Assembly: GCF_900240245.1 (NCBI RefSeq)
Contig: NZ_OESQ01000001.1
Span: 2,281,615 to 2,345,614, forward strand
Reading direction: 5' to 3'
Source of the DNA: Lachnoclostridium edouardi
GTDB lineage: Bacteria > Bacillota > Clostridia > Lachnospirales > Lachnospiraceae
Length of the DNA: 64,000 nt
A program made the position numbers and the translations under genes. The notes below the pieces were generated by a model that was given only the letters and a program-made list of their open reading frames with translations, did no database searches and had not been told where the DNA came from. Positions 1-64,000 of this stretch are shown here, piece by piece. The first letter of the stretch is position 1; each line of letters begins with the position of its first letter.

Positions 1-390
1 AGATGGGGAGAAGGACATAATAAAGAATGGAGCTATCATGTGCTTCAGTCTCATATTAAAAATGAAGGAAAAGCATATATTTTCCTTCACCGCTGTAAAA
101 TAGGGGAGGCAGAGGGAGTTTTAAGGAGAACTATTCACCAGGCTTACAGAAACGGCGCGGCTGAGATTTTTGTGGCGGATTATTCTAAGGAAAATGCGAC
201 TGAAACTGGAAAGCAGTATGGCTATTACCGCTTAAATCTTCTGGAAGATAAAAATAAGTTTTTCCAGGCTATAGACAGTAAGGACAGACAGGAGATGGAA
301 AACCTTTCTCAGATGGCTGATTTAGTAAAAGAGGGCGGAATAGAGGAGGGCAGATTTTTTCTGGCTGAGGATGTAGGCGAAAACCCTTGA
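1..390 (+). CDS. Hypothetical protein, 5'-truncated by the window edge
   Basis: The reading frame is open from base 1 to the TGA at 388-390, so the gene begins outside the window; an internal GTG at 40 is unlikely to be the true start. The visible 129 residues are hydrophilic and acidic near the end, with no signal peptide, membrane segment or motif that I recognise. It lies directly upstream of the rplM promoter and has no clear terminator of its own. No function is proposed. Confidence 0.5.
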   Translation, partial: RWGEGHNKEWSYHVLQSHIKNEGKAYIFLHRCKIGEAEGVLRRTIHQAYRNGAAEIFVADYSKENATETGKQYGYYRLNLLEDKNKFFQAIDSKDRQEMENLSQMADLVKEGGIEEGRFFLAEDVGENP

Positions 391-429
391 TTTTTCCTGA
401 TTTCTCTTAGAATTTTATGGAAAAATGGG

Positions 430-458
430 TTGACACATTTTGAATGGTATTATATAAT
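430..458 (+). promoter_or_regulatory. Sigma-A promoter of rplM-rpsI
   Basis: A perfect TTGACA (430-435) and a perfect TATAAT (453-458) are separated by 17 bases. Transcription would begin near 465, giving a leader of about 100 bases before rplM. Confidence 0.9.
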
Positions 459-479
459 GTATAACTGTGACGTTAGACG

Positions 480-515
480 AAAATGCTTAAACCAAAGCCC
501 CGGAGTAAGCATTTT
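480..515 (+). promoter_or_regulatory. L13-type ribosomal protein leader hairpin
   Basis: AAAATGCTTA (480-489) pairs perfectly with TAAGCATTTT (506-515) around a 16-base loop, inside the rplM leader and about 35 bases before the ribosome binding site. Firmicute rplM-rpsI operons are known to carry an L13-binding autoregulatory leader. The identification here rests on position and one strong hairpin only, not on a covariance match. Confidence 0.55.
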
Positions 516-564
516 AGGATATAGTTATTTCTTTATAACATTGATTTTAACAGGAGGTTGACCA

Positions 565-993
565 ATGAAAAGTTTTATGGCTAGTCCAGCGACTATTGAT
601 AGAAAATGGTACGTAGTTGATGCTGCGGGATGTACTTTAGGACGTTTGTCTTCTGAAGTTGCTAAGGTTTTAAGAGGTAAAAATAAACCAATTTTCACAC
701 CTCATATGGATTGTGGAGATTATGTAATCGTTGTAAATGCAGATAAAGTTGTTGTAACAGGTAAAAAGTTAGATCAGAAGATTTACTATAATCACTCCGA
801 TTATGTTGGAGGAATGAGAGAGACTACTTTAAAAGAAATGATGGCTAAAAAGCCTGAGAAGGTAGTTGAGTTAGCAGTTAAGGGAATGCTTCCAAAGGGA
901 CCTTTAGGAAGAAGCATGATGGACAAACTTCACGTTTATGCAGGCCCAGATCACGAGCAGGCTGCACAGAAGCCAGAAGTTTTAACATTTTAA
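565..993 (+). CDS. rplM: 50S ribosomal protein L13
   Basis: The 142-residue product has the normal L13 length. It shows the family signatures [20 protein letters not shown] near the N-terminus and [10 protein letters not shown] near residue 110. L13 is an early-assembling protein of the large ribosomal subunit that binds 23S rRNA. The start follows a strong AGGAGG site. It is co-transcribed with rpsI 26 bases downstream, the usual bacterial pairing, from the promoter at 430-458, and may be autoregulated through the leader hairpin at 480-515. Confidence 0.98.
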
Positions 994-1019
994 TAAGGTC
1001 TTGAAAGGAGGAAATTAGA

Positions 1020-1412
1020 ATGGCTAACGCAAAATTCTACGGAACAGGAAGAAGAAAAAAATCTATCGCTAGAGTATACTTAGTGCCAGGCACAGGTAAA
1101 ATCACAATCAATAAGAGAGATATCGACCAGTATCTTGGTCTTGAAACATTAAAATTAGTTGTTCGTCAGCCACTGGTAGCTACTGAGACAGTTGACAAAT
1201 TTGACGTATTAGTAAACGTACATGGCGGCGGTTTCACTGGCCAGGCCGGAGCAATCAGACATGGTATTTCCAGAGCTCTGCTTCAGGCAGACGCTGATTA
1301 CAGACCAGTTCTGAAAAAAGAAGGTTTCTTAACAAGAGACCCAAGAATGAAAGAAAGAAAGAAATACGGTCTCAAAGCGGCTCGTCGCGCTCCGCAGTTC
1401 AGCAAGAGATAA
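1020..1412 (+). CDS. rpsI: 30S ribosomal protein S9
   Basis: The 130-residue product has the standard S9 length. The N-terminus carries the [15 protein letters not shown] signature, the middle has [19 protein letters not shown], and the C-terminus ends in SKR, the conserved basic tail that contacts tRNA in the ribosomal P site. It is the second gene of the rplM-rpsI operon, preceded by AAAGGAGG, and is followed by an intrinsic terminator at 1446-1480. Confidence 0.98.
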
Positions 1413-1445
1413 TCAGATATTCGAGAACAATTCAATACAGTATAC

Positions 1446-1480
1446 AACCTCTCAGGACTTTTGGTCTTGGGAGGTTTTTT
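1446..1480 (+). terminator. Rho-independent terminator of rplM-rpsI
   Basis: AACCTCTCAGGAC pairs with GGTCTTGGGAGGTT around a short T loop, and the stem runs into a TTTTTT tract. It lies 34 bases after the rpsI stop codon. Confidence 0.85.
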
Positions 1481-1548
1481 GTCTGATAAATTTGTTTGAC
1501 AAGTTGAAAAAATACAACTATAATATTATTGATAATTAAGTAATGACA

Positions 1549-1645
1549 GCCTTTCTCTGTTGCGGAGAGGCAAAATAGTATAATTTTTGATTTATAACAT
1601 AAGTTATAATAATCGGGTGCAGCTCCTGATTTCTCCGCTGCGGAG
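1549..1645 (+). other. Two related GC-rich hairpins in an intergenic leader
   Basis: The 315-base gap between rpsI and the next gene holds two similar short hairpins, TTTCTCTGTTGCGGAGAG near 1552 and TTTCTCCGCTGCGGAGAG at 1630, about 75 bases apart. The second has a perfect CTCCG/CGGAG stem. They precede the terminator-like hairpin at 1679-1709 and may belong to a structured leader of the gene at 1728. No known riboswitch class was recognised. Confidence 0.3.
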
Positions 1646-1678
1646 AGTTTAAATATGAGCAGAATAAAATAGCTGTAT

Positions 1679-1718
1679 GAAAGAGTTCTGGTTGTTACAG
1701 AACTCTTTCTTGATTTTG
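1679..1718 (+). terminator. Terminator-like hairpin just before the PBECR4-like gene
   Basis: AAAGAGTTCTG (1680-1690) pairs perfectly with CAGAACTCTTT (1698-1708), followed by a weak T-rich stretch (CTTGATTTT). It covers the alternative start at 1677, which argues that translation starts at 1728. It could act as a conditional terminator in the leader. Confidence 0.4.
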
Positions 1719-1727
1719 GGGGATAAA

Positions 1728-2357
1728 ATGTACAGCGCAGTTGAATTAAAAGAACTTACAGTAAAACCTAGGATAAATGATATAACTTTGAATGTTCTAA
1801 GAGAATACTACGAGATGTTTTTGTGCCCGTTTATTTATACTTATACTGTTAAAAGTAAGAATAATCAAAGAACAATTTCGGTACGGTTTAATAGTTATAA
1901 TTTCTGTCATTTACTAGGAATAGAATCTATCGCAAAGCCAGCAGTTAGACTTTCAGAATTACATAATTACCGCGGCGAAGATGGGTGGAACAATATAAAA
2001 GATGGTATCGTCGACATTAGACATTTAAAACAGTTAAACAGAAGACAATTTCAAAATGTGAAAGCAAAGTATGTATATTTTTATTTGATGCCTTCTTTGC
2101 TGGAATCGCCTCTGGCAGTAAATTATGATAAAAGTAAAGTGATGCCACCGACTCGAATAGATTGTGAAATTTTATTTTACAGTACATATGATAATGCAGT
2201 AATTCATTTGGGATTAGAAAAAGTTGAACGAGAGGAGTACTACATTCCACGAACCTTCTTTGTGGAAAAGTTGGGCAAGGAAGGAGACAAAGATATTTAC
2301 ATTGATAATCAGGAAGAAATTACAGTCATAAAGGAAAGTAAAATAATTATGTTGTAG
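1728..2357 (+). CDS. PBECR4-like domain protein
   Basis: The product is about 209 residues. I chose ATG 1728 because a GGGGGAT site precedes it, while the upstream ATG at 1677 falls in a hairpin. Features include HLLGIES near residue 67, a GEDGWNNIKDGI stretch, a LMPSLLESPLAV segment, an acidic-aromatic DCEILFYS segment and YYIPRTFFVEK near the C-terminus. This pattern resembles the PBECR4 group (a predicted barnase/EndoU/colicin/RelE-type nuclease fold found in phage and mobile proteins). The match is from memory of the family pattern. The gene is AT-rich, stands alone, and has no antitoxin-like partner beside it. Confidence 0.5.
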   Translation: MYSAVELKELTVKPRINDITLNVLREYYEMFLCPFIYTYTVKSKNNQRTISVRFNSYNFCHLLGIESIAKPAVRLSELHNYRGEDGWNNIKDGIVDIRHLKQLNRRQFQNVKAKYVYFYLMPSLLESPLAVNYDKSKVMPPTRIDCEILFYSTYDNAVIHLGLEKVEREEYYIPRTFFVEKLGKEGDKDIYIDNQEEITVIKESKIIML

Positions 2358-2379
2358 CAGGTTTTTATTGTGTCAAATA

Positions 2380-3060
2380 TTAAGTTAATTTACTTCCGTT
2401 GGCTGTCAGCTTAAATTTACAGCCTAATACTTCTGCTGCTCTCCGGCACATAATCATTCTTTGGAGAAAGATTTCAAAATAATCCATTACGGAACACATT
2501 GTATCGTCCAGTTCCAAATCCATTTGAATTACCATTTTTTCAGCATTTACAGAAAGCTTAGAGGAGAGAGCGGCATAATTGACCCGGTCGTGGGCGTCAA
2601 AGCTGGCAATGACCTGATTTCGCACCCGATTTCTGCGTACGTCTGTTTTATCTGCCAGTATGAGAGCAGCTGATACCACGTCTACCGCGGTTCCAGTGCT
2701 TTCGTCGTGATTTCCTATGGCTGAAGCTATTATAGCTGCATCTTCTAAAGGCAGCTCCAGCTTTTTTAAAATTTCGTAGGCCAAAATTGCTCCGCTGTGG
2801 GCGTGGTCGTGTCTGTTAATCGCGTTGCCAATGTCGTGCATATATCCGGCAATTTTACTTAAATATATATGATGCTTACTACAGCCTAATTTTTTCAAAA
2901 TTTCTCCTGCTGTCTCAGCTACCTTTGCGGCATGTTTTCCAGAGTGTTCTGTATAGCCTAATTTTCCTAAAACTTGATTTCCCTGTTCAATTAAAATATT
3001 AATCTCCTGATTTTTTCTGATTTGTTCATATGTGATGTTTTCTTGCTTTTTCTCTTTCAC
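2380..3060 (-). CDS. HD-domain phosphohydrolase
   Basis: The 226-residue product carries a metal-binding HD domain: H43, the H75-D76 pair in GYMHDIGNA, further histidines in RHDHAHSG (near 84-88), a GNHDE motif near residue 117, and ADKTDVRRNRVR in the place of the distal Asp. HD proteins hydrolyse phosphomonoesters or phosphodiesters, often of nucleotides; the substrate is not evident here. The start codon is a GTG with only a moderate ribosome binding site, so a nearby alternative start is possible. It is transcribed divergently from the cysteine operon and ends 22 bases from the convergent PBECR4-like gene. Confidence 0.8.
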   Translation of the reverse strand: MKEKKQENITYEQIRKNQEINILIEQGNQVLGKLGYTEHSGKHAAKVAETAGEILKKLGCSKHHIYLSKIAGYMHDIGNAINRHDHAHSGAILAYEILKKLELPLEDAAIIASAIGNHDESTGTAVDVVSAALILADKTDVRRNRVRNQVIASFDAHDRVNYAALSSKLSVNAEKMVIQMDLELDDTMCSVMDYFEIFLQRMIMCRRAAEVLGCKFKLTANGSKLT

Positions 3061-3214
3061 AGTACTTTTTACCTTTCCCGGTATTAGACTAAATAATGAT
3101 ATTTAATTTCCGATTTAATATTAGTTATTATCTGTACAAAGAAAAAGTATATCCAGATTTTATAAGTTCTGCTATCTGATTTTTGTAAAATCTTAGTAAA
3201 AAACATAATTCCTA

Positions 3215-3243
3215 TTGACATACTATGAAATAAGTGGTAATCT
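3215..3243 (+). promoter_or_regulatory. Promoter of the cysteine operon leader
   Basis: TTGACA (3215-3220) and TAATCT (3238-3243) are separated by 17 bases. The predicted transcript starts about 3250, just before the first arm of the leader hairpin at 3256. Confidence 0.7.
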
Positions 3244-3255
3244 TTTAAACAACTA

Positions 3256-3391
3256 ATTCATATTAAATAGATATGAATGGAGGTACTTTATGAACGCTAT
3301 ATTTATCAGGCTGCTGAGAGAAAATTTCCGAAATGGGCGAATGTGCTGTTGTAAATAACCAGAAGGCAGTGACTGCTGCAAAGATTCATAT
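3256..3391 (+). promoter_or_regulatory. Candidate cysteine-responsive leader with competing arms
   Basis: ATTCATAT occurs at 3256-3263 and again at 3384-3391. Its complement ATATGAAT occurs once, at 3271-3278, immediately before the GGAGG site of the leader peptide. The single complement can therefore pair with either the upstream or the downstream copy, the layout of an on/off switch. A GCAG-TGA-CTGC hairpin near 3366-3376 follows the leader peptide stop. This is read directly from the sequence; the regulatory role is inferred. Confidence 0.5.
3290..3358 (+). CDS. Polycysteine leader peptide (22 residues)
   Basis: An ATG with a strong GGAGG site six bases upstream opens a 22-codon frame ending in the residues Met-Cys-Cys-Cys-Lys and TAA. 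The three Cys codons (TGC TGT TGT) stand just before the end. The peptide begins 47 bases after the predicted transcription start and ends 66 bases before an operon for cysteine and homocysteine synthesis. This is the arrangement of amino-acid attenuation leaders, in which slow decoding of the regulated amino acid changes RNA folding or downstream translation. Polycysteine upstream ORFs that sense cysteine are established in mycobacteria. Function here is inferred. Confidence 0.65.
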   Translation: MNAIFIRLLRENFRNGRMCCCK

Positions 3392-3423
3392 GCAAATAAA
3401 AATAATGAAAGAAGGTATTTACA

Positions 3424-4713
3424 ATGGCAGATAAAACATTCAGATTTGAAACATTACAGGTACATGCAGGACAGGAACAGCCAGACCCGGCTACTGGAGC
3501 CAGGGCAGTGCCTATTTATCAGACTACATCTTATGTATTTGACAACTGCGCTCACGCAGCGGCCAGATTTGGCCTGGAGGACGCAGGAAATATTTACGGA
3601 AGACTTACAAACAGTACTCAGGATGTGTTTGAAAAGCGGGTGGCGGCTTTGGAGGGAGGCGTAGGAGCTTTGGCAGTTGCATCAGGAGCTGCAGCCATTA
3701 CTTATGCATTCCAGGGCTTAGCAAAAGGCGGAGACCACATTGTTTCAGCCAGAACTATATATGGAGGCTCTTATAATCTGTTGGAGCATACTCTTCCAGA
3801 ATATAGCATTCACACTACTTTTGTAGATCCAGAGGACCCGGAAAATTTTAGAAAAGCTATAAAAAATAATACAAAAGCAATATTTATAGAAACTTTGGGA
3901 AATCCTAATTGTAATATTATTAATATGGAAGCTGTTGCTGCGATTGCCCATGAAAATGGAATTCCATTAGTAGTAGATAATACATTTGGAACGCCATGGC
4001 TGTTTCGCCCTATAGAACACGGAGCGGATATTGTAGTACATTCTGCTACAAAGTTTATAGGCGGGCACGGCACCACCTTAGGCGGAATTATTGTGGACAG
4101 CGGAAAGTTTGATTGGAAGGCCAGCGGAAAATTCCCCTCTCTTACAGAGCCTAACCCCAGTTATCACGGGGTGATTTTTACAGAGGCAGCAGGAGCAGCG
4201 GCATTTATTACTAAAGTGAGAGCAGTGCTTTTAAGGGACACTGGGGCTACTCTTTCTCCCTTCCATGCATTCCTGCTTTTACAGGGACTTGAGACCTTGT
4301 CCCTGAGAGTAGAACGTCATGTGGAAAATGCTTTAAAGGTAGTAGATTATTTAAACTCCAATCCTTTAGTAGAAAAAGTAAATCATCCGTCCTTGCCAGG
4401 CCATCCGGACCATCAGCTTTATGAAAAGTATTTTTCTCATGGCGCAGGCTCGATTTTTACATTTGAAATAAAAGGAAATGATGAAAAAGCTAAAGCATTT
4501 ATTGACCATTTAAAATTATTTTCCCTGTTGGCAAATGTAGCCGACGTAAAATCTTTAGTAATTCATCCTGCCAGTACAACCCATTCTCAGTTAACTGAGA
4601 CAGAATTAAGGGAGCAGGGAATCAGACCAAATACAATTAGATTATCTATAGGAACAGAGCATATTGACGACATAATTGAAGACTTAGAACAGGCCTTTCG
4701 GGCAGTATTATAA
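3424..4713 (+). CDS. metY: O-acetylhomoserine sulfhydrylase (Cys/Met metabolism PLP enzyme)
   Basis: The 429-residue protein is a full-length fold-type I PLP enzyme of the Cys/Met metabolism family. It starts with the FETLQVHAGQ segment typical of MetY-type sulfhydrylases. The Schiff-base lysine is K210 in HSATKFIGGHGTTLGG, preceded by VDNTFGTPW. Later signatures include HPASTTHSQL and IRPNTIRLSIGTEH. MetY forms homocysteine from O-acetylhomoserine and sulfide, though some homologues use O-acetylserine. It forms an operon with cysK 14 bases downstream, behind the polycysteine leader. Confidence 0.92.
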   Translation: MADKTFRFETLQVHAGQEQPDPATGARAVPIYQTTSYVFDNCAHAAARFGLEDAGNIYGRLTNSTQDVFEKRVAALEGGVGALAVASGAAAITYAFQGLAKGGDHIVSARTIYGGSYNLLEHTLPEYSIHTTFVDPEDPENFRKAIKNNTKAIFIETLGNPNCNIINMEAVAAIAHENGIPLVVDNTFGTPWLFRPIEHGADIVVHSATKFIGGHGTTLGGIIVDSGKFDWKASGKFPSLTEPNPSYHGVIFTEAAGAAAFITKVRAVLLRDTGATLSPFHAFLLLQGLETLSLRVERHVENALKVVDYLNSNPLVEKVNHPSLPGHPDHQLYEKYFSHGAGSIFTFEIKGNDEKAKAFIDHLKLFSLLANVADVKSLVIHPASTTHSQLTETELREQGIRPNTIRLSIGTEHIDDIIEDLEQAFRAVL

Positions 4714-4727
4714 GGAGATGAATCATT

Positions 4728-5657
4728 ATGAAAATATATCATTCTATTACAGAATTAGTTGGAAGAACGCCTTTACTAGAGTTAGAAAAATTTGAGCAGA
4801 AATATGATTTTAAAGGGAAACTTCTGGCTAAATTAGAGTATTTTAACCCGGCGGGCAGTGTAAAGGACAGAATTGCCAGAGAAATGATAGAGATGGCAGA
4901 AGAGGCGGGAGCGCTGAAAAAAGGAGCGGTAATTATTGAACCTACCAGCGGAAATACTGGAATAGGACTGGCCTCTGCGGCAGCGGCAAAAGGCTATAGG
5001 CTGATTATAGTAATGCCGGAAACCATGAGCGTAGAGAGGAGAAACCTTATAAAAGCATATGGCGCAGAGTTGGTGCTTACAGATGGAGCTAAGGGAATGA
5101 ATGGGGCCATTGCAAAAGCAGAAGAACTGGCCGGAGAAATCCCTGAAAGCTTTATACCAGGCCAGTTTGTAAACTTGGCAAATCCTAAGGCTCACAGGAC
5201 ATACACAGGACCGGAAATCTGGGAGGACACAGACGGCAATGTAGATATTTTTGTAGCGGGAGTTGGCACAGGAGGAACTATTACAGGAGTGGGAGAATAT
5301 TTAAAGTCTAAAAATCCTAAAATTCAGATAGTGGCCGTAGAACCTGAGGATTCTCCTGTGTTGTCACAAGGAAAACCAGGACCTCACAAAATCCAGGGTA
5401 TTGGAGCCGGGTTTGTGCCTGAAATTTTAAATACAAAGATTTATGACCAGATTATCCAGGTGAAAAATCAGGATGCTTTTGATACAGGTAGGGAAATAGC
5501 CAGAACAGAGGGAGTTTTAGTGGGAATTTCTTCAGGAGCCGCTTTGTGGGCAGCCCTGCAGCTGGCAAAAAGACCTGAAAATCAGGGAAAGAATATTGTA
5601 GTTCTCCTGCCTGATACAGGAGAGCGTTACTTGTCTACTCCAATGTTTGCAGAATAA
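4728..5657 (+). CDS. cysK: Cysteine synthase A (O-acetylserine sulfhydrylase)
   Basis: The 309-residue protein is a fold-type II PLP enzyme of normal CysK length. The PLP lysine is K46 in [11 protein letters not shown], and the substrate loop TSGNTG is at residues 73-78. The glycine-rich phosphate loop is [10 protein letters not shown] near residue 180, and SSGAA lies near the C-terminus. It makes L-cysteine from O-acetylserine and sulfide. It is the second gene of the metY-cysK operon and is followed by an intrinsic terminator at 5738-5788. Confidence 0.95.
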
Positions 5658-5737
5658 TCTATGTAAAATTTTATAAAAATTTTCTTTGGCATATTTCGCC
5701 ATAAAGGGATTATAGCTGCATTTTTCTAAAATAAAAT

Positions 5738-5788
5738 AGGCGCTGAATCTGACTACCCCTTAAAGGGATGAGGATTCAGTGCCTTTTG
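5738..5788 (+). terminator. Terminator between converging cysK and EFR1 gene
   Basis: AGGCGCTGAATCT pairs with AGGATTCAGTGCCT, and an inner CCCCTT/AAGGG stem closes the loop. The 3' arm runs into TTTT, and an A-rich stretch on the other side would also allow it to serve the minus-strand gene. Confidence 0.75.
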
Positions 5789-5820
5789 CATTTTCATATA
5801 AACGTACTGTGTTAGGCTTC

Positions 5821-6609
5821 TTATTTTTGTGGAAATTCTTTATTGTCTGCTAAAATCTCAGATGAGGAAGGGCAAATATAATAGCCGTTTTTCTTTGCTT
5901 TACCTTTGTAGTCAATAGCATGGACCGGGCACTTGTGTATACAGCCTAAGCAGAACATACATTGGTTTCCAAAAGTGATTTTTCCGTCTTTTGTAGTAAT
6001 GTTATTTACAGGACATTCCTTTATACATTTTCCGCAGTGAATGCACTGGTCTGATACCTTAAAAGCCCTGCTGCTTTTCATAAATGTATTAAAACCCCAA
6101 TATGCTGCAGAAGACAAAAACCAATCATTACTTTTGTGCTCATAAAGCTTTAAAACTTGTTTATTTCTAATAATATTTTCTATATTGTGAATGAAAGGAA
6201 TAACTTTTTGTATTTTTAAAACAGCTTCTTCTTTGGAAAGCATTTGATCAGCTAAAAAGTAATTGTCAGGCATGGGAATTCCTGCAAATCCCATATATGT
6301 CATCTGCTTTTTTTATGTGATCCGCTGACAGGAGTTCATTGCAGATCCAGCGTGCCCTCCCATTGTTATTACAAAATAAATTTCTTTACTTCCAGTAAAA
6401 ACAGCATTTTTAAGAAGCAGCTTAACTTTTTTTGGCAAACGCCACGCATAAACAGGCGCTGCCAGTATAAATGGGGTTTCAGAGTGAAATTCCCATTTTT
6501 TATTATACTTGAAAACGTGATTCAGGGATACAATCTCATCTTTTAAATCCCTTGCCATCATTTCAGCTACAAATTTAGTATTTCCAGTGCTGGAAAAGTA
6601 TAAAATCAT
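5821..6609 (-). pseudogene. EFR1-type flavodoxin-ferredoxin split by an in-frame TAA
   Basis: Two open segments lie in the same frame, 6609 to 6316 and 6303 to 5821, separated only by a TAA at 6313-6315 and three codons. Joined, they make about 262 residues, the usual length of EFR1 proteins. The N-terminal part is a flavodoxin-like domain (YFSSTGNTKF, PVYAWRLPKKV, VITMGGHAGSA). The C-terminal part carries two 4Fe-4S clusters (CIHCGKCIKECPV and CMFCLGCIHKCPV) after YMGFAGIPMPDNY. The stop sits inside a conserved linker, so this looks like a nonsense mutation, or a base error, rather than two genes. A T-to-C or T-to-A/G change would restore the frame. EFR1 proteins are presumed electron carriers. 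Confidence 0.8.
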
Positions 6610-6914
6610 ATAGATTACCTCTTTTCATTATCTGATTGAATGTGAAATTATGCTTTTTGCTGTATTAGCTTGTGTATACGGTTGGTAAGTATTATACTGC
6701 TGTAAAGTAACAGATACAAGGGGGGAACATTATTTCCGTTGCCGCTCTTGAACGGCAGGCTCAGTTGTGATATAAAAAATAGTAATGCTCGTGAAATACC
6801 TCGCAAACTGTTTTTCATGTATCGCACGTAAGTGCCTAAAATACAGGCACTAAGTGCTCATAACGATAAAAAAATAGTAATGCTCATAACAATAAAAAAA
6901 GGGAAGTGAATGGA
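6610..6914. other. 305-base divergent intergenic region with short repeats
   Basis: This region separates the minus-strand EFR1 gene from the plus-strand GreA-like gene. ATAGTAATGCTC occurs twice (near 6778 and 6875), each after an A-run. GTGCCTAAAATACAGGCAC forms a hairpin near 6831-6849, and a second dyad GCCGCTCTTGAACGGC lies near 6741. No gene, terminator or known riboswitch was recognised. The doubled segment looks like a small duplicated non-coding repeat. Confidence 0.35.
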
Positions 6915-7418
6915 ATGAATGATCAGCTGACAAAAAGCGATATTAAAAAAATTCAGGAAGAAATTGATTACAGAAAGCTGGTAGTGAGAAAGGAGGCTAT
7001 TGAGGCTGTAAAGGAGGCCAGAGCCCAGGGAGACCTAAGTGAGAATTTTGAATACTATGCAGCTAAAAAAGATAAAAATAAAAATGAAAGCCGGATACGG
7101 TATTTAGAAAGAATGATAAAAACAGCTCATATTATTACAGATGAGTCTAAAGAGGACGAGGTAGGGCTGAATAATAAAGTAACAGTTTATTTTGAGGATG
7201 ATGATGAAACTGAAACATATAAAATTGTGACTACAGTAAGAGGGAATTCTCTGGACGGCCGCATCAGCAATGAATCTCCCCTGGGGAAAGCTATTATGGG
7301 ACATAAAATTGGAGAGCGGGTAAAGGTTAAAACAAATGGAGATGCAGGTTATTATGTAGTAATTAAAGAAATAGAAAAAACAGGGGAGGAAGATTCTGAC
7401 AAATTAAGAAGTTTCTAA
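6915..7418 (+). CDS. GreA/GreB-family transcription elongation factor
   Basis: The 167-residue product is slightly longer than typical GreA (about 158). The coiled-coil N-terminal half carries the acidic tip GDLSENFEYYAAK, which in Gre factors reaches the RNA polymerase active site and stimulates cleavage of backtracked RNA. The C-terminal half has the FKBP-like Gre domain (SPLGKAIMGHKIGERVKV). I prefer ATG 6915, with GGGAAG eight bases upstream, over GTG 6906. It stands alone, so it may be a second Gre paralogue rather than the housekeeping greA. Confidence 0.85.
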   Translation: MNDQLTKSDIKKIQEEIDYRKLVVRKEAIEAVKEARAQGDLSENFEYYAAKKDKNKNESRIRYLERMIKTAHIITDESKEDEVGLNNKVTVYFEDDDETETYKIVTTVRGNSLDGRISNESPLGKAIMGHKIGERVKVKTNGDAGYYVVIKEIEKTGEEDSDKLRSF

Positions 7419-7543
7419 ATTTTTATATTTATTCATACTTATTTAATGAAAACATAAGGGAATTTTTCGTGCCTTTTTTTCCTGGTTGTGTTATCATAAG
7501 CCTTGTCCCTAGAGTGATTGACATAATAAAGGAGGAAAAAATT

Positions 7544-8095
7544 ATGAAAAAGAGAAATTATGTGATCGCAGCAGCAAGTGCACTGGCTTTAGCCTTAACA
7601 GCATGTGGAGGCGGAGCAAAAGATGAGACTATAGCAGCTACAGAGACTTCTGTGGAAGCTACTGATGCAGTTAATGCAGATGATAATACAGCCGAGGCGG
7701 AGGGCGACGTGACAGAGGAAGCTAAGGAAGAAGAATCTGACACAGCAGAAAGCTCTGAAGAAGCTGAAGTAAAAGAGACTCCACAGGAGTTTGCCGACCT
7801 GGTAGCTGATGCAGTTATGAATAAAGACCTGAAGGATTTAGCAGACATGGTTACTTACCCTGTTTATGTAGCAAGCGTAAAGGACAATGAGGGCGTTGTA
7901 GCTGATAAAGAAGCATTCCTTGCATTAGACAAAGACTCTTTATTTACAGAGGAGTTTTCTGACGCAGTGACAGCCTTTGATACTACAACATTAGAAGAGG
8001 TTGAGGCAGGATATGTAATGGGAAGCGATGGAAAGAACATTACATTTAAGGCAGATGACAATGGTAAATTAGGAATCACCGGAATCAACAACTAA
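7544..8095 (+). CDS. Putative secreted lipoprotein with acidic linker
   Basis: The start is ATG 7544 after GGAGGAA; the frame is open upstream to 7469 without a ribosome binding site. The 183-residue product has a lipoprotein signal (MKKRNYVIAAASALALALTAC) with lipobox LTAC, so it should be anchored to the outer face of the membrane. Residues about 28-82 are a low-complexity Glu/Asp/Ala/Thr linker. The remaining 100 residues form a small domain starting ETPQEFADLVADAVMNKDLKDL that I cannot assign. A terminator follows at 8172. Confidence 0.75.
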   Translation: MKKRNYVIAAASALALALTACGGGAKDETIAATETSVEATDAVNADDNTAEAEGDVTEEAKEEESDTAESSEEAEVKETPQEFADLVADAVMNKDLKDLADMVTYPVYVASVKDNEGVVADKEAFLALDKDSLFTEEFSDAVTAFDTTTLEEVEAGYVMGSDGKNITFKADDNGKLGITGINN

Positions 8096-8171
8096 TCCTT
8101 GTACTGAATTGTTCTAAGGTTAAATTTATGTGCAGTCCTCAAAGCGGGGGATGACCCCCTGCGATGAGATA

Positions 8172-8201
8172 TAGCCGTCCTTAACAGGGCGGCTTTCTTT
8201 G
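8172..8201 (+). terminator. Terminator of the lipoprotein gene
   Basis: AGCCGTCC pairs with GGGCGGCT around TTAACA, followed by TTCTTTGTGTTT. Confidence 0.7.
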
Positions 8202-8316
8202 TGTTTATAAGAAGATATAACACTAGTAAAATATATACGGCAGATTTTACTAAATGTGCCTTGGCAAATAAATGGGGGCACATTATAATAAATGAAAAAA
8301 GATAGGAGATTCTTTA

Positions 8317-8964
8317 ATGAGTGAAATAATCAATATTAGAAATGAACAGAAATCAGATTACGAAAAAGTAGAAAAAATTACAAGGGATGCTTTTTATAAT
8401 CTTTATGTGCCAGGCTGCACAGAACATTATCTGGTTCACATTATGCGGGAACACCAGGATTTTATTCAGGAACTAGATTTTGTTTTGGAGCTGAACGGCG
8501 AAGTAATAGGAAATATTATGTACACAAAAGCAAGACTGGTAGATGAAGACGGGGGAGAGAAGGAAATCCTTACCTTTGGCCCTATCTGCGTTATGCCTGA
8601 ATATCAAAGAATGGGTTATGGGAAAATGCTTATTGAGCATTCTTTTACTCATGCAGTAAATCTGGGCTATGATACAGTTGTTATTTTTGGAAGTCCAGTA
8701 AACTATGTAGGCCGTGGCTTTAAAAGTTGCAAAAAATATAATATTTGTATAGAAAATGGAAAATACCCGTCAGCAATGATGGTAAAAGAACTGCTTCCAG
8801 GGGCTTTAGGCGGGAAAAAATGGGTGTATTATGACAGTCCAGTTATGGCCGTCAGTGAAAAAGAAGCGCAGAAATATGATGATGCATTAGAAAAGAAGGA
8901 AAAGGAATACAGGCCCAGCCAGGATGAGTTTTATATTATGAGCCATTCCTTTATTGAAGACTAA
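8317..8964 (+). CDS. GNAT-family N-acetyltransferase
   Basis: The 215-residue protein shows the GNAT fold: an N-terminal IRNEQKSDYEKVEKI helix-strand unit, a central strand GNIMYTKARL, then the acetyl-CoA pyrophosphate loop in PEYQRMGYGKMLIEHS (the Q/RxxGxG/A motif), and VIFGSPVNYVGRGFKSC near the end. It most resembles the YhbS-like group of predicted acetyltransferases; the acceptor is unknown. It has an AGGAGA site and stands as a single gene. Confidence 0.85.
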   Translation: MSEIINIRNEQKSDYEKVEKITRDAFYNLYVPGCTEHYLVHIMREHQDFIQELDFVLELNGEVIGNIMYTKARLVDEDGGEKEILTFGPICVMPEYQRMGYGKMLIEHSFTHAVNLGYDTVVIFGSPVNYVGRGFKSCKKYNICIENGKYPSAMMVKELLPGALGGKKWVYYDSPVMAVSEKEAQKYDDALEKKEKEYRPSQDEFYIMSHSFIED

Positions 8965-9167
8965 AAAGCCGCGGCTGCTGCATTTTTTCTAAATCTGAAT
9001 CAAGTTCACTGTTAAAACGATTCTTTATAAAGCTGGCAGTAAAGCTGGCAGGATTGCCGCCAAAACTACACTATATGGCGGAAAGAAGATGGATATGCTA
9101 TACTCTGCTTATAACAGGATTTATTGTGTGATTGGAGACGTGTAAAAGCGTAAGGGAGGGAGTATCA

Positions 9168-9977
9168 ATGCATGATAATATGGAAATTGTCGATTCATCT
9201 GGAAGGCCCTTTAAAAGCAGAAAATTTAAAAAGTATATCCAGGATAATATTTGGAGCATTTTAGAAATCGGAATTGGTTTATGCATTACATTGGGAACCT
9301 TAATAAATATTTACTCAACTGTAATATATTCCCAAAACAGCAGCAAATATTACGGCATTGATATGAGATATTTTAATGGCTCCCAGCCGTTTCACATTAA
9401 AATCATTTTTCTGGTAAGTATTATTCTTTTAATTCTATATCCCATTTTTTTAAATTACTTAAATTCAAAGGTAAAAAATAAAGTATTCACATTCCTGTTA
9501 TTTATAGTTTTAGTATGTGTTTTATGGATTCAGAATATTTTATTAACCAGCGGGATTATTCATTTAATAAAAAATAAGTGGTTAATAAGTATATTAGACA
9601 ATGATATTGGGGTTATTGTAATTCTCATTGCAGATGTAATATTGGCGTATTTTGTACTTCTGAGAGAGCACTTTAAAGGGCATAGGGCTTTTGCGAAAGC
9701 AGAAAAGATATTATTTGCAGCAGCACTGATAATTTATTTAGCCGATACTGGCACAGGAACATATTTAGGGCTAAACAGACAAGTAAGTGACAAAAAAGAT
9801 TATGAGACCATAGATGATAATAAAGTAATAATCACCATTTATGATGATAAGTTTCTGATTATGAATTGTAATATACAAGACAACAAGTTATATATTGAGA
9901 AGGGACAATATGAATTTAGAGAAATGACAGATATTCATATTAAATATGGACAGTACAGGGAAGTTTATTGCCAGTGA
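9168..9977 (+). CDS. Multi-pass membrane protein of unknown function
   Basis: The start is ATG 9168 behind AAGGGAGGG; an upstream in-frame start at 9132 lacks such a site. The 269-residue product has five likely membrane segments (about residues 30-53, 77-98, 105-128, 147-165 and 180-193) followed by a soluble tail of about 70 residues with many Asp, Lys and Ile residues. I do not recognise a family. It is AT-rich, stands alone, and borders the decayed-gene zone that begins near 10000. Confidence 0.6.
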   Translation: MHDNMEIVDSSGRPFKSRKFKKYIQDNIWSILEIGIGLCITLGTLINIYSTVIYSQNSSKYYGIDMRYFNGSQPFHIKIIFLVSIILLILYPIFLNYLNSKVKNKVFTFLLFIVLVCVLWIQNILLTSGIIHLIKNKWLISILDNDIGVIVILIADVILAYFVLLREHFKGHRAFAKAEKILFAAALIIYLADTGTGTYLGLNRQVSDKKDYETIDDNKVIITIYDDKFLIMNCNIQDNKLYIEKGQYEFREMTDIHIKYGQYREVYCQ

Positions 9978-10144
9978 AGCTTTACAAGGAAGGGGAAAGG
10001 GAGGTGGAGGGTGTATGAAAAATATTGATGAGTACATAGGTCCTGTTTTTCCTTTATCAGAAAGGACAATGCCTTGTGCCATGTAAATGAGAGCAGGGGA
10101 TTTGGACTTATAAAATGAACTTGCTGTTGACTAAGTTAAGTAAT

Positions 10145-10465
10145 ATACAGATTTTACTTATGAGATACTTTCTACAGAATGGAAGAAACTTGCACTGGAG
10201 AAGGATGAACTTAAAAATTCAAGGCAAAAGCAGAATTCTATGTACGCCAGTATTCAGGATAATATTGTTATCGCAAAGCTTAAAACGAATAAGCCATTAA
10301 CTGAAACGGATATGAAAAGTTTGGAACAGATCCTTTGAGAGAAAGTTGGTTCTAAAGATGATTATGAAAAGAATACTGTCAAAAGCTTTTAGGCGAGTTT
10401 GTGAGTGAGATCTTGGCCTTGATAGGATATGTTTGATTTTGCACACTTTTTGAAATTAGATAACA
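10145..10465 (+). pseudogene. hsdR: Remnant of type I restriction subunit HsdR (C-terminal end)
   Basis: Read in frame from about 10162, the sequence gives STEWKKLALEKDELKNSRQK, then IAKLKTNKPLTETDMKSLEQIL, which matches the C-terminal EcoEI-R type region of HsdR-like helicase-nucleases. A TGA at 10336-10338 falls where the family usually has Trp. A frameshift near 10370 is needed to continue as KLLGEFVSEILAL. The rest of the gene is absent. This is a decayed fragment, not a functional restriction system. Confidence 0.65.
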
Positions 10466-10534
10466 TTGAGCAATTCAATTAGAGCGAAATTTTTAAACAA
10501 AATTATTAATATATTTAGAAATAGGAGGATAGTA

Positions 10535-11454
10535 ATGTCAGAAAATAAGGTCAATAATATTCGAGAATTTGTTCAAAAAGTATGTCAGTGGAGTGAGACG
10601 CTCATTAGTAATGGCGCAGAAAAAAATGAAATTTTGCTGTTTAGAGGGCAGTGAAATGCTGAATTTGAACTGCTGCCGTCATTGGGGCGAAACCGTAAAT
10701 TTGCTGGCGATATTTCAATCTTTAATGAAGAGCGCAATTTAATTGAAATGGTAAAGTTTAGAATGCCAGATATTTTTCATAATGCATTACAGCCTTTGGA
10801 GTTATTAGCATTGTTGCAGCATCACGGGATTCCAACACGTTTATTAGATGTTACAGAGAATGCTTTAGTTGCGTTATACTTTGCATGTTGTTCAGATGAT
10901 GAAAAAGATGCGGAAGTCATAGCATTTAAAAATAATGAATTGGATGTAACAAACTATCCTGTTATCAATGCTATTGCTGATAGCTACCGATTTGTGAGAG
11001 GCACAACTTATCCATTGAATCTTTTTTATAGCGCAGTACTCACACAACCCTATTTTCTTGAGCAGAAACAGGTGCAAGAAATTTGTAATGCAACAACAGA
11101 GATGGGCGGAGAGTGGATAGATGAGTGTTGTAAAAATTGTTTTTTGTTTATGCACCAACTAGAAATCTCCGGCAAAAAATGCAGTGTGGAAGATATATTC
11201 TTTTTCCAAATAAAATTGCACTGAATGGTTCGGCAGGCAGTCGATGTTTTGAAAAGGTTATTGAGCCGATTGCTAAAAACCATGATGCTATTTGTGGGCG
11301 GGTTATTATCCCCAAAACGGCTAAAAATAAAATATTAGAGGAATTAAAATTGTTTGGAATTAGTCGGGAAATTTTATTTGCAGATAGCATTGATATTGTA
11401 TGTCAGGAAATTACAAACACTTGCAGAAAAAAGATTAGAGGAGCTTCCACATAA
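10535..11454 (+). pseudogene. FRG-domain protein disrupted by a stop and a frameshift
   Basis: ATG 10535 follows AGGAGGA. The frame shows the FRG signature (ILLFRGQ, NAEFELLPSLGRNRKF) and continues with LLALLQHHGIPTRLLDVTENALVALYFAC, the conserved core of the domain. A TGA at 10652-10654 interrupts it directly after FRGQ. A frameshift between about 11135 and 11220 moves the reading to another frame that encodes GRYILFPNKI, a RVIIPKTAKNKILEEL stretch and a plausible C-terminus ending at 11454. FRG proteins are often found in defence islands; molecular function is poorly known. It adjoins the HsdR remnant, so both may come from one lost restriction locus. Confidence 0.7.
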
Positions 11455-11598
11455 AATAGCTGAGTAGTAACACACCTCGATTCTTACTACAATTCACGCC
11501 TTAATTTGTTGTATTTTGCTTCTTTGGTGTCAAATTTAATAATTTTAAAGATATTTACATACTGGGAAAGATAGAGCATTCAAGGAGGAATTTTAAAT

Positions 11599-11649
11599 AT
11601 GATAAAAGTACTTTTCATCTGCCACGGCAGGATTTACTGTTCAGAATAA
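11599..11649 (+). pseudogene. Detached 5' end of the phosphatase gene at the left attachment site
   Basis: A good AAGGAGGA site precedes ATG 11599, which opens MIKVLFICHG and then diverges into a stop at 11647. These ten residues nearly match the start of the intact low-molecular-weight phosphatase at 37504 (MIKILFICHG), with several synonymous changes. This is most simply the native 5' end of the host gene, separated from its body by the two inserted elements. The attachment core ATCTGCCACGGCA is at 11617-11629. Confidence 0.75.
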
Positions 11650-11709
11650 AAAGTCTCAAATCGTCTTAAATACTTCTATAAATACCAGTTCTTGTGTTCC
11701 ATTCTCAAT

Positions 11710-11728
11710 TTTACCAACGATTTACCAA
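11710..11728. repeat. Left arm-type repeats of element A
   Basis: TTTACCAA occurs at 11710-11717 and 11721-11728. The same doublet appears at the right end of element A (27360-27367 and 27372-27379), and the flanking bases ACGATTTACC/ACGGATTTACC also match. These are probable integrase or Xis binding sites. Confidence 0.6.
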
Positions 11729-11782
11729 TATTTCTGGAGAGCCAGACTTGCAAAAAATAAGCCAGAATGAGGAAATTAAAAT

Positions 11783-12166
11783 ATGAGTAGATTGAAGGAA
11801 TACATTTATGATGAAAAAAATGGACTGCATTACACCTTGAACGGAGATTATTACATACCAGATTTGAAGCTGTTGGAGGAACACCGCTCTATCGGAAAGT
11901 ACGGACGGATGCACCAGGAATATTTAAGAGAAGCCCACCCAGACAGATTGAACACATTGATACTGACCGGAGAATTGTGGACATATCTTGCAGACCTGAA
12001 CGAACAGGCACAGGAACGGTTAGATACCATCATGGAGCAGATGAAAGATGCCGAGGGCGTGACCGAGGAATTGAAGCGCACCCGTCAAATGGAATGGGTG
12101 CAGCGTTGCAATAACATTCACAACCGGGCGAAAGAAATTGTTTTGCATGAGATGATTTATTTATAA
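11783..12166 (+). CDS. tnpV: TnpV family transposon-encoded protein
   Basis: The 127-residue product matches the TnpV pattern known from Tn4451-type and other clostridial elements: an N-terminal YDEKNGLHYTLNGDYYIPDL segment, then GRMHQEYLREAHP and a long Glu/Gln-rich helix ending EIVLHEMIYL. TnpV proteins are widespread accessory proteins of mobilizable elements with no established biochemical role. It has a GAGGAAAT site and is the first gene inside element A, next to the left attachment site. Confidence 0.8.
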   Translation: MSRLKEYIYDEKNGLHYTLNGDYYIPDLKLLEEHRSIGKYGRMHQEYLREAHPDRLNTLILTGELWTYLADLNEQAQERLDTIMEQMKDAEGVTEELKRTRQMEWVQRCNNIHNRAKEIVLHEMIYL

Positions 12167-12329
12167 CGGTATGCTAGAATAATTATTATAAATTGTATTT
12201 TTGAAAATTATTGGTCGTGAGTCATTTTGCGATTCGACTTACTGTACGTTCATAAGGAAATGTACGATTTGCTGACAGGAGAAGACTTAAAAAGTTGATT
12301 TATTTGTGTTGATATGAGGAGGTCATTAA

Positions 12330-15300
12330 ATGCAGAGCGCAATCCATGAAGGATATGAATATCAGGATTATTTTACGGTTTCAATAATTCTACAACTGAT
12401 GCTTCGTCAGATAGATGCGGAAATAATTATTGATCGTAAGGATTTCAGCGGAGATAAATTTGACGATCTAAAGGTGAAGACGCCTAATAGTACCACTGAA
12501 TTTCAGATTAAGTATTCTGATGATGAAACCTCCCACAAACTTACTAAAGATGACTTTGCAAATGGCAATGGACATGGTACTGCGTTAAGTGATCTTTTCG
12601 TTTCTTGGAAAACGAGAAAAGAATCTAAAAATAATACTCAGATAAAGTTGTGCCTTGCATGGCACAGGCCTACTGATGATGATCCGATTGTAGAGTTCTT
12701 GAAACCTATTGAAGAACAGACACTGCCTTTTTCTATGGCTGCATATTCGTTTGATGGCGAGGCGTTTTGGCCAGTAGATAATCCACCTCCAAAAACGTGG
12801 AGAAAGTTTAATTCAGCGATTAAGTCAGGGATTATCGATAGAGAAGACTTTTTATTATTCTGCAATGAACTTACGATTGTTTTGGAAATGCCTAAAGCAA
12901 GTCTGGATTTGAAAAAACCTGGTGGTATAGAAAATGTAATTATTCGGCAAGCTGAGAAGCTGGGCGTAGGAATTTATCCAAATGATAGTCTAAATTTAGA
13001 AGAAGTTATTTATAAGCTTGCTACAGAAGTGAAGCATTCCAGAGCGATGGGGAATAGACTCTATACCAATACATTAATGGGGCGCCTTGGATTTATAATG
13101 GATTATGGGAAATTTGATCAAAGATTTCCAGTGGATTCGGCACATAAAGTTATACTTTATGATGAGATTGAAAGGTTATATGGAATAATTCGTGATTCAA
13201 AACGTGTCATTATTACTGGCAACCCTGGCTCTGGCAAGTCTTGGCTTGTTGATGAATTCATAGATAAACTTGAAAATGAAGACAGTAAAGTTATTCATTA
13301 TAATTGTTTCCAGTCATTGCAGGACACAAATAGTCTTGAGAGAATACGTGTAACTTCCTTATATGGCAATCTGGTTTCACAGATTGTGGAGCAATGCCCA
13401 GAATTAGTTGAGCATAAGAATACAATCTTTGGAGCTGATAAAGCAGAGCTTGAAAATCTGCTTCGATTCATTGGAGAAGAATTCTATTTAGTAGTAGATG
13501 GCCTTGATCATATCTCTAGGGAATATGATTTACATAAAGATCTTATTTCACATTCAGAAACCGAAATTATATCGGAACTGTTGGGGATTCATTTTCCTGA
13601 TAACTGTTATGTCATAATAGCATCACAGCCAATAGGCGTACTGGATAAATTTAAAGCCAATGGCTACTGTGTATTTGAAATTGAGCCATGGGGTATTAAG
13701 CAAGCGAAATCCTTGATGGCAACTTTTCAGATTATTGATGACATTATCAAAGAAGACGATAGCTCATCAATAAGTGAATATCTGCTTAAAAAATCTCAAG
13801 GGAATGCACTGTATCTTAGTTACATCTTGCGCCAGTTACGAAACTTAAATGTAGATAAAGAATTAATTGATGAAATACCCGATTACGATATCAACTTATC
13901 TGAGTATTATTGCTATTTATATAAAAAGGTTCATAACAATCGCACAGTAAATGCACTTTGTGGGGCAGATTTCTATCTTAGCCTAGATGATTTAATGGAG
14001 ATCACCGGAGATGGAGAATATGTAGAATACGATATATCGGTGCTTCAACCATTATTAATTGAAAATGTTTTAAGTGGCGGCTTTTCAATTTATCATGAAA
14101 GTTTTCGCCGATTTGTGTTATCTTTATTAAGAGATAAAAAAGTTGATTTAGAGAGAAATGTTTATGGTATTCTTGCTGATTGGCTACAGGAGAAACCTTT
14201 TTTTGAATTTGATAAGGCGTTTTATTATCTCACAGAACTCCTGTATAAGGTTAAGCGTGATGATGAGAATACAGCTTTGATTGAGAAAGAATTCGTTCTT
14301 AAATCAGTTTCAGAGGGGTATTCTCGAAAACGCATAAGAATGAATCTGAATTGTATTATTCGAAGCGCAGGTAGAACTAGAAATTTAGTTGCATTGGTAA
14401 CAGCTGGTGAATTGTTGGCAATGCTCGATGATATGAACGAATTCGAAAGTACTGGTGAAGAATACTTCCAGGCAATATGCGATATAAAAGGCGCTTCTAA
14501 ACTAAATCAATTAATGCAGATTGATGGAAAGCCAACTTTTGATAAGAATACAGGTCTGCTGGCATGTTATATTTCTTCGAAAGCTGGTATTACACCTTGG
14601 TGGGAATTATATTTAGATACAGATGCTAAACAGTATAAGATTGAGGATTTTAAATACTATTTTAGATATCATCTCGATAAGCAAGGGGTTAGTATTATTC
14701 CTAAGCTTATGGAATTAATAGAAAAAGAAAAGGATTCAATAAGAAATCAATGTATTGAGATTGCGTATGATGAGCTAGAGGGTTACATAGAATTTAATGA
14801 AATTGCTTCAATTGCGGAGAAGCAACAGCTGATTCATTGGAAAGACTATCTTTCATATATTGAAACTGGATATTATCCGCAAAGAGATGTTTCCTTTGAA
14901 GTTGCTATTAGGAACTGGGAAAAAATTAAAAAACTGAAGATGCCAGGAGAAGAAGATGTCAGAAGTTTCAAAGAATTATTTTCGCAAATATACTATCTTT
15001 CTGAGCGGGGGGATAGAAAAGCTATAGAAGCAGTCGTTGCTGATTGTGGAAATATTAACTGGTTCTATAATTGGATAATTTACTCTGTCAAGATGGCAGA
15101 ATTGTGTGCATCCACAGCACAAATGGATTCTAAATACATTTGTGAATCAGCGATTACTAATTTGAAACTACTGCTACAAGATACAGAGGTTTTTAAGGGT
15201 AAACCACGTACCTGCGATTTGTATTTTCTCCAGAATGAATTGACAAAATCATATGAACAGGCGGTAAAATTGATTTTTCAAAATGGAGAAGTAGAGGATC

Positions 15301-18161
15301 TGGAGAAAGCTTTGGATATTCTCGAACGGCTTGATAATGAAACGGGAACAAGTTTTGATCATAGCATGGGAGGTCCATTAACCGATGCTGAATTATTAGG
15401 ATTAATATCTCATTTTTTGACTATTGATAATTATGAAATTGTAAAACCTTATTTATTAAGAATTCAGGAGAATATAGAAAAGAATGAGGTATATGACTGT
15501 ATAGCTGCAGCAAAGCTCCGATTTGTAAGTCTTATTTCAAAGTATAATCAGTCTGAGGCTTTAGAGTATTTTGATTTGTGCACACGTTACCTTGTTGCGT
15601 ATGGTTTTCATAAGGATATTATTCTGGAACAGATTATGGATTCTTATAACATATTTTTTGAATCTGTTGCAGAAAATCCAGAAAAGGAACGTGATACAAT
15701 AACAAAAATGACGATAGCTCTTTGGAAGCATACTGATGGAAGAGAAACAAAGCACTTCCTAAACCGCTGGTTTGACAAATTGCTTGAGACAGATTCGAAG
15801 TATGCGCTTGCATTCCTGTCTGAGCTACAAATCAAATATGGAAAAAGTTGGGTTGTAGAGCGTATGTTACGTTCTGCTATAGAGAAGTATTGCAATGATT
15901 CTAGTTATTTGGATATTATAATTGGATTGATTGAGTCACTTCCAAATGATACAAGCTCAAGAATAATTGATGCAGCCACATCTGTATGCAGAATGCTGGT
16001 ACATATATTCGAAGAAACAAGCAACGATGAAAAAATGCTGATTAAGTGGCGCATGAATGAACTTGTTATTAACATAGTTTCAAGATTCAATATCCTTGAT
16101 AGTTCTTGGCCGGATAATGATTCTTGGAAAGATGGAAGTATCAAAGAATTCTTGTTAACAGTCGAGTCAGCAGGATTTGATGTTTCACAATATATAGAAT
16201 ATTTCCATATAAAGAAATCTGATGATATAGACAACAAAGATGGTAAAAAAGCAACAGATGTTTTTGAAAATAGTCAAATACATTTTGAAGCCTCAACCCT
16301 AGAAGATGCAAAGAAATGGTTTGAAACACATGATTTAATTGAGCGAGATATACAAGATATCTGTGAATTTCTTAAGAATTATCAGAATGATAAAGATACT
16401 TTACTTGAAATGTTGAGATTCATAATTACCAAAGGTGGGGGATGGAGGTACAGTCAGAAACATAAGGAGAATATTTTACAAATTGTTGATAGGCTGAAAC
16501 TGGATGATAAAGAAAAGTCAGAAATTCATATGTTGATATACCTTTACTCATATGAATGGGGAAGTTCTTTAGTGGATAAAGACGAATTTCTCAATAGTAC
16601 ACGACTGAGTTTTGATGTGGCTTGTGATACGTTTTATAATGAATTACCTGAAGTTATTATTTCACATTCGGGTAGAATTACAAAAGGTCTTTTGGATGCA
16701 CTTTTTACGTTTGGCTTTGAAAAGGATAGTATCATTGAGATTTGGAGAAATGTGTTCGATATTATGAAACTCCGTTTTCCGAATCTTGATCAATATATTA
16801 TTGATAATGTTTGGGAAGAAACAGATACACTATTAGAATTGCGTAACTGCTTATTAATGCGGTTCATTGATGGAGGCAAGGAATCGTTTTTAGCAGCTTA
16901 TGCTTACTTGGCGAATTCTGCTGAAGAAGAGAATTATTCTGAATTCACGGAATCGATAGTATTTTGTCTAGAGCATTATGAACAGTATAATCTTGTGACA
17001 CAAATAGCAATCGCAGATTTAGTAAGATGTTATGGATATTATCTGAAAGATTTGAATGAAGAGCGAATGATAAATGCAATTAATGCTATATATCCAACCA
17101 GAAATTTGCTTTTGGATGTTATATTTTCAGAATTTACAATATATAAGAGCTATCTTTTGAAGTGTGCTGATAAACATGCACCTGATTATTTGGAGCAGGA
17201 AGATATTGAGTTTTATTTATCAGAACAGCTATATGATCTTGGGCAAGAAAAGACTCGAGAAGGAGCTGATGAATACGCTAAGAATTCAGTATACCGAGAT
17301 CCGATTATGCAGGTGATTAATACTTGTGGTATTAACTATGTAGAACTCTATGAAAAACTACATGCATCAAGGAATCTGAATGATATAATACAAGATTTTG
17401 TTGGGGGATCAAGCAAGATTCCTGAAACAAATACTGTGTACAAATCATATGTAATTCAATATGCGCTCCATGCGATTATTGAAAAAGCTTTTTTGGACAG
17501 AAAACCCGAGTTGATTTCGCAGAATTTGCTACGATTGATACCTGACTATCAGGGAATGTATAGATTATTTAAGTGCCGTGAAATGCAACCCCGAAATTAT
17601 CTGTATAATAAGAATAATTCATGTGAGCCTTTTTTGAAAAATAATGAGGATGAATACATTCTAATAGGACGCTCCGAAATAAGAAAACGCATTGATTATC
17701 AACAGGTGTCTTTGGTATTTGCATATCAAGGAATAGTAGGAGGGGAAGATGAAGAATATCAGAATCCGTTCCAACAATGTTTAGCTACAGAGGTTGAAGA
17801 AAGGGAAATCTATATGATTTCGGATAATTCGAAAGCACTAATTAATTTTATTAGTACATTGGATCGAGAATTAGAAGATGAAGAGTATCTGTGGCCTGGA
17901 ATGTCAGTTTCTAAATTGCTTAATGTTCATATTGAATTTGATTTTTGGCATGGAAGATATATTGCCGTCAATCATGAAAATGATATTGTCTTTATTATGA
18001 AAAAATGGTCATCAAGTTATAAGGGCGACAGTGAGTATCCTGGAAATGCAATTCCATTATATAGTGGAACGGAATTGTATATAAAGAAGGAGTATATTGA
18101 AATATTAGAACAGCAATTTGGAAAACTGAAGATGAAAACCTATGTGCAATCATATACATAG
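12330..18161 (+). CDS. Avs-like giant STAND NTPase with Cap4-type nuclease domain
   Basis: This 1943-residue protein has three regions. Residues about 1-215 resemble the Cap4/DUF4297 PD-(D/E)xK nuclease: GYEYQDYF near residue 8, FDD at 44-46, and EFQIK at 57-61 as the catalytic acid and QxK motif. A STAND-type ATPase follows, with Walker A GNPGSGKS at 297-304 and Walker B VVDGLD at 388-393. The remaining 1300 residues are predicted helical and repeat-like, the usual sensor of STAND proteins. The layout is that of Avs (antiviral STAND) proteins, which recognise phage proteins and then degrade DNA. The start follows GAGGAGG. The gene is about 35% GC, far below its neighbours in element A, and is alone between TnpV and a convergent regulator. 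Antiphage function is inferred from the family. Confidence 0.75.
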   Translation: MQSAIHEGYEYQDYFTVSIILQLMLRQIDAEIIIDRKDFSGDKFDDLKVKTPNSTTEFQIKYSDDETSHKLTKDDFANGNGHGTALSDLFVSWKTRKESKNNTQIKLCLAWHRPTDDDPIVEFLKPIEEQTLPFSMAAYSFDGEAFWPVDNPPPKTWRKFNSAIKSGIIDREDFLLFCNELTIVLEMPKASLDLKKPGGIENVIIRQAEKLGVGIYPNDSLNLEEVIYKLATEVKHSRAMGNRLYTNTLMGRLGFIMDYGKFDQRFPVDSAHKVILYDEIERLYGIIRDSKRVIITGNPGSGKSWLVDEFIDKLENEDSKVIHYNCFQSLQDTNSLERIRVTSLYGNLVSQIVEQCPELVEHKNTIFGADKAELENLLRFIGEEFYLVVDGLDHISREYDLHKDLISHSETEIISELLGIHFPDNCYVIIASQPIGVLDKFKANGYCVFEIEPWGIKQAKSLMATFQIIDDIIKEDDSSSISEYLLKKSQGNALYLSYILRQLRNLNVDKELIDEIPDYDINLSEYYCYLYKKVHNNRTVNALCGADFYLSLDDLMEITGDGEYVEYDISVLQPLLIENVLSGGFSIYHESFRRFVLSLLRDKKVDLERNVYGILADWLQEKPFFEFDKAFYYLTELLYKVKRDDENTALIEKEFVLKSVSEGYSRKRIRMNLNCIIRSAGRTRNLVALVTAGELLAMLDDMNEFESTGEEYFQAICDIKGASKLNQLMQIDGKPTFDKNTGLLACYISSKAGITPWWELYLDTDAKQYKIEDFKYYFRYHLDKQGVSIIPKLMELIEKEKDSIRNQCIEIAYDELEGYIEFNEIASIAEKQQLIHWKDYLSYIETGYYPQRDVSFEVAIRNWEKIKKLKMPGEEDVRSFKELFSQIYYLSERGDRKAIEAVVADCGNINWFYNWIIYSVKMAELCASTAQMDSKYICESAITNLKLLLQDTEVFKGKPRTCDLYFLQNELTKSYEQAVKLIFQNGEVEDLEKALDILERLDNETGTSFDHSMGGPLTDAELLGLISHFLTIDNYEIVKPYLLRIQENIEKNEVYDCIAAAKLRFVSLISKYNQSEALEYFDLCTRYLVAYGFHKDIILEQIMDSYNIFFESVAENPEKERDTITKMTIALWKHTDGRETKHFLNRWFDKLLETDSKYALAFLSELQIKYGKSWVVERMLRSAIEKYCNDSSYLDIIIGLIESLPNDTSSRIIDAATSVCRMLVHIFEETSNDEKMLIKWRMNELVINIVSRFNILDSSWPDNDSWKDGSIKEFLLTVESAGFDVSQYIEYFHIKKSDDIDNKDGKKATDVFENSQIHFEASTLEDAKKWFETHDLIERDIQDICEFLKNYQNDKDTLLEMLRFIITKGGGWRYSQKHKENILQIVDRLKLDDKEKSEIHMLIYLYSYEWGSSLVDKDEFLNSTRLSFDVACDTFYNELPEVIISHSGRITKGLLDALFTFGFEKDSIIEIWRNVFDIMKLRFPNLDQYIIDNVWEETDTLLELRNCLLMRFIDGGKESFLAAYAYLANSAEEENYSEFTESIVFCLEHYEQYNLVTQIAIADLVRCYGYYLKDLNEERMINAINAIYPTRNLLLDVIFSEFTIYKSYLLKCADKHAPDYLEQEDIEFYLSEQLYDLGQEKTREGADEYAKNSVYRDPIMQVINTCGINYVELYEKLHASRNLNDIIQDFVGGSSKIPETNTVYKSYVIQYALHAIIEKAFLDRKPELISQNLLRLIPDYQGMYRLFKCREMQPRNYLYNKNNSCEPFLKNNEDEYILIGRSEIRKRIDYQQVSLVFAYQGIVGGEDEEYQNPFQQCLATEVEEREIYMISDNSKALINFISTLDRELEDEEYLWPGMSVSKLLNVHIEFDFWHGRYIAVNHENDIVFIMKKWSSSYKGDSEYPGNAIPLYSGTELYIKKEYIEILEQQFGKLKMKTYVQSYT

Positions 18162-18254
18162 ACTTATTGATTTATTCTGATAAAAGAAATTTATGGTTTA
18201 TGAACATGAAAATTTCTGCTTGCATTCTGAATTTTAATTGAATAACCACAGCAC

Positions 18255-18305
18255 AAACCGCTGCTACATGGAAGCCAACAAACCATGCAACAGCGGTTTT
18301 TCTTT
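18255..18305 (+). terminator. Terminator after the Cap4/STAND gene
   Basis: AAACCGCTGCTACATGG pairs with CCATGCAACAGCGGTTT, followed by TTTCTTT. It lies between converging genes and ends at the stop codon of the minus-strand regulator. Confidence 0.75.
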
Positions 18306-19110
18306 ACCGTTTTTTCCTCTGGCTGATAGGCGTTCCCATTTTCTTCGATTTTTTGAGAATCTGAATCAGCCAGCGAAATTCTTCGTCTGACAGATTTTTA
18401 TAGTTGATACCGAGCTGCTTGCAGTAAAGGACAACGAGCTTTTCATCCCGACTGCCCTTGAAATTTTCGACCGCTTCCAGATTTTCTTTCAGTTCATCGG
18501 CAACGGTGGTCTGGGGCGCACTCTCACTGTCCTTTTTGTGAGCTTCCCGAATATCCCGGATAATGAGATTGAGGTCATCCAGAACCATGTGGCTGAAATA
18601 TTCATCATCGCTGATATGGGCGGCTTGCAGCACTTTCAAATGCGGGTCATCTTCGCCGGGGCGATACCGTTCAATGATTTCATGCCGGACAGTATCGACA
18701 AGGGCGTTTAGGTTTTGAATCTGCATGGTGGCAATCCCATCCACATAAATCTCAATGTCTGCAAGAAACTTGATAAAATCTTTATGTGTGGCAAGCTCAC
18801 AGAGTAGGCGGTTGTTAATCCGACCGCTTTTCAAAAGTGCCACCATCTCATCATTCAAATGCAGCTCTGTTAGTGGCGTGTTGATCTGCTCTCGGTTCTC
18901 TGTCCGGCACAGCAGATAATCAACGGAAACCCCATAGAAGTCTGCCAGCGTGACAAGATAGCCATGATTGATTTCCTTAACATTCTCTTTTTCATAACTT
19001 CCAAGAGCTGATTTAGAAATGTCCGTCAGCTTTGATAGTTCTTCCAGATTTAAGCCTTTATCCTTGCGGAGTTCCCAAAGGCGTTCCTGTATGCTTGTTG
19101 CTCCTTTCAT
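18304..19110 (-). CDS. XRE-family transcriptional regulator of element A
   Basis: The 268-residue product has an N-terminal Cro/cI helix-turn-helix at about residues 8-65 (IQERLWELRKDKGLNLEELS, then TDISKSALGSYEKE and YGVSVDYLLCRTENRE). A long helical C-terminal region with no catalytic motif follows. Regulators of this length are common in Tn1549-like and related clostridial elements, where they face the replication and mobilization genes. It is divergent from the operon that starts at 19594 and probably controls it. Confidence 0.85.
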   Translation of the reverse strand: MKGATSIQERLWELRKDKGLNLEELSKLTDISKSALGSYEKENVKEINHGYLVTLADFYGVSVDYLLCRTENREQINTPLTELHLNDEMVALLKSGRINNRLLCELATHKDFIKFLADIEIYVDGIATMQIQNLNALVDTVRHEIIERYRPGEDDPHLKVLQAAHISDDEYFSHMVLDDLNLIIRDIREAHKKDSESAPQTTVADELKENLEAVENFKGSRDEKLVVLYCKQLGINYKNLSDEEFRWLIQILKKSKKMGTPISQRKKR

Positions 19111-19593
19111 GGGCGCACGCTCCTTTCCAACGGTTTCATTGCTGTCGCTTAACTGGATTATATCACACTTTCCGCAATCGTGGAAATTTCCGCTTTTTAT
19201 CCTTAATTCCTACTTTGTGGACATACGGCACAGGGCACAAAAATGTTCTATGATACAGGTAGTTCATCGATGGATTATTCCAATCGAATGACCAGCCTGT
19301 GTGGGATATGCTTCCCCGGCGATGTAGCGCCATGACTTTTGGCAGGGATATGGAGGAACCCTAACCAAAATGAGCGTACCGAAGGGAGCGATACGCCGCT
19401 GTGAGATTCAGGGGAGGAACGACACCGGGGAGAACTGGCGAACTGACCCCGAAATGATACCGAAACACGACAATCTGATAGGGGGACAGTCTACCCTATC
19501 GCTGATACTTCGGGAGATTTTAAGGGGCTCTATGGCTGTAATTTTGCCGAAAATCGCCCCGAAACCATACACTAAAACGGGAGGAAACACAAT
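19111..19593. other. 483-base divergent control region of element A
   Basis: It lies between the XRE regulator and the replication operon. A GATAGGG...CCCTATC dyad lies near 19476-19499. A 30-codon frame at 19243-19335 (MFYDTGSSSMDYSN...) is possible but has no good ribosome binding site. Operators for the XRE regulator would be expected here; none could be defined from a single sequence. Confidence 0.3.
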
Positions 19594-19782
19594 ATGCCGA
19601 GAATGAGCAAAAAGAGGAAGCATGAGCTTTCCTTTTACCTCAATGACCGGGGGCGTGTCACTTACAACGAATTGTGCCGGAAATGCCAGCATGGGTGCAA
19701 GCAGAGCTTCCGGGCGGTTGTGGTTGACTGCCCCCGTTACTTATCCAAACGAGCAAAGAAAAAGGAGGAACACACCGAATGA
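19594..19782 (+). CDS. Small conserved basic protein of mobilizable elements
   Basis: The 62-residue product is strongly basic at both ends and has Cys residues in NELCRKCQHGCKQSF and VVDCPRY, possibly a small zinc-binding unit. It has a GGGAGGA site and overlaps the next gene by four bases (ATGA), so it is the first gene of the replication/mobilization operon. Its role is unknown. Confidence 0.6.
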   Translation: MPRMSKKRKHELSFYLNDRGRVTYNELCRKCQHGCKQSFRAVVVDCPRYLSKRAKKKEEHTE

Positions 19783-20120
19783 ATTTTGAATTTATGACGA
19801 TAGACACACCCTTGCCGCCCTGTATGCCCTTTCCCAGAGCGTTGACAGGATTTCCAGTCAGCAGCACCGCAAAGGTCATGTACTGCCGGATGCTGGACGC
19901 TATGCTGTCCAAAGGGCAGGAGGACGAGAACGGAATCCTGTTTGTCTGCTTCCCTGTCACAGCCATTGCCGCAGTCCTGTCCCGCAGTCCCATGACGGTC
20001 AAGCGTTCTCTGAATGAACTGGAAACCGCCGGACTTATCATGCGGGTGCGTCAGGGCGTTGGAGAATCAAACAGGATTTATGTGCTGATACCAAGAAAGG
20101 AGGACACTGCCCTTGCCTGA
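19779..20120 (+). CDS. Replication-initiator-like winged-helix protein
   Basis: The 113-residue product starts with PLPPCMPFPRALTGFPVSSTAKVMYCRMLDAML and continues through a winged helix (LSRSPMTVKRSLNELETAGLIMRVRQG). This corresponds to the N-terminal domain of RepA-like initiators, such as the longer homologue in element B at 34237. It is shorter than full RepA proteins. It overlaps its neighbours on both sides (ATGA at 19779 and a TTG start at 20113), typical of a tightly packed element operon. Confidence 0.7.
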   Translation: MNFEFMTIDTPLPPCMPFPRALTGFPVSSTAKVMYCRMLDAMLSKGQEDENGILFVCFPVTAIAAVLSRSPMTVKRSLNELETAGLIMRVRQGVGESNRIYVLIPRKEDTALA

Positions 20121-20409
20121 TACCTCAAAGCTGGAAAAGCTCAACCGGGAGCTGGAGAAAAGCGAAAAGAAACTGCGGAAAGCCATCAATGATGAAAAGG
20201 CATTACAACACCAGTTGAAGCAGCTTACCCGAAAAGAACGGACACACCGGCTCTGCACTCGTGGCGGTATGCTGGAAAGTTTTCTGCAAGAGCCGGAACG
20301 CCTGACAGATGATGATGTCATGCTGTTGTTGAAACTCATTTTTCACAGGCAGGACACGCAGGAACTATTGAAAAAACTGCTGGAACGGGAGAAGCCGGAA
20401 ACCCCTTAG
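20113..20409 (+). CDS. DUF3847-type mobilization accessory protein
   Basis: The 98-residue product begins at TTG 20113, behind AAGGAGG and overlapping the previous gene. The first half is a Lys/Glu-rich coiled coil (KLEKLNRELEKSEKKLRKAI). The second half has RKERTHRLCTRGGMLESFL and a leucine-rich tail. This pattern fits DUF3847, a family found next to relaxases in Firmicute elements. Function is unknown, possibly relaxosome assembly. A hairpin-rich non-coding stretch follows. Confidence 0.7.
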   Translation: MPDTSKLEKLNRELEKSEKKLRKAINDEKALQHQLKQLTRKERTHRLCTRGGMLESFLQEPERLTDDDVMLLLKLIFHRQDTQELLKKLLEREKPETP

Positions 20410-20457
20410 TTTACTAAGGGCGCAATTATACACCACCCAGAGGTTGGTGCATTGCGT
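20403..20457. other. Hairpin pair, candidate oriT or element control region
   Basis: CCCTTAG-TTTA-CTAAGGG (20403-20420) is followed by a nested stem in which CGCAAT (20421-20426) pairs with ATTGCG (20451-20456) and CACCA (20431-20435) with TGGTG (20445-20449). The surrounding 306 bases (20410-20715) contain no convincing gene; the frame at 20452 has no family pattern and no ribosome binding site. The cargo hydrolase gene may have been inserted between this site and the relaxase. Confidence 0.4.
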
Positions 20458-20715
20458 TCTCCGAAGGCTCCTCGCCGGAGGGCTGTGATTTTCCGCAGTC
20501 AAGGTCTGCTCCAAATCATACAGGGGACGCTACGCTTCCCCTGCGCTGGCTGCCGCCAGCTACCCTTTTGTGGACTTGCCATCTGGGGACACCTTGCGTT
20601 GCAAGCTGTTCCCAGCCGACAAGTAAAATATGGCTTGACTTAAAATTTTTATTCAGTTACCCTTAGATAAGAGTTACCGGTAGCTCTTTATCTAATCAAT
20701 AAGGAGCGTGTAAAA

Positions 20716-21726
20716 ATGTATCATGCACATTTTAGGGGAACACACTACGAAGCTGGTTTTCGGTGGGGTTCCTTACTGTTAAAACACAAAAATATAATTT
20801 TAGAGAACATACCATTTGAAATCACGCAGGAACGGATTGACTATGCTTTGTCCTGCCTTCCGATTTATGAAAAGTATTACCATGAGATTGTAGAAGAAAT
20901 TCAAGGTCTGGCAGATGGACAACAATGTGATGTCCGTATTTTGCAAGCTGTATTATTTAGTATGTACTCTATGCCTCCATCTTGTAATTGCTCTTGTTTT
21001 GCTTTTACAACGGAACAGGAAATTCTTCTGGGACGAAACAGTGATTTTCTGACAGAAATCGAAAGGCTAAATCAGAATGTAGTTTATAAATTGACGGATG
21101 GAGTTTATTCTTTTACAGGAAATACAACTGCTTTTATTGAGATTGAAGATGGTGTTAATGAACAGGGTTTAGCTGTTGGTTTAACATCCGTCTATCCTAA
21201 CCAATGCAAACCGGGATTTAACGCAGGTATGATTGTCAGATACCTGTTGGAGAAATGTAGAAATGTGTTGGAAGCTGTCTCCTGTTTATATCAATTACCG
21301 ATTGCTTCAGCACAAACTTTAACCTTAGCTGATACAATGGGGGCGATAGCTGTTATAGAATGTAATGCGGAACAGATAAAAATAGAAAAAACATTGAATA
21401 GCAATCTTGCTTTTGTCTGTGCAACGAACACTTTCCATCTGCCAGGAATGGTAGGCTATAACAACGATAAGATTGATAATTGGTTTGCAGAAGAACGGTA
21501 TCAAACATTGTATTCAGCTTTTAGCGAAAAAAATGGAGGTTTCAATTTTCCATTTGCAGAAAAACTGTTGTCTGGAGATTATGGTTTCCTCTGTCAGTAT
21601 GACAGAAGTACAGGTAAAGATACTGTCTGGTCAGTTATTTATGATATGAAACGACACAAAATTTATCGAAGTGAAGGGAATCCCAGACGACACAAATTCA
21701 AAGAAGATATTCGTTTTCAGTTTTGA
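20716..21726 (+). CDS. C45-type autoproteolytic acyltransferase/hydrolase (Ntn fold)
   Basis: The 336-residue protein begins with HFRGTHYEAGFRWG, typical of C45 (acyl-CoA:6-aminopenicillanate acyltransferase-like) and linear-amide C-N hydrolases. The cleavage and nucleophile region is CNCSCFAF (Cys at 90, 92 and 94), with GRNSDF about 15 residues later, as in Ntn hydrolases that process themselves to expose an N-terminal Cys. FIEIEDGVNEQGLAVGL follows, another family hallmark. Which Cys is the nucleophile and what amide is cleaved cannot be told. It has an AAGGAG site. It is much more AT-rich than the flanking mobilization genes, so it is probably cargo of element A. Confidence 0.75.
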   Translation: MYHAHFRGTHYEAGFRWGSLLLKHKNIILENIPFEITQERIDYALSCLPIYEKYYHEIVEEIQGLADGQQCDVRILQAVLFSMYSMPPSCNCSCFAFTTEQEILLGRNSDFLTEIERLNQNVVYKLTDGVYSFTGNTTAFIEIEDGVNEQGLAVGLTSVYPNQCKPGFNAGMIVRYLLEKCRNVLEAVSCLYQLPIASAQTLTLADTMGAIAVIECNAEQIKIEKTLNSNLAFVCATNTFHLPGMVGYNNDKIDNWFAEERYQTLYSAFSEKNGGFNFPFAEKLLSGDYGFLCQYDRSTGKDTVWSVIYDMKRHKIYRSEGNPRRHKFKEDIRFQF

Positions 21727-21759
21727 TTTTTCAAATTGATGTATTTCCATAACTAAATA

Positions 21760-21830
21760 TCCGCCGCCCACACAGCGGCACACCGAGCAGGAAATCTGAA
21801 AAAAAGGTCTCCTGCTTTTTTTCCGCCCAA
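21760..21830 (+). promoter_or_regulatory. Conserved hairpin upstream of the element A relaxase
   Basis: CCGCCGCCCACACAGCGGCAC is followed by GAGCAGGAAATC, a loop, and CTCCTGCTTTTTTTCCGCCC. It has the shape of an intrinsic terminator, but nearly the same sequence stands at 31178-31246 in element B, also upstream of mobilization genes. Conservation between two otherwise different elements suggests an origin of transfer or a control site for mob expression. Confidence 0.45.
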
Positions 21831-21885
21831 AATGAGGTGGTAAAACGCCACCCCATCCATCAATTACCGAAAGGAGGGACACGAA

Positions 21886-23466
21886 ATGCCCTGTCCACAC
21901 AACGAAATCACGATTGTGCAGCGAAGCCAGCGGCAGTCTGCGGTTGCCGCCGCTGCTTACCAGAGTGGCGAAAAGCTGTTCTGTGAATACGACCAGCAAG
22001 TGAAGCACTACCCGGAAAAGCGTGGTATCGTCCACAATGAAATCCTGCTCCCGGCAAATGCCCCACAGGAATATGCAGACCGCAATACTTTATGGAACGC
22101 CGCCGAAGCTGTGGAGAAACAATGGAACTCCCAGCTTGCAAGGCGGTGGGTGCTTACCATCCCCAGAGAGATACCGCCTGACCAGTACGCTGTCCTTGTC
22201 CGGGAGTTTTGTGAACAGCAGTTTGTTTCCAAAGGCATGATTGCTGATTTTGCCATCCATGACCCCCATCCGCCGGGACACAATCCCCACGCCCATGTCC
22301 TGCTGACGATGCGGGCAATGGACGAACATGGGAAATGGCTTCCCAAGAGCCGCAAGGTTTATGACCTTGATGAAAACGGGGAACGAATAAAACTTCCGTC
22401 CGGCAGATGGAAAAGCCACAAGGAGGATACGGTGGACTGGAACGACCAGAGATATTGTGAAATCTGGCGGCATGAGTGGGAAGTTATCCAGAACCGCTAT
22501 CTGGAAGCCAATGACCGCCCAGAGCGTGTGGACTTGCGTTCCTATGCCAGACAGGGGATTGATATAGTCCCCACTGTCCATGAGGGGGCTGCTGTCCGGC
22601 AGATGGAAAAGCGAGGTATCCAGACGAATATCGGCAACCTGAACCGGGAAATCAGAGCCGCCAACCGCCTGATGAAGTCCATCCGGCAGCTTATCCAAAA
22701 CCTCAAAGGCTGGATTACCGAGCTGGGAGAAAAAAGGAAAGAGCTGCTTACACAAAAAGCGGCGGAAGAAGCGGTCTTTCTTCCCAATCTGCTGATGAAA
22801 TATATGGAGATACGAAAGGAAGAACGGAGGGACTGGACAAGGGCTGGACAGAACCGGGGGACTTCACAGGACTTAAAGGCAGTCAGCGAAGCCCTGTCCT
22901 ATCTCCGGCAAAAGGGGCTTTCCACTGTGGAGGACTTAGAAGCGTTTCTGGAAGCGTCCGGGAAATCAGCCGCAGATTACCGCAATCAGATGAAGCCAAA
23001 GGAAGCCCGCAGCAAAGTGATTGACGGGATTCTTGCCAGCCGGACAGACTGCAAGGAATGTAAGCCCGTCTATGAAAAGTACCAGAAGATATTTTTTAAG
23101 AAAACAAAGGAAACTTTCAAGCAGGAACACCCGGAGGTTGCCCGGTATGAGAAAGCCGCCGCCTACCTTGCCAAGCACCCGGACGATAAGGACAGCACCA
23201 AAAAGGAGCTGCAAGAGGAGCAGGAAACGCTTCTGGAAGAAATCGCAGAGCTGAAAGTACCGCTGACCGAGGTACAGGAGGATTTGAAGAAGCTGCGGGA
23301 CATCCGCTACTGGGTACGGAAAGCCACACCCGGCACAGAGGAAAGCAAAGAGCCACCCAAGAAGCAGCCCATCAAAGAAGTCTTGCAGGATAAAGCGGAC
23401 GAGAAAAAAGCACAAAGAACTGCCCCGGCGCAGACAAAACACAAACAACAGGATATGGAACTTTAA
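21886..23466 (+). CDS. mobA: MobQ-type (MobA/MobL) relaxase
   Basis: The 526-residue protein has a relaxase domain at about residues 1-220. The N-terminal IVQRSQRQSAVAAAAYQSGEKL supplies the usual MobA/MobL start, and HDPHPPGHNPHAHVLLTMR (near 125-143) holds the metal-binding histidine cluster. The remaining 300 residues are a Lys/Glu-rich coiled-coil tail. Such relaxases nick oriT and lead the single strand into a recipient. It follows the conserved hairpin at 21760 and AAAGGAGG. No secretion genes accompany it, so a helper conjugative apparatus is needed. Confidence 0.9.
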   Translation: MPCPHNEITIVQRSQRQSAVAAAAYQSGEKLFCEYDQQVKHYPEKRGIVHNEILLPANAPQEYADRNTLWNAAEAVEKQWNSQLARRWVLTIPREIPPDQYAVLVREFCEQQFVSKGMIADFAIHDPHPPGHNPHAHVLLTMRAMDEHGKWLPKSRKVYDLDENGERIKLPSGRWKSHKEDTVDWNDQRYCEIWRHEWEVIQNRYLEANDRPERVDLRSYARQGIDIVPTVHEGAAVRQMEKRGIQTNIGNLNREIRAANRLMKSIRQLIQNLKGWITELGEKRKELLTQKAAEEAVFLPNLLMKYMEIRKEERRDWTRAGQNRGTSQDLKAVSEALSYLRQKGLSTVEDLEAFLEASGKSAADYRNQMKPKEARSKVIDGILASRTDCKECKPVYEKYQKIFFKKTKETFKQEHPEVARYEKAAAYLAKHPDDKDSTKKELQEEQETLLEEIAELKVPLTEVQEDLKKLRDIRYWVRKATPGTEESKEPPKKQPIKEVLQDKADEKKAQRTAPAQTKHKQQDMEL

Positions 23467-23531
23467 CAGGCACTTGCCATTTTCAATCAGAGAATGTCAG
23501 GTGCTTTTCTTTTTTTCAAGGAGGGATAGAT

Positions 23532-24176
23532 TTGAATGTATTTGAAGCTGTGAAGCAGTCCGTTACAACAAGACAGGCTGCGGAGCATTATGGAATCCAT
23601 GTAGGTCGGAACGGAATGGCTTGCTGCCCGTTCCATAACGATAAAACCCCAAGCATGAAGCTGGATCGGCGTTACCACTGCTTCGGCTGCGGTGCGGATG
23701 GGGATGTGATTGATTTTGCCGCCGCCCTGTATGGGCTGGGAAAGAAAGAAGCCGCCGTACAGCTGGCACAGGACTTCGGACTTTCCTATGAGGGCTGGAA
23801 ACCGCCGGGAAAGGCAAAAAAGCCCAAGCCCCGGCAGAAATCCCCGGAGGAACAGTTTCAGGAAGCAAAGAACCGCTGCTTCCGTATCCTTGCCGATTAT
23901 CTCCATCTGCTTCGGGCATGGAGAAAGGATTATGTCCCGCACTCCCCGGAGGAAGCCTTTCATCCCCGGTTTGTGGAAGCCTTACAGAAGCAAGCCCAAG
24001 TGGAATATCTGCTGGATGTGCTGCTGTTCGGGGAAACAGAGGAAAAAGCGGCTTTGATTACGGACTACGGAAAGGATGTGATACAGCTTGAACAGCGAAT
24101 GGCAGAGCTTGCAGCCGCAGACGCAGCAAGAACTAAAAAGCACTATGAACGCCATGCAGCCGCCCCAGAGCGTTGA
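23532..24176 (+). CDS. CHC2 zinc-finger primase-like protein
   Basis: The 214-residue product starts at TTG 23532 behind AAGGAGG. The N-terminal 75 residues are a DnaG-type CHC2 zinc finger: CCPFHNDKTPSMKL followed by RYHCFGCGADGDVIDFAA. The rest is helical and lacks the TOPRIM catalytic domain, so alone it is only the template-recognition part of a primase. It overlaps the VapE gene by 89 bases in another frame and probably works with it in element replication. Confidence 0.85.
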   Translation: MNVFEAVKQSVTTRQAAEHYGIHVGRNGMACCPFHNDKTPSMKLDRRYHCFGCGADGDVIDFAAALYGLGKKEAAVQLAQDFGLSYEGWKPPGKAKKPKPRQKSPEEQFQEAKNRCFRILADYLHLLRAWRKDYVPHSPEEAFHPRFVEALQKQAQVEYLLDVLLFGETEEKAALITDYGKDVIQLEQRMAELAAADAARTKKHYERHAAAPER

Positions 24177-25482
24177 GGAAATCAAGGCGGGGCTGGAAAC
24201 TACCGAGAAAGGCGGTGTCCGTCAGAGCATACGGAACTGCCTGACCGTATTCCAGCGTGACCCGCTGCTTTCCGGGGCTATCGCATACAACATCCTGACC
24301 GACCGCAAGGACATCATAAAGCCCATCGGCTTCCACAGGGAAAGCACCGCCCTAAACGATACGGACATGAAGTATCTGCTTCTCTATCTGGAAGAAACCT
24401 ACGGGCTTACCAATGAGAAAAAGATTGATAACGCCATCGGGATTGTGGCGAATGAAAACAAGTACCATCCCATCCGGGACTATCTCAATACCCTTGTGTG
24501 GGACGGGACAGAACGAATCCGTTTCTGCCTGCGGCACTTTCTGGGGGCTGACGCAGACGATTACACCTATGAAGCGTTGAAGCTGTTCCTGCTGGGTGCA
24601 ATCTCACGAGCCTTTCAGCCGGGGTGCAAGTTTGAAATCATGCTCTGTCTGGTAGGCGGTCAGGGGGCTGGCAAGTCCACCTTCTTTCGACTGCTGGCAG
24701 TCCGGGACGAGTGGTTCTCCGATGATTTGCGGAAGCTGGACGATGACAATGTGTACCGCAAGCTGCAAGGTCATTGGATTATCGAAATGTCAGAAATGAT
24801 GGCAACTGCCAACGCCAAGAGTATTGAGGAAATCAAGTCGTTTTTAAGCCGGCAGAAAGAAGTTTACAAGATACCCTATGAAACCCACCCGGCAGACCGC
24901 CCCCGTCAGTGCGTGTTTGGCGGCACTTCCAATGCCCTTGACTTCCTGCCCCTTGACCGTTCCGGCAACCGCCGCTTTATCCCGGTCATGGTGTATCCAG
25001 AGCAAGCCGAGGTTCACATTTTGGAGGATGAAGCCGCTTCCAGAGCCTATATCGAGCAGATGTGGGCGGAAGCGATGGAGATTTACCGAAGCGGCAGGTT
25101 CAAGCTGGCTTTCAGCCCCGCCATGCAGCGGTATCTCAAAGAACACCAGCGGGATTTTATGCCGGAGGACACCAAAGCCGGGATGATACAGGCATATCTT
25201 GATAAGTACACCGGGAGCATGGTCTGTTCCAAGCAGCTCTACAAGGAAGCCTTAAACCATGCCTTTGACGAGCCGAAGCAATGGGAAATCCGGGAAATCA
25301 ACGAGATTATGAACCAGTGCATTTCCGGCTGGCGGTACTTCCCGAACCCAAGAATGTTTTCAGAATATGGCAGACAAAAGGGCTGGGAGCGTGAAAACCC
25401 GGCAACGGACTCCGGCAACCCGTCTGAAAAAATGATGGATGGTTTTGTGGAGGTCACAGAACAGATGGAGCTTCCATTCTGA
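24088..25482 (+). CDS. VapE-family helicase/primase-associated protein
   Basis: The frame starting at TTG 24088 encodes 464 residues; ATG 24145 is an alternative start without a clear ribosome binding site. Residues about 120-400 form the VapE/DUF3874-type superfamily 3 ATPase: Walker A GGQGAGKSTFFRLLA near residue 191, EMSEMMATANAKSIEEIKSF near 234, and PRQCVFGGTSNALDFLPLDRSGNRRF as the sensor region. These proteins act as replicative helicases in phages and mobile islands. The overlap with the CHC2 gene indicates translational coupling. Confidence 0.85.
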   Translation: MNSEWQSLQPQTQQELKSTMNAMQPPQSVEEIKAGLETTEKGGVRQSIRNCLTVFQRDPLLSGAIAYNILTDRKDIIKPIGFHRESTALNDTDMKYLLLYLEETYGLTNEKKIDNAIGIVANENKYHPIRDYLNTLVWDGTERIRFCLRHFLGADADDYTYEALKLFLLGAISRAFQPGCKFEIMLCLVGGQGAGKSTFFRLLAVRDEWFSDDLRKLDDDNVYRKLQGHWIIEMSEMMATANAKSIEEIKSFLSRQKEVYKIPYETHPADRPRQCVFGGTSNALDFLPLDRSGNRRFIPVMVYPEQAEVHILEDEAASRAYIEQMWAEAMEIYRSGRFKLAFSPAMQRYLKEHQRDFMPEDTKAGMIQAYLDKYTGSMVCSKQLYKEALNHAFDEPKQWEIREINEIMNQCISGWRYFPNPRMFSEYGRQKGWERENPATDSGNPSEKMMDGFVEVTEQMELPF

Positions 25483-25790
25483 AAATGACAGCCCGTTGCA
25501 CCCCCTGTTGCTATCCCGTTGCCGAGCCCGTTGCCGGGGAAAATCCCTTATTTCCGGGCTTTTCTCCCCTATGACAACCAAAACAACAGAAAAATAAAAG
25601 AAAAGTATAAATAGTAACCACCGCCAGATTGAGACTGTTTGCAAGGTCTTCCTGCGCCCGTTGCCGGACTTCGTTGCCGACACCCTCTGTCTAGCTATTT
25701 TCATGTGCGCAGGCAATGAGCCAAGCGGATACGCTTGCGTAGCCATTTGGCGAATGCTGCGACAACGATAGTTATGGAGGATAACTGCCT
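25483..25790. other. 308-base gap between vapE and xis
   Basis: The stretch contains repeated CCGTTGC/CGTTGCCG segments (near 25492, 25513, 25524, 25659 and 25672), suggesting a small iterated motif, and ends in a good ribosome binding site for xis. The minus-strand frame here is a shadow. The iterated CGTTGCC units may be binding sites for a replication protein, but this is speculative. Confidence 0.3.
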
Positions 25791-26024
25791 ATGGCGAATA
25801 ATAAGATGAATATTGAAGGAAAAAATTACTCAGATATTCCGGTGTGGCGTAGATATACGCTTACCATTGAGGAAGCAGCCAGATATTATCATATCGGCGA
25901 GGGGAAACTGAGAACGCTTATTGACACACATCCCAATGAGGATTTTTATGTGATGAACGGCAATCGTGCCCTCATTAAGCGTGAGAAATTTGAACGGTAT
26001 CTGGATCAGGCTACTGCTGTGTAA
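25791..26024 (+). CDS. xis: Excisionase of element A (Tn916 Xis type)
   Basis: The 77-residue basic protein carries IPVWRRYTLTIEEAARYYHIGEGKLRTLI followed by FYVMNGNRALIKREKFERYLD, the pattern of Tn916-family excisionases with a winged helix. It helps integrase excise the element. It lies 110 bases before the integrase gene in the canonical xis-int order. It appears intact although the integrase is not. Confidence 0.9.
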   Translation: MANNKMNIEGKNYSDIPVWRRYTLTIEEAARYYHIGEGKLRTLIDTHPNEDFYVMNGNRALIKREKFERYLDQATAV

Positions 26025-26134
26025 ACAGAGCTGACAGATTTACCGATTTCACATGATATAACTATGCGGAGAGCTGGATTTGTGTTATGATAAGAGTGCA
26101 AGTCTGGCTCTCTTTTTTGAAAGGAGAGTTCACG

Positions 26135-27334
26135 ATGAGTGAGAAAAGACGAGATAACCGTAATCGGATTTTGCGAGAGGGCGAGTACCAGCGTAAAGAT
26201 GGGAGGTATCGGTTCCGCTATATTGATGAGGACGGAAAAGAGAAAAATGTATACAGTTGGCGTTTGGACAAGAATGACCCAATGCCAAAAGGGAAGAAGC
26301 GGGAGCCTTCCCTGCGTGAGAAAGAAAAACAGATTGAAGCGGATTTGTTTGACCGTATCGTAACCAACGGTGGCAACTATACTGTTTTGGAACTGGTGGA
26401 AAAGTATGTTTCATTGAAAACAGGAGTTCGTCACAATACGGTTGCCGGATATAAAACGGTCATCAATATGCTGAAAAAAGAGAGTTTTGGGAATCTGAGA
26501 ATTGACAAGGTGCGTTTGTCAGACGCAAAGGCATGGCTGATTAAACTCCAGCAGATAGATGGTCGGGGATATAGTTCCATTCATTCTATCCGGGGAGTTC
26601 TCAGACCGGCGTTTCAGATGGTGATATATGATGATTTGCTTCGTAAAAATCCTTTTGAATTTGAGCTTGCATCCGTCATTGTCAATGATTCTGTTACCAG
26701 AGAAGCAATTACCCGAAAGCAGCAGAGAGATTTATTGAAGTTTATTCAGGAAGATAAACATTTCAGCAGATACTATGATGCAATCTATATTCTTTTTCAC
26801 ACAGGACTTCGAATCTCAGAGTTCTGTGGGCTGACGGTTTCAGAAATCGAGTTTGGAGAAATGCGTATCAAGGTAGACCATCAGTTACAGCGTACCGTAC
26901 AGATGCAGTATGTAATTGAAGAACCAAAAACTGACAAAGGCATCCGCTATGTGCCGATGACGGAAGCTGTCGCAGCGTGTTTTCGCAGAATCATTGCCAA
27001 CCGCAAGACACCAAAAGTTGAACCGATGGTGGAAGGATATGCAGGATTTTTGTTTCTGGATAAAAACGATATGCCGATGGTTGCCCTTCACTGGGAAAAG
27101 TATCTAGAGCATATCATTCAGAAATACAACAGGATTTATCGCATCTAGATGCCGAAAGTTACCCCGCATGTATGCAGGCACACCTTTTGCTCTAATATGG
27201 CAAAATCCGGGATGAATCCGAAAACCTTGCAGTATATCATGGGTCACGCAGACATCAGTGTAACCTTGAACACTTACACCCATGTGAATTTTGATGATGC
27301 AAAGGAAGAAGTATATCGGATAGCGAATAGTTAA
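26135..27334 (+). pseudogene. int: Tyrosine integrase of element A, interrupted by an amber codon
   Basis: I place the start at ATG 26135 behind GAAAGGAGA. The full frame is 400 codons, equal in length to the element B integrase. It has a Tn916-like arm-binding N-terminus (REGEYQRKDGRYRFRYIDEDG), a core-binding domain, and the first catalytic Arg in TGLRISEFCGL. TAG at 27146-27148 (codon 338) then stops translation. The remaining catalytic parts, HVCRHTFC, GHADISVTLNTYTH and the Tyr, lie after the stop in the same frame. The 337-residue product would lack HxxR and the nucleophilic Tyr and should be inactive unless the amber codon is read through. There is no frameshift. Confidence 0.88.
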
Positions 27335-27340
27335 AAAAGC

Positions 27341-27379
27341 CCGTTGGTAAGGACGCTTGCTTTACCAACGGATTTACCA
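27341..27379. repeat. Right arm-type repeats of element A with a hairpin
   Basis: TTTACCAA occurs at 27360-27367 and 27372-27379, mirroring the doublet at the left end (11710-11728). An inverted copy, GTTGGTAA, stands at 27342-27349 and gives a CGTTGGTAA/TTTACCAACG hairpin that can also terminate integrase transcription. Confidence 0.6.
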
Positions 27380-27519
27380 AGATTGCAGGGAAAAACATAA
27401 GAAAATACGAGAAGGTTTGAGAAGATACCTTGAAAAGAAAGGAAAACTCAAAAGTCGGAAAACCCTGAAATATCAAGCGTTTGAGAAGAAATACTGGACT
27501 AAAATGGAGATATAAAAAG

Positions 27520-27645
27520 ATGATTAAAGTATTATTTATCTGCCACGGCAATATCTTGAAAAGCCCTGAAAAATCCTGTAAAATCAATAGATTTACAAAG
27601 CAAATAGGCACTTACTACACCACTACTACACCATTTTTTCAGTAA
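27520..27645 (+). pseudogene. Second detached phosphatase 5' end at the A/B junction
   Basis: ATG 27520 opens MIKVLFICHGNI, the phosphatase N-terminus through the start of its P-loop, then runs into element B sequence and stops at 27643. The 19-base stretch TATTTATCTGCCACGGCAA is shared with the intact gene at 37504. The attachment core is 27538-27550. The segment before it belongs to the right end of element A, which carries its own start region for the target gene. Confidence 0.8.
27613..27633. repeat. Left arm-type repeats of element B
   Basis: TACTACACCA occurs at 27613-27622 and 27624-27633. The same unit occurs four times at the right end of element B. Confidence 0.65.
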
Positions 27646-27854
27646 GAGCCTTGAATGACAAAATTGTAAATGGAAAAATTTAGCGGCAGCGTCCTTTGAA
27701 TGGATTGCTGCCGCTTGTGTTAGGGACTAATAATAGAATATCTACCCTAAGCAAATGCTCATGTGTGGTAAAGTAACACACAAGAATTTTGCAGACAGCA
27801 GCACCTATTATTCCGTACCTGTTTATCAAAATTTAGAAAAACTATAATCTCATA

Positions 27855-27888
27855 TTGACTTTTTTCGATTTGAAGCATATACTTAAAT
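27855..27888 (+). promoter_or_regulatory. Promoter and candidate ArsR operator
   Basis: TTGACT (27855-27860) and TATACT (27878-27883) are 17 bases apart. An imperfect palindrome, ATTTGAAGCATATACTTAAAT (27868-27888), covers the -10 box, the usual place for an ArsR-family repressor site. Confidence 0.6.
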
Positions 27889-27915
27889 CAAGAAATTTAG
27901 ATTTGAGGTGAGAAC

Positions 27916-28233
27916 ATGGCAAATATTTATGAGGAAAGAGCAAAAATCTTTAAGGCTTTAAGTGATGAGCGTAGGTTACGCATTTTAGAACTTTTGCAGA
28001 ATGGCGAAAAGTGTACTTGTACTTTGACCGATGAAGTAAATATGCCTCAATCTTCGCTCTCCTATCACATGAAAATCCTATGTGAAGCGGGTATTGTGAC
28101 AGGTCGTGAGGACGGTAAATGGACGCATTACCAAATCAGCAAGCAAGGCAGTGAAAAGGTACTGGCTTTATTGAAAGATACGATTGCTATTAACGAAACA
28201 AATATGAGTTGTAATAAGTGTTCAAATACCTAA
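27916..28233 (+). CDS. ArsR/SmtB-family metal-responsive repressor
   Basis: The 105-residue protein has a winged helix (IFKALSDERRLRILELLQNG, then MPQSSLSYHMKILCEAGIVTGREDGKWTHYQI). Two Cys in GEKCTCTLTDE sit in the recognition region in the ELxVCDL-type position used by arsenic and antimony sensors. Two more Cys in MSCNKC are at the C-terminus. It is probably a metal(loid)-released repressor of its own operon, consistent with the palindrome over its -10 box. A terminator-like hairpin at 28235 may reduce read-through into the permease gene. Confidence 0.88.
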   Translation: MANIYEERAKIFKALSDERRLRILELLQNGEKCTCTLTDEVNMPQSSLSYHMKILCEAGIVTGREDGKWTHYQISKQGSEKVLALLKDTIAINETNMSCNKCSNT

Positions 28234-28234
28234 A

Positions 28235-28263
28235 AGCCGTTCCAATATGGCAACGGTTTTTTT
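28235..28263 (+). terminator. Hairpin between arsR-like gene and permease
   Basis: GCCGTT and AACGGT pair around a short loop and are followed by TTTTTTT. It begins at the arsR-like stop codon and lies 50 bases before the permease, so it is probably a partial terminator inside the operon. Confidence 0.6.
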
Positions 28264-28314
28264 CAGAAACATCAAATCGAATTTTCTTGATTTATGAGAA
28301 AGAGAGGTTAGGAT

Positions 28315-29328
28315 ATGCAGGCACTAAAAAGTGTTTGGGATTTCTTTCAGAATGAAATCCTCGGTATGAAATGGCTAAACCAACTGATAGGAAATCTATT
28401 AGAAGCGTGTGGTCTATCTACCGAAACTCGGTTAGGGGGAAGCGTTCAGTTTTTCATCTACGACACCATAAAAATTATGCTATTGCTGGGCGTTTTGATT
28501 TTGATAATTTCGTATATTCAAAGCTATTTCCCGCCGGAAAGAACCAAAAAGATATTAGGAAGATTTAGAGGAATCGGGGCAAATATGATAGCTGCCCTTT
28601 TGGGAACAGTTACACCGTTTTGTTCTTGTTCGTCCATTCCATTATTTATCGGTTTTACCAGTGCGGGGCTGCCGCTGGGTGTTACATTTTCTTTTTTAAT
28701 TTCTTCTCCTATGGTAGACCTCGGCTCTCTTGTACTTCTTATGAGCATATTCGGCTGGAAAGTGGCAATCGTGTATGTCCTACTCGGACTTATAATTGCT
28801 GTTGCAGGAGGAAGTTTAATTGAAAAACTACACCTTGAAAATGAAGTAGAGGAATATATTAAAAAAGGAAAATCCGTTGATATTCCACAGGAAGAATTGC
28901 ACTTTAAGGATAGACTTCATTTTGCATGGGAACAGGTTGTATCTACTGCAAAAAAGGTTGCACCTTATGTCTTAATCGGTGTAGGTATCGGGGCTATTAT
29001 TCATAACTGGATACCGGAAGAAATTATTGTCAAGATACTCGGAGATAATAACCCATTTGGTGTAATTATTGCAACGATTGCCGGAGTACCCATGTATGCA
29101 GATATTTTTGGAACAATTCCGATTGCAGAAGCACTACTGGCAAAGGGAGCATTGTTGGGCGTTGTTTTATCTTTTATGATGGGCGTTACCACTTTGTCTC
29201 TGCCGTCAATGATTATGCTTCGTAAAGCTGTAAAGCTTAAACTTTTATGGATTTTTATTGCAATCTGTACTGTCGGAATTATACTGGTTGGCTATTTCTT
29301 TAACACCATTCAGCCACTACTAATTTGA
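28315..29328 (+). CDS. Permease of the DUF318/ArsP-like family
   Basis: The 337-residue protein has about eight hydrophobic segments in two halves. The first half holds the conserved TPFCSCSSIPLFIGFTSAGLPLGVTFSFLISSPMV signature of PF03773 permeases, and the second half contains GVPMYADIFGTIPIAEALLAKG. Members include ArsP, which exports trivalent organoarsenicals, and homologues proposed to export copper or zinc. With an ArsR-type repressor upstream and a thioredoxin-like protein downstream, an arsenical or thiophilic metal exporter is likely; the exact substrate is not shown. Confidence 0.82.
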   Translation: MQALKSVWDFFQNEILGMKWLNQLIGNLLEACGLSTETRLGGSVQFFIYDTIKIMLLLGVLILIISYIQSYFPPERTKKILGRFRGIGANMIAALLGTVTPFCSCSSIPLFIGFTSAGLPLGVTFSFLISSPMVDLGSLVLLMSIFGWKVAIVYVLLGLIIAVAGGSLIEKLHLENEVEEYIKKGKSVDIPQEELHFKDRLHFAWEQVVSTAKKVAPYVLIGVGIGAIIHNWIPEEIIVKILGDNNPFGVIIATIAGVPMYADIFGTIPIAEALLAKGALLGVVLSFMMGVTTLSLPSMIMLRKAVKLKLLWIFIAICTVGIILVGYFFNTIQPLLI

Positions 29329-29342
29329 AATGAGGTAGAAAA

Positions 29343-29537
29343 ATGCACTGCGAAAATGTAAAAGAATGTATTTGTCCCAAAACATCGTGCCCAAATCATG
29401 GGAGGTGTTGTGCTTGCGTCATAAAGCACCGTACAACGGATAGTTTGCCTTATTGCTTGTTCCCAGATAATGGTGGGGATAAAAGCAATCGAAATCATTA
29501 TGAGGTTTTGAAAAAACGCTTTGAAAGCGAAAAATAA
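29343..29537 (+). CDS. Small Cys-rich protein (DUF6485-like)
   Basis: The 64-residue product has eight Cys residues, most in the first 43 residues (CENVKECICPKTSCPNHGRCCAC and YCLFP), the layout I associate with DUF6485. It probably binds a metal. The gene lies 14 bases after the permease and just before the thioredoxin-like gene, so it belongs to the same metal-response operon. Its function is unknown. Confidence 0.6.
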   Translation: MHCENVKECICPKTSCPNHGRCCACVIKHRTTDSLPYCLFPDNGGDKSNRNHYEVLKKRFESEK

Positions 29538-29552
29538 ATGGAGGTATTCATT

Positions 29553-29924
29553 ATGTCATTATTTAACAGAAAAAACAAAGAAGAAAAAACACTTGCGTGT
29601 GCTTGTAATGCCGGCTGCCCGACAAGTGAGGTAACAGAAACCAAGCTGGAAAAAGAGTGTTGCGGAAAAACAGTGGACGGGATTTGCTGTATTAAGGTTT
29701 TAGGTTCTGGTTGCAAAAGCTGTCATGCACTGTTAGAAGCAGCTCAAGAAGCAGTTCATTCAATGGGACTTACCATTGAGGTTGAATATATTACAGACAT
29801 GGAAAAAATTATGCAGTATGGAGTAATGAGTATGCCAGCTCTTGTTGTAAATGAACAGGTTGCTTCTATGGGAAAGGTGTTGAAAGCAAAAGAAGTAGAA
29901 ACACTTTTGAAAAAATTGATTTAG
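29553..29924 (+). CDS. Thioredoxin-like protein (TM0996/MTH895 type)
   Basis: I place the start at ATG 29553 behind GGAGG; ATG 29538 overlaps that site. The 123-residue product has a Cys-rich N-terminal segment (CACNAGC, then ECCGKTVDGICC), followed by a small thioredoxin fold with the active site GSGCKSCHAL and the cis-Pro region VMSMPALVVNEQV. Such proteins are frequently encoded beside DUF318 permeases and ArsR repressors and may reduce or hand over metal(loid)s. It is the last gene of the cargo operon. Confidence 0.85.
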   Translation: MSLFNRKNKEEKTLACACNAGCPTSEVTETKLEKECCGKTVDGICCIKVLGSGCKSCHALLEAAQEAVHSMGLTIEVEYITDMEKIMQYGVMSMPALVVNEQVASMGKVLKAKEVETLLKKLI

Positions 29925-29941
29925 CAAATCCAGCCGAGCCA

Positions 29942-30041
29942 GTCAACGGCAAGTAAATGGGCTACGCCCACCGTTGACAGCCCCGTCTGTCCTTGCTGGT
30001 GGGTAATCAAGGGGCGACAGCAAAAAGTGCTGCCGCCCTTT
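29942..30041. other. Two inverted repeats between cargo and backbone of element B
   Basis: GTCAACGG (29942-29949) pairs with CCGTTGAC (29971-29978). GGGCGACAGCA then pairs with TGCTGCCGCCC (30012-30041), a strong terminator-like hairpin that ends in CTTTCC. The base composition changes to GC-rich from here, so the cargo/backbone junction is close by. Confidence 0.5.
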
Positions 30042-30069
30042 CCCATAATCGAAGAAAGGGGGATTTTCC

Positions 30070-30513
30070 ATGACCGAACAGGAAGCCTATCAAGAACATA
30101 TCCGTTATACCCATGATACCTATTGCCGGATTGTTATTCGCCATGCGTCCTTTGACGCTGCCCGTATGCTGGCGGCAAGGTGGAAACGGGAAATCTCCCT
30201 TGAATATCTGACCGAAGAAAAGTTTGTCCCACTAAGCACCACAGACGAGTATTTTCAAGTGCCGGACTATGGCGAAACCTATCCGTTTTCTGTCCGGGGG
30301 CAGACGATATTTTTAGATAGCTGTTCCCTTGCGGCGGCTCTTGCCGAACTGCCGGAACAGACGCAGGAGGAAATCTTTTTGTATTACTTCCAGCACTTGA
30401 CGCAGAAAGAAATCGGAGAACAAAGCGGCTGGACACGCAGCACAATCGGGCGGCATATCCAGCTTGCCTTGAAGCGGCTGAAAGAGGAAATGGAGGTGTT
30501 GTCCCATGAGTAA
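30070..30513 (+). CDS. Sigma-70 region 4-like factor of mobile elements
   Basis: The 147-residue product has its recognisable part at the C-terminus: AELPEQTQEEIFLYYFQHLTQKEIGEQSGWTRSTIGRHIQLALKRLKEEM, a sigma region 4 helix-turn-helix. The N-terminal half is not clearly sigma region 2. Such short sigma-like proteins are standard in Tn1549-type and related elements and are thought to regulate transfer genes. It overlaps the next gene by eight bases. Confidence 0.8.
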   Translation: MTEQEAYQEHIRYTHDTYCRIVIRHASFDAARMLAARWKREISLEYLTEEKFVPLSTTDEYFQVPDYGETYPFSVRGQTIFLDSCSLAAALAELPEQTQEEIFLYYFQHLTQKEIGEQSGWTRSTIGRHIQLALKRLKEEMEVLSHE

Positions 30514-30706
30514 CCGACTTCTCCCTTATGACACGATAATAAAGGCACATGAGGGCGACCCCATAGCGATACAAGCCGTCCTTGACCGATACGCCGGATA
30601 TATCCGCTATTTCTCCAAGATGAACGGCTATTATAACTCTGATATGGAGGACTACATCAGAACAAAGCTGATTGAAAGCCTGTTCAAGTTCCGGCTTGAC
30701 CGTTGA
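30506..30706 (+). CDS. Helix-turn-helix protein of conjugative-transposon type
   Basis: The 66-residue product begins LPYDTIIKAHEGDPIAIQAVLDRYAGYIRYFS, which matches the small HTH-domain proteins that follow the sigma-like factor in many Firmicute elements, with a Tyr/Asp-rich middle (MNGYYNSDMEDYIR). It is translationally coupled to the sigma-like gene by an overlap. It probably acts with it in regulating element functions. Confidence 0.75.
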   Translation: MSNRLLPYDTIIKAHEGDPIAIQAVLDRYAGYIRYFSKMNGYYNSDMEDYIRTKLIESLFKFRLDR

Positions 30707-30761
30707 GTTTGGATTGATGATATGATAAAATTAGTCCAATAAATGCGAACGGGAGGTTAGT

Positions 30762-31133
30762 ATGAAAAAAATTATATTGATAATCTGTACATTAGTCTTT
30801 CTTATATCTTTAACTGCGTGTGGCACAAAATTTGATGGTAGTCGTACTGGAAACGATAGTGAATTTATCATGGAATATAGTGTGTTAAATACAACGGACG
30901 CACAGGATTTAACTATTGAATCTGGAGATACAATTAGTGCTAAAATTGTAATAGATAAAGGTAGCTTATCAATAAAAATTCAAAAAGACGGGGAAGAACC
31001 TATCTATGAAAGTAACGGAATTTCCACATCTAATGAGTTTGATGTTGAAATTGATGAAAGCGGAACATACACAGTTGAAGTAACAGGAAAAAAAGCAAAA
31101 GGAAGTGTTAGTTTCATAGTGCAGAGTAATTGA
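30762..31133 (+). CDS. Putative small lipoprotein carried by element B
   Basis: The 123-residue product has a lipoprotein signal peptide (KKIILIICTLVFLISLTAC) with lipobox LTAC. The mature part is Asp/Ser/Ile-rich and predicted to be all-beta (SKIQKDGEEPIYE, then DESGTYTVEVTGKKAKGSVSF), like a small beta-sandwich. It is AT-rich among GC-rich neighbours, suggesting cargo. It has a GGGAGG site. I cannot assign a family; surface exclusion or stress sensing would be guesses. Confidence 0.65.
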   Translation: MKKIILIICTLVFLISLTACGTKFDGSRTGNDSEFIMEYSVLNTTDAQDLTIESGDTISAKIVIDKGSLSIKIQKDGEEPIYESNGISTSNEFDVEIDESGTYTVEVTGKKAKGSVSFIVQSN

Positions 31134-31177
31134 AGAACTTCCAGTTTACTATACTGAACCACCATAAAAACTGAATA

Positions 31178-31246
31178 TCCCGCCGCCCCGCAGCGGCACG
31201 CAAAGCAGTAAATCCGAAAAAGATTTGCTGCTTTTTTTGCGCCCAT
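31178..31246 (+). promoter_or_regulatory. Conserved hairpin upstream of the element B mobilization genes
   Basis: CCGCCGCCCCGCAGCGGCAC, then AAGCAGTAAATCCGAAAAAG and TTTGCTGCTTTTTTTGCGCCC, closely repeats the sequence at 21760-21830 of element A. Both stand before mobilization genes. It forms a terminator-like hairpin (AGCAGTAAATC/GATTTGCTGCT). Confidence 0.5.
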
Positions 31247-31450
31247 TTTTGGCAAATTTCAAAATGTTCCGTATTAGACAGTGAAGCCAAAAAAGGTTGC
31301 CTTTTTTTCAGACAGCGGGCAAAAAACAGCTTCCGAAACGCCTTATTGTCGGGAAAGACCGAGCCGCCGGAAAAGTTTTTTCCGGAAAGTCCGTCATTTT
31401 TGCCTTTTGCGGTGTTGTAGGGAGTAAGGGGAGAACGCCACCCGCAGCCT

Positions 31451-31586
31451 TTTATAAAAAAGCTGGTTATAGATTTCCCGAAAAAGTGGCAGTAGCAAGT
31501 GAGGGCAATCCGGCAGCTCTTTATGAAAAAAGCTGGTTGCGATTTCCCGAAAAAGTGGCAGTAGGAAGTGAACGGCAGTCCGGCAG
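31451..31586. repeat. Two near-identical 66-bp tandem repeats before mobC
   Basis: The units at 31451-31516 and 31520-31586 share AAAAAAGCTGGTT, GATTTCCCGAAAAAGTGGCA and CCGGCAG with few differences. They fill much of the 613-base gap (31134-31746) between the lipoprotein gene and mobC, where oriT of MobC/relaxase systems normally lies. The frame open through this region reads the repeat as protein, but the mobC start at 31747 with AAAGGAGG is far better. Confidence 0.6.
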
Positions 31587-31746
31587 TTTCTTAGAGCAAG
31601 ATTCTACCGCAGTACCAAAATTCGCTTTTCGCTCATTTTGCCCCTGCGGGAATCTTGTTGGGGAGTGCCTTCCCCAAACCCTGCTTATGCGGCTTACGCC
31701 GCTTATCCCGCCGCAGCCATGCGGCAGCCGAAAGGAGGTTTTTACC

Positions 31747-32145
31747 ATGCGAAAACGATATAACACGCCGCACCGCAGCCGGGTAGTCAAGACACGCATG
31801 ACCGAGGAAGAATACGCCGAGTTTGCGGAAAGGCTTTCTGCCTGCAACATGAGCCAAGCCGAGTTTATCCGGCAAGCCATAACCGGGGCAGCCATACGCC
31901 CCATCATAACCGTTTCCCCCGTCAATGATGAGCTGCTTGCCGCTGTCGGGAAACTGACCGCCGAATACGGCAGGATCGGCGGCAACTTAAACCAGATAGC
32001 CCGGACGCTGAACGAGTGGCACAGCCCCTACCCGCAGCTTGCCGGGGAGGTACGGGCGGCGGTTTCCGACCTTGCTGCCCTAAAGTTTGAAGTCTTGCAG
32101 AAAGTGGGTGACGCTGTTGGCAACATTCAAACATATCAGCTCTAA
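31747..32145 (+). CDS. mobC: MobC-like relaxosome accessory protein
   Basis: The 132-residue product starts at ATG 31747 behind AAAGGAGG. It has a basic ribbon-helix-helix-like N-terminus (HRSRVVKTRMTEEEYAEFAERL, MSQAEFIRQAI) and the MobC signature RIGGNLNQIARTLN near residue 87. MobC proteins bind oriT and help the relaxase open the DNA. Its 3' end overlaps the relaxase gene by 38 bases, and the repeats at 31451-31586 lie upstream. Confidence 0.88.
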   Translation: MRKRYNTPHRSRVVKTRMTEEEYAEFAERLSACNMSQAEFIRQAITGAAIRPIITVSPVNDELLAAVGKLTAEYGRIGGNLNQIARTLNEWHSPYPQLAGEVRAAVSDLAALKFEVLQKVGDAVGNIQTYQL

Positions 32146-33742
32146 AAATGCGGACTATGGCGCAGCGGAAGCCTATCTCACATTTGAGCATGACGAGTTT
32201 ACCATGAAGCCCACCCTTGATGAAAACGGGCGGCTGATACCGAGGGAGGATTACCGCATTTCTTCCCTCAACTGCGGGGGCGAGGATTTCGCCGTTGCCT
32301 GTATGCGAGCCAATCTCCGCTATGAGAAAAACCAAAAACGGGAAGATGTGAAAAGCCACCACTATATCATCAGCTTTGACCCACGGGACGGGACAGACAA
32401 CGGCTTGACCGTAGACCGGGCGCAGGAGCTGGGCGAGCAGTTCTGTAAAGAACATTTCCCCGGACACCAAGCCCTTGTATGCACCCACCCGGACGGGCAT
32501 AACCACAGCGGCAATATCCATGTGCATATCGTCATCAATTCCCTGCGGATTTATGAAGTCCCGCTTCTGCCCTACATGGACAGACCAGCCGACACACGGG
32601 AGGGCTGCAAGCACCGCTGTACCAACGCCGCTATGGAATATTTCAAGAGTGAAGTCATGGAGATGTGCCACTGGGAGGGGCTTTACCAAATCGACCTCTT
32701 GAACGGCAGCAAGGAACGGATAACGGAACGGGAATACTGGGCGGCAAAGAAAGGGCAGCTTGCCCTTGATAAAGAGAACGCCGCCAGAGAAGCCGCCGGA
32801 CAGCCGACCAAGCCCACCAAGTTTGAAACGGACAAGGCAAAGCTGCGCCGGACGATACGGCAGGCACTTTCCCAAGCTACCAGCTTTGACGAGTTTTCTT
32901 CCCTTTTGCTGCGGGAGGGTGTGACCGTCAAGGAAAGCCGGGGGCGGCTTTCCTACCTCACGCCAGACAGGACAAAGCCTATCACAGCCCGGAAGCTGGG
33001 GGACGATTTTGACAAGGCTGCTGTCCTTGCCCTGCTCACGCAGAACGCCCGCAGAGCCGCCGAACAGACCAAAGCCATACCCGAATACCCACACACCCAA
33101 AAAGGACGCTTGTGGGAGGAAAAAGCCGCAAAAACCACCCCGGCAGACAACGCCTTGCAGCGCATGGTTGACCGGGAAGCCAAGCGAGCCGAGGGCAAGG
33201 GCGTGGGCTATGACCGCTGGGCGGCAAAGCACAACCTAAAGCAAATGGCAGCTACCGTTACTGCCTACCAGCAGTACGGCTTTTCTTCCCCGGAGGAACT
33301 GGACGAAGCCTGTTCTGCCGCCTATGCCGCCATGCAGGAAAGCCTTACAGAGCTGAAGCAGGTGGAAAAGACGCTGGACGGGAAAAAGGAGCTGCAACGG
33401 CAGGTGCTTGCCTATTCCAAGACCCGCCCTGTCCGGGACGGGCTGAAACAGCAGAAAAACGCCAAAGCAAAAGCAGCCTACCGACAGAAGCACGAAAGCG
33501 ACTTTATCATAGCAGACGCAGCCGCCCGCTATTTCAGGGAGAACGGCATTTCCAAGCTGCCGAGCTATAAAGCCCTGCAAGCAGAGATTGAAACCCTTAT
33601 CAAAGAGAAAAACAGCGGCTACAACGATTACCGGGCAAAACGGGAGGAATACCGCCGCTTACAGACGGTCAAGGGCAATATCGACCAGATTTTACGCCGG
33701 AGCGAGCCGCAGCGCAGAAAGGAGCAGAGCCATGAACGGTAA
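32108..33742 (+). CDS. Relaxase/mobilization nuclease of element B
   Basis: The likely start is GTG 32108 or a nearby codon inside the mobC overlap. The protein of about 544 residues begins LLATFKHISSKNADYGAAEAYLTFEHDEF. The metal-binding histidines are in SGNIHVHIVINSLRIYE (near residue 145), with SHHYIISFDPRDG upstream, the pattern of PF03432 relaxases (MOBP type). The C-terminal half is Lys/Gln-rich and helical. It nicks oriT for transfer using a helper secretion system. This relaxase is of a different type from the one in element A. Confidence 0.88.
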   Translation: MTLLATFKHISSKNADYGAAEAYLTFEHDEFTMKPTLDENGRLIPREDYRISSLNCGGEDFAVACMRANLRYEKNQKREDVKSHHYIISFDPRDGTDNGLTVDRAQELGEQFCKEHFPGHQALVCTHPDGHNHSGNIHVHIVINSLRIYEVPLLPYMDRPADTREGCKHRCTNAAMEYFKSEVMEMCHWEGLYQIDLLNGSKERITEREYWAAKKGQLALDKENAAREAAGQPTKPTKFETDKAKLRRTIRQALSQATSFDEFSSLLLREGVTVKESRGRLSYLTPDRTKPITARKLGDDFDKAAVLALLTQNARRAAEQTKAIPEYPHTQKGRLWEEKAAKTTPADNALQRMVDREAKRAEGKGVGYDRWAAKHNLKQMAATVTAYQQYGFSSPEELDEACSAAYAAMQESLTELKQVEKTLDGKKELQRQVLAYSKTRPVRDGLKQQKNAKAKAAYRQKHESDFIIADAAARYFRENGISKLPSYKALQAEIETLIKEKNSGYNDYRAKREEYRRLQTVKGNIDQILRRSEPQRRKEQSHER

Positions 33743-34118
33743 TATCCCCCGCATGGACTACCGCCAGTACCGGGCAGCCCGCCGCCTTGTGCATGAGTGC
33801 TGCAACTATGACAGCGGGAATTGTTTGCTGTTGGAGGACGGCGAGCCTTGCGTGTGTGTGCAGAGTATCAGCTATTCGCTGCTCTGCCGCTGGTTTACTG
33901 CCGCTGTCCTGCCCCTTGATGAAGTACTGGAAGCCGCCCTCATGCGCCGGGGAAGCCGGAAACGCTGCGCTGTCTGCGGGGCGTTCTTTGTCCCCAAATC
34001 CAACCGGGGGAAATACTGCCCGGACTGCGCCGGACGCATGAAGCGGATAAACGCCGCCAAACGGAAGCGGAAACAAAGGGAGAAATGTCACGCTTTAGGG
34101 CATTTCAAACCCGCATAA
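33732..34118 (+). CDS. Cysteine-rich VLF-domain-type protein
   Basis: The start is ATG 33732 behind AAAGGAGCAG, overlapping the relaxase end by 11 bases. The 128-residue product carries RQYRAARRLVHECCNYDSGNCLLLEDG, then CVCVQSISYSLLCRWF and AVLPLD, and ends with a zinc-ribbon-like CAVCGAFFVPKSNRGKYCPDCAGRMKRINAAKRKRKQR. This is the cysteine-rich VLF pattern found beside relaxases in many Firmicute elements. It is probably a zinc-dependent DNA-binding accessory protein; its role is unknown. Confidence 0.8.
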   Translation: MNGNIPRMDYRQYRAARRLVHECCNYDSGNCLLLEDGEPCVCVQSISYSLLCRWFTAAVLPLDEVLEAALMRRGSRKRCAVCGAFFVPKSNRGKYCPDCAGRMKRINAAKRKRKQREKCHALGHFKPA

Positions 34119-34236
34119 ATCAAGGCTTTTTGGAAGGGTGTCAAAGGGTGCGTGATACATTTATCCTTTTCCCCCGAAAACGCCCCCTAAAAGCGTAACA
34201 GAACCCATAGACAGACACCACAAGGAGGTGAACCCT

Positions 34237-34989
34237 ATCGCTGATTATATGACCGCAGAAACGGAGCTGCCCGCTTACCTGCCTTACCCCCGTTTCCTGC
34301 TGAAAATGGACATATCCCACACAGCCAAGCTGCTGTATGCGCTGCTGTTAGACCGTTCCACCCTTTCCCAGAAGAACGGCTGGCAGGACAGCGAGGGGCG
34401 GACATACATTGTCTACCCCATAGCAGAGATAGCGGAAATGCTGGATAAAGGCTGTACCACCATAAAGGGCGCACTGAACGAACTGGACGCTGCCGGGCTG
34501 CTGGAACGCAGACGGACAGGCTTTTCTGCCGCCAACCGTCTGTATGTAAAAGTGCCGGATATTCCAGTGGTACAGTTTTCCGACCAACTGACGGACGGAA
34601 AACCGCCCCTCATAAGGGCAGGAAACCGACCAACTGACAGCCGGAAAACTGACCTTATGACGGTCGGAAAACCGTCCCCTAACCAAACTAATATAAACAA
34701 CCTAATAGAGAGCCAAACAAAAAGAGCGAGTGAGGGGCAGCCCCCCGCCGCTTATGGCAGATATAAAAATGTATTCCTTTCTGACGCAGAACTTTTGGAG
34801 CTGGAACAGGATTTCCCCGGCAAGTGGGAGTATTACCTTGACCGGCTTTCCTGTCATATCGCTTCCACCGGGAAGCAGTACCACAGCCATGCAGCCACCA
34901 TTTACAAGTGGGCGCAGGAGGACGCTGCCAAAGAGAAGCCAAAGAAAGGAATACCGGACTATTCGTTCAAGGAGGGAGAAAGCCTATGA
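34237..34989 (+). CDS. repA: Replication initiator protein A (RepA N-terminal domain)
   Basis: The protein of about 250 residues has the RepA winged-helix start (ELPAYLPYPRFLLKMDISHTAKLLYALLLDR, GCTTIKGALNELDAAGLLERRRTG) and a C-terminal DnaD-like part. The start is unusual: AAGGAGG at 34222-34228 is followed at good spacing by ATC (34237), which opens ADYMTAETELP; GTG 34228 lies inside the ribosome site and ATG 34249 is 20 bases away. I therefore favour the ATC or the ATG 34249. It probably initiates replication of the excised element with the DnaC-like ATPase, which overlaps it by four bases. Confidence 0.82.
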   Translation: MADYMTAETELPAYLPYPRFLLKMDISHTAKLLYALLLDRSTLSQKNGWQDSEGRTYIVYPIAEIAEMLDKGCTTIKGALNELDAAGLLERRRTGFSAANRLYVKVPDIPVVQFSDQLTDGKPPLIRAGNRPTDSRKTDLMTVGKPSPNQTNINNLIESQTKRASEGQPPAAYGRYKNVFLSDAELLELEQDFPGKWEYYLDRLSCHIASTGKQYHSHAATIYKWAQEDAAKEKPKKGIPDYSFKEGESL

Positions 34990-35840
34990 CCGATACAATC
35001 CACAACACCATACTGCCTATGACCGACACCACAGCCGAGCCGGAGGATTACACCGGGGAGGACGGGCTGTTATACTGCGGCAAATGCCACAAACCCAAAG
35101 AAGCCTATTTCCCGGAGGGCAAGACCTTTTTCGGGCGTGATCGCCACCCGTCAGAGTGCGACTGCCAGCGGGCAGCCCGTAAGGAACGGGAAGCCGCCGA
35201 GAAGCAGCGCAGCCACCTTGAAACGGTGGAACGACTGAAACGGCAGGGATTTACAGACAAGACCATGCAGGACTGGACATTTGCCAACGATAACGGAAGC
35301 TGTCCGCAGATGAAGAACGCCGCCGGATATGTGGCACGCTGGGAACAGATAAAGGACGGGAACTACGGGCTGCTCTTGTGGGGAAAGGTAGGCACTGGAA
35401 AAAGCTATTTTGCCGGGTGTATCGCAAACGCCCTCATGGAACAGGAAGTCCCGGTATGCATGACAAACTTTGCAACGATACTCAACGACCTTGCCGCCAG
35501 CTTTGCGGGCAGGAATGAATATATTTCCCGCCTTTGCAGCTTCCCCCTGCTCATAATTGACGATTTTGGAATGGAACGTGGCACAGAATACGGTTTGGAA
35601 CAGGTCTACAATGTGATTGACAGCCGATACCGGAGCAGGAAGCCGCTGATTGTGACGACCAACCTCACGCTGGAGGAATTGCAGCACCCGGAGGACACCG
35701 CCCACGCCCGGATTTATGACCGGCTGCTTGAAATGTGTTCCCCTCTCTGCTTTACCGGGGAGAATTTGAGGAAAGCCGCCGCACAGGGGAAAATGGAACG
35801 ATTGAAACGGCTGCTTGCCGGAAAGGAGATTTGCCTATGA
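34986..35840 (+). CDS. DnaC-like ATP-binding replication protein
   Basis: The start ATG 34986 overlaps the repA stop. The 284-residue product has an N-terminal zinc-binding part (YCGKCHKPKEAYF and SECDCQRAARKERE) and a AAA+ domain: Walker A LLWGKVGTGKSYFAG near residue 134 and Walker B LLIIDDFGMERGTEYG near 190, with ITTNL-type sensor VTTNLTLEEL. It resembles DnaC/DnaI helicase loaders and IstB-type ATPases. It overlaps xis by four bases, so repA, this gene and xis form one coupled unit. Confidence 0.9.
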   Translation: MTDTIHNTILPMTDTTAEPEDYTGEDGLLYCGKCHKPKEAYFPEGKTFFGRDRHPSECDCQRAARKEREAAEKQRSHLETVERLKRQGFTDKTMQDWTFANDNGSCPQMKNAAGYVARWEQIKDGNYGLLLWGKVGTGKSYFAGCIANALMEQEVPVCMTNFATILNDLAASFAGRNEYISRLCSFPLLIIDDFGMERGTEYGLEQVYNVIDSRYRSRKPLIVTTNLTLEELQHPEDTAHARIYDRLLEMCSPLCFTGENLRKAAAQGKMERLKRLLAGKEICL

Positions 35841-36031
35841 AAGAAGTCCCGATTTGGGAAAAGAGTAATTTGGGTTTGGAAGAAGCGGCGGCTTATTCCG
35901 GAATCGGTATCAATAAATTACGGGAGCTTACCAGTGATAAAAACTGCCATTTTGTTTTATGGGTAGGAAATAAACGACTGATTAAACGACGCCTGTTCGA
36001 CCAGTACATAGAACAGGAATATTCTATTTGA
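35837..36031 (+). CDS. xis: Excisionase of element B
   Basis: The 64-residue product starts at ATG 35837 behind GGAAAGGAG, overlapping the previous stop. It has VPIWEKSNLGLEEAAAYSGIGINKLREL and FVLWVGNKRLIKRRLFDQYIEQ, the Tn916 Xis pattern. It is separated from the integrase gene by 86 bases. It should bind near the arm repeats and favour excision. Confidence 0.9.
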   Translation: MKEVPIWEKSNLGLEEAAAYSGIGINKLRELTSDKNCHFVLWVGNKRLIKRRLFDQYIEQEYSI

Positions 36032-36117
36032 AATTTAGTGATGTGAAAATAGGGCTTGATATGATACAATGAAAGTGTCATATCAAGGCTCTTTCCATTA
36101 CGGAAAGGAGTTTGACA

Positions 36118-37317
36118 ATGTCCGAAAAACGCAAAGACAATAAAGGACGAATCCTGCGGACAGGAGAGAGCCAGAGAAAAGACCTGATTTATCAATATCG
36201 CTACACAGACATTCGTGGAAAGCGGCAGACAGTTTATTCTTCTGATTTGAAAGAACTGCGGGAAAAAGAGAAAGAAATCCAGAAGCAGCTTGATGAAGGG
36301 ATTGACTATGCCGCTGGAAAGGCAACCGTGATTGCCCTTGTGGAACGCTATATCAGCTTGAAACAGGGCGTGCGCTACAATACCAAAGTCGGTTACAATT
36401 TTGTTCTGAACCTGATTAAGAAAGAAGATTTTGGCTACCGGCAGATAAGGGATATTAGGGTATCAGACGCACAAAAATGGATTATGAAACTGCATGAGGA
36501 CGGTAAAGGCTACAGTACCATTACCAGTGTCCGGGGCGTTGTCAAACCGGCGTTCCAAATGGCTTACAACGAGGACATTATTCGCAGAAATCCCTTTGAC
36601 TTCAAACTGGTAGATGTTGTTCCAAACGATTCACAGAAGCGTATTGCCATGACCGAAGAACAGCAGACCCTTTGGATGGAATTTATCCGAGAGGATAAGA
36701 CCTATACCAAATATTATGATGAATTTGTTGTGCTGCTGGGAACTGGTATGCGTGTCAGTGAATTTTGTGGATTGACAAAAGGCGATTTGGATTTTGGAAA
36801 TCGGAGAATCCGGGTAGACCACCAGCTTGTCAGAGAACGGGGCGGCAAATATTATGTGGAGAAAACTAAGACAGAATGCGGCTGCCGTTTTATTCCCATG
36901 ACGGAGGAAGTTTACCAAAGTCTGAAAAATATCCTTGACCACCGCAAGCAGCTTAAAACGGAAATGATTGTGGACGGTTACAGCGGTTTTATTCTGTTGG
37001 ATAAGGACGATAAGCCTAAAGTTGCCCTGCATATTGAAAATGAAATGCGCTGGGCGATGAAAAAGTACAAGAAGTTGTACCCGGACAAGCCGCTGCCGCA
37101 TATCACGCCCCATGTGTTTCGCCATACTTTCTGTACGAATATGGCAAGTGCCGGTATGGATATTAAAAACTTGCAGTATATCATGGGGCACTCTGATGTA
37201 GGCGTAACGCTGAATGTTTACACCCATGCAAGCTATGACCGGGCGGCAGAACAGATGTCAAAGATTATTGATTTTAAGGGGATTGACGCACAGGGAAAGC
37301 GAAGAAAATCAGGCTGA
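36118..37317 (+). CDS. int: Tyrosine integrase of element B (Tn916 type)
   Basis: ATG 36118 follows GGAAAGGAG. The 399-residue protein is intact: arm-binding N-terminus (RTGESQRKDLIYQYRYTDIRGK), core-binding domain (VRYNTKVGYNFVLNLIKKEDFG), and catalytic residues in TGMRVSEFCGL (Arg), HVFRHTFC (His-x-x-Arg), GHSDVGVTLNVYTH (His and the Tyr nucleophile). It has the same length and layout as the broken element A integrase but clearly differs in sequence. It lies 14 bases before the right arm repeats and probably recognises the phosphatase 5' end as its target. Confidence 0.95.
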   Translation: MSEKRKDNKGRILRTGESQRKDLIYQYRYTDIRGKRQTVYSSDLKELREKEKEIQKQLDEGIDYAAGKATVIALVERYISLKQGVRYNTKVGYNFVLNLIKKEDFGYRQIRDIRVSDAQKWIMKLHEDGKGYSTITSVRGVVKPAFQMAYNEDIIRRNPFDFKLVDVVPNDSQKRIAMTEEQQTLWMEFIREDKTYTKYYDEFVVLLGTGMRVSEFCGLTKGDLDFGNRRIRVDHQLVRERGGKYYVEKTKTECGCRFIPMTEEVYQSLKNILDHRKQLKTEMIVDGYSGFILLDKDDKPKVALHIENEMRWAMKKYKKLYPDKPLPHITPHVFRHTFCTNMASAGMDIKNLQYIMGHSDVGVTLNVYTHASYDRAAEQMSKIIDFKGIDAQGKRRKSG

Positions 37318-37330
37318 AAATACACCAAAT

Positions 37331-37376
37331 TACTACACCACTTACTACACCACTTACTACACCACTTACTACACCA
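37331..37376. repeat. Right arm-type repeats of element B
   Basis: TACTACACCA occurs four times at a 12-base period (37331, 37343, 37355, 37367), with a partial unit at 37319. The same unit occurs twice at the left end (27613-27633). These are probable arm-type integrase sites. Confidence 0.75.
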
Positions 37377-37503
37377 TTTGCCCGTGAATTTATGTAGATT
37401 TACATAGAATTGCGTAGGTTTTGGGCAAAACATGAAAATTGAAAAAAGTGCCTAAGAGCCAGTAATATCAAGGTTTGAAGGCTTATGAAGGGATATAAGA
37501 GAT

Positions 37504-37974
37504 ATGATTAAAATACTATTTATCTGCCACGGCAACATCTGCCGTTCTCCCATGGCAGAGTTTGTTTTCCGCCACATGGTTAAAGAGCGGGGGATGGGGG
37601 ACAAGTTTCACATTGCCTCCTGCGCCACCAGCACAGAAGAAATCGGAAATCCGGTGCACCGGGGAACACGGGAGAAGCTGAGGCAGTATGGGATTTCCAC
37701 AGAAGGAAAATATGCGGTGCAGCTGAGAAAAAAAGATTATGATGATTACGATTATCTTTTAGGAATGGATACGTGGAATATTAGAAATATTCTAAGAATT
37801 GTAAAATCAGATCCGGAGAACAAGGTGCACCGGCTGCTGGATTTTTCCAAAGAGCCCAGGGATATTGCAGATCCATGGTATACAGGAAACTTTGACGTTA
37901 CTTACAATGATATTGTGGAAGGCTGCCAGGCCTTTCTTGACTATTTAAAGGAGCACAGAAGGGAGCAGTTTTGA
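37504..37974 (+). CDS. Low-molecular-weight protein tyrosine phosphatase (integration target)
   Basis: The 156-residue product has the family P-loop CHGNICRSPMAE (Cys8 to Arg14, C-x5-R) and the general-acid loop DPWYTGNF near residue 121, with normal length. It removes phosphate from tyrosine residues, possibly in polysaccharide or stress control. The first ten codons and upstream region come from the right end of element B, but the protein sequence is preserved, so the gene still reads intact. It overlaps the MerR-family gene by four bases. The attachment core is 37522-37534. Confidence 0.92.
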   Translation: MIKILFICHGNICRSPMAEFVFRHMVKERGMGDKFHIASCATSTEEIGNPVHRGTREKLRQYGISTEGKYAVQLRKKDYDDYDYLLGMDTWNIRNILRIVKSDPENKVHRLLDFSKEPRDIADPWYTGNFDVTYNDIVEGCQAFLDYLKEHRREQF

Positions 37975-38792
37975 AAGAACTGTTTACAATAGGAGAAATA
38001 GGACGTTTATTTCAAATGAACATACGGACTCTGCGTTATTATGACCAGATCGGCCTTTTAAGGCCGGAAAAGGTGGATTTAAAGACTGGATACCGCTTCT
38101 ATTCTACAAAGCAATTTGAGCGCTTAAATACCATCAAATATTTAAGAGATTTAGATGTCCCCATTGAAAAGATTATCAGGTTTTTTGAAAATAAAGACGC
38201 GGAGAATTTAATGGAGCTTTTAGAGGAGCAGAGGGAAGATATTCAGCTGATGAAATCCCGCCTAGACAGGATTGAAAGGAAGCTGGAAAGGCGCATTACC
38301 CAGCTTTCTGACGCTTTGTCTTCAAAGCTTTATGTAATTTGGGAAGTAAATATTCCCAAGAGAAAAATCGCTTTTTTAAGGCGGGAAATTCCCTTGGAAG
38401 AGGATTTAGAATATCCTATTCGGGAACTGGAGCAGATCCGCCATCTGGAGCCTATGATGTTTCTGGGAAAAGTGGGAGTATCTGTGGCAAAAGAAAATGT
38501 GGTCCGGCAGAAGCTTGGCCATTTTTCAGGGATTTTTGTATTTTTGGAGCAGGAGGACAACTACAAAGGGGCAGAAGAATATCTTCAGGAGTCGCTGTAT
38601 GTAACTGTTCGCTATTCCGGCACCCACCGGGAGGCAGGAGAGTCCTACAGAAAGCTGCTTCAATATATGGAAGAAAAACAATATGAATGCACGGGAGATT
38701 CTATAGAAATTACATTAATAGACTCTGGCTTTACAAATGATCTGGAAAAATATATAACAGAAATTCAAATTCCTGTGAAGAAAAAAACTTGA
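37971..38792 (+). CDS. MerR-family regulator with effector-binding domain
   Basis: The 273-residue product starts at TTG 37971, overlapping the phosphatase stop. The N-terminal 70 residues are a MerR DNA-binding domain (FTIGEIGRLFQMNIRTLRYYDQIGLLRPEKVDLKTGYRFY), followed by a coiled coil (EEQREDIQLMKSRLDRIERKLERR) and a GyrI-like effector domain of about 150 residues. This is the BmrR type, which senses drugs and activates efflux genes. A MATE pump lies 105 bases downstream after a terminator and may be its target. Confidence 0.85.
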   Translation: MKELFTIGEIGRLFQMNIRTLRYYDQIGLLRPEKVDLKTGYRFYSTKQFERLNTIKYLRDLDVPIEKIIRFFENKDAENLMELLEEQREDIQLMKSRLDRIERKLERRITQLSDALSSKLYVIWEVNIPKRKIAFLRREIPLEEDLEYPIRELEQIRHLEPMMFLGKVGVSVAKENVVRQKLGHFSGIFVFLEQEDNYKGAEEYLQESLYVTVRYSGTHREAGESYRKLLQYMEEKQYECTGDSIEITLIDSGFTNDLEKYITEIQIPVKKKT

Positions 38793-38820
38793 CCCTCTAG
38801 TTACTAGAGGGTTTATTCTT
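38792..38820 (+). terminator. Terminator after the MerR-family gene
   Basis: ACCCTCTAG pairs perfectly with CTAGAGGGT around TTA, followed by TTATTCTTTC. It starts at the stop codon. Confidence 0.8.
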
Positions 38821-38897
38821 TCATAAGAGATTATGTTCTATGAAATAAAATGTGTTTTATGTGAATGTTTCCAGAATAATGATAAAGGAGAATTTTT

Positions 38898-40235
38898 ATG
38901 AAACCGGAGAATAATTTAACAGAGGGAAATATCATGGGAGTACTGCTCCGTTTTTCTGTTCCGTTTTTGATTGCCAATATTATTCAGGCTCTTTACGGAG
39001 CTGTGGATTTAATGGTAATCGGAAGATATTGTTCCCCTGAAAGTGTGGCGGCTGTTTCCACAGGAACTCAGGTGACTCAGATCATTACAAGCATGGTGAC
39101 AGGCCTGACCTTGGGAGGAACTATTCTGGTAGGCAAGTATACAGGTATGAAAAATGAAGAAGAAACTAGAAAAACAGTGGCTACTACTTTAACACTGTTT
39201 TTTATAGTGGCAGTGATTTTAACTGCAGGTATGATACTTTGCGTGAACCCTATTCTTTTGGCCTTAAAAACTCCTGAGGCTGCCTTTGACTTAGCCAGAC
39301 AATATGTAGTGATCTGTGCCTGGGGCATTGTTTTTACCTGCGGCTATAATGCAATCAGCGCTATTTTAAGAGGATACGGCGATTCTAAAAGACCTATGAT
39401 GTTTATTGCCCTTTCCTGTATATTAAACATTATAGGAGACATTGTTTTAGTGAAATATGCAGGTATGGGAGTAGCAGGAGTAGCTATAGCCACTATTGGC
39501 TCCCAGGGCTTCAGTATGTTTGCAGCCATGTGGTACTTAAATAAGCATAAATTTATATTTACATTTCATTTTAGCAGCTTTCGGATTGACAGAGAAAGAG
39601 CAAAAGAGCTGGCGATGGTGGGAGTGCCAATTTCTATTCAGGAATGTATGGTCCGCCTTTCCTTTTTATATTTGACCTCAGTTACAAACCGCCTGGGGGT
39701 GGAAGCGGCGGCGGCAGTAGGCGTAGCCAGCAAATATGACGTGTTTGCCATGCTTCCCGCCACCTCCATAGCCAGCGCCCTGGCGGCCATTACTGCCCAG
39801 AATTATGGCGCCGGGAAGCTGAAAAGAGCTAAAACATCTCTGGCTGCAGGTCTGGGATTTGCAGTGACAGCTTCCGCCTGCTTTTGGCTTTGGGCACAAC
39901 TGTCCCCGGAAACAATGATCGGAGTATTTACAAAAGACCCTGATATTATTCAAACAGGAATTCCGTTTTTCAAATCCTGCAGTTACGATTATTTAGCAGT
40001 CAGCTTTGTATTTTGTTTAAACGGATACTTAAACGGCCGGTCTCAGACGATTTTCACTATGATCAGCGTGTGCATAGGAGCGCTGGCTTTAAGAATGCCT
40101 TTAATTTATTTTGCATTTACATATTGCTCTGACAATCTAATGGCCATTGGCTCTATTGCCCCGGCAGTTTCCGGGATTATGGCAATATATACTTCTGTTT
40201 ATGTGTGGAGGAAAATGAAGCAGGAAGTTGTTTAA
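38898..40235 (+). CDS. MATE-family efflux transporter
   Basis: The 445-residue protein has the twelve-segment MATE layout, with the N-terminal signature IMGVLLRFSVPFLIANIIQALYGAVDLMVIGRY and an internal repeat around PISIQECMVRLSFLYLTSV near residue 236. MATE proteins export cationic drugs or metabolites using sodium or proton gradients. It has a good AAAGGAGA site. It follows the BmrR-type MerR regulator, and regulation by it is plausible. Confidence 0.92.
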   Translation: MKPENNLTEGNIMGVLLRFSVPFLIANIIQALYGAVDLMVIGRYCSPESVAAVSTGTQVTQIITSMVTGLTLGGTILVGKYTGMKNEEETRKTVATTLTLFFIVAVILTAGMILCVNPILLALKTPEAAFDLARQYVVICAWGIVFTCGYNAISAILRGYGDSKRPMMFIALSCILNIIGDIVLVKYAGMGVAGVAIATIGSQGFSMFAAMWYLNKHKFIFTFHFSSFRIDRERAKELAMVGVPISIQECMVRLSFLYLTSVTNRLGVEAAAAVGVASKYDVFAMLPATSIASALAAITAQNYGAGKLKRAKTSLAAGLGFAVTASACFWLWAQLSPETMIGVFTKDPDIIQTGIPFFKSCSYDYLAVSFVFCLNGYLNGRSQTIFTMISVCIGALALRMPLIYFAFTYCSDNLMAIGSIAPAVSGIMAIYTSVYVWRKMKQEVV

Positions 40236-40311
40236 GGAAAATGTTTAAGCTATCATTCACTGTACACCGCTTCTTGTGTAGTATATAATAGAAAGTACAG
40301 AGGTGATGAAT

Positions 40312-41043
40312 ATGGCAAGAAAAATTGTTTTAGTGACAGGGGCCTCCAGGGGAATTGGTAAGGCCATCGCTGTAAAATTTGCAAAAAAAGGTTATGGAGT
40401 TGCCATTAATTGTGTAAAAAATGAGGAATGTCTTCTTCAGACAAAGAAGGAAATCGAATCCTTCCAGGTTCCTTGTCTGGCTTATGTGGGAGACATGGGG
40501 GACAGCGGCAGCTGTGAAGAGTTTTTTAAAATGGTGAGAAAACGTCTAGGCTCCCCTGATGTAATTGTAAATAATGCGGGAATTTCCTACATAGGTCTGC
40601 TTCAGGATATGAGCGACGGAGATTGGGACAGAATTATAAGAACAAACTTAACATCTGTATTTAACTGCTGCCGTCAGGCAATACCAGACATGATAGGGGC
40701 AAAAGCCGGAAAAATCATTAATATTTCATCTGTCTGGGGAGTGGCGGGGGCTTCCTGTGAAGTGGCCTATTCTGCAACGAAAGGCGGGGTAAATACCTTT
40801 ACAAAAGCTTTAGCAAAAGAGCTGGGGCCCAGCAATATACAGGTAAATGCTGTGGCCTGCGGAGCCATTGACACAGAAATGAATCAGTGGATGGAGGAAG
40901 ATGAGCTTATTAGCCTGATTGAAGAAATTCCTTCCGGCCGCCTTGGAAAAGCAGAGGAAGTAGCAGATTTAGTGTATCATTTGGCATACAAAAGCAATTA
41001 CCTAACAGGTCAGATAATCAGTCTGGACGGAGGATGGATATAG
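40312..41043 (+). CDS. SDR-family oxidoreductase (FabG-like)
   Basis: I place the start at ATG 40312, seven bases after GAGGTG. The 243-residue product has the NAD(P)-binding TGASRGIGKA motif, the NNAG motif in VIVNNAGISYIG, the catalytic Ser in ISSVWG and the YSATK Tyr-Lys pair. The C-terminus LTGQIISLDGGWI is typical of 3-oxoacyl-ACP reductases. It probably reduces a 3-keto substrate with NADPH. It is a single gene without fatty-acid synthesis neighbours, so housekeeping FabG is not assured. Confidence 0.88.
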   Translation: MARKIVLVTGASRGIGKAIAVKFAKKGYGVAINCVKNEECLLQTKKEIESFQVPCLAYVGDMGDSGSCEEFFKMVRKRLGSPDVIVNNAGISYIGLLQDMSDGDWDRIIRTNLTSVFNCCRQAIPDMIGAKAGKIINISSVWGVAGASCEVAYSATKGGVNTFTKALAKELGPSNIQVNAVACGAIDTEMNQWMEEDELISLIEEIPSGRLGKAEEVADLVYHLAYKSNYLTGQIISLDGGWI

Positions 41044-41192
41044 AAAATTTCCAGAATTTGTCACAGGTATCTTAAATTTTTATTACATTTTATTACAACA
41101 CTGTTTTATAATTGTATTATTCTGGATAACTGTGATATACTATAATTCAGTTTATGTAAAGTAATTATTTTCAAAAAGAATGGAGATGTATA

Positions 41193-42110
41193 ATGGGAGA
41201 GATTTATGATGTAGTGATTATCGGTTCCGGACCTGCCGGTCTGGCGGCTGCTATTTATGCGGAGCGGGCAGAATTGAACGCCATTGTAATAGAAAAAAAT
41301 GTAGTAAGCGGAGGTCAGGTTCTGACCACATATGAGGTTGACAATTATCCTGGAGTTCAGGGAATCGGCGGCTTTGATTTAGGAATGAAATTCAGAGAAC
41401 ATGCAGACGGGCTGGGAGCTACATTTGTGGAGGACGAAGTAGTAAAGATTGAGACTGATGAGAAGATAAAAAAGGTAGTATGTGCCGGCGGCACATATGA
41501 GGCCAGGACAGTTGTAATTGCCACTGGAGCCAGCCATAGAAAGCTGGGAGTTCCTGGGGAGGAACAGCTGACAGGAATAGGCGTTTCCTATTGCGCCACA
41601 TGCGACGGAGCATTCTTCAGAGGAAAAACTACAGCAGTAGTGGGGGGAGGAGACGTGGCTTTAGAGGACGCTATTTTCCTTGCCAGATTGTGTAAGAAAG
41701 TTTATGTTATTCACAGAAGAAATGAGTTCAGAGGCGCCAGAAGTCTTCAGAAGAAACTGCTTTCCCTGGAAAATGTAGAGATTGTCTGGGACAGTGTGGC
41801 AGAAGAAATTATAGGCTCAGATCATGTAGAAGCCTTAAAGGTTTCCAATGTAAAGACAGGAGAGAAAACAGATCTGGCTGTAGACGGAGTATTTATTGCG
41901 GTGGGTATCACGCCTAACAGCAGCGGATTTGAAGGACTGGCAGATATGGATCACGGATATTTTAAAGCAGGCGAGGACTGCTGCACATCTTCAAAAGGGA
42001 TATTTGCGGCAGGAGACGTGCGCACAAAGCAGCTGCGCCAGATTGTAACTGCAGTGGCAGACGGGGCCAACGCAATTACCAGCATTGAGCGTTATTTGAC
42101 AGAAGAGTAG
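41193..42110 (+). CDS. trxB: Thioredoxin reductase
   Basis: The 305-residue flavoprotein has the FAD motif GSGPAG at residues 11-16, the redox pair Cys134-Ala-Thr-Cys137 in CATCDGAFF, the NADPH motif VVGGGDVALEDA and the C-terminal FAD motif GIFAAGDVRTKQLRQ. It uses NADPH to reduce thioredoxin. The start follows ATGGAGATG. The next gene begins 15 bases downstream and may be co-transcribed, though it is functionally unrelated. Confidence 0.95.
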   Translation: MGEIYDVVIIGSGPAGLAAAIYAERAELNAIVIEKNVVSGGQVLTTYEVDNYPGVQGIGGFDLGMKFREHADGLGATFVEDEVVKIETDEKIKKVVCAGGTYEARTVVIATGASHRKLGVPGEEQLTGIGVSYCATCDGAFFRGKTTAVVGGGDVALEDAIFLARLCKKVYVIHRRNEFRGARSLQKKLLSLENVEIVWDSVAEEIIGSDHVEALKVSNVKTGEKTDLAVDGVFIAVGITPNSSGFEGLADMDHGYFKAGEDCCTSSKGIFAAGDVRTKQLRQIVTAVADGANAITSIERYLTEE

Positions 42111-42125
42111 GAGGAGCAGTTCCAG

Positions 42126-43262
42126 ATGAGAAAAATATGGAAAATACTGCTGACAGGCTGCTGCTGTGCCTTGCTCAGTCAAAGCATGGTAATTTCCGCC
42201 TGGGCTGACAGCGCCTATGACAACGTGGCTATATCCAGAGTTACAGGATATGTTAATGTCCGCCAGGAGCCTAATACACAAAGCTCTATTATAGGAAAAA
42301 TTTATAATAATTGCGCGGCCACCATTCAGTCCTCTGTAGAAGGAGAAGGGGGAACCTGGTATCAGATACAGTCGGGTTCGGTAAACGGTTATATTAAAGC
42401 CCAATACTTTATTACAGGCGCTGAGGCTGAGGCCATTGCAAAAGAAATCGGCACCACTTACGCCACAGTTAACGCCGATTCTCTGCGGTTAAGAGAGAAA
42501 CCTGATTTAACAAGTAATGTTTTAACCTTGCTTTCTAAAGATGCCACGTATCAGGTAATCGGGGAAGAGGGAAATTTTGCCAAGATTGCAATAGATACAG
42601 ACCTGGAAGGATATATTTCCAAGGACTATATAAAAACCACTGTAGAATTAGACAAAGCAGTGTCTTTGGCAGAGGAGGCTGCTAAGGCTGCAGAGACTCA
42701 GCAGCTGAAAGATGAGGCAGTTACAGCTATTGCTCAGATGGAGGAGGCTAAAAAGTCTGCGGAAAATAATAAGACGATTGAGGCCAATCCGGAGGGAGAC
42801 GGGGTTTCCAGCACTGTATCCGCTCCTCCGGCATCTTCAGTGGCAGGGCCGGGAGAACAGGGACCTGCCGGTTCCGGCTCTGGTTCTGATCAGGTAGTTT
42901 CCGCCACCAGAAACGCGGTGGTTGCCTATGCGAAGCAATTTATAGGAAATCCGTATTTATATGGAGGGACAAGCCTGACAGAAGGGGCAGATTGTTCTGG
43001 ATTTACTATGAGCGTATTTGCCCATTTTGGAATTTCCACAGGAAGAAGTTCCAGGGACCAGGCTGTAAAGGGCCGGGAGATTTCTGTGGAAAGCGTGCAG
43101 CCGGGAGATTTGCTGTTCTACGGCAGCAGCGAATACATTAACCATGTGGCCTTGTACATAGGCGGAGGAAAAGTTGTGCACTCCAGCACTCCAAAAACTG
43201 GAATTACTATTACCTCAGCTAATTACAGAACTCCGTGTAAGGCAGTATCATTTTTAGATTAA
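42126..43262 (+). CDS. Secreted SH3b-NlpC/P60 peptidoglycan hydrolase
   Basis: The 378-residue protein has a signal peptide ending near AWADS. Two bacterial SH3 domains follow at about residues 38-95 (VTGYVNVRQEPNTQSSIIGKIY) and 112-168 (ATVNADSLRLREKPDLTSNVL). An Ala/Glu helical and Pro/Gly-rich linker leads to a C-terminal NlpC/P60 domain at about 265-378, with Cys290 in GADCSGF and His340 in NHVALYIGGGKVVHSS. It should cut peptide stems of peptidoglycan outside the cell. It follows trxB closely and ends at a terminator. Confidence 0.92.
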   Translation: MRKIWKILLTGCCCALLSQSMVISAWADSAYDNVAISRVTGYVNVRQEPNTQSSIIGKIYNNCAATIQSSVEGEGGTWYQIQSGSVNGYIKAQYFITGAEAEAIAKEIGTTYATVNADSLRLREKPDLTSNVLTLLSKDATYQVIGEEGNFAKIAIDTDLEGYISKDYIKTTVELDKAVSLAEEAAKAAETQQLKDEAVTAIAQMEEAKKSAENNKTIEANPEGDGVSSTVSAPPASSVAGPGEQGPAGSGSGSDQVVSATRNAVVAYAKQFIGNPYLYGGTSLTEGADCSGFTMSVFAHFGISTGRSSRDQAVKGREISVESVQPGDLLFYGSSEYINHVALYIGGGKVVHSSTPKTGITITSANYRTPCKAVSFLD

Positions 43263-43291
43263 CACTGTCAGTGCTCACTGATGGTAAAAAT

Positions 43292-43343
43292 AGAGAATTG
43301 CAAAATAGACAGTCTGTGGTCATGGTTTTGTAGTTCTCTTTTT
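43292..43343 (+). terminator. Terminator of the NlpC/P60 gene
   Basis: AGAGAATTGCAAAA (43292-43305) pairs along all 14 positions, with GU wobbles, with TTTTGTAGTTCTCT (43326-43339), followed by TTTTTG... (TTTT 43340-43343). Confidence 0.8.
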
Positions 43344-43407
43344 GATTCATGGAAAACTTTGCCTCCTATGAATCAAAATCTTTCGGCGGGTGGGGAGGCA
43401 CACTTTT
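43341..43407 (+). promoter_or_regulatory. Interleaved stems (pseudoknot or switch) before the PrpR-like gene
   Basis: TTTGATTCAT (43341-43350) pairs perfectly with ATGAATCAAA (43368-43377). TGCCTCC (43360-43366), in the loop of that stem, pairs with GGAGGCA (43394-43400), which is followed by CACTTTTTC. The stems interleave like an H-type pseudoknot, and the second resembles an intrinsic terminator. I recognised no known riboswitch. Confidence 0.45.
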
Positions 43408-43451
43408 TCATATAAAGGGTAAGATATCGGAAAATTTATAAAGGAGTGAAA

Positions 43452-45347
43452 ATGATCAGGATTTTATTTGTGATTCCCTATAAGGAGGGGGAAGCAGTAG
43501 TGCAGGAGGTTTTGGCTGAGAAAGCTTATAAAAAAGAAATTCAATATGAAACCTTAGTTGCCGGCGTAGGGGAAAGGCTGACTATTTCCCAGGACAGAGC
43601 AGATGCAATTATCAGCAGAGGTTATACGGCGGCCACATTAAAAACAGTTCAGCCGAAAATAGAGCTGCGAGTGACTGGATTTGATATTGTGCGGGCAGTA
43701 AAAGAGTGTATTGATCAATATAAATGTAAAAAAATAGCTGTGATCGGCACATTTCACATGGTATATGGGGCGGATTCTATTCAGGATTTATTTGATAATG
43801 CTCAGGTGCAATGCGTGACCTTGGAGCAGGAGGAATTGCTGCTCCCCACCATGAAAAAACTGCAAAAACAGGGGACAGATGCATTTATCGGCGGCCGTTC
43901 GCTTTATAACACGGCTAAAACCATGGGAATTTCCGCAGTGCTGCTGGGGTTTGGAAGAGAAGCGGTAAATAAAAGTATTGATGAGGCGATACGAGCTGTG
44001 GAAATCAGCAGAAGCGAAAAAGCTAAAAGTCATAGAATCCAAACAATTATGGATTATGCATTTGAGGGGATTCTTTCCGCTGACAGCCAGGGCACAGTGG
44101 TAATGGCAAATCAATATGCGGCCAATGTATTGTCAGGAGAAAAAACAGAAATTATTGACCAGAGTATATTTAAGCTATTTCCAGGTTTGCCTGTAGACCA
44201 AGTCCTGAAAAAGGGAGAGCATCTGCTGTCCTGCATGTATAGGCTGGAAAAAATGACAGTGTCAGTAAACTGTGTTCCCCTTATAACGAAAGGGGAAATT
44301 ACAGGCTGCGTAGCTACCTTCCAGGATATTACCAGAATTCAGGAGGAAGAAGAAAAAATCAGAAAGCAGCTGCATAGAAAAGGGTTTGTGGCAAAATACC
44401 AATTTGAAAATATTATCGGCTCTTGCAGACAGATGAAAGATACAATAAAAACAGCGGAAAAGTTTGCAGGTTCTGATTTGAATTTATATATTTATGGAGA
44501 AACAGGTACGGGAAAAGAACTGTTTGCCCAAAGTATTCACAATGCCAGCAAAAGAAAAAACGGTCCCTTTGTGGCTATAAACTGTGCGGCTCTGCCGGAA
44601 AATCTGTTGGAAAGCGAGCTGTTTGGATATGTGGACGGAGCTTTTACAGGAGCGGCAAAGGGAGGGAAAAAAGGATTATTTGAGCTGGCTCACAACGGCA
44701 CTTTATTTTTGGACGAAATCGGGGAGATGTCCTTAAAGCTGCAGGCCAGACTTTTAAGAGTTATACAGGAAAGAGAGATTATGAGGCTGGGGGACAGCAA
44801 AGTGATTCCTGTAAATGTAAGAGTTATTTCAGCTTCCAATAAAGAGCTTTACCAGGCAGTAGAGGAAGGAAATTTCAGACAGGATCTTTTATACCGGTTA
44901 AATGTGCTGTGTTTATCTGTTCCTCCTTTAAGAGAAAGGGGGAAAGATGTGCTGGCTCTGATTCAATATTATATAAATAAGGCGGTGAGAGACCACTGCT
45001 GCACAATTTACGGAATCCAAAAGGAAGCGGAACATCTGATTCTGGAATACAGCTGGCCGGGGAATGTGAGGGAACTGCGGAATTTCTGTGAAAGACTTAG
45101 CGTTTTCTGCGAGGACAAACTGGCTGACGAGGCCACCGTAAAAACTGCCATATACAGCGGCAGATCAGGGGAAGCATGGTCTGCTGAAAAAAATAGGGAA
45201 AGTCAAAGCTACAAAATAGAAGAAAAAGAAAAAATTATTTCTGCATTAAAACAGTGCAATTACAGCAGAAAAAGAACGGCGGCTTTTTTAGAAATTGACT
45301 CCAGCACCTTATATCGAAAAATGAAAAAGTATGAAATAGAAGTATAA
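43452..45347 (+). CDS. PrpR-like sigma-54-dependent transcriptional activator
   Basis: I place the start at ATG 43452 behind AAGGAG. The 631-residue protein has an N-terminal PrpR/PropR receptor domain (about 1-190; ITISQ/RADAIISRGYTAA region), a PAS domain (about 195-300), and a sigma-54 AAA+ domain with Walker A GETGTGKE at about 349-356, the GAFTGA sigma-54 contact loop near 396, and a DEIG Walker B. A Fis-type helix-turn-helix is at the end (RTAAFLEIDSSTLYRKMKKY). It lies directly upstream of an operon with a -24/-12 promoter at 45502 and most likely activates it in response to a metabolite. Confidence 0.92.
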   Translation: MIRILFVIPYKEGEAVVQEVLAEKAYKKEIQYETLVAGVGERLTISQDRADAIISRGYTAATLKTVQPKIELRVTGFDIVRAVKECIDQYKCKKIAVIGTFHMVYGADSIQDLFDNAQVQCVTLEQEELLLPTMKKLQKQGTDAFIGGRSLYNTAKTMGISAVLLGFGREAVNKSIDEAIRAVEISRSEKAKSHRIQTIMDYAFEGILSADSQGTVVMANQYAANVLSGEKTEIIDQSIFKLFPGLPVDQVLKKGEHLLSCMYRLEKMTVSVNCVPLITKGEITGCVATFQDITRIQEEEEKIRKQLHRKGFVAKYQFENIIGSCRQMKDTIKTAEKFAGSDLNLYIYGETGTGKELFAQSIHNASKRKNGPFVAINCAALPENLLESELFGYVDGAFTGAAKGGKKGLFELAHNGTLFLDEIGEMSLKLQARLLRVIQEREIMRLGDSKVIPVNVRVISASNKELYQAVEEGNFRQDLLYRLNVLCLSVPPLRERGKDVLALIQYYINKAVRDHCCTIYGIQKEAEHLILEYSWPGNVRELRNFCERLSVFCEDKLADEATVKTAIYSGRSGEAWSAEKNRESQSYKIEEKEKIISALKQCNYSRKRTAAFLEIDSSTLYRKMKKYEIEV

Positions 45348-45359
45348 TGAAATAAAACA

Positions 45360-45371
45360 ATGCATTTGCAT
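45360..45371. promoter_or_regulatory. Candidate activator site (palindrome)
   Basis: ATGCATTTGCAT is a near palindrome about 135 bases upstream of the -24/-12 promoter, at a usual distance for a sigma-54 enhancer site; a second TGCA half follows at about 45380. The assignment is tentative. Confidence 0.3.
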
Positions 45372-45501
45372 GAAAAACGTGCAGAAATTAAGAGAAGAAT
45401 TTTCTAATTTGTTTGCTTTGCAGGCTTTAAATAGAAATTATGTTTTCTTTAGATAGGTCTTATGAAGATAATTTTATAATTTATGGTTCTTTCTAATAGG
45501 T

Positions 45502-45517
45502 TGGCATAAGGTTTGCT
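45502..45517 (+). promoter_or_regulatory. Sigma-54 (-24/-12) promoter
   Basis: TGGCAT and TTTGCT place the invariant GG (45503-45504) and GC (45515-45516) ten bases apart, matching TGGCAY-N5-TTGCW. It lies 48 bases before the operon start and beside the sigma-54 activator gene. Confidence 0.82.
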
Positions 45518-45564
45518 GTATATATAGACAGAAGGCAGCAAGGAAAAATTAGGAGGAAAAATAT

Positions 45565-46971
45565 ATGATATATCACAAATTATATGATTTACATAAGGGA
45601 AAAACAACTTCAGTAGGACTGATTGGAACAGGTCATTTTGGAATCGCCGTAATTGGACAGGCTGTGCTGCAGCCACAGCTAAAGGTAGGGGCAGTGGCAG
45701 ATAAAAATGAAGATGCCATCTGGAACGCGGCGGAGAAAGCCGGAATTCCAAGAGAAAGCCTAAGCTTTTGTACCAGCGTGGAGGAAGCCAAAAAGCAGCA
45801 GGAGAAGGGCCAGGTAATTGCTGTTACAGATCCTATGATTTTAATGGATTTAGATTTAGATACAATTGTGGAAGCCACAGGGAACCCGGAGGCCGGGGCC
45901 AGACACTGTATTGCCGCTATGAACCATGGAAAGCATATTGTCATGGTCAATAAGGAAACAGATTCCTGCGTAGGGCCTATTTTAAAGAAAATGGCGGAGG
46001 AGAAGGGGGTGGTATGCACCCCTGTAGACGGAGATCAGCACGGCGCTTTAATGCAGATGATTCAGTGGGCCAGAGATTTAGGGCTGGAAGTAATAAGCGC
46101 AGGAAAAAGCAGAGATGCAGAGTTTATTTATGACAGAGAAAAAAAGACAGTAACCGTTTACTGCGACGGAGGAATCACCATACCGGAAACTGTGACAGCC
46201 TGCCTTTCAGAACAAGAGTGGAGATATATGGAAACATTTCAGGATGAAAATATGGAGGCCTGCCTGAAGGCCAGGAAAAAGCTGTTGGCTCAGTTAGACC
46301 CCAGAGGAGGATTTGATTTATGTGAAATGGTTATCGCAGCCAACGCAACAGGATTACAGCCGGAAACTTCCCTGCTTTTAGATGAGATTTTAAGAACCCC
46401 GGAAATACCAATGGTCCTTTGCCATGAAAAGGACGGAGGCATTCTGAAAAAAGAGGGGGTCATTGAGGTGGTAACTAATCTCCACGAAAAGGGAGAGGCT
46501 GGTTTAGGAGGAGGAGTATTTTTAGTAGTCAGAAGTACTAATCCTTATTCCCAGATGATACTGGCCACGAAAGGGTGTTTAAGCAATACAGAAGGAAATG
46601 TGTCATTAATTTACAGGCCCTACCATTTGTGCGGCGTGGAGGCCTCCAGCACATTGCTTTGCGCAGGGCTTTTAGGAATTGATACAGGCTCCAGGGTTTA
46701 TGAGCAAAATTATGACATTGTCCAGGAGGCAAAAGTAGACTTAAAGGCAGGGGAGGTTATGGGAAGCGACCATGATCCAAGGCTTTTGACTCACATGGTG
46801 CCCGCGTCCCCTGTATCAGGCCGAGGCCCGATTCCGGCCCATATGCTTAATGGAAAAGCCTTAATCTGTGATGTGCCTAAGGGGACTGTGATTACTTATG
46901 ACATGGTGGAAGAGCCAAAAGACAGCGTTTTGTGGCAGTTGAGAAGAAAACAAGATGAAATGAATAAATAG
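45565..46971 (+). CDS. NAD(P)-binding homoserine-dehydrogenase-like protein with SAF domain
   Basis: The 468-residue product has an N-terminal Rossmann motif (SVGLIGTGHFGIAVIGQA), AVADKNEDAIWNAAEKAG and a catalytic-like middle containing IVMVNKETDSCVGP and CTPVDGDQHGALMQMI. A SAF-type C-terminal region begins near residue 385 (DLKAGEVMGSDHDPRL, then IPAHMLNGKALICDVPKGTVITYDMVE). This combination is the COG4091 group of predicted dehydrogenases whose substrate is unknown. It is the first gene of the sigma-54 operon with the TctCBA transporter, so it probably acts on the imported compound or its product. Confidence 0.8.
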   Translation: MIYHKLYDLHKGKTTSVGLIGTGHFGIAVIGQAVLQPQLKVGAVADKNEDAIWNAAEKAGIPRESLSFCTSVEEAKKQQEKGQVIAVTDPMILMDLDLDTIVEATGNPEAGARHCIAAMNHGKHIVMVNKETDSCVGPILKKMAEEKGVVCTPVDGDQHGALMQMIQWARDLGLEVISAGKSRDAEFIYDREKKTVTVYCDGGITIPETVTACLSEQEWRYMETFQDENMEACLKARKKLLAQLDPRGGFDLCEMVIAANATGLQPETSLLLDEILRTPEIPMVLCHEKDGGILKKEGVIEVVTNLHEKGEAGLGGGVFLVVRSTNPYSQMILATKGCLSNTEGNVSLIYRPYHLCGVEASSTLLCAGLLGIDTGSRVYEQNYDIVQEAKVDLKAGEVMGSDHDPRLLTHMVPASPVSGRGPIPAHMLNGKALICDVPKGTVITYDMVEEPKDSVLWQLRRKQDEMNK

Positions 46972-46983
46972 GAGGAAATGAAA

Positions 46984-48060
46984 ATGAAAAAAAGATGGTA
47001 TGCATTAGTATTGGTGGGAGTGTTGATGACAGGCTGCTCAGGCGCAGGCCAGGAAACAGAGACAAAGGCTGCAGAGGCAAAAACAGAGGCCAATGCAGCA
47101 GATGACGGGGAGAACAGCCAGGAGGCAGCTGACAGTGGGGAAACAGGCTCTACATGGGAAATGAAAAAAGAGGCTGAGTATGTAGTGCCTGCTAACCCAG
47201 GCGGAGGAAGCGACATCAGCGCCAGAAAAATAGCGGAAATTGCCCAGAAAGAGAAGCTGGCAGAGAAAAATCTTATGGTTGTAAATAAACCAGGCGGAGC
47301 CTGCGCTGTAGGCTACAATTATGTGGGAACAAAAAAAGGAGATCCATATACATTGCTTTCTCTGCATTCAGGAAACATTGTAGTTTCAGAGGTTAACGGC
47401 TGGGAACAGACATGGGATGATCTGACAGATATTGTAGCCATTATGGCTTTCGACGACGTAACCTTATGTGTACAAAGCGACAGCCCATACCAGACCATTG
47501 AAGAATTGCTGGAAGCGGCAAAGGCTAATCCGGGCACCCTGAAATTTGGGTCAGACCAAAGAGGAAATACATCTCAGCTGGGCTATGAGCTGATTAAGAA
47601 ATATACAGGGGCCGATTTTAACTATGTACAGTTTGACAGCTCAGGGGATGTAGCTACAGCATTATTGGGAGGACATGTAGACGTGGGAATTCTCAACCCA
47701 TGCGAGTGTATTGCCCAGGTATCCTCCGGGGATTTTAAGCCAATTGTAACCTTTGCGCCAGAAAGGATTACAGGAGAATTTTTTGAGGACGTGCCTACAT
47801 TTGGAGAAGCCGGATACCCGGACGTAACCTTCCGCGAGTACAGAGGACTTTCAGGAGCCAAGGATATGCCGGCTGAGGCAATGGCTTATTATGAAAATAT
47901 GGCGCAGAAGATTGTGGAAACAGACGAGTGGAAAACAGGTTACTTAGAGGCCAATAGTCTGACTCCTGCATTTATGGGCCATGAGGAAGCAACAGAGTAT
48001 ATTAGAAATGATATGGAAACAGTGATGAACATTTTTACGGAAGTAGGGTATTTTGAATAG
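46984..48060 (+). CDS. tctC: TctC-like periplasmic/extracytoplasmic solute-binding lipoprotein
   Basis: I place the start at ATG 46984; ATG 46978 is too close to the AGGAGG site. The 358-residue product has a lipoprotein signal with lipobox MTGC, an acidic Ala/Glu linker, and a tripartite tricarboxylate transporter receptor fold (PANPGGGSDISARKIAEIAQ, GTLKFGSDQRGNTSQLGYEL, GHVDVGILNPCECIAQ). Receptors of this family deliver citrate or related carboxylates to the TctAB membrane part. It is the second gene of the operon. Confidence 0.9.
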   Translation: MKKRWYALVLVGVLMTGCSGAGQETETKAAEAKTEANAADDGENSQEAADSGETGSTWEMKKEAEYVVPANPGGGSDISARKIAEIAQKEKLAEKNLMVVNKPGGACAVGYNYVGTKKGDPYTLLSLHSGNIVVSEVNGWEQTWDDLTDIVAIMAFDDVTLCVQSDSPYQTIEELLEAAKANPGTLKFGSDQRGNTSQLGYELIKKYTGADFNYVQFDSSGDVATALLGGHVDVGILNPCECIAQVSSGDFKPIVTFAPERITGEFFEDVPTFGEAGYPDVTFREYRGLSGAKDMPAEAMAYYENMAQKIVETDEWKTGYLEANSLTPAFMGHEEATEYIRNDMETVMNIFTEVGYFE

Positions 48061-48090
48061 GTTTTAAATAGTAAAGAGAGGGGATAAATC

Positions 48091-48528
48091 TTGAATATAG
48101 CTTTTTCTATATTGGCAATTCTGTCCGGACTGTACTGGGCAATCAAGGGTGTGTCTTATGGCCTGTGGGTAAACCACGGGCCTGGAGGCGGTGTATTTCC
48201 TATAATAGCCGGCAGTTTGGCAGTGATTTTTGGGGTGATTTACTTAATAGGAGAGGTAAAAAGGAAATCCGTGGTGGCATTTCAGCTGAAAATGGCAGGA
48301 CCTCTTCTTGCTATACTGATTACAATTTTCGCCTCCTACATGATTGGATTAATTCCGGCATTAGGCCTGTATATTATTTTATGGCTGAAGGCAGTGGAAA
48401 AATATCCGGCTGTAAAATCAGTATGTATTGGAGTTGGGACAGGGTTGTTCCTGTTTTTGGTCTTTGACTTCTGGCTGAAGGTACCTGTGCCGGTGGGAAA
48501 AATTGTGGAAATGCTGACAGCAGTGTGA
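48091..48528 (+). CDS. tctB: TctB-like small membrane subunit
   Basis: The 145-residue product starts at TTG 48091 behind GAGAGGGG. It has four hydrophobic segments (about residues 1-18, 30-50, 67-100 and 118-140), the standard layout of the TctB subunit of tripartite tricarboxylate transporters. It includes GPGGGVFPIIAG, typical of the family. It lies between the receptor and the large permease and is translated from the same operon. Confidence 0.85.
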   Translation: MNIAFSILAILSGLYWAIKGVSYGLWVNHGPGGGVFPIIAGSLAVIFGVIYLIGEVKRKSVVAFQLKMAGPLLAILITIFASYMIGLIPALGLYIILWLKAVEKYPAVKSVCIGVGTGLFLFLVFDFWLKVPVPVGKIVEMLTAV

Positions 48529-48544
48529 AAGGAGGAAAACATCT

Positions 48545-50056
48545 ATGGAAAATATCGGCTTACTGATGCATGGGTTTACGCTGGCTTTCAGCGCCTCTAA
48601 TCTGCTGGCAGCTTTATTTGGGGCTATTGTAGGACTGATAGTGGGAGCCATGCCCGGATTGGGAGGAATTACAGGCGTGTCCCTGCTTTTGCCCCTTACA
48701 TACAGTATGAGCCCCACTACAGCAATTATTATGCTGGCCTCTCTGTATTACTCTACTATGTACGGAGGCAGCTTCAGCGCTATCCTGTTAAACATTCCGG
48801 GAGATTCCCCGGCAGTAATGACGGCTTTAGACGGAAATCAGCTGACCAGAAAGGGACAGCCGGGAAGGGCTCTTGCAGCAGCCAATATTTCATCTTTTAT
48901 TGGAGGAACTATCGGCATTATTCTGCTGACAATATCAGGACCAATACTGGCCAGGTTCGGATTAAAATTTGGTTCCCCTGAATTGGCTCTTTTAATTATT
49001 TTTGCAATGACATCTATTGGGTGGATTTTGGGGGACAATCCTGTAAAAGGACTGCTGGCCACAGGGCTGGGCTTAATGTTAGCCACAGTGGGAGTAGATC
49101 AGGCAGTAGGGCTTTCCAGATTCAGCTTTGGGACGATTAACTTATTATCAGGCATTTCTTTTATTCCTATGGTAATCGGTATTTTCGGATTCAGCCAGGT
49201 AATTGAAATGGCCATGCTGCCGGCCAGAAATTCTGACGAAAAAGTGCAGATCAGCAGAAAGGACTGCTATTTATCTAAATCAGAAATGAAAAGGATACTT
49301 CCCATTACCTTGAGGCAGGGGATTTTAGGCACTTTTATCGGCGTTATGCCGGGAGCCGGCGCCACTACCTCCGCGTTTCTTTCTTATATTATGGAAAAGA
49401 GAATTAATAAAAACAGAGATGAAATGGGAAAAGGCTGTATTGAAGGTGTTTCAGCCCCAGAGTCCTCCAACAATGCGGCGGCGGCCGGTGCCTTTGCTCC
49501 TCTGCTTACATTGGGAATTCCGGGAGGCTCCACTACAGCTGTTTTGTTAGGAGGCCTGATGATGTGGGGTCTTCGACCGGGACCTACCTTATTTACAGAT
49601 AATCCGGATTTTGTCTGGCCTTTAATTGCTTCTATGTATTTAGGAAATATAATCTGTCTGTTAATTGCATTTTTATGTATCCCTCTTTTAGTAAAGGCTA
49701 TTAAAGTGCCTAATGCTATATTGATTCCTGTTATTACGGCAATCTGCGTCATGGGGGCGTATTCCACCTCAAATAATATGTTTGACGTATACTTTATGCT
49801 GGGAGCAGGAGTAGTAGGCTATTTAATGAAGGTTTCTCAGATTCCGTCGGCGCCGCTGCTGCTTACCTTTGTACTTGCTCCGATGCTGGAAAAGTACGTG
49901 CGTCAGTCCTTTGACATGACAAGAGGAGATATTTCCATTTTCTTCAGAGGAGGTATTTGCTGGTTCTTTATTATTATGACAATACTTATGTGTACATTCC
50001 CGGTGTTAAAATCTGTGTGGGACAAAACGAAGAAAAGTAATTCAGCGGCCGGCTGA
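48545..50056 (+). CDS. tctA: TctA-like large permease subunit
   Basis: The 503-residue protein has about twelve membrane segments with the TctA signature GAIVGLIVGAMPGLGGITGVSLLLPLTYSM at residues 22-50, and later YGGSFSAILLNIPGDSPAVMTALDGNQLTRKG and LGTFIGVMPGAGATTSAFLSY. This is the transport subunit for tricarboxylates or similar acids. It is the last gene of the sigma-54 operon and is followed by a terminator. Confidence 0.95.
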   Translation: MENIGLLMHGFTLAFSASNLLAALFGAIVGLIVGAMPGLGGITGVSLLLPLTYSMSPTTAIIMLASLYYSTMYGGSFSAILLNIPGDSPAVMTALDGNQLTRKGQPGRALAAANISSFIGGTIGIILLTISGPILARFGLKFGSPELALLIIFAMTSIGWILGDNPVKGLLATGLGLMLATVGVDQAVGLSRFSFGTINLLSGISFIPMVIGIFGFSQVIEMAMLPARNSDEKVQISRKDCYLSKSEMKRILPITLRQGILGTFIGVMPGAGATTSAFLSYIMEKRINKNRDEMGKGCIEGVSAPESSNNAAAAGAFAPLLTLGIPGGSTTAVLLGGLMMWGLRPGPTLFTDNPDFVWPLIASMYLGNIICLLIAFLCIPLLVKAIKVPNAILIPVITAICVMGAYSTSNNMFDVYFMLGAGVVGYLMKVSQIPSAPLLLTFVLAPMLEKYVRQSFDMTRGDISIFFRGGICWFFIIMTILMCTFPVLKSVWDKTKKSNSAAG

Positions 50057-50074
50057 CAACATATAAATAAAAAT

Positions 50075-50130
50075 AGGGAATACAAAGGTATCAGAAGAAG
50101 GTTTTCCGTATACTTTGTATTCCCTGTTTT
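50075..50130 (+). terminator. Terminator of the tctCBA operon
   Basis: AGGGAATACAAAG (50075-50087) pairs perfectly with CTTTGTATTCCCT (50113-50125), followed by GTTTT. Confidence 0.85.
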
Positions 50131-50162
50131 ACATTTCTTTTATTCAAAAGTTCTTTGTAGCT

Positions 50163-50387
50163 TTAAAACATTTTTTCAAGTCGTTTCAGCAGCTCCAGAT
50201 CTTCTTTCCTGACTTTTAAATTAGAATTCATAGTTTTTCCGTCAGGAGCTGTTACCTGAATCTCAATTACTGTTCCCTCCATAATAGCTTCCCTGTGAAC
50301 TGCTTTCAAAAAAAGAGGAAACTTTGGATGGCGGGAACGAAAATGCGCCCATTCCTCTTTTAACTGCATTAATTCCATAAAATTCAT
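50163..50387 (-). CDS. Small hypothetical protein
   Basis: The likely start is the ATG ending at 50387 behind GGAGGA, giving 74 residues; a GTG six codons earlier is possible. The protein is charged, with EEWAHFRSRHPKFPLFLKAVHREAIMEGTVIEIQVTAPDGK, and resembles a small cytosolic alpha/beta domain. I recognise no family. It lies downstream of hpf on the same strand, separated from it by a terminator. Confidence 0.55.
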   Translation of the reverse strand: MNFMELMQLKEEWAHFRSRHPKFPLFLKAVHREAIMEGTVIEIQVTAPDGKTMNSNLKVRKEDLELLKRLEKMF

Positions 50388-50439
50388 TTTTTCATATTCC
50401 TCCACAAATACTCCATAATACTTGCCTTTCGCTTATACC

Positions 50440-50469
50440 ATAAAAGAAACGCTGCCGCGGCAGCGTTTC
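50440..50469 (-). terminator. Terminator of hpf
   Basis: A 24-base perfect palindrome, GAAACGCTGCCG/CGGCAGCGTTTC (50446-50469), lies just after the hpf stop codon. On the minus strand it runs into TTTTATGG. Confidence 0.8.
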
Positions 50470-50483
50470 CAAATAAATCGTTT

Positions 50484-51011
50484 TTAGAATTCTGGCTCAA
50501 TTAAACCGTAAGTGTTGCCTTTTCTCTTGTAAACTACATTGACCTCTTCAGTTTCAGAATTTAAAAATACATAAAAGCTGTGGCCTAAAAGCTCCATCTG
50601 TACACATGCCTCTTCAGGGTCCATAGGCTTTACTCCAAACTTTTTCGTCTTCATAATCCTGACTTCGTCGTCCAGATCATATTCTTCTTTAATAAAAGCT
50701 TCAGAGAAAGAAAGGGCAGACTGTTTTTTGTCTATCAGTTTTCTTTTATATTTTTTAATCTGACGTTCAATAATCTCTTCTACTAAATCAATGGATACAT
50801 ACATATCGCTGCTGGACTCTTCCGCACGGATAATATTGCCTTTCATAGGAATAGTTACCTCAATCTTCTGGCGGTCCTTCTGAACACTTAAAGTTACAAT
50901 TACCTCTGTGTCAGGAGTAAAGTACCGCTCCAGCTTGCCAATCTTGTCCTCCACTGCCTGTTTCAAACCAGGAGTTACCTCAATATTTCTGCCTGTAATC
51001 ACATAACGCAT
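50484..51011 (-). CDS. hpf: Long-form ribosome hibernation promoting factor
   Basis: The 175-residue product has the HPF/RaiA N-terminal domain (residues 1-105; RYVITGRNIEVTPGLKQAVEDKIGKLERYF) and the C-terminal dimerization domain of long HPF (RIMKTKKFGVKPMDPEEACVQMELLGHSFYVFLNSETEEVNVVYKRKGNTYGLIEPEF). Long HPF joins 70S ribosomes into inactive 100S dimers in stationary phase. The start follows AAGGAG. It is divergent from secA, a common neighbourhood (hpf-secA-prfB) in Firmicutes. Confidence 0.95.
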   Translation of the reverse strand: MRYVITGRNIEVTPGLKQAVEDKIGKLERYFTPDTEVIVTLSVQKDRQKIEVTIPMKGNIIRAEESSSDMYVSIDLVEEIIERQIKKYKRKLIDKKQSALSFSEAFIKEEYDLDDEVRIMKTKKFGVKPMDPEEACVQMELLGHSFYVFLNSETEEVNVVYKRKGNTYGLIEPEF

Positions 51012-51200
51012 AAACTATCAGCTCCTTTTTCTTGTGATAACATTAGTATACCATATAAATTCATAATACTCAATCTGATTCTCATAAATATTTTGACAAT
51101 TATTCTAAATTCTTTCTAAAATGCTGCTTCTAATTCATATAATATAGTGTTGCATTACTATCTGTCCCCTCAAGAAAAAGTCAATAGTTCTGGTGTATTT

Positions 51201-51210
51201 TTTGTCGAAA
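51201..51210 (+). promoter_or_regulatory. Candidate Spo0A box
   Basis: TTTGTCGAAA contains the exact TGTCGAA core of the Spo0A-binding consensus. It lies in the hpf-secA gap, 80 bases before the DnaA-box cluster. Seven bases alone can match by chance. Confidence 0.3.
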
Positions 51211-51290
51211 TAATGAAGTTTATTAGATGTGTACAAAAATAAAAAAATGATAAGCTATTTCTAAAAAGGGAGAATTATGGAAAAAAATAG

Positions 51291-51405
51291 TGTGGATAAT
51301 GTGGATAACTTGGTGTATAACTAAGATATGTGCCAGAATACGCGATTTTGCCTGTGGATAACAATGGGTACTTTTTCACAGCCGGATTGTGGATAATGTG
51401 GATAA
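51291..51405 (+). other. Cluster of five perfect DnaA boxes
   Basis: TGTGGATAA, the complement of the DnaA box TTATCCACA, occurs five times without mismatch: 51291-51299, 51300-51308, 51353-51361, 51388-51396 and 51397-51405. Two pairs are directly tandem. All lie in the 604-base hpf-secA gap, and an AT-rich stretch follows. No dnaA or dnaN gene is near, so a DnaA-binding or titration site is more likely than the chromosomal origin. Confidence 0.8.
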
Positions 51406-51532
51406 GTCAAAAAAGAGACATTTTTTTTGTGCAATTTGCTAAGTTTACCGTAATATATACAATTATGTCAATTTATGTCGAGAAAGGGAAACACATTGGG
51501 AAATCAGATAATGTTAAATTTTTATGAATGAG

Positions 51533-51561
51533 TTGAATAAACAAGAGGAAGGTGCTACAAT
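51533..51561 (+). promoter_or_regulatory. Probable secA promoter
   Basis: TTGAAT (51533-51538) and TACAAT (51556-51561) are separated by 17 bases, 55 bases before secA. Confidence 0.6.
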
Positions 51562-51615
51562 ATATTGGATTGTACTGTTTAATAAGAAGTATAGCATAGA
51601 AGCAGGAGAGAATTT

Positions 51616-54189
51616 ATGAACATTTTGGAAAAGATATTTGGTACACATAGTGAGAGAGAGTTAAAGCTCATTTATCCTATTGTGGACAAAATAGAGAGTC
51701 TGAAACCGGAGATGGAGGCATTGTCAGATGACCAGCTGCGGGACAAGACAAGAGAGTTTAAGGAAAGACTGTCAAATGGAGAGACATTAGACGACATTCT
51801 TCCTGAGGCATTTGCAACTGTCAGAGAAGCGGCGAAAAGATCATTAAATATGGAGCATTACCGTGTACAGCTGATTGGTGGAATCGTTCTTCACCAGGGG
51901 CGTATTGCGGAGATGAGAACCGGAGAAGGTAAAACCCTTGTTTCCACAGCTCCTGCATATTTAAATGCATTAGCCGGAAAAGGCGTGCACATTGTAACAG
52001 TCAATGATTATCTGGCAAAGCGAGATGCAGAGTGGATGGGAAGAGTCCATGAGTTTCTGGGTCTGACTGTAGGCGTTGTGCTGAACTCTATGAACAGCGA
52101 CGAAAGAAAAAAAGCATATGGCTGTGATATCACATATGTAACCAATAATGAGCTGGGATTTGACTACCTGCGTGACAACATGGCTATATATAAAGAACAG
52201 ATGGTTTTAAGAGATCTGGATTTTGCTATTATCGACGAGGTGGACTCTGTACTTATTGACGAGGCCAGAACACCTTTGATTATTTCTGGACAAAGCGGCA
52301 AGTCCACAAAGCTGTACGAGGTTTGTGATGTGCTGGCCCGCCAGCTGGAAAAAGGAAAAGAGTCTGCGGAATTCTCCAAGATGGCTGCCATTATGGGAGA
52401 GGAGATTGAGGAGGAAGGCGACTTTATTGTTAATGAAAAGGACAAGATTGTCAACTTGACTGCAGACGGCGTTAAGAAGGTGGAGGAGTTCTTCCACATT
52501 GAAAACCTGGCTGACCCGGAAAATCTGGAGATCCAGCACAATGTGATTTTGGCTCTGCGCGCCAATTATCTGATGTTCCGCGATAAAGATTATGTAGTAA
52601 AGGACGACGAGGTTCTTATTGTAGATGAGTTTACAGGACGTATTATGCCTGGCCGCCGTTATTCTGACGGACTTCATCAGGCCATTGAGGCAAAAGAGCA
52701 TGTCAATGTAAAGAGAGAAAGCAAGACTCTGGCTACAATTACTTTCCAGAACTTCTTCAATAAATTTAATAAGAAATCAGGTATGACAGGAACTGCCTTA
52801 ACTGAGGAAAAAGAGTTCAGAAATACCTACGGTATGGACGCCATTGCCATTCCTACTAATAAACCGGTAATCCGTATTGACCACGAGGATGCAGTTTACA
52901 AAACAAAAAAAGAGAAGTTTAAAGCTGTTGTAGATGAGATTGAGGCTACTCACGCAAAGGGACAGCCTGTGCTGGTGGGTACTATTACTATTGAGACTTC
53001 CGAGATGCTTAGCCAGATGTTAAAGAAAAAAGGAATTCCTCATAAGGTGCTGAATGCAAAGTACCATGAGCTGGAGGCTGAGATCGTAGCAGACGCAGGT
53101 ATACACGGAGCGGTTACGATTGCCACCAACATGGCGGGACGTGGTACAGATATTAAGCTGGACGACGAGTCTAAGGCTGCCGGCGGTTTGAAGATCATTG
53201 GTACAGAGCGCCATGAATCCAGACGTATTGACAATCAGTTAAGAGGACGTTCCGGACGTCAGGGGGACCCAGGCGAGTCCAGATTCTACATCTCTCTGGA
53301 AGATGATTTAATGAGACTGTTTGGTTCTGAGCGTCTTGTGGGAATGTTTAACGCTTTAGGTGTGCCGGAAGGCGAGCAGATTGAGCATAAGATGCTTTCC
53401 AATGCCATTGAAAAGGCTCAGATGAAGATTGAGAACAACAACTATGGTATTCGTGAGCAGCTTCTGAAATATGACGAGGTAAATAACGAGCAGCGTGAAG
53501 TCATCTATGCAGAAAGAAGAAGAGTTCTGGACGGCGACAATATGCGCGATCTGGTTCTGAAGATGATTACTGATATAGTTGAGAATTCTGTGGACATGTC
53601 CATTTCAGATGAGCAGTCTGCTGAAAACTGGGATTTTGGAGAGCTGAATAATCTGCTGCTTCCGGTTATCCCTCTGGGACCGGTTTCCCTGACAGATGAG
53701 ATTAAGGGAATGAAGAAGTCTGAGCTGACTCATATGCTGAAGGAAAAGGCCATTAAGCTTTATGAGGCAAAAGAGGCGGAATTCCCGGATTCTGAGCAGA
53801 TCAGAGAGATTGAGCGCGTGATTCTTCTAAAAGTAATTGACAATAAGTGGATGTCCCATATTGATGATATGGACCAGCTGCGCCAGGGTATTGGACTTCA
53901 GGCATATGGACAGAGAGACCCTCTTGTAGAGTACAAGATGAGCGGCTATGAAATGTTTGAGGGCATGACTGCGGCAATCTGCGAGGAGACAGTGAGAATT
54001 CTTTTTCATATTCGCGTAGAGCAGAAGGTGGAGAGAGAGCCTGCGGCTAAGGTTACAGGTACAAATAAGGACGACAGCGCAGTTCAGGCGCCAAAGCGCC
54101 GTGATGTGCGCAAGGTTTATCCAAATGATCCTTGTCCTTGCGGCAGCGGCAAAAAGTATAAACAGTGCTGCGGCAGAAAGCCAGTATAA
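51616..54189 (+). CDS. secA: Preprotein translocase ATPase SecA
   Basis: The 857-residue protein has the normal SecA length and layout. Walker A is [12 protein letters not shown] near residues 99-110, the DEAD-type motor has [17 protein letters not shown], the second motor domain holds GRGTDIKL and [18 protein letters not shown], and the extreme C-terminus carries the zinc-binding SEC-C motif [14 protein letters not shown]. SecA drives protein export through SecYEG. It has a GCAGGAGAG site. prfB follows 25 bases downstream. Confidence 0.98.
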
Positions 54190-54214
54190 TAAATAATAGA
54201 AAGAAGGTGACACA

Positions 54215-55343
54215 ATGGTTGAGCTGGATCAGTTCAAATATACATTATCTACCTTTAAGAAACCATTAGTGGAAGTGAGGGATTCACTTTGACCTGGACA
54301 ACAAGGTCAAGAGAATTGATGAATTAGATAAATCCATGGAGGAGCCGGATTTCTGGAATGATCCGGAGCGCTCCACCAGAATTGTAAAAGAGGCTAAGAA
54401 TTTAAAAGATACAGTGGACGGCTATAAAAAGCTGGAAGAGGAACTGGAAGAAATTGAACTGATGATTGAAATGGGCAATGAGGAAAATGATCCTTCTGTT
54501 GTGCCGGAAGTGGCGGAGATGGTAAAGGATTTTGAATCTAAATTAGAGTCCATGCGCATCAGCACCTTGCTGTCAGGAGAATACGACGGCTGCAATGCCA
54601 TTCTTCGCTTAAATGCAGGCGCAGGAGGCACAGAATCCTGCGACTGGTGCAGTATGCTGTACAGAATGTACTGCAGATGGGCTGACAGCAAAGGATTTAC
54701 TACAGAGGTTTTGGACTTCCTGGATGGAGACGAGGCCGGTATTAAGTCCGTTACAGTTCAGATCAACGGTCAAAATGCTTTTGGCTATTTAAAGTCAGAG
54801 AGAGGAGTGCACCGTCTTGTGAGAATTTCCCCGTTTAATGCGGCGGGAAAAAGACAGACCTCCTTTGTATCCTGCGATGTAATGCCGGATATTGAGGAAG
54901 ACCTGGATGTGGAGATTAACCAGGACGATCTGCGCATTGACACTTATCGCTCCAGCGGCGCCGGTGGACAGCACATTAATAAAACATCTTCAGCTGTGCG
55001 CATTACCCACATTCCAACGGGAATTGTAGTTCAGTGTCAAAATGAAAGATCTCAGTTCCAGAACAAGGATAAAGCCATGCAGATGCTGAAGGCAAGGCTG
55101 TATATGCTGAAGCAGCAGGAGAATGCAGAAAAAATATCAGATATTAGAGGAGACGTAAAGGAGATCGGCTGGGGCAACCAGATTCGTTCCTATGTCCTTC
55201 AGCCGTATACAATGGTGAAGGACCACAGGACCAACGCAGAAAGCGGCAATGCTGCAGCTGTTCTGGACGGCAACCTAGACCCCTTTATCAGCGCCTATTT
55301 AAAATGGCAGAACCTTGGCAAAGAAACCCAGGAAAACCAGTAA
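54215..55343 (+). CDS. prfB: Peptide chain release factor 2 with programmed +1 frameshift
   Basis: ATG 54215 follows AGAAGG and encodes 25 codons ending in CTT (54287-54289), then an in-frame TGA (54290-54292). Shifting by one base to GAC (54291) continues LDNKVKRIDELDKSMEEPDFWNDP through the rest of RF2. The joined product is about 375 residues, with the GGQ catalytic motif in SSGAGGQHINKTSSAV. The CTT-TGA-C site with an upstream GAGGG is the classic prfB autoregulatory frameshift, in which low RF2 favours shifting. The visible main frame alone would miss the first 41 residues. Confidence 0.95.
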
Positions 55344-55346
55344 AAT

Positions 55347-55410
55347 AAAAAACCAGAAAAAAGGATGAAGACATGTGAATTTTATGTCAGATCTTATTTT
55401 CTGGTTTTTT
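55347..55410 (+). terminator. Terminator of secA-prfB
   Basis: AAAAAACCAGAAAA (55347-55360) pairs with TTTTCTGGTTTTTT (55397-55410), giving an AT-rich stem and terminal T-run just after the prfB stop. Confidence 0.75.
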
Positions 55411-55431
55411 CTGTTTTCAAAGAAAAATTTG

Positions 55432-55460
55432 TTGCATTCTTTTGGCAATCGTGTTAATAT
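55432..55460 (+). promoter_or_regulatory. Promoter of the ACT-domain gene and hom
   Basis: TTGCAT (55432-55437) and TAATAT (55455-55460) are separated by 17 bases, about 50 bases before ATG 55510. Confidence 0.6.
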
Positions 55461-55509
55461 CTTTACTGCAAGCACAGATGTATTTGCAGAACGAACAGAA
55501 GGAGCGGCG

Positions 55510-55953
55510 ATGGAGGACAAGAATAAATATTTTGTAGTTAAGCAGAAAGCAGTGCCGGAGGTGCTGAGAAAAGTTGTAGAAGCAAAAAGACTTCTGGAGT
55601 CTGAACGGGTCCTTACAATTCAGGAAGCAACAGATCGGGTAGGAATCAGCAGAAGTTCGTTTTATAAATATAAAGACGATATTTTTCCGTTTTATGACAA
55701 TGCAAAGGGAAAGACCATTACCTTAGTAATACAAATGGATGATGTGCAGGGATTTTTATCAGAAATTCTCCATGTGGTAGCTACATATAAGGCCAATATT
55801 CTTACAATCCATCAAAGTATTCCGGTAAATGGAGTGGCTACGCTGACATTAAGTGTGGAGGTGCGTTCTGATACTGGAAATATTTCTAAGATGGTAGAAG
55901 AGATAGAAGAGAAGAAAAACGTTCATTATATAAAAATTTTAGCCAGGGAGTAA
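55510..55953 (+). CDS. ACT-domain regulatory protein (PheB/UPF0735 type)
   Basis: ATG 55510 follows AAGGAGCGG; the upstream open frame covers the prfB terminator and promoter and is not translated. The 147-residue protein has an N-terminal helix-turn-helix-like segment (RVLTIQEATDRVGISRSSFYKYKDDIFPF) and a C-terminal ACT domain (TLVIQMDDVQGFLSEILHVVATYKANILTIHQSI). ACT domains bind amino acids. It stands eight bases before hom in the order found in many Firmicutes, so it probably senses an aspartate-family amino acid. Confidence 0.9.
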   Translation: MEDKNKYFVVKQKAVPEVLRKVVEAKRLLESERVLTIQEATDRVGISRSSFYKYKDDIFPFYDNAKGKTITLVIQMDDVQGFLSEILHVVATYKANILTIHQSIPVNGVATLTLSVEVRSDTGNISKMVEEIEEKKNVHYIKILARE

Positions 55954-55960
55954 AAAAACA

Positions 55961-57178
55961 ATGATATATGCAGCAGTGATGGGATTAGGAACAATTGGCT
56001 CAGGTGTAGTTGAGATTTTAGAGAAAAACAAAGATGTAGTGACAGATCAGCTGGGACAGGAATTAGAGGTAAAATATATTCTGGATCTTAGAGATTTTCC
56101 GGGAACCTCTTTTGAACATAAAGTAATTCACGATTTTTCAATAATTGAAAAGGATCAGGACGTAAAGGTAGTAGTGGAAACCATGGGAGGGCTTTTGCCG
56201 GCATTTCCATGGGTGAAAGCTTGTCTGCAGGCGGGAAAGCATGTGGTGACTTCCAACAAAGCCCTGGTTGCCGCTCATGGCACAGAGCTTTTAAAAATCG
56301 CAAGAGAAAATCAGGTAAACTTTTTATTTGAGGCCAGCGTAGGAGGAGGCATTCCTATTATCCGCCCGCTGTACCGCTGCCTGATGGGAGAGCGGATTGA
56401 GGAGATTACAGGAATTCTAAACGGAACTACTAATTATATTCTGACAAAAATGGATCAGGAAGGCCAGACTTTTGAAGCAGTATTAAAAGAGGCTCAGGAA
56501 TTAGGGTATGCAGAGAGAAATCCGGAGGCTGATATAGAAGGCCACGACACGTGCCGGAAGCTGGCCATTCTTACAGCCATGGCAACTGGAAAAGAAGTAG
56601 ATTATCAGGAAATTCATACAGAAGGTATTACTGACATAGAGGCAAAGGATTTCTTGTATGCAAGGCAAATGGCAGCTTCTGTTAAGCTGTTAGGCTCCAG
56701 CCAAATAGAGGGGGATTCAGTTCACGCCTGGGTGCTGCCTGTAATGATTGGACGGAACAATCCTTTATACTCAGTCTGCGATGTTTTTAATGGAATTTTG
56801 GTCAGAGGAAACATGTTAGGAGAGACAATGTTTTACGGAAAAGGGGCAGGAAAGCTTCCTACAGCCAGCGCCGTGGTGGCAGACATGATACAGGCAATTC
56901 TTCACATGGATACCAATGTAGAAATGGGATGGGGAGAGGAAAAGCAGGAGATAGCCTCAACAGCCTCAGCCAAATTCCAGTATTTTGTAAGATTAAAGGG
57001 AGAGAAAGAGGAGCTGCTTGAAAAAGCTGAAAGCGTTTTCGGGCCGATAAAGGCTTTTGCTTTAGATGGAGAAGAATTAGAATTTGCTATTCTTACAGAG
57101 ACTATGGAGGAAGGTATATTCCAGGAAAAGCTTTCTGATTTTCCTTTTATAAAGTTTATTAGGGCAAGGCTGTCTTAA
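55961..57178 (+). CDS. hom: Homoserine dehydrogenase
   Basis: The 405-residue protein has the NAD(P)-binding GLGTIGSGVVEIL motif at residues 6-18, VTSNKALVAAHGTEL near 104, the catalytic-region GILNGTTNYILTKM near 151, and a C-terminal ACT-like region typical of monofunctional Hom. It reduces aspartate semialdehyde to homoserine for threonine and methionine synthesis. Homoserine also supplies the sulfhydrylase at 3424. The start has no strong ribosome binding site; translation may be coupled to the ACT gene. Confidence 0.96.
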   Translation: MIYAAVMGLGTIGSGVVEILEKNKDVVTDQLGQELEVKYILDLRDFPGTSFEHKVIHDFSIIEKDQDVKVVVETMGGLLPAFPWVKACLQAGKHVVTSNKALVAAHGTELLKIARENQVNFLFEASVGGGIPIIRPLYRCLMGERIEEITGILNGTTNYILTKMDQEGQTFEAVLKEAQELGYAERNPEADIEGHDTCRKLAILTAMATGKEVDYQEIHTEGITDIEAKDFLYARQMAASVKLLGSSQIEGDSVHAWVLPVMIGRNNPLYSVCDVFNGILVRGNMLGETMFYGKGAGKLPTASAVVADMIQAILHMDTNVEMGWGEEKQEIASTASAKFQYFVRLKGEKEELLEKAESVFGPIKAFALDGEELEFAILTETMEEGIFQEKLSDFPFIKFIRARLS

Positions 57179-57239
57179 AAATAGATATAAAATGCCAGAT
57201 AAGTTTTAAATGTGGATTTTTCAGGAGGCAAAATAAGCA

Positions 57240-57611
57240 TTGACAGGTCAGATATTAGAATTACTCAGACAGGGTTTACCTTCGCCCTGTCTGTTTCATT
57301 ATTATACAGGGCTTTACTGTCCTGGCTGCGGAGGCACAAGAGCAGTTTTATATCTTTTAAAAGGTAATATATGGGCAAGCTTTTGCTGCCATCCCATTGT
57401 CCTTTATATTGTAATATCAGCAGCGGCAGAGGCAGGACTTTTTTTGTATTTGTCCAGAAAAGGAAAACCAGCCCTCTGCGCCAGGATTTTTTATATAATC
57501 CTGTACGCCGGGCTGGGAATTGTAATAATAAACTGGATTTTTAAGAATTATATGCTTCTGGGACGGGGGATTGATATATTGCAGAAGTACAGTATATCAA
57601 TTAACTTATAA
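57240..57611 (+). CDS. DUF2752 membrane protein
   Basis: The 123-residue product starts at TTG 57240 behind AGGAGG. It has the DUF2752 signature GLYCPGCGGTRAVLYLLKGN with a CPxCG pair, followed by two or three membrane segments. Function is unknown. It overlaps the region where a convergent DUF4190-like gene ends three bases later, and these two families are often neighbours in Firmicutes. Confidence 0.85.
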   Translation: MTGQILELLRQGLPSPCLFHYYTGLYCPGCGGTRAVLYLLKGNIWASFCCHPIVLYIVISAAAEAGLFLYLSRKGKPALCARIFYIILYAGLGIVIINWIFKNYMLLGRGIDILQKYSISINL

Positions 57612-57613
57612 AA

Positions 57614-57994
57614 TTATGAAGCAGAGCTCCAGTAATTCATAATTTGCTGGTACATGTTATTGTACATAGGTCCAAGTACAGGATCTTCCAGCACCACATT
57701 GTATACATAGAGAATCATCAAAAGGACGACAAAGCTGATAATAATGCCTATGATTCCTCCTATAAGGCCGAATAACGCCATTTTGTTGGACCGGTCATTT
57801 AAACGGACAATCACAGCAGAGGTAATGGCCGCCATTCCTATACAGAACTGAATAATAGGAGAAAGGCAAAATAAAATAGCCGCGATGCCCATAAGCAGAG
57901 AAAAAATAGCCAGCCTATTGGGCGTAGGTTTACCAGGGGCAGCAGAAGGAGACCCTTCCTGTTCCTGGTTATTTAAATTGTTTTGTATATTCAT
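57614..57994 (-). CDS. DUF4190-like membrane protein
   Basis: The 126-residue product has a soluble Gln/Pro-rich N-terminus of about 28 residues followed by paired membrane segments (LAIFSLLMGIAAILFCLSPIIQFCIGMAA and LFGLIGGIIGIIISFVVLLMILYVY), as in small DUF4190-type proteins. Function is unknown. It is convergent with the DUF2752 gene. The start has an AAAGGAGA site on the minus strand. Confidence 0.7.
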   Translation of the reverse strand: MNIQNNLNNQEQEGSPSAAPGKPTPNRLAIFSLLMGIAAILFCLSPIIQFCIGMAAITSAVIVRLNDRSNKMALFGLIGGIIGIIISFVVLLMILYVYNVVLEDPVLGPMYNNMYQQIMNYWSSAS

Positions 57995-58144
57995 GGAAAT
58001 CTCCTTTAAAAATCATGTGCTCTTCCTTAGAAAGCACCTTTTCATATTAGCATGAAAAAGAAATATTGTCTAGACGAAGAGAAAGTTTCGCTATATAATA
58101 AACTGGATAAAGAGGCTGTGAAAAACAGCCATGGAGGACAAAAA

Positions 58145-60286
58145 ATGGACATCATAGAAGTATTGCAGAAAGAGCTGCAGGTTGGACGGCATCAGGTGGA
58201 GGCAGCAGTTAAGCTGATTGATGAGGGAAATACCATTCCTTTTATTGCCCGCTATAGAAAAGAGGCGACAGGTTCCTTAAATGACGAGGTGCTGCGCAGC
58301 TTGGATGAAAGATTAAAATATTTAAGAGGACTGGAGGAGAAAAAGGAGCAGGTGCTTTCCTCTATCAGGGAGCAGGAAAAGCTGACGCCTCAGCTGGAGG
58401 CTCAAATCCAGGGCGCCATGACTATGGTGGCAGTAGAGGATTTATATCGTCCTTACCGTCCAAAACGGAGAACCAGGGCTATGATTGCCAGGGAAAAGGG
58501 GCTGGAGCCCTTGGCTGATTATATTATGCAGCAGACAGCTAAAGAGCCTTTGGAAAAGGAAGCAGAAAAATATATTTCAGAGGAAAAGGAAGTTGACTGC
58601 GTGGATGCAGCCTTAAACGGCGCAAAAGATATTTTGGCAGAGAGAATTTCCGACAACGCGGAATACCGTACATACATTAGAAGAGTGACAACAGATCAGG
58701 GAATGATTCAGTCCTCAGCTAAGGATGAGGAAAAGTCTTCTGTGTATGAAATGTATTATCAGTACGAGGAGCCGGTGAGAAAGTGCGCAGGCCACCGAGT
58801 GTTGGCCTTAAACAGAGGAGAAAACGAAAAGCTGCTTACAGTGAAGGTAAACGCGCCGGAGGAAGTTATCAGCAGGTATTTAAAAAAGAAGATTATACAG
58901 AGGGACAACCCTTATACAACCTTTGTGCTGGAGGAGGTTATTGAGGACAGTTATAAACGTTTAATTGCCCCGGCCATTGAAAGAGAAGTGAGAAACCAGC
59001 TGACAGAAGCAGCTGAGGAGGGAGCGGTAAAGGTTTTTGGAAAAAATCTGGAGCAGCTTCTTATGCAGCCGCCTATTACAGGTAAAGTAGTTATGGGATG
59101 GGACCCGGCCTTCAGAACAGGGTGTAAGCTGGCAGTAGTAGACAGTACAGGAAAGGTTTTGGATACAGTAGTGATTTATCCTACGGAGCCTCAGAAAAAG
59201 GTAGAAGAGGCTAAGAAAGTGCTGAAAGGCCTGATCAGTAAATATCACGTTTCTCTGATATCAGTGGGAAACGGCACTGCTTCCAGAGAGTCGGAGCAGG
59301 TGATTGTACAGCTGTTAAAGGAAATCCCGGAGTCTGTTCAGTATATTATTGTAAATGAAGCCGGGGCTTCTGTATATTCGGCCAGCAAACTGGCTGCAGA
59401 AGAATTTCCGGACTTTGACGTGGCCCAGAGAAGCGCAGTTTCCATTGCCAGAAGGCTTCAGGACCCATTGGCAGAGCTGGTTAAGATTGATCCTAAATCT
59501 ATTGGCGTAGGACAATATCAGCACGATATGAATCAAAAGCATCTCAGCGAGGCGTTGCAGGGAGTTGTGGAGGACTGTGTAAATAAGGTAGGAGTAGATT
59601 TAAATACGGCCTCTGCCTCCTTGCTGGAATATATTTCCGGGATTAACAAAACTATTGCAAAAAATATTGTGGCCTACAGAGAGGAAAACGGAGCTTTTAA
59701 AGACAGAAAACAGCTGTTAAAGGTGGCCAAGCTGGGCCCTAAGGCTTTTGAACAGTGCGCCGGGTTTATGAGAATCCAGGGAGGAAAAAATCCTTTAGAC
59801 GGCACATCTGTTCATCCGGAAAGCTACCAGGCAGCTTCTGCTCTTTTGGAGAAGTTAGGATATAAGGTGGAGGATATTTCAGCCAGCGGCTTAAAGGAGC
59901 TGGGGAAAAAGATCCACGATTATAAAAAGCTGGCAGACGAGCTGAATATTGGGCAGATCACCTTGAAAGATATTGTGTCAGAGCTTGAAAAGCCGGCCAG
60001 GGACCCAAGAGCTGAGATGCCCGGGCCGATTCTCCGCACAGATGTGCTGGATATTAAGGATTTAACGCCTGGTATGGTTTTAAAAGGCACAGTGCGGAAT
60101 GTAATTGATTTTGGCGCCTTTGTGGACATAGGAGTGCATCAGGACGGGCTGGTCCACATATCGCAGATGACAGAACGCTACATTAAGCATCCTTTAGAGG
60201 CAGTGAGCGTTGGGGATATTGTAGAGGTAAAGGTACTTTCTGTGGATCAGGCAAAGAAGAGAATTTCTCTTACCATGAAAATATAA
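58145..60286 (+). CDS. tex: Tex family S1 RNA-binding transcription accessory protein
   Basis: I place the start at ATG 58145 behind ATGGAGGAC; an ATG at 58052 lacks a ribosome site. The 713-residue product begins with the Tex N-terminal helical domain (IEVLQKELQVGRHQVEAAVKLIDEGNTIPFIARYRKEATG), has a YqgF/RuvC-like core (GWDPAFRTGCKLAVVD), a helix-hairpin-helix region (VGVDLNTASASLLEYISGINKTIAKNIVAYREENGAF) and a C-terminal S1 domain (GMVLKGTVRNVIDFGAFVDIGVHQDGLVHISQ). Tex binds nucleic acids and affects transcription. It is followed closely by the next gene. Confidence 0.95.
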   Translation: MDIIEVLQKELQVGRHQVEAAVKLIDEGNTIPFIARYRKEATGSLNDEVLRSLDERLKYLRGLEEKKEQVLSSIREQEKLTPQLEAQIQGAMTMVAVEDLYRPYRPKRRTRAMIAREKGLEPLADYIMQQTAKEPLEKEAEKYISEEKEVDCVDAALNGAKDILAERISDNAEYRTYIRRVTTDQGMIQSSAKDEEKSSVYEMYYQYEEPVRKCAGHRVLALNRGENEKLLTVKVNAPEEVISRYLKKKIIQRDNPYTTFVLEEVIEDSYKRLIAPAIEREVRNQLTEAAEEGAVKVFGKNLEQLLMQPPITGKVVMGWDPAFRTGCKLAVVDSTGKVLDTVVIYPTEPQKKVEEAKKVLKGLISKYHVSLISVGNGTASRESEQVIVQLLKEIPESVQYIIVNEAGASVYSASKLAAEEFPDFDVAQRSAVSIARRLQDPLAELVKIDPKSIGVGQYQHDMNQKHLSEALQGVVEDCVNKVGVDLNTASASLLEYISGINKTIAKNIVAYREENGAFKDRKQLLKVAKLGPKAFEQCAGFMRIQGGKNPLDGTSVHPESYQAASALLEKLGYKVEDISASGLKELGKKIHDYKKLADELNIGQITLKDIVSELEKPARDPRAEMPGPILRTDVLDIKDLTPGMVLKGTVRNVIDFGAFVDIGVHQDGLVHISQMTERYIKHPLEAVSVGDIVEVKVLSVDQAKKRISLTMKI

Positions 60287-60297
60287 AGAGGTAGAAT

Positions 60298-60783
60298 ATG
60301 AAATTTCACGTACAGTTAGAGGCAGGGGATTTATGGCGCTTTTCTATGTATAATATTTATAGAAGCGTTCAGGGGATTTTTAACATAATGGTAACTATAG
60401 TAGCGTTATACTTGTTGATTTTTAAACAGGATATATTTTCATACGGCTATGTGGGAGTTTTGGTGATGCTGGCGCTTTTATTGACAGTGACCCAGCCGTT
60501 TATGGTATTCGCCAGGGCAAAGCAGCAGGCCAGAGATCCGGTGATTAAGGAAGCCATAGACCTGGAATTTGGAGATCAGCTGATTATTGGACAGGCAGGC
60601 CAGGAGACGGCTGTTCCGTGGAACAGGGTTTTTAAAGTAGTGAAAACCAGAAGTATGCTGATCATTTATATGGATAAGATGAGAGCATATTTACTGCCTC
60701 TTCACGTAGTGGCAGGGGACATGGAAGAGCTGTCTGAGATAATCCGGGGACATGTGCCAAAGAATCAGTTAAAGGGCTTATAA
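60298..60783 (+). CDS. YcxB-like two-segment membrane protein
   Basis: The 161-residue product has two membrane segments at about residues 28-44 and 49-68, then a soluble C-terminal domain with LEFGDQLIIGQAGQETAVPWNRVFKVVKTRSMLIIYMDKMRAYLLPLHVV, the YcxB-like pattern. It has an AAAGAGG site and lies 12 bases after tex and 17 bases before tsaE, so it is likely co-transcribed with both. Its function is unknown. Confidence 0.75.
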   Translation: MKFHVQLEAGDLWRFSMYNIYRSVQGIFNIMVTIVALYLLIFKQDIFSYGYVGVLVMLALLLTVTQPFMVFARAKQQARDPVIKEAIDLEFGDQLIIGQAGQETAVPWNRVFKVVKTRSMLIIYMDKMRAYLLPLHVVAGDMEELSEIIRGHVPKNQLKGL

Positions 60784-60799
60784 TTACGAGGTTTATAAT

Positions 60800-61228
60800 A
60801 TGTGGATGGAGACAAATAGTCCGGAGGAGACCTTTGCCTTGGGAGAGCAGTTGGGAAACGAGGCAGAGGCAGGAGAAATTTACTGCCTGAACGGAGATCT
60901 GGGCACGGGAAAAACAGTATTTACTCAGGGCTTTGCCAGAGGGCTGGGAATTGAAGGGCCGGTAAACAGCCCAACCTTTACAATACTTCAGCAGTATGAG
61001 GAGGGGCGCCTTCCTTTCTATCATTTTGATGTTTACCGCATCGGGGATGTGGAGGAAATGGAGGAAATCGGGTATGAGGACTGTTTTTACGGCGACGGAG
61101 TCTGCCTGATTGAGTGGTCCAGTTTAATTGAAGAGATTTTGCCCAAACATGTAATAGAAATTACCATTGAAAAAAATATGGATAAGGGATTTGACTACCG
61201 GAAGATTACGGTGGAGGGAAAAAAATGA
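60800..61228 (+). CDS. tsaE: tRNA t6A biosynthesis ATPase TsaE
   Basis: The 142-residue product has Walker A NGDLGTGKTVFTQGFARGLG near residue 36, the family segment VNSPTFTILQQYEEGRLPFYHFDVYRI and CLIEWSSLIEEILP, standard for TsaE. With TsaB and TsaD it completes the threonylcarbamoyl modification of adenosine 37 in ANN-decoding tRNAs. It overlaps tsaB by four bases. Confidence 0.95.
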   Translation: MWMETNSPEETFALGEQLGNEAEAGEIYCLNGDLGTGKTVFTQGFARGLGIEGPVNSPTFTILQQYEEGRLPFYHFDVYRIGDVEEMEEIGYEDCFYGDGVCLIEWSSLIEEILPKHVIEITIEKNMDKGFDYRKITVEGKK

Positions 61229-61923
61229 AAATATTAGGAATCGAAAGTTCATCTTTAGTGGCTTCTGTGGCGGTAGTTACAGACCAGGTTATGACGGCGG
61301 AATATACGGTGAATTTTAAGAAAACCCATTCCCAGACCCTTCTACCTATGCTGGATCAGGTGGCTGAAATGATAGACCTGGATTTAAATACCATTGATGC
61401 TATTGCAGTGTCCGGGGGGCCAGGTTCCTTTACCGGTCTGCGTATTGGAGCAGCCACGGCAAAGGGGCTGGGACTGGCTTTAGAAAAGCCTTTGATTCAT
61501 GTGCCCACAGTAGATGCGCTGGCTTATAATATGTGGGGATATAACGGGGTAGTGTGCCCAATTATGGATGCCAGAAGAAATCAGGTTTATACAGGTATTT
61601 ATTCTTTAAAGAACGGATTCTGCCCAATTATGGCCCAGTGCCCTGCAGACATTAAAGAATTGGCAGAGAAGCTAAATAACCTGGGAGAAAAAGCTGTTTT
61701 TCTGGGGGACGGAGTTCCTGTATATAAGGATATATTAAAAGCAGAGATGAAGGCCCCCTATGAATTTGCCCCTGCCCACATGAACCGTCAAAGGGCGGGA
61801 GCTGTAGCAGCCTTGGGCGCAGTATATTATCAGGAGGGAAAAGTGGAGTCTGCAGCAGAACACCGCCCTGATTATCTGAGAAAATCCCAGGCGGAAAGAG
61901 AAAGAGCCGGGGAGGAGCTTTAA
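61225..61923 (+). CDS. tsaB: tRNA t6A biosynthesis protein TsaB
   Basis: The 232-residue protein has the ASKHA-type N-terminal ILGIESSSLVASVAVV, the family's KKTHSQTLLPMLDQVAEM segment and IAVSGGPGSFTGLRIGAATAKGLGLAL near residue 72. TsaB scaffolds the TsaD-TsaB-TsaE complex. It is a full-length bacterial form. It overlaps tsaE by four bases and rimI by one, a classic cluster. Confidence 0.95.
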   Translation: MKILGIESSSLVASVAVVTDQVMTAEYTVNFKKTHSQTLLPMLDQVAEMIDLDLNTIDAIAVSGGPGSFTGLRIGAATAKGLGLALEKPLIHVPTVDALAYNMWGYNGVVCPIMDARRNQVYTGIYSLKNGFCPIMAQCPADIKELAEKLNNLGEKAVFLGDGVPVYKDILKAEMKAPYEFAPAHMNRQRAGAVAALGAVYYQEGKVESAAEHRPDYLRKSQAERERAGEEL

Positions 61924-62360
61924 TGTGCATTAGAAAGCTGGAAGAAAAAGATGTGAAGCAGATCGCTTATCTGGAAAAAATCTGTTTTTCTGACAGCTGG
62001 TCTGAAAAAACAATAACACAGCTGCTGGATAGCAGGTTGGATAGGTGTTTGGTTTTGGAAAGCCAGGGGGCAGTCCGGGCGTACGGAATTATTCGTATTC
62101 TGGCGGATGAGGGAGAAATTTTCCGGGTTGCCGCTGATCCTTCCAAAAGACGCTTGGGACTTGGAAGTAAACTGATGGAAGCCATGACAGAATATGCCAA
62201 GGCTCAAGGCGCGGCAAGAATTATGCTGGAGGTGCGGGAAGGCAATCTGGCGGCCAGAAGCCTATATAAATCCAGGGGTTTTCAGGAAGAGGGAAAGCGG
62301 AAAGACTATTATTCTGATCCCAAGGAGGATGGAATCCTGATGGGAATGACCTTGGTTTGA
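61923..62360 (+). CDS. rimI: Ribosomal protein S18-alanine N-acetyltransferase
   Basis: The 145-residue GNAT protein has IRKLEEKDVKQIAYLEKICFSDSWSE at the N-terminus and the acetyl-CoA loop PSKRRLGLGSKLMEAM, then ARIMLEVREGNLAARSLYKSRGFQEEGKRKDYY, which matches RimI. It probably acetylates the N-terminus of S18. It lies directly behind tsaE and tsaB, the widespread order. Confidence 0.92.
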   Translation: MCIRKLEEKDVKQIAYLEKICFSDSWSEKTITQLLDSRLDRCLVLESQGAVRAYGIIRILADEGEIFRVAADPSKRRLGLGSKLMEAMTEYAKAQGAARIMLEVREGNLAARSLYKSRGFQEEGKRKDYYSDPKEDGILMGMTLV

Positions 62361-62515
62361 AAGATTTACCACTTAAAATCAAAAGAGAATGTATTATAAT
62401 GTAGGGGTACCCGGAGGGCTGCCCCTGCTTTGTATTTGCAGGTAAAAAGTTTCTCCGGACAGGAGAACGAAAGCCGGGGAAGGAAGGCCGGAAAGAGGAA
62501 GGTGAGGATAAAAGA

Positions 62516-62758
62516 ATGAGAAGGTACGGAAACGAGGGCAGGCTGGAATCTGTCATCTGCAATCACTGTGGGAAAAAGCTGGTGGTAGAGTCAGGGATCG
62601 CCAGAGAAGGCGTGATTCACATTGAACATACCTGGGATTACTTTTCAGAAAAGGATGGAGAAATTCATTGTTTTGATTTATGTGAAGAATGCTATGATGA
62701 AATCATTCGGCAGTTTAGAATTCCAGTGGAGACAGAAGAACAAAAGGAATTGTTCTGA
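62516..62758 (+). CDS. Small putative zinc-binding protein
   Basis: The 80-residue product has paired CNHCGKKLV and DLCEECYDEII motifs, four Cys arranged as a small zinc ribbon, with an acidic middle. A possible TATAAT lies near 62394 and an AGGAAGGTGAGG stretch precedes the start. Related small proteins follow rimI in several Lachnospiraceae genomes, by my recollection. Its function is unknown. It is the last host gene before the mobile element at the right edge. Confidence 0.65.
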   Translation: MRRYGNEGRLESVICNHCGKKLVVESGIAREGVIHIEHTWDYFSEKDGEIHCFDLCEECYDEIIRQFRIPVETEEQKELF

Positions 62759-62820
62759 GGCAGACAAAAAAGAGAGGACTTTTGGGCAGCACTCATAAGA
62801 CAGTATTAGAAATGTTTTCG

Positions 62821-62852
62821 GAAACGGCGTAGCTTGCGGGCTATGCCGTTTC
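62821..62852 (-). terminator. Hairpin overlapping the end of the serine recombinase gene
   Basis: GAAACGGCGTAGC (62821-62833) pairs with GCTATGCCGTTTC (62840-62852), overlapping the minus-strand stop codon at 62841-62843. It may terminate transcription or mark the element end. Confidence 0.5.
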
Positions 62853-64000
62853 TCCATTTTGTAGGTCATTCAGCAAAGACGCGGGGAGTATTCCCATAAG
62901 GTCATAGGAAATGTCAATTTGCTGTTCCCTATACCCCTTTGACTTGTCCGGCGCGTGAACATACACAGCCTTTACCATGTCATTTAAGACAGCGGGTGTT
63001 AATTCTTCCAAGTCAAGATATTTCTGTACTTTGTTGATAAACCTGTCAATGTTCTCTGATTGTTCTTCCTGCTTCGTAATTTCTTCACTCAATCGCAACA
63101 GCTTTTCCCGCAGTTCTTCCTGCTCCTGTTCGTAATCGTCAGAGAGCATTTGAAATCTGTTGTCAGATAGTTTTCCATTGGCGTTATCCTCGTAAATACG
63201 CTTGAACAATCGGTCAAGTTCCTCTATCCGGCGTTCTGCTTGTGTCAGTTGCCGCCGCTTTGCCGCAAGTTCCCTTTTCACTTCAGCTTTCTGTTTTGCG
63301 CCCATAGCTTTGCGGAATTGTTCTTCATGGTTAGCGACACAGGCAATCGTCAATCTCATGTGAGCAAGTACGCCCTGTTCCAAGACAACGGCGCGGATAA
63401 AATGAGTAGGGCAAACCTCTTTCCCTTTGAGCCTTGAAGTAGAACAAACGAAATGGTCTTGCCTTGCTTCAAAGTCCTTGCTTGTGCAATAATACAGCTT
63501 TTCGCCGCAATCGGCACAGCGCACAATGCCGGAGAACATATTTGTTTTCCCTGTTCTGGTCGGGCGGCGTTTGTTCTTCCGTAATTCCTGCACCCTCGCC
63601 CATGTGTCAGCGTCAATTATCGCTTCATGGGTATTCTCAAACACAAGCCATTTTTCCTCTGGATTGTAACAGGTCTTTTTACTCTTGTATGACTGCTTAT
63701 AGGTCTTGAAGTTTACCGTATGCCCCTGATACTCCGGTCGCTCCAAAATATCTGCTATGGTATCGCCTGTCCAGTTACAAGGATTATCCGGCGGCGTGTT
63801 TCTTGTTGCTCTGCCTGCCTGCTGAAAATGGATAGTGGGGGTTATAATATTATCTGCTTTCAGAATACGGGCAATCTGCGTCGGTCCGTACCCCTCTAAG
63901 CATAAGCTGAAAATATGGCGTACCACTCCGGCAGCTTCTTCGTCTACAATCCACCTCTTTTTGTTATCGGGGTCTTTCATGTAGCCGTAGGGCGGGTTGG
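62841..64000 (-). CDS. Large serine recombinase, N-terminal part beyond the window
   Basis: The minus-strand frame is open to the window edge, so about 386 C-terminal residues are visible and the catalytic N-terminal domain is outside. It has the recombinase domain (NPPYGYMKDPDNKKRWIVDEEAAGVVRHIFSLCLEGYGPTQIARIL), the zinc ribbon (FSGIVRCADCGEKLYYCTSKDF and a downstream CSTSRLKGKEVCPTHFIR), and a long coiled coil (residues about 230-320). This is the TndX/TnpX-type large recombinase of clostridial transposons. It lies at the element edge with its stop 83 bases from the host gene at 62758, so an attachment site is expected in 62759-62840. Confidence 0.92.
   Translation of the reverse strand, partial: NPPYGYMKDPDNKKRWIVDEEAAGVVRHIFSLCLEGYGPTQIARILKADNIITPTIHFQQAGRATRNTPPDNPCNWTGDTIADILERPEYQGHTVNFKTYKQSYKSKKTCYNPEEKWLVFENTHEAIIDADTWARVQELRKNKRRPTRTGKTNMFSGIVRCADCGEKLYYCTSKDFEARQDHFVCSTSRLKGKEVCPTHFIRAVVLEQGVLAHMRLTIACVANHEEQFRKAMGAKQKAEVKRELAAKRRQLTQAERRIEELDRLFKRIYEDNANGKLSDNRFQMLSDDYEQEQEELREKLLRLSEEITKQEEQSENIDRFINKVQKYLDLEELTPAVLNDMVKAVYVHAPDKSKGYREQQIDISYDLMGILPASLLNDLQNGETA

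Follow-up and report, generated by a model that had tools for sequence, protein, structure and literature searches.

The 22-codon open reading frame in front of metY and cysK in Lachnoclostridium edouardi reads as a cis-acting leader peptide through which the cysteine supply would set the translation of metY-cysK, a reading to which we give a probability of roughly two in three. Judged from modelled mRNA pairing, it most likely works like a cysteine-responsive leader-peptide attenuator of the translational type, and it belongs to a widespread, apparently undescribed family of regulatory mini-genes in Clostridia. The frame, the family, the fixation of one codon, the enrichment of Cys codons, the complementarity to the metY start and the terminators of relatives are supported by computation. 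The family signature, the helix predicted to join the Cys codons to the metY start, and the terminator forms in relatives had all been missed by an earlier sequence-only reading of the same 64,000-nucleotide stretch of DNA (the window).

That reading had correctly described a short frame with a strong GGAGG site and a Cys-Cys-Cys-Lys-stop end in front of metY-cysK. The leader starts 6 nt behind its Shine-Dalgarno sequence and ends with a TAA stop at 3356-3358, its start lies 134 nt before that of metY, and both genes behind it score above their model cut-offs. On its other side lies a divergent gene at 2380-3060 on the minus strand that is HD-domain-like by eye. The putative promoter, which had been called good, is only fair: TTGACA at 3215-3220 scores 6/6 and TAATCT at 3238-3243 scores 3/6 (by eye), which leaves it out of a consensus scan listing that needs at least 4/6 per hexamer. 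No Rfam match above the gathering score was found in the window, hence no S-box or T-box upstream of metY-cysK, and Rfam showed neither element in 40 further loci, half of them leader loci and half other metY loci; a SAM riboswitch or T-box was therefore rejected as a candidate. A scan of 3060-3500 found no terminator-like site and thus no intrinsic terminator between leader and metY, and no NCBIfam or Pfam model matched the leader at E values up to 1. Cys-Cys-Cys by itself says little against chance, as 11 such runs, the leader's own included, occur in open stretches of the window, so that any weight given to the leader must rest on comparison; there the frame proves to be more than chance, since its core recurs before metY elsewhere. 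At 5821-6609 on the minus strand, a flavodoxin-like N-terminal piece (6313-6609) adjoins a piece with 4Fe-4S-type cysteine motifs (5821-6303) by eye, as if one flavodoxin/ferredoxin fusion gene had been split by a frameshift.

Table 1 Features of the leader region and the metY-cysK operon in the window
Feature	Position	Strand	Basis
Putative sigma-70 promoter, TTGACA-17-TAATCT	3215-3243	+	By eye, below scan threshold
Shine-Dalgarno sequence GGAGG of the leader	3279-3283	+	Direct reading
Leader open reading frame, MNAIFIRLLRENFRNGRMCCCK and stop	3290-3358	+	Direct reading; family alignments A1-A3
Core NFRNGRM; Arg17 is CGA (3338-3340), Met18 is ATG (3341-3343)	3323-3343	+	Family alignment
Cys codons TGC TGT TGT, proposed stall codons	3344-3352	+	In-frame Cys enrichment across leaders
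Predicted sequestering helix, 5′ strand (Cys codons, Lys, stop)	3344-3360	+	Predicted pairing
Helix 3′ strand: metY Shine-Dalgarno GAAGG (3411-3415) and ATG (3424-3426)	3411-3429	+	Predicted sequestered
metY, O-acetylhomoserine sulfhydrylase	3424-4713	+	TIGR01326, 650 bits vs cut-off 495
cysK, cysteine synthase A	4728-5657	+	TIGR01139, 464 bits vs cut-off 351
Likely operon terminator, inverted repeat then T-rich stretch	5740-5787	+	By eye

Upstream regions were compared at 80 metY loci from GTDB genomes, among the matches listed, with identities to the window of at most 77% (78% later with L135; relatives are named by locus label), so the comparison holds no close relative. A first regular expression, [FYW][RK]xG[RKS]M with a limited set at x, gave 21 matches in six frames of the 80 loci, all 21 on the metY strand and at most 500 nt upstream of metY; in the window, a six-frame search with the family expression matched the leader and nothing else. 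Leader HMMs built from leaders (A1, later A2 and A3) were then run over whole genomes. They matched once each in 21 of 30 source genomes, 21 of these 30 having been chosen for leader presence, in 39 of 391 genomes of a class draw (E ≤ 0.01, centre genome included), and, in family draws, in 15 of 250 genomes and in 19 of 148 (the latter with the centre included). In a third family draw, 5 of 32 genomes matched, all five already in the class draw, and in a phylum draw the single match in 299 genomes was the centre genome itself. After L163 (at a contig end) and L155 and L170 (repeats of L093 and L112) had been dropped, 88 leaders entered the conservation counts, and L176-L178 were added to give 91.

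The next gene behind these 91 leaders is metY in 78 cases, a MetQ/NlpA lipoprotein gene in eight (under the NCBIfam cut-offs for MetQ, over the Pfam cut-off for NlpA lipoprotein) and a sulfate-binding protein gene in three; the remaining two stand before a nitrogenase-component-1-like gene and before an Rrf2 regulator gene about 240 nt away, which is not above the CymR cut-off. The target genes across species are thus wider than metY-cysK and take in metQ, sulfate uptake, an Rrf2 regulator and a nitrogenase-like gene. Twenty-two metY-type leaders, from the window and the 21 loci of the first HMM, came via metY; the other 69 came from the leader HMM alone, 56 of them before metY together with all 13 non-metY cases, so the link to sulfur genes was not put in by the HMM search. 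Nine weak HMM matches (E 3e-4 to 4e-3) were kept outside the counts: six are leaders, five before metY (L190-L192, L195, L196) and one before a gene like that of a sulfate-binding protein (L194, by eye); L193 is an unclear case, a leader-like peptide (NFRNGRICACRD) that has CGG in place of CGA and is followed by no recognised sulfur gene; and L197 and L198 do not fit the leader patterns. Among the 59 metY loci missed by the first regular expression, a hexamer search found candidate leader-like CGA-ATG frames in 17, with L021 kept out as doubtful. Some of these have NFRCGRM or NFRKGRM, and others are without NFRxG and carry repeats such as CCRMCCRMC or KRMCRMCR; as single cases these candidates are leads, and they enter the terminator analysis only (91 + 17 = 108).

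Several loci deserve separate mention. L180 has a leader with NFRCGRM and, about 190-6700 nt behind the core, a nitrogenase-like cluster with two component-1-like genes, a NifH-like, a radical-SAM-like and a metY-like gene (mostly by eye), which could be a methylthio-alkane-reductase-like sulfur salvage system. At L179, a weak leader match near 494 on the minus strand (NWRFGRLKQ and stop, with a CGA codon, E 0.005) directly precedes an MtaB-like tRNA methylthiotransferase gene (by eye) and may be chance. At L169 (1604-2023) and L183, the sulfate-binding gene behind a GRCC leader seems to have merged with the end of a metY-like gene, as if through a deletion (by eye); the genome has three strong leader matches.

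The sequence-only reading had proposed an alignment of relatives to ask whether the Cys run is conserved; the conserved part is instead NxRxGR with the CGA codon, within a core signature N[F/Y/W]RxGRM common to the family. N12, R14, G16 and R17 are invariant in all 88 leaders, M18 is kept in 85, R10 in 84 and L8 in 72, and the start codon, picked by the best Shine-Dalgarno sequence, lies exactly 17 codons before M18 in 69 of the 88. Three of the invariant residues are kept through synonymous codons, with N12 encoded by AAT in 52 leaders and AAC in 36, R14 by all six of its codons and G16 by all four, which speaks for selection on the peptide and is the amino-acid-level selection on a motif that marks arrest peptides. 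R17, on the other hand, is CGA in 87 of 88 leaders though CGA accounts for 22 of 952 Arg codons (2.3%) in the metY genes behind them, which speaks for selection on the codon. The CGA and the following ATG, often with TG, are kept at the nucleotide level, and the pattern extends into the tail, where Arg codons are CGA in 13 of 20 cases when they precede Cys and in 3 of 37 when they do not (p = 1e-5), and where CGATGY stands in frame 13 of 14 times. The fixed CGA codon raises the question of whether a weakly decoded codon before the starvation codon acts as an amplifier. The Faecalibacterium leader (L093/L066) has CGA ATG three times (GRM...ARMCTRM and stop), and L061 and L035 have repeats of CGA-ATG-TG[CT]. 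The Met codon of GRM was rejected as the sensor, as L161 and L169 read GRC/GRCC and L166 reads GRI; in frame, Met accounts for 8 of 405 tail codons, and in the two alternative frames for 4 and 19.

Behind GRM the sequence is variable but Cys-rich. Counting at most the first ten tail codons of each of the 88 leaders, Cys makes up 135 of 405 codons in frame (33%) while the two alternative frames give 5 and 9 of 405, and the window leader ends, as polycysteine attenuators do, with a Cys run at the end of a short upstream frame. The run is nevertheless lost in relatives that keep the first gene of the operon: in 23 of 91 leaders GRM or GRC is immediately followed by a stop codon (16 TGA, 7 TAA), and a pure polycysteine sensor therefore cannot be the logic of the whole family. 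On a tree of 74 metY proteins (58 with a Cys tail, 16 with the stop), the two forms change state 10 times, at least 9 times by supported branches, indicating that the core is the family constant and the Cys tail a module and, together with the 23 leaders that have no tail codon, that cysteinyl-tRNA cannot be the family's only signal. The idea of a cysteine-sensing leader is thus retained in part, since the frame is under selection, its Cys codons are a likely sensor and sulfur genes lie behind it, while the Cys run is not the conserved element. Two other uses of the stop forms were rejected: selenocysteine insertion or read-through at GRM-UGA, as the sequence after UGA is not conserved (by eye), and a frameshift into a frame overlapping metY, which is open in the window but stops early in L095 (by eye).

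These features also bear on the possibility, which we hold to be somewhat doubtful, that the leader is an arrest peptide. The ribosome, its exit tunnel occupied by N[F/Y/W]R[F/N]GR(M) and its P or E site by CGA, would then arrest in response to a small sulfur compound (candidates are cysteine, O-acetylserine, O-acetylhomoserine, methionine and SAM), and the Cys codons would add secondary tuning. TnaC and SpeFL arrest the ribosome in response to Trp and ornithine. Core residues fixed through synonymous codons, the constant distance from start to M18 and the identity of the +0 stop, which is TGA in 16 of 20 cases (16 of 23 when all 91 leaders are counted) compared with 31 of the 68 stops that lie further on among the 88 leaders, would all suit an arrest peptide, but the strong in-frame Cys enrichment is left unexplained by it, and L022, L025, L034, L035, L053 and L061 are without NFRxG yet have CGA-AUG and Cys codons.

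The fixed codon could alternatively mean that the leader reads the sulfur status of a tRNA rather than its aminoacylation, the speed of CGA decoding depending on thiolation of tRNA-Arg(ICG). CGA is read by this tRNA via an inosine-adenine pair, and the thiolation is s2C32. We consider this improbable: it would account for a rare codon being fixed at R17 and favoured before tail Cys codons, but the TtcA model is without a match over its cut-off in 38 leader-bearing genomes, a count blurred by genome incompleteness. TtcA-like matches above 150 bits occur in 31 of the 38 and only weaker ones in the other 7, and tRNA thiolation by TtcA as a universal basis is not supported in these 38 genomes. Less probable again is that the nucleotides GGNCGAATGTG are a DNA or RNA signal, either an RNA polymerase pause or a protein site, with the peptide incidental. 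The conservation of CGA and ATG, often with TG, as nucleotides would fit such a signal, and the G..TGYG of the conserved nucleotides resembles the elemental pause consensus; yet the synonymous changes at N12, R14 and G16 and the in-frame placing of CGATGY in tails argue against it, and L022 and L061 have lost the G with which the consensus begins (by eye). A chance frame or an independent micropeptide, for which the small size and nothing more would speak, is very unlikely given the recurrence before sulfur genes, the in-frame Cys bias, the variable tail and the complementarity to the start site in the window.

This complementarity also speaks for the cysteine-responsive attenuator. In the window, the predicted pairs join 3344-3357 with 3416-3429 and 3359-3360 with 3414-3415, by which TGC TGT TGT AAA TAA would pair with the metY Shine-Dalgarno sequence and start codon; pairing of the Cys-codon region with the next gene's start site is likewise a mark of polycysteine attenuators. 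The duplex has a predicted energy of -19.8 kcal/mol, the third lowest of 80 after L105 and L161, and none of 5000 shuffled tails reached it. Its tail codon choice is tied best of 48 synonyms, the three stop codons tying. No foreign partner fits better, whether 79 start regions are offered to its tail or 79 tails to its start region, which is true of 3 of 80 leaders. The fold of the whole region is not unusually stable (z = -1.14).

Across the family, the signal is present in a part of the leaders. In a cross-pairing test of 80 of the 91 leaders, from which seven terminator forms and leaders with unfit spacing were excluded, 20 of 80 tails had their own start region in the best 10% (expected 8; p = 9e-5) and 24 of 80 start regions had their own tail there (p = 6e-7), both p values counting related leaders as independent. 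In at least one direction, 27 leaders were in the best 10%, and 53 of 80 were in neither. Six of the 23 GRM/GRC-stop forms were in the best 10%, for example L095, L108, L112, L127 and L161, showing that such forms can keep the start-site helix, a point that also favours an arrest peptide. When 56 of 68 leaders were folded, predicted pairing of the Shine-Dalgarno sequence and start codon with the tail averaged 0.26 vs 0.08 for shuffled tails (p = 0.0095) and peaked at nucleotides 0-12 behind GRM (about 0.27 vs 0.09 with swapped start regions), but only 25 of the 56 exceeded their own swapped control in this chimera comparison (p = 0.04). With a modelled ribosome held at the GRM/+0 boundary, 13 of 60 leaders showed a start site opened by more than 0.2, and none showed it closed to that extent. 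The folding describes equilibrium only, with an assumed ribosome footprint of -15 to +11 of the A site.

On these predictions, the mRNA just behind GRM (Cys codons, Lys and stop) would by default pair with the metY Shine-Dalgarno sequence and AUG, keeping metY off. When cysteinyl-tRNA is short, a ribosome held on the three Cys codons would cover the 5′ strand and free the metY start; with cysteine plentiful, the ribosome would finish the leader and leave, and the helix would reform. N[F/Y/W]R[F/N]GR with CGA may act as an intrinsic pause site, bringing the ribosome to rest at the switch strand and rendering the codons that follow (Cys or a UGA stop) sensitive. We infer translation of the leader, stalling on it, its cysteine response and the pause or arrest at NFRxGR-CGA.

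Some relatives carry a strong terminator before the gene, as scanned in 12 of 108 leaders; an earlier scan of 88 leaders found 6, with none in shuffled spacers. The scan uses contiguous stems and misses the terminators of L053 and L059, which were seen by eye and stand outside the 12. In 4 of the 7 terminator leaders first examined, a ribosome at GRM is predicted to cover the antiterminator strand and cause termination, an opposite sign to that of the start-site helix, by which the proposition that a stall at GRM is always on was rejected and which led to a two-wiring model, framed on and tested with the same loci. Eight of the 12 terminator leaders, compared with six of the other 96, have Cys in codons 14-16, just before CGA-AUG (p = 3e-6). 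In these relatives, a ribosome held on the Cys codons before CGA-AUG would leave the antiterminator strand free (on), and one arrived at the pause would cover it (off). The folding agrees for 6 of the 8, whose predicted terminator probability rises once the ribosome has moved on from the Cys codon to RM (0.00 to 0.86, 0.05 to 0.87, 0.01 to 0.92, 0.00 to 0.93, 0.02 to 0.86 and 0.30 to 0.77); in L035 and L134 it falls, contrary to the model (0.79-0.86 to 0.60, and 0.99 to 0.75). Cys codons at +10 and +11 allow L092 and L094 to switch, but a further Cys codon at +0 would work in the wrong direction, since stalling there is predicted to form the terminator. L093 responds to a stall at +16 (0.06) and less clearly to one at +11 (0.48) or +17 (0.72), and L120 does not switch in this model. 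Before the second arm is made, the first terminator arm is predicted to be engaged at RM in L028 (0.90), L146 (0.77), L044 (0.59) and L027 (0.48). Both designs, the Shine-Dalgarno helix and the terminator, could by this modelling read as on at cysteine shortage.

Taken further, the leaders may form a new clostridial sulfur sensor, a proposal we offer tentatively and at less than even odds. CGA-AUG with N[F/Y/W]R[F/N]GR would be a programmed-pause position marker wired in two opposite ways, with Cys codons behind it and a Shine-Dalgarno helix or with Cys codons in front of it and a terminator, both turned on when cysteine runs short; where GRM-UGA ends the leader, the marker would by itself sense a sulfur signal via slow release or a tunnel ligand. 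Sulfur genes of clostridia are usually discussed under S-box, T-box and CymR control, and a further, cysteine-linked layer would come with a leader family that occurs in many clostridial genomes before metY, metQ, genes for sulfate uptake and an Rrf2 regulator gene. The hosts of such control matter for gut sulfur metabolism, and the leader raises the question of whether a nascent peptide can report sulfur status.

Polycysteine leader frames have been described in Mycobacterium, P. acnes and B. longum (PMC1262725). For the mycobacterial class, translation attenuation by pairing between the upstream frame and downstream sequence that hides the Shine-Dalgarno sequence is reported (Canestrari 2020, as cited in PMC13236596). 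The window leader resembles the actinobacterial frames in being short, with a Cys run near its stop, ahead of cysteine genes. Unlike the leaderless short frames reported for mycobacteria (Canestrari 2020, as cited in PMC13236596), it has its own Shine-Dalgarno sequence 6 nt before the ATG and is, judged from that sequence, not a leaderless frame. The clostridial family also differs from the actinobacterial type in its NxRxGR(M) core, fixed CGA and members without any Cys, and with its own Shine-Dalgarno sequence and another core we do not claim membership in the mycobacterial type. The uORFC-8-2 motif before cysS in Rhodobacterales combines tandem Cys codons with transcription attenuation at an intrinsic terminator (PMC8632094, in the part consulted), and in this the terminator-type clostridial relatives are like it. 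It differs in phylum, in gene and in its tandem Cys codons, usually at positions 14-15, and the consulted part of that paper makes no mention of an NFRxGR-CGA core (PMC8632094). In the literature searched, which included few subscription papers and preprints, no description of the clostridial leader family was found, exact core strings included, in agreement with the sequence-only reading, which knew of no clostridial version. TnaC, SpeFL and ErmCL have a conserved nascent chain and act by opening or closing mRNA structure. The clostridial leaders, compared from description only, share the conserved nascent chain and, as predicted, the action through mRNA structure, with UGA directly behind the motif in many, and differ by their Cys-codon tail. 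S-box and T-box elements control sulfur genes in Firmicutes; their target genes are similar to those found here, and the clostridial family differs from them in that its leader encodes a peptide.
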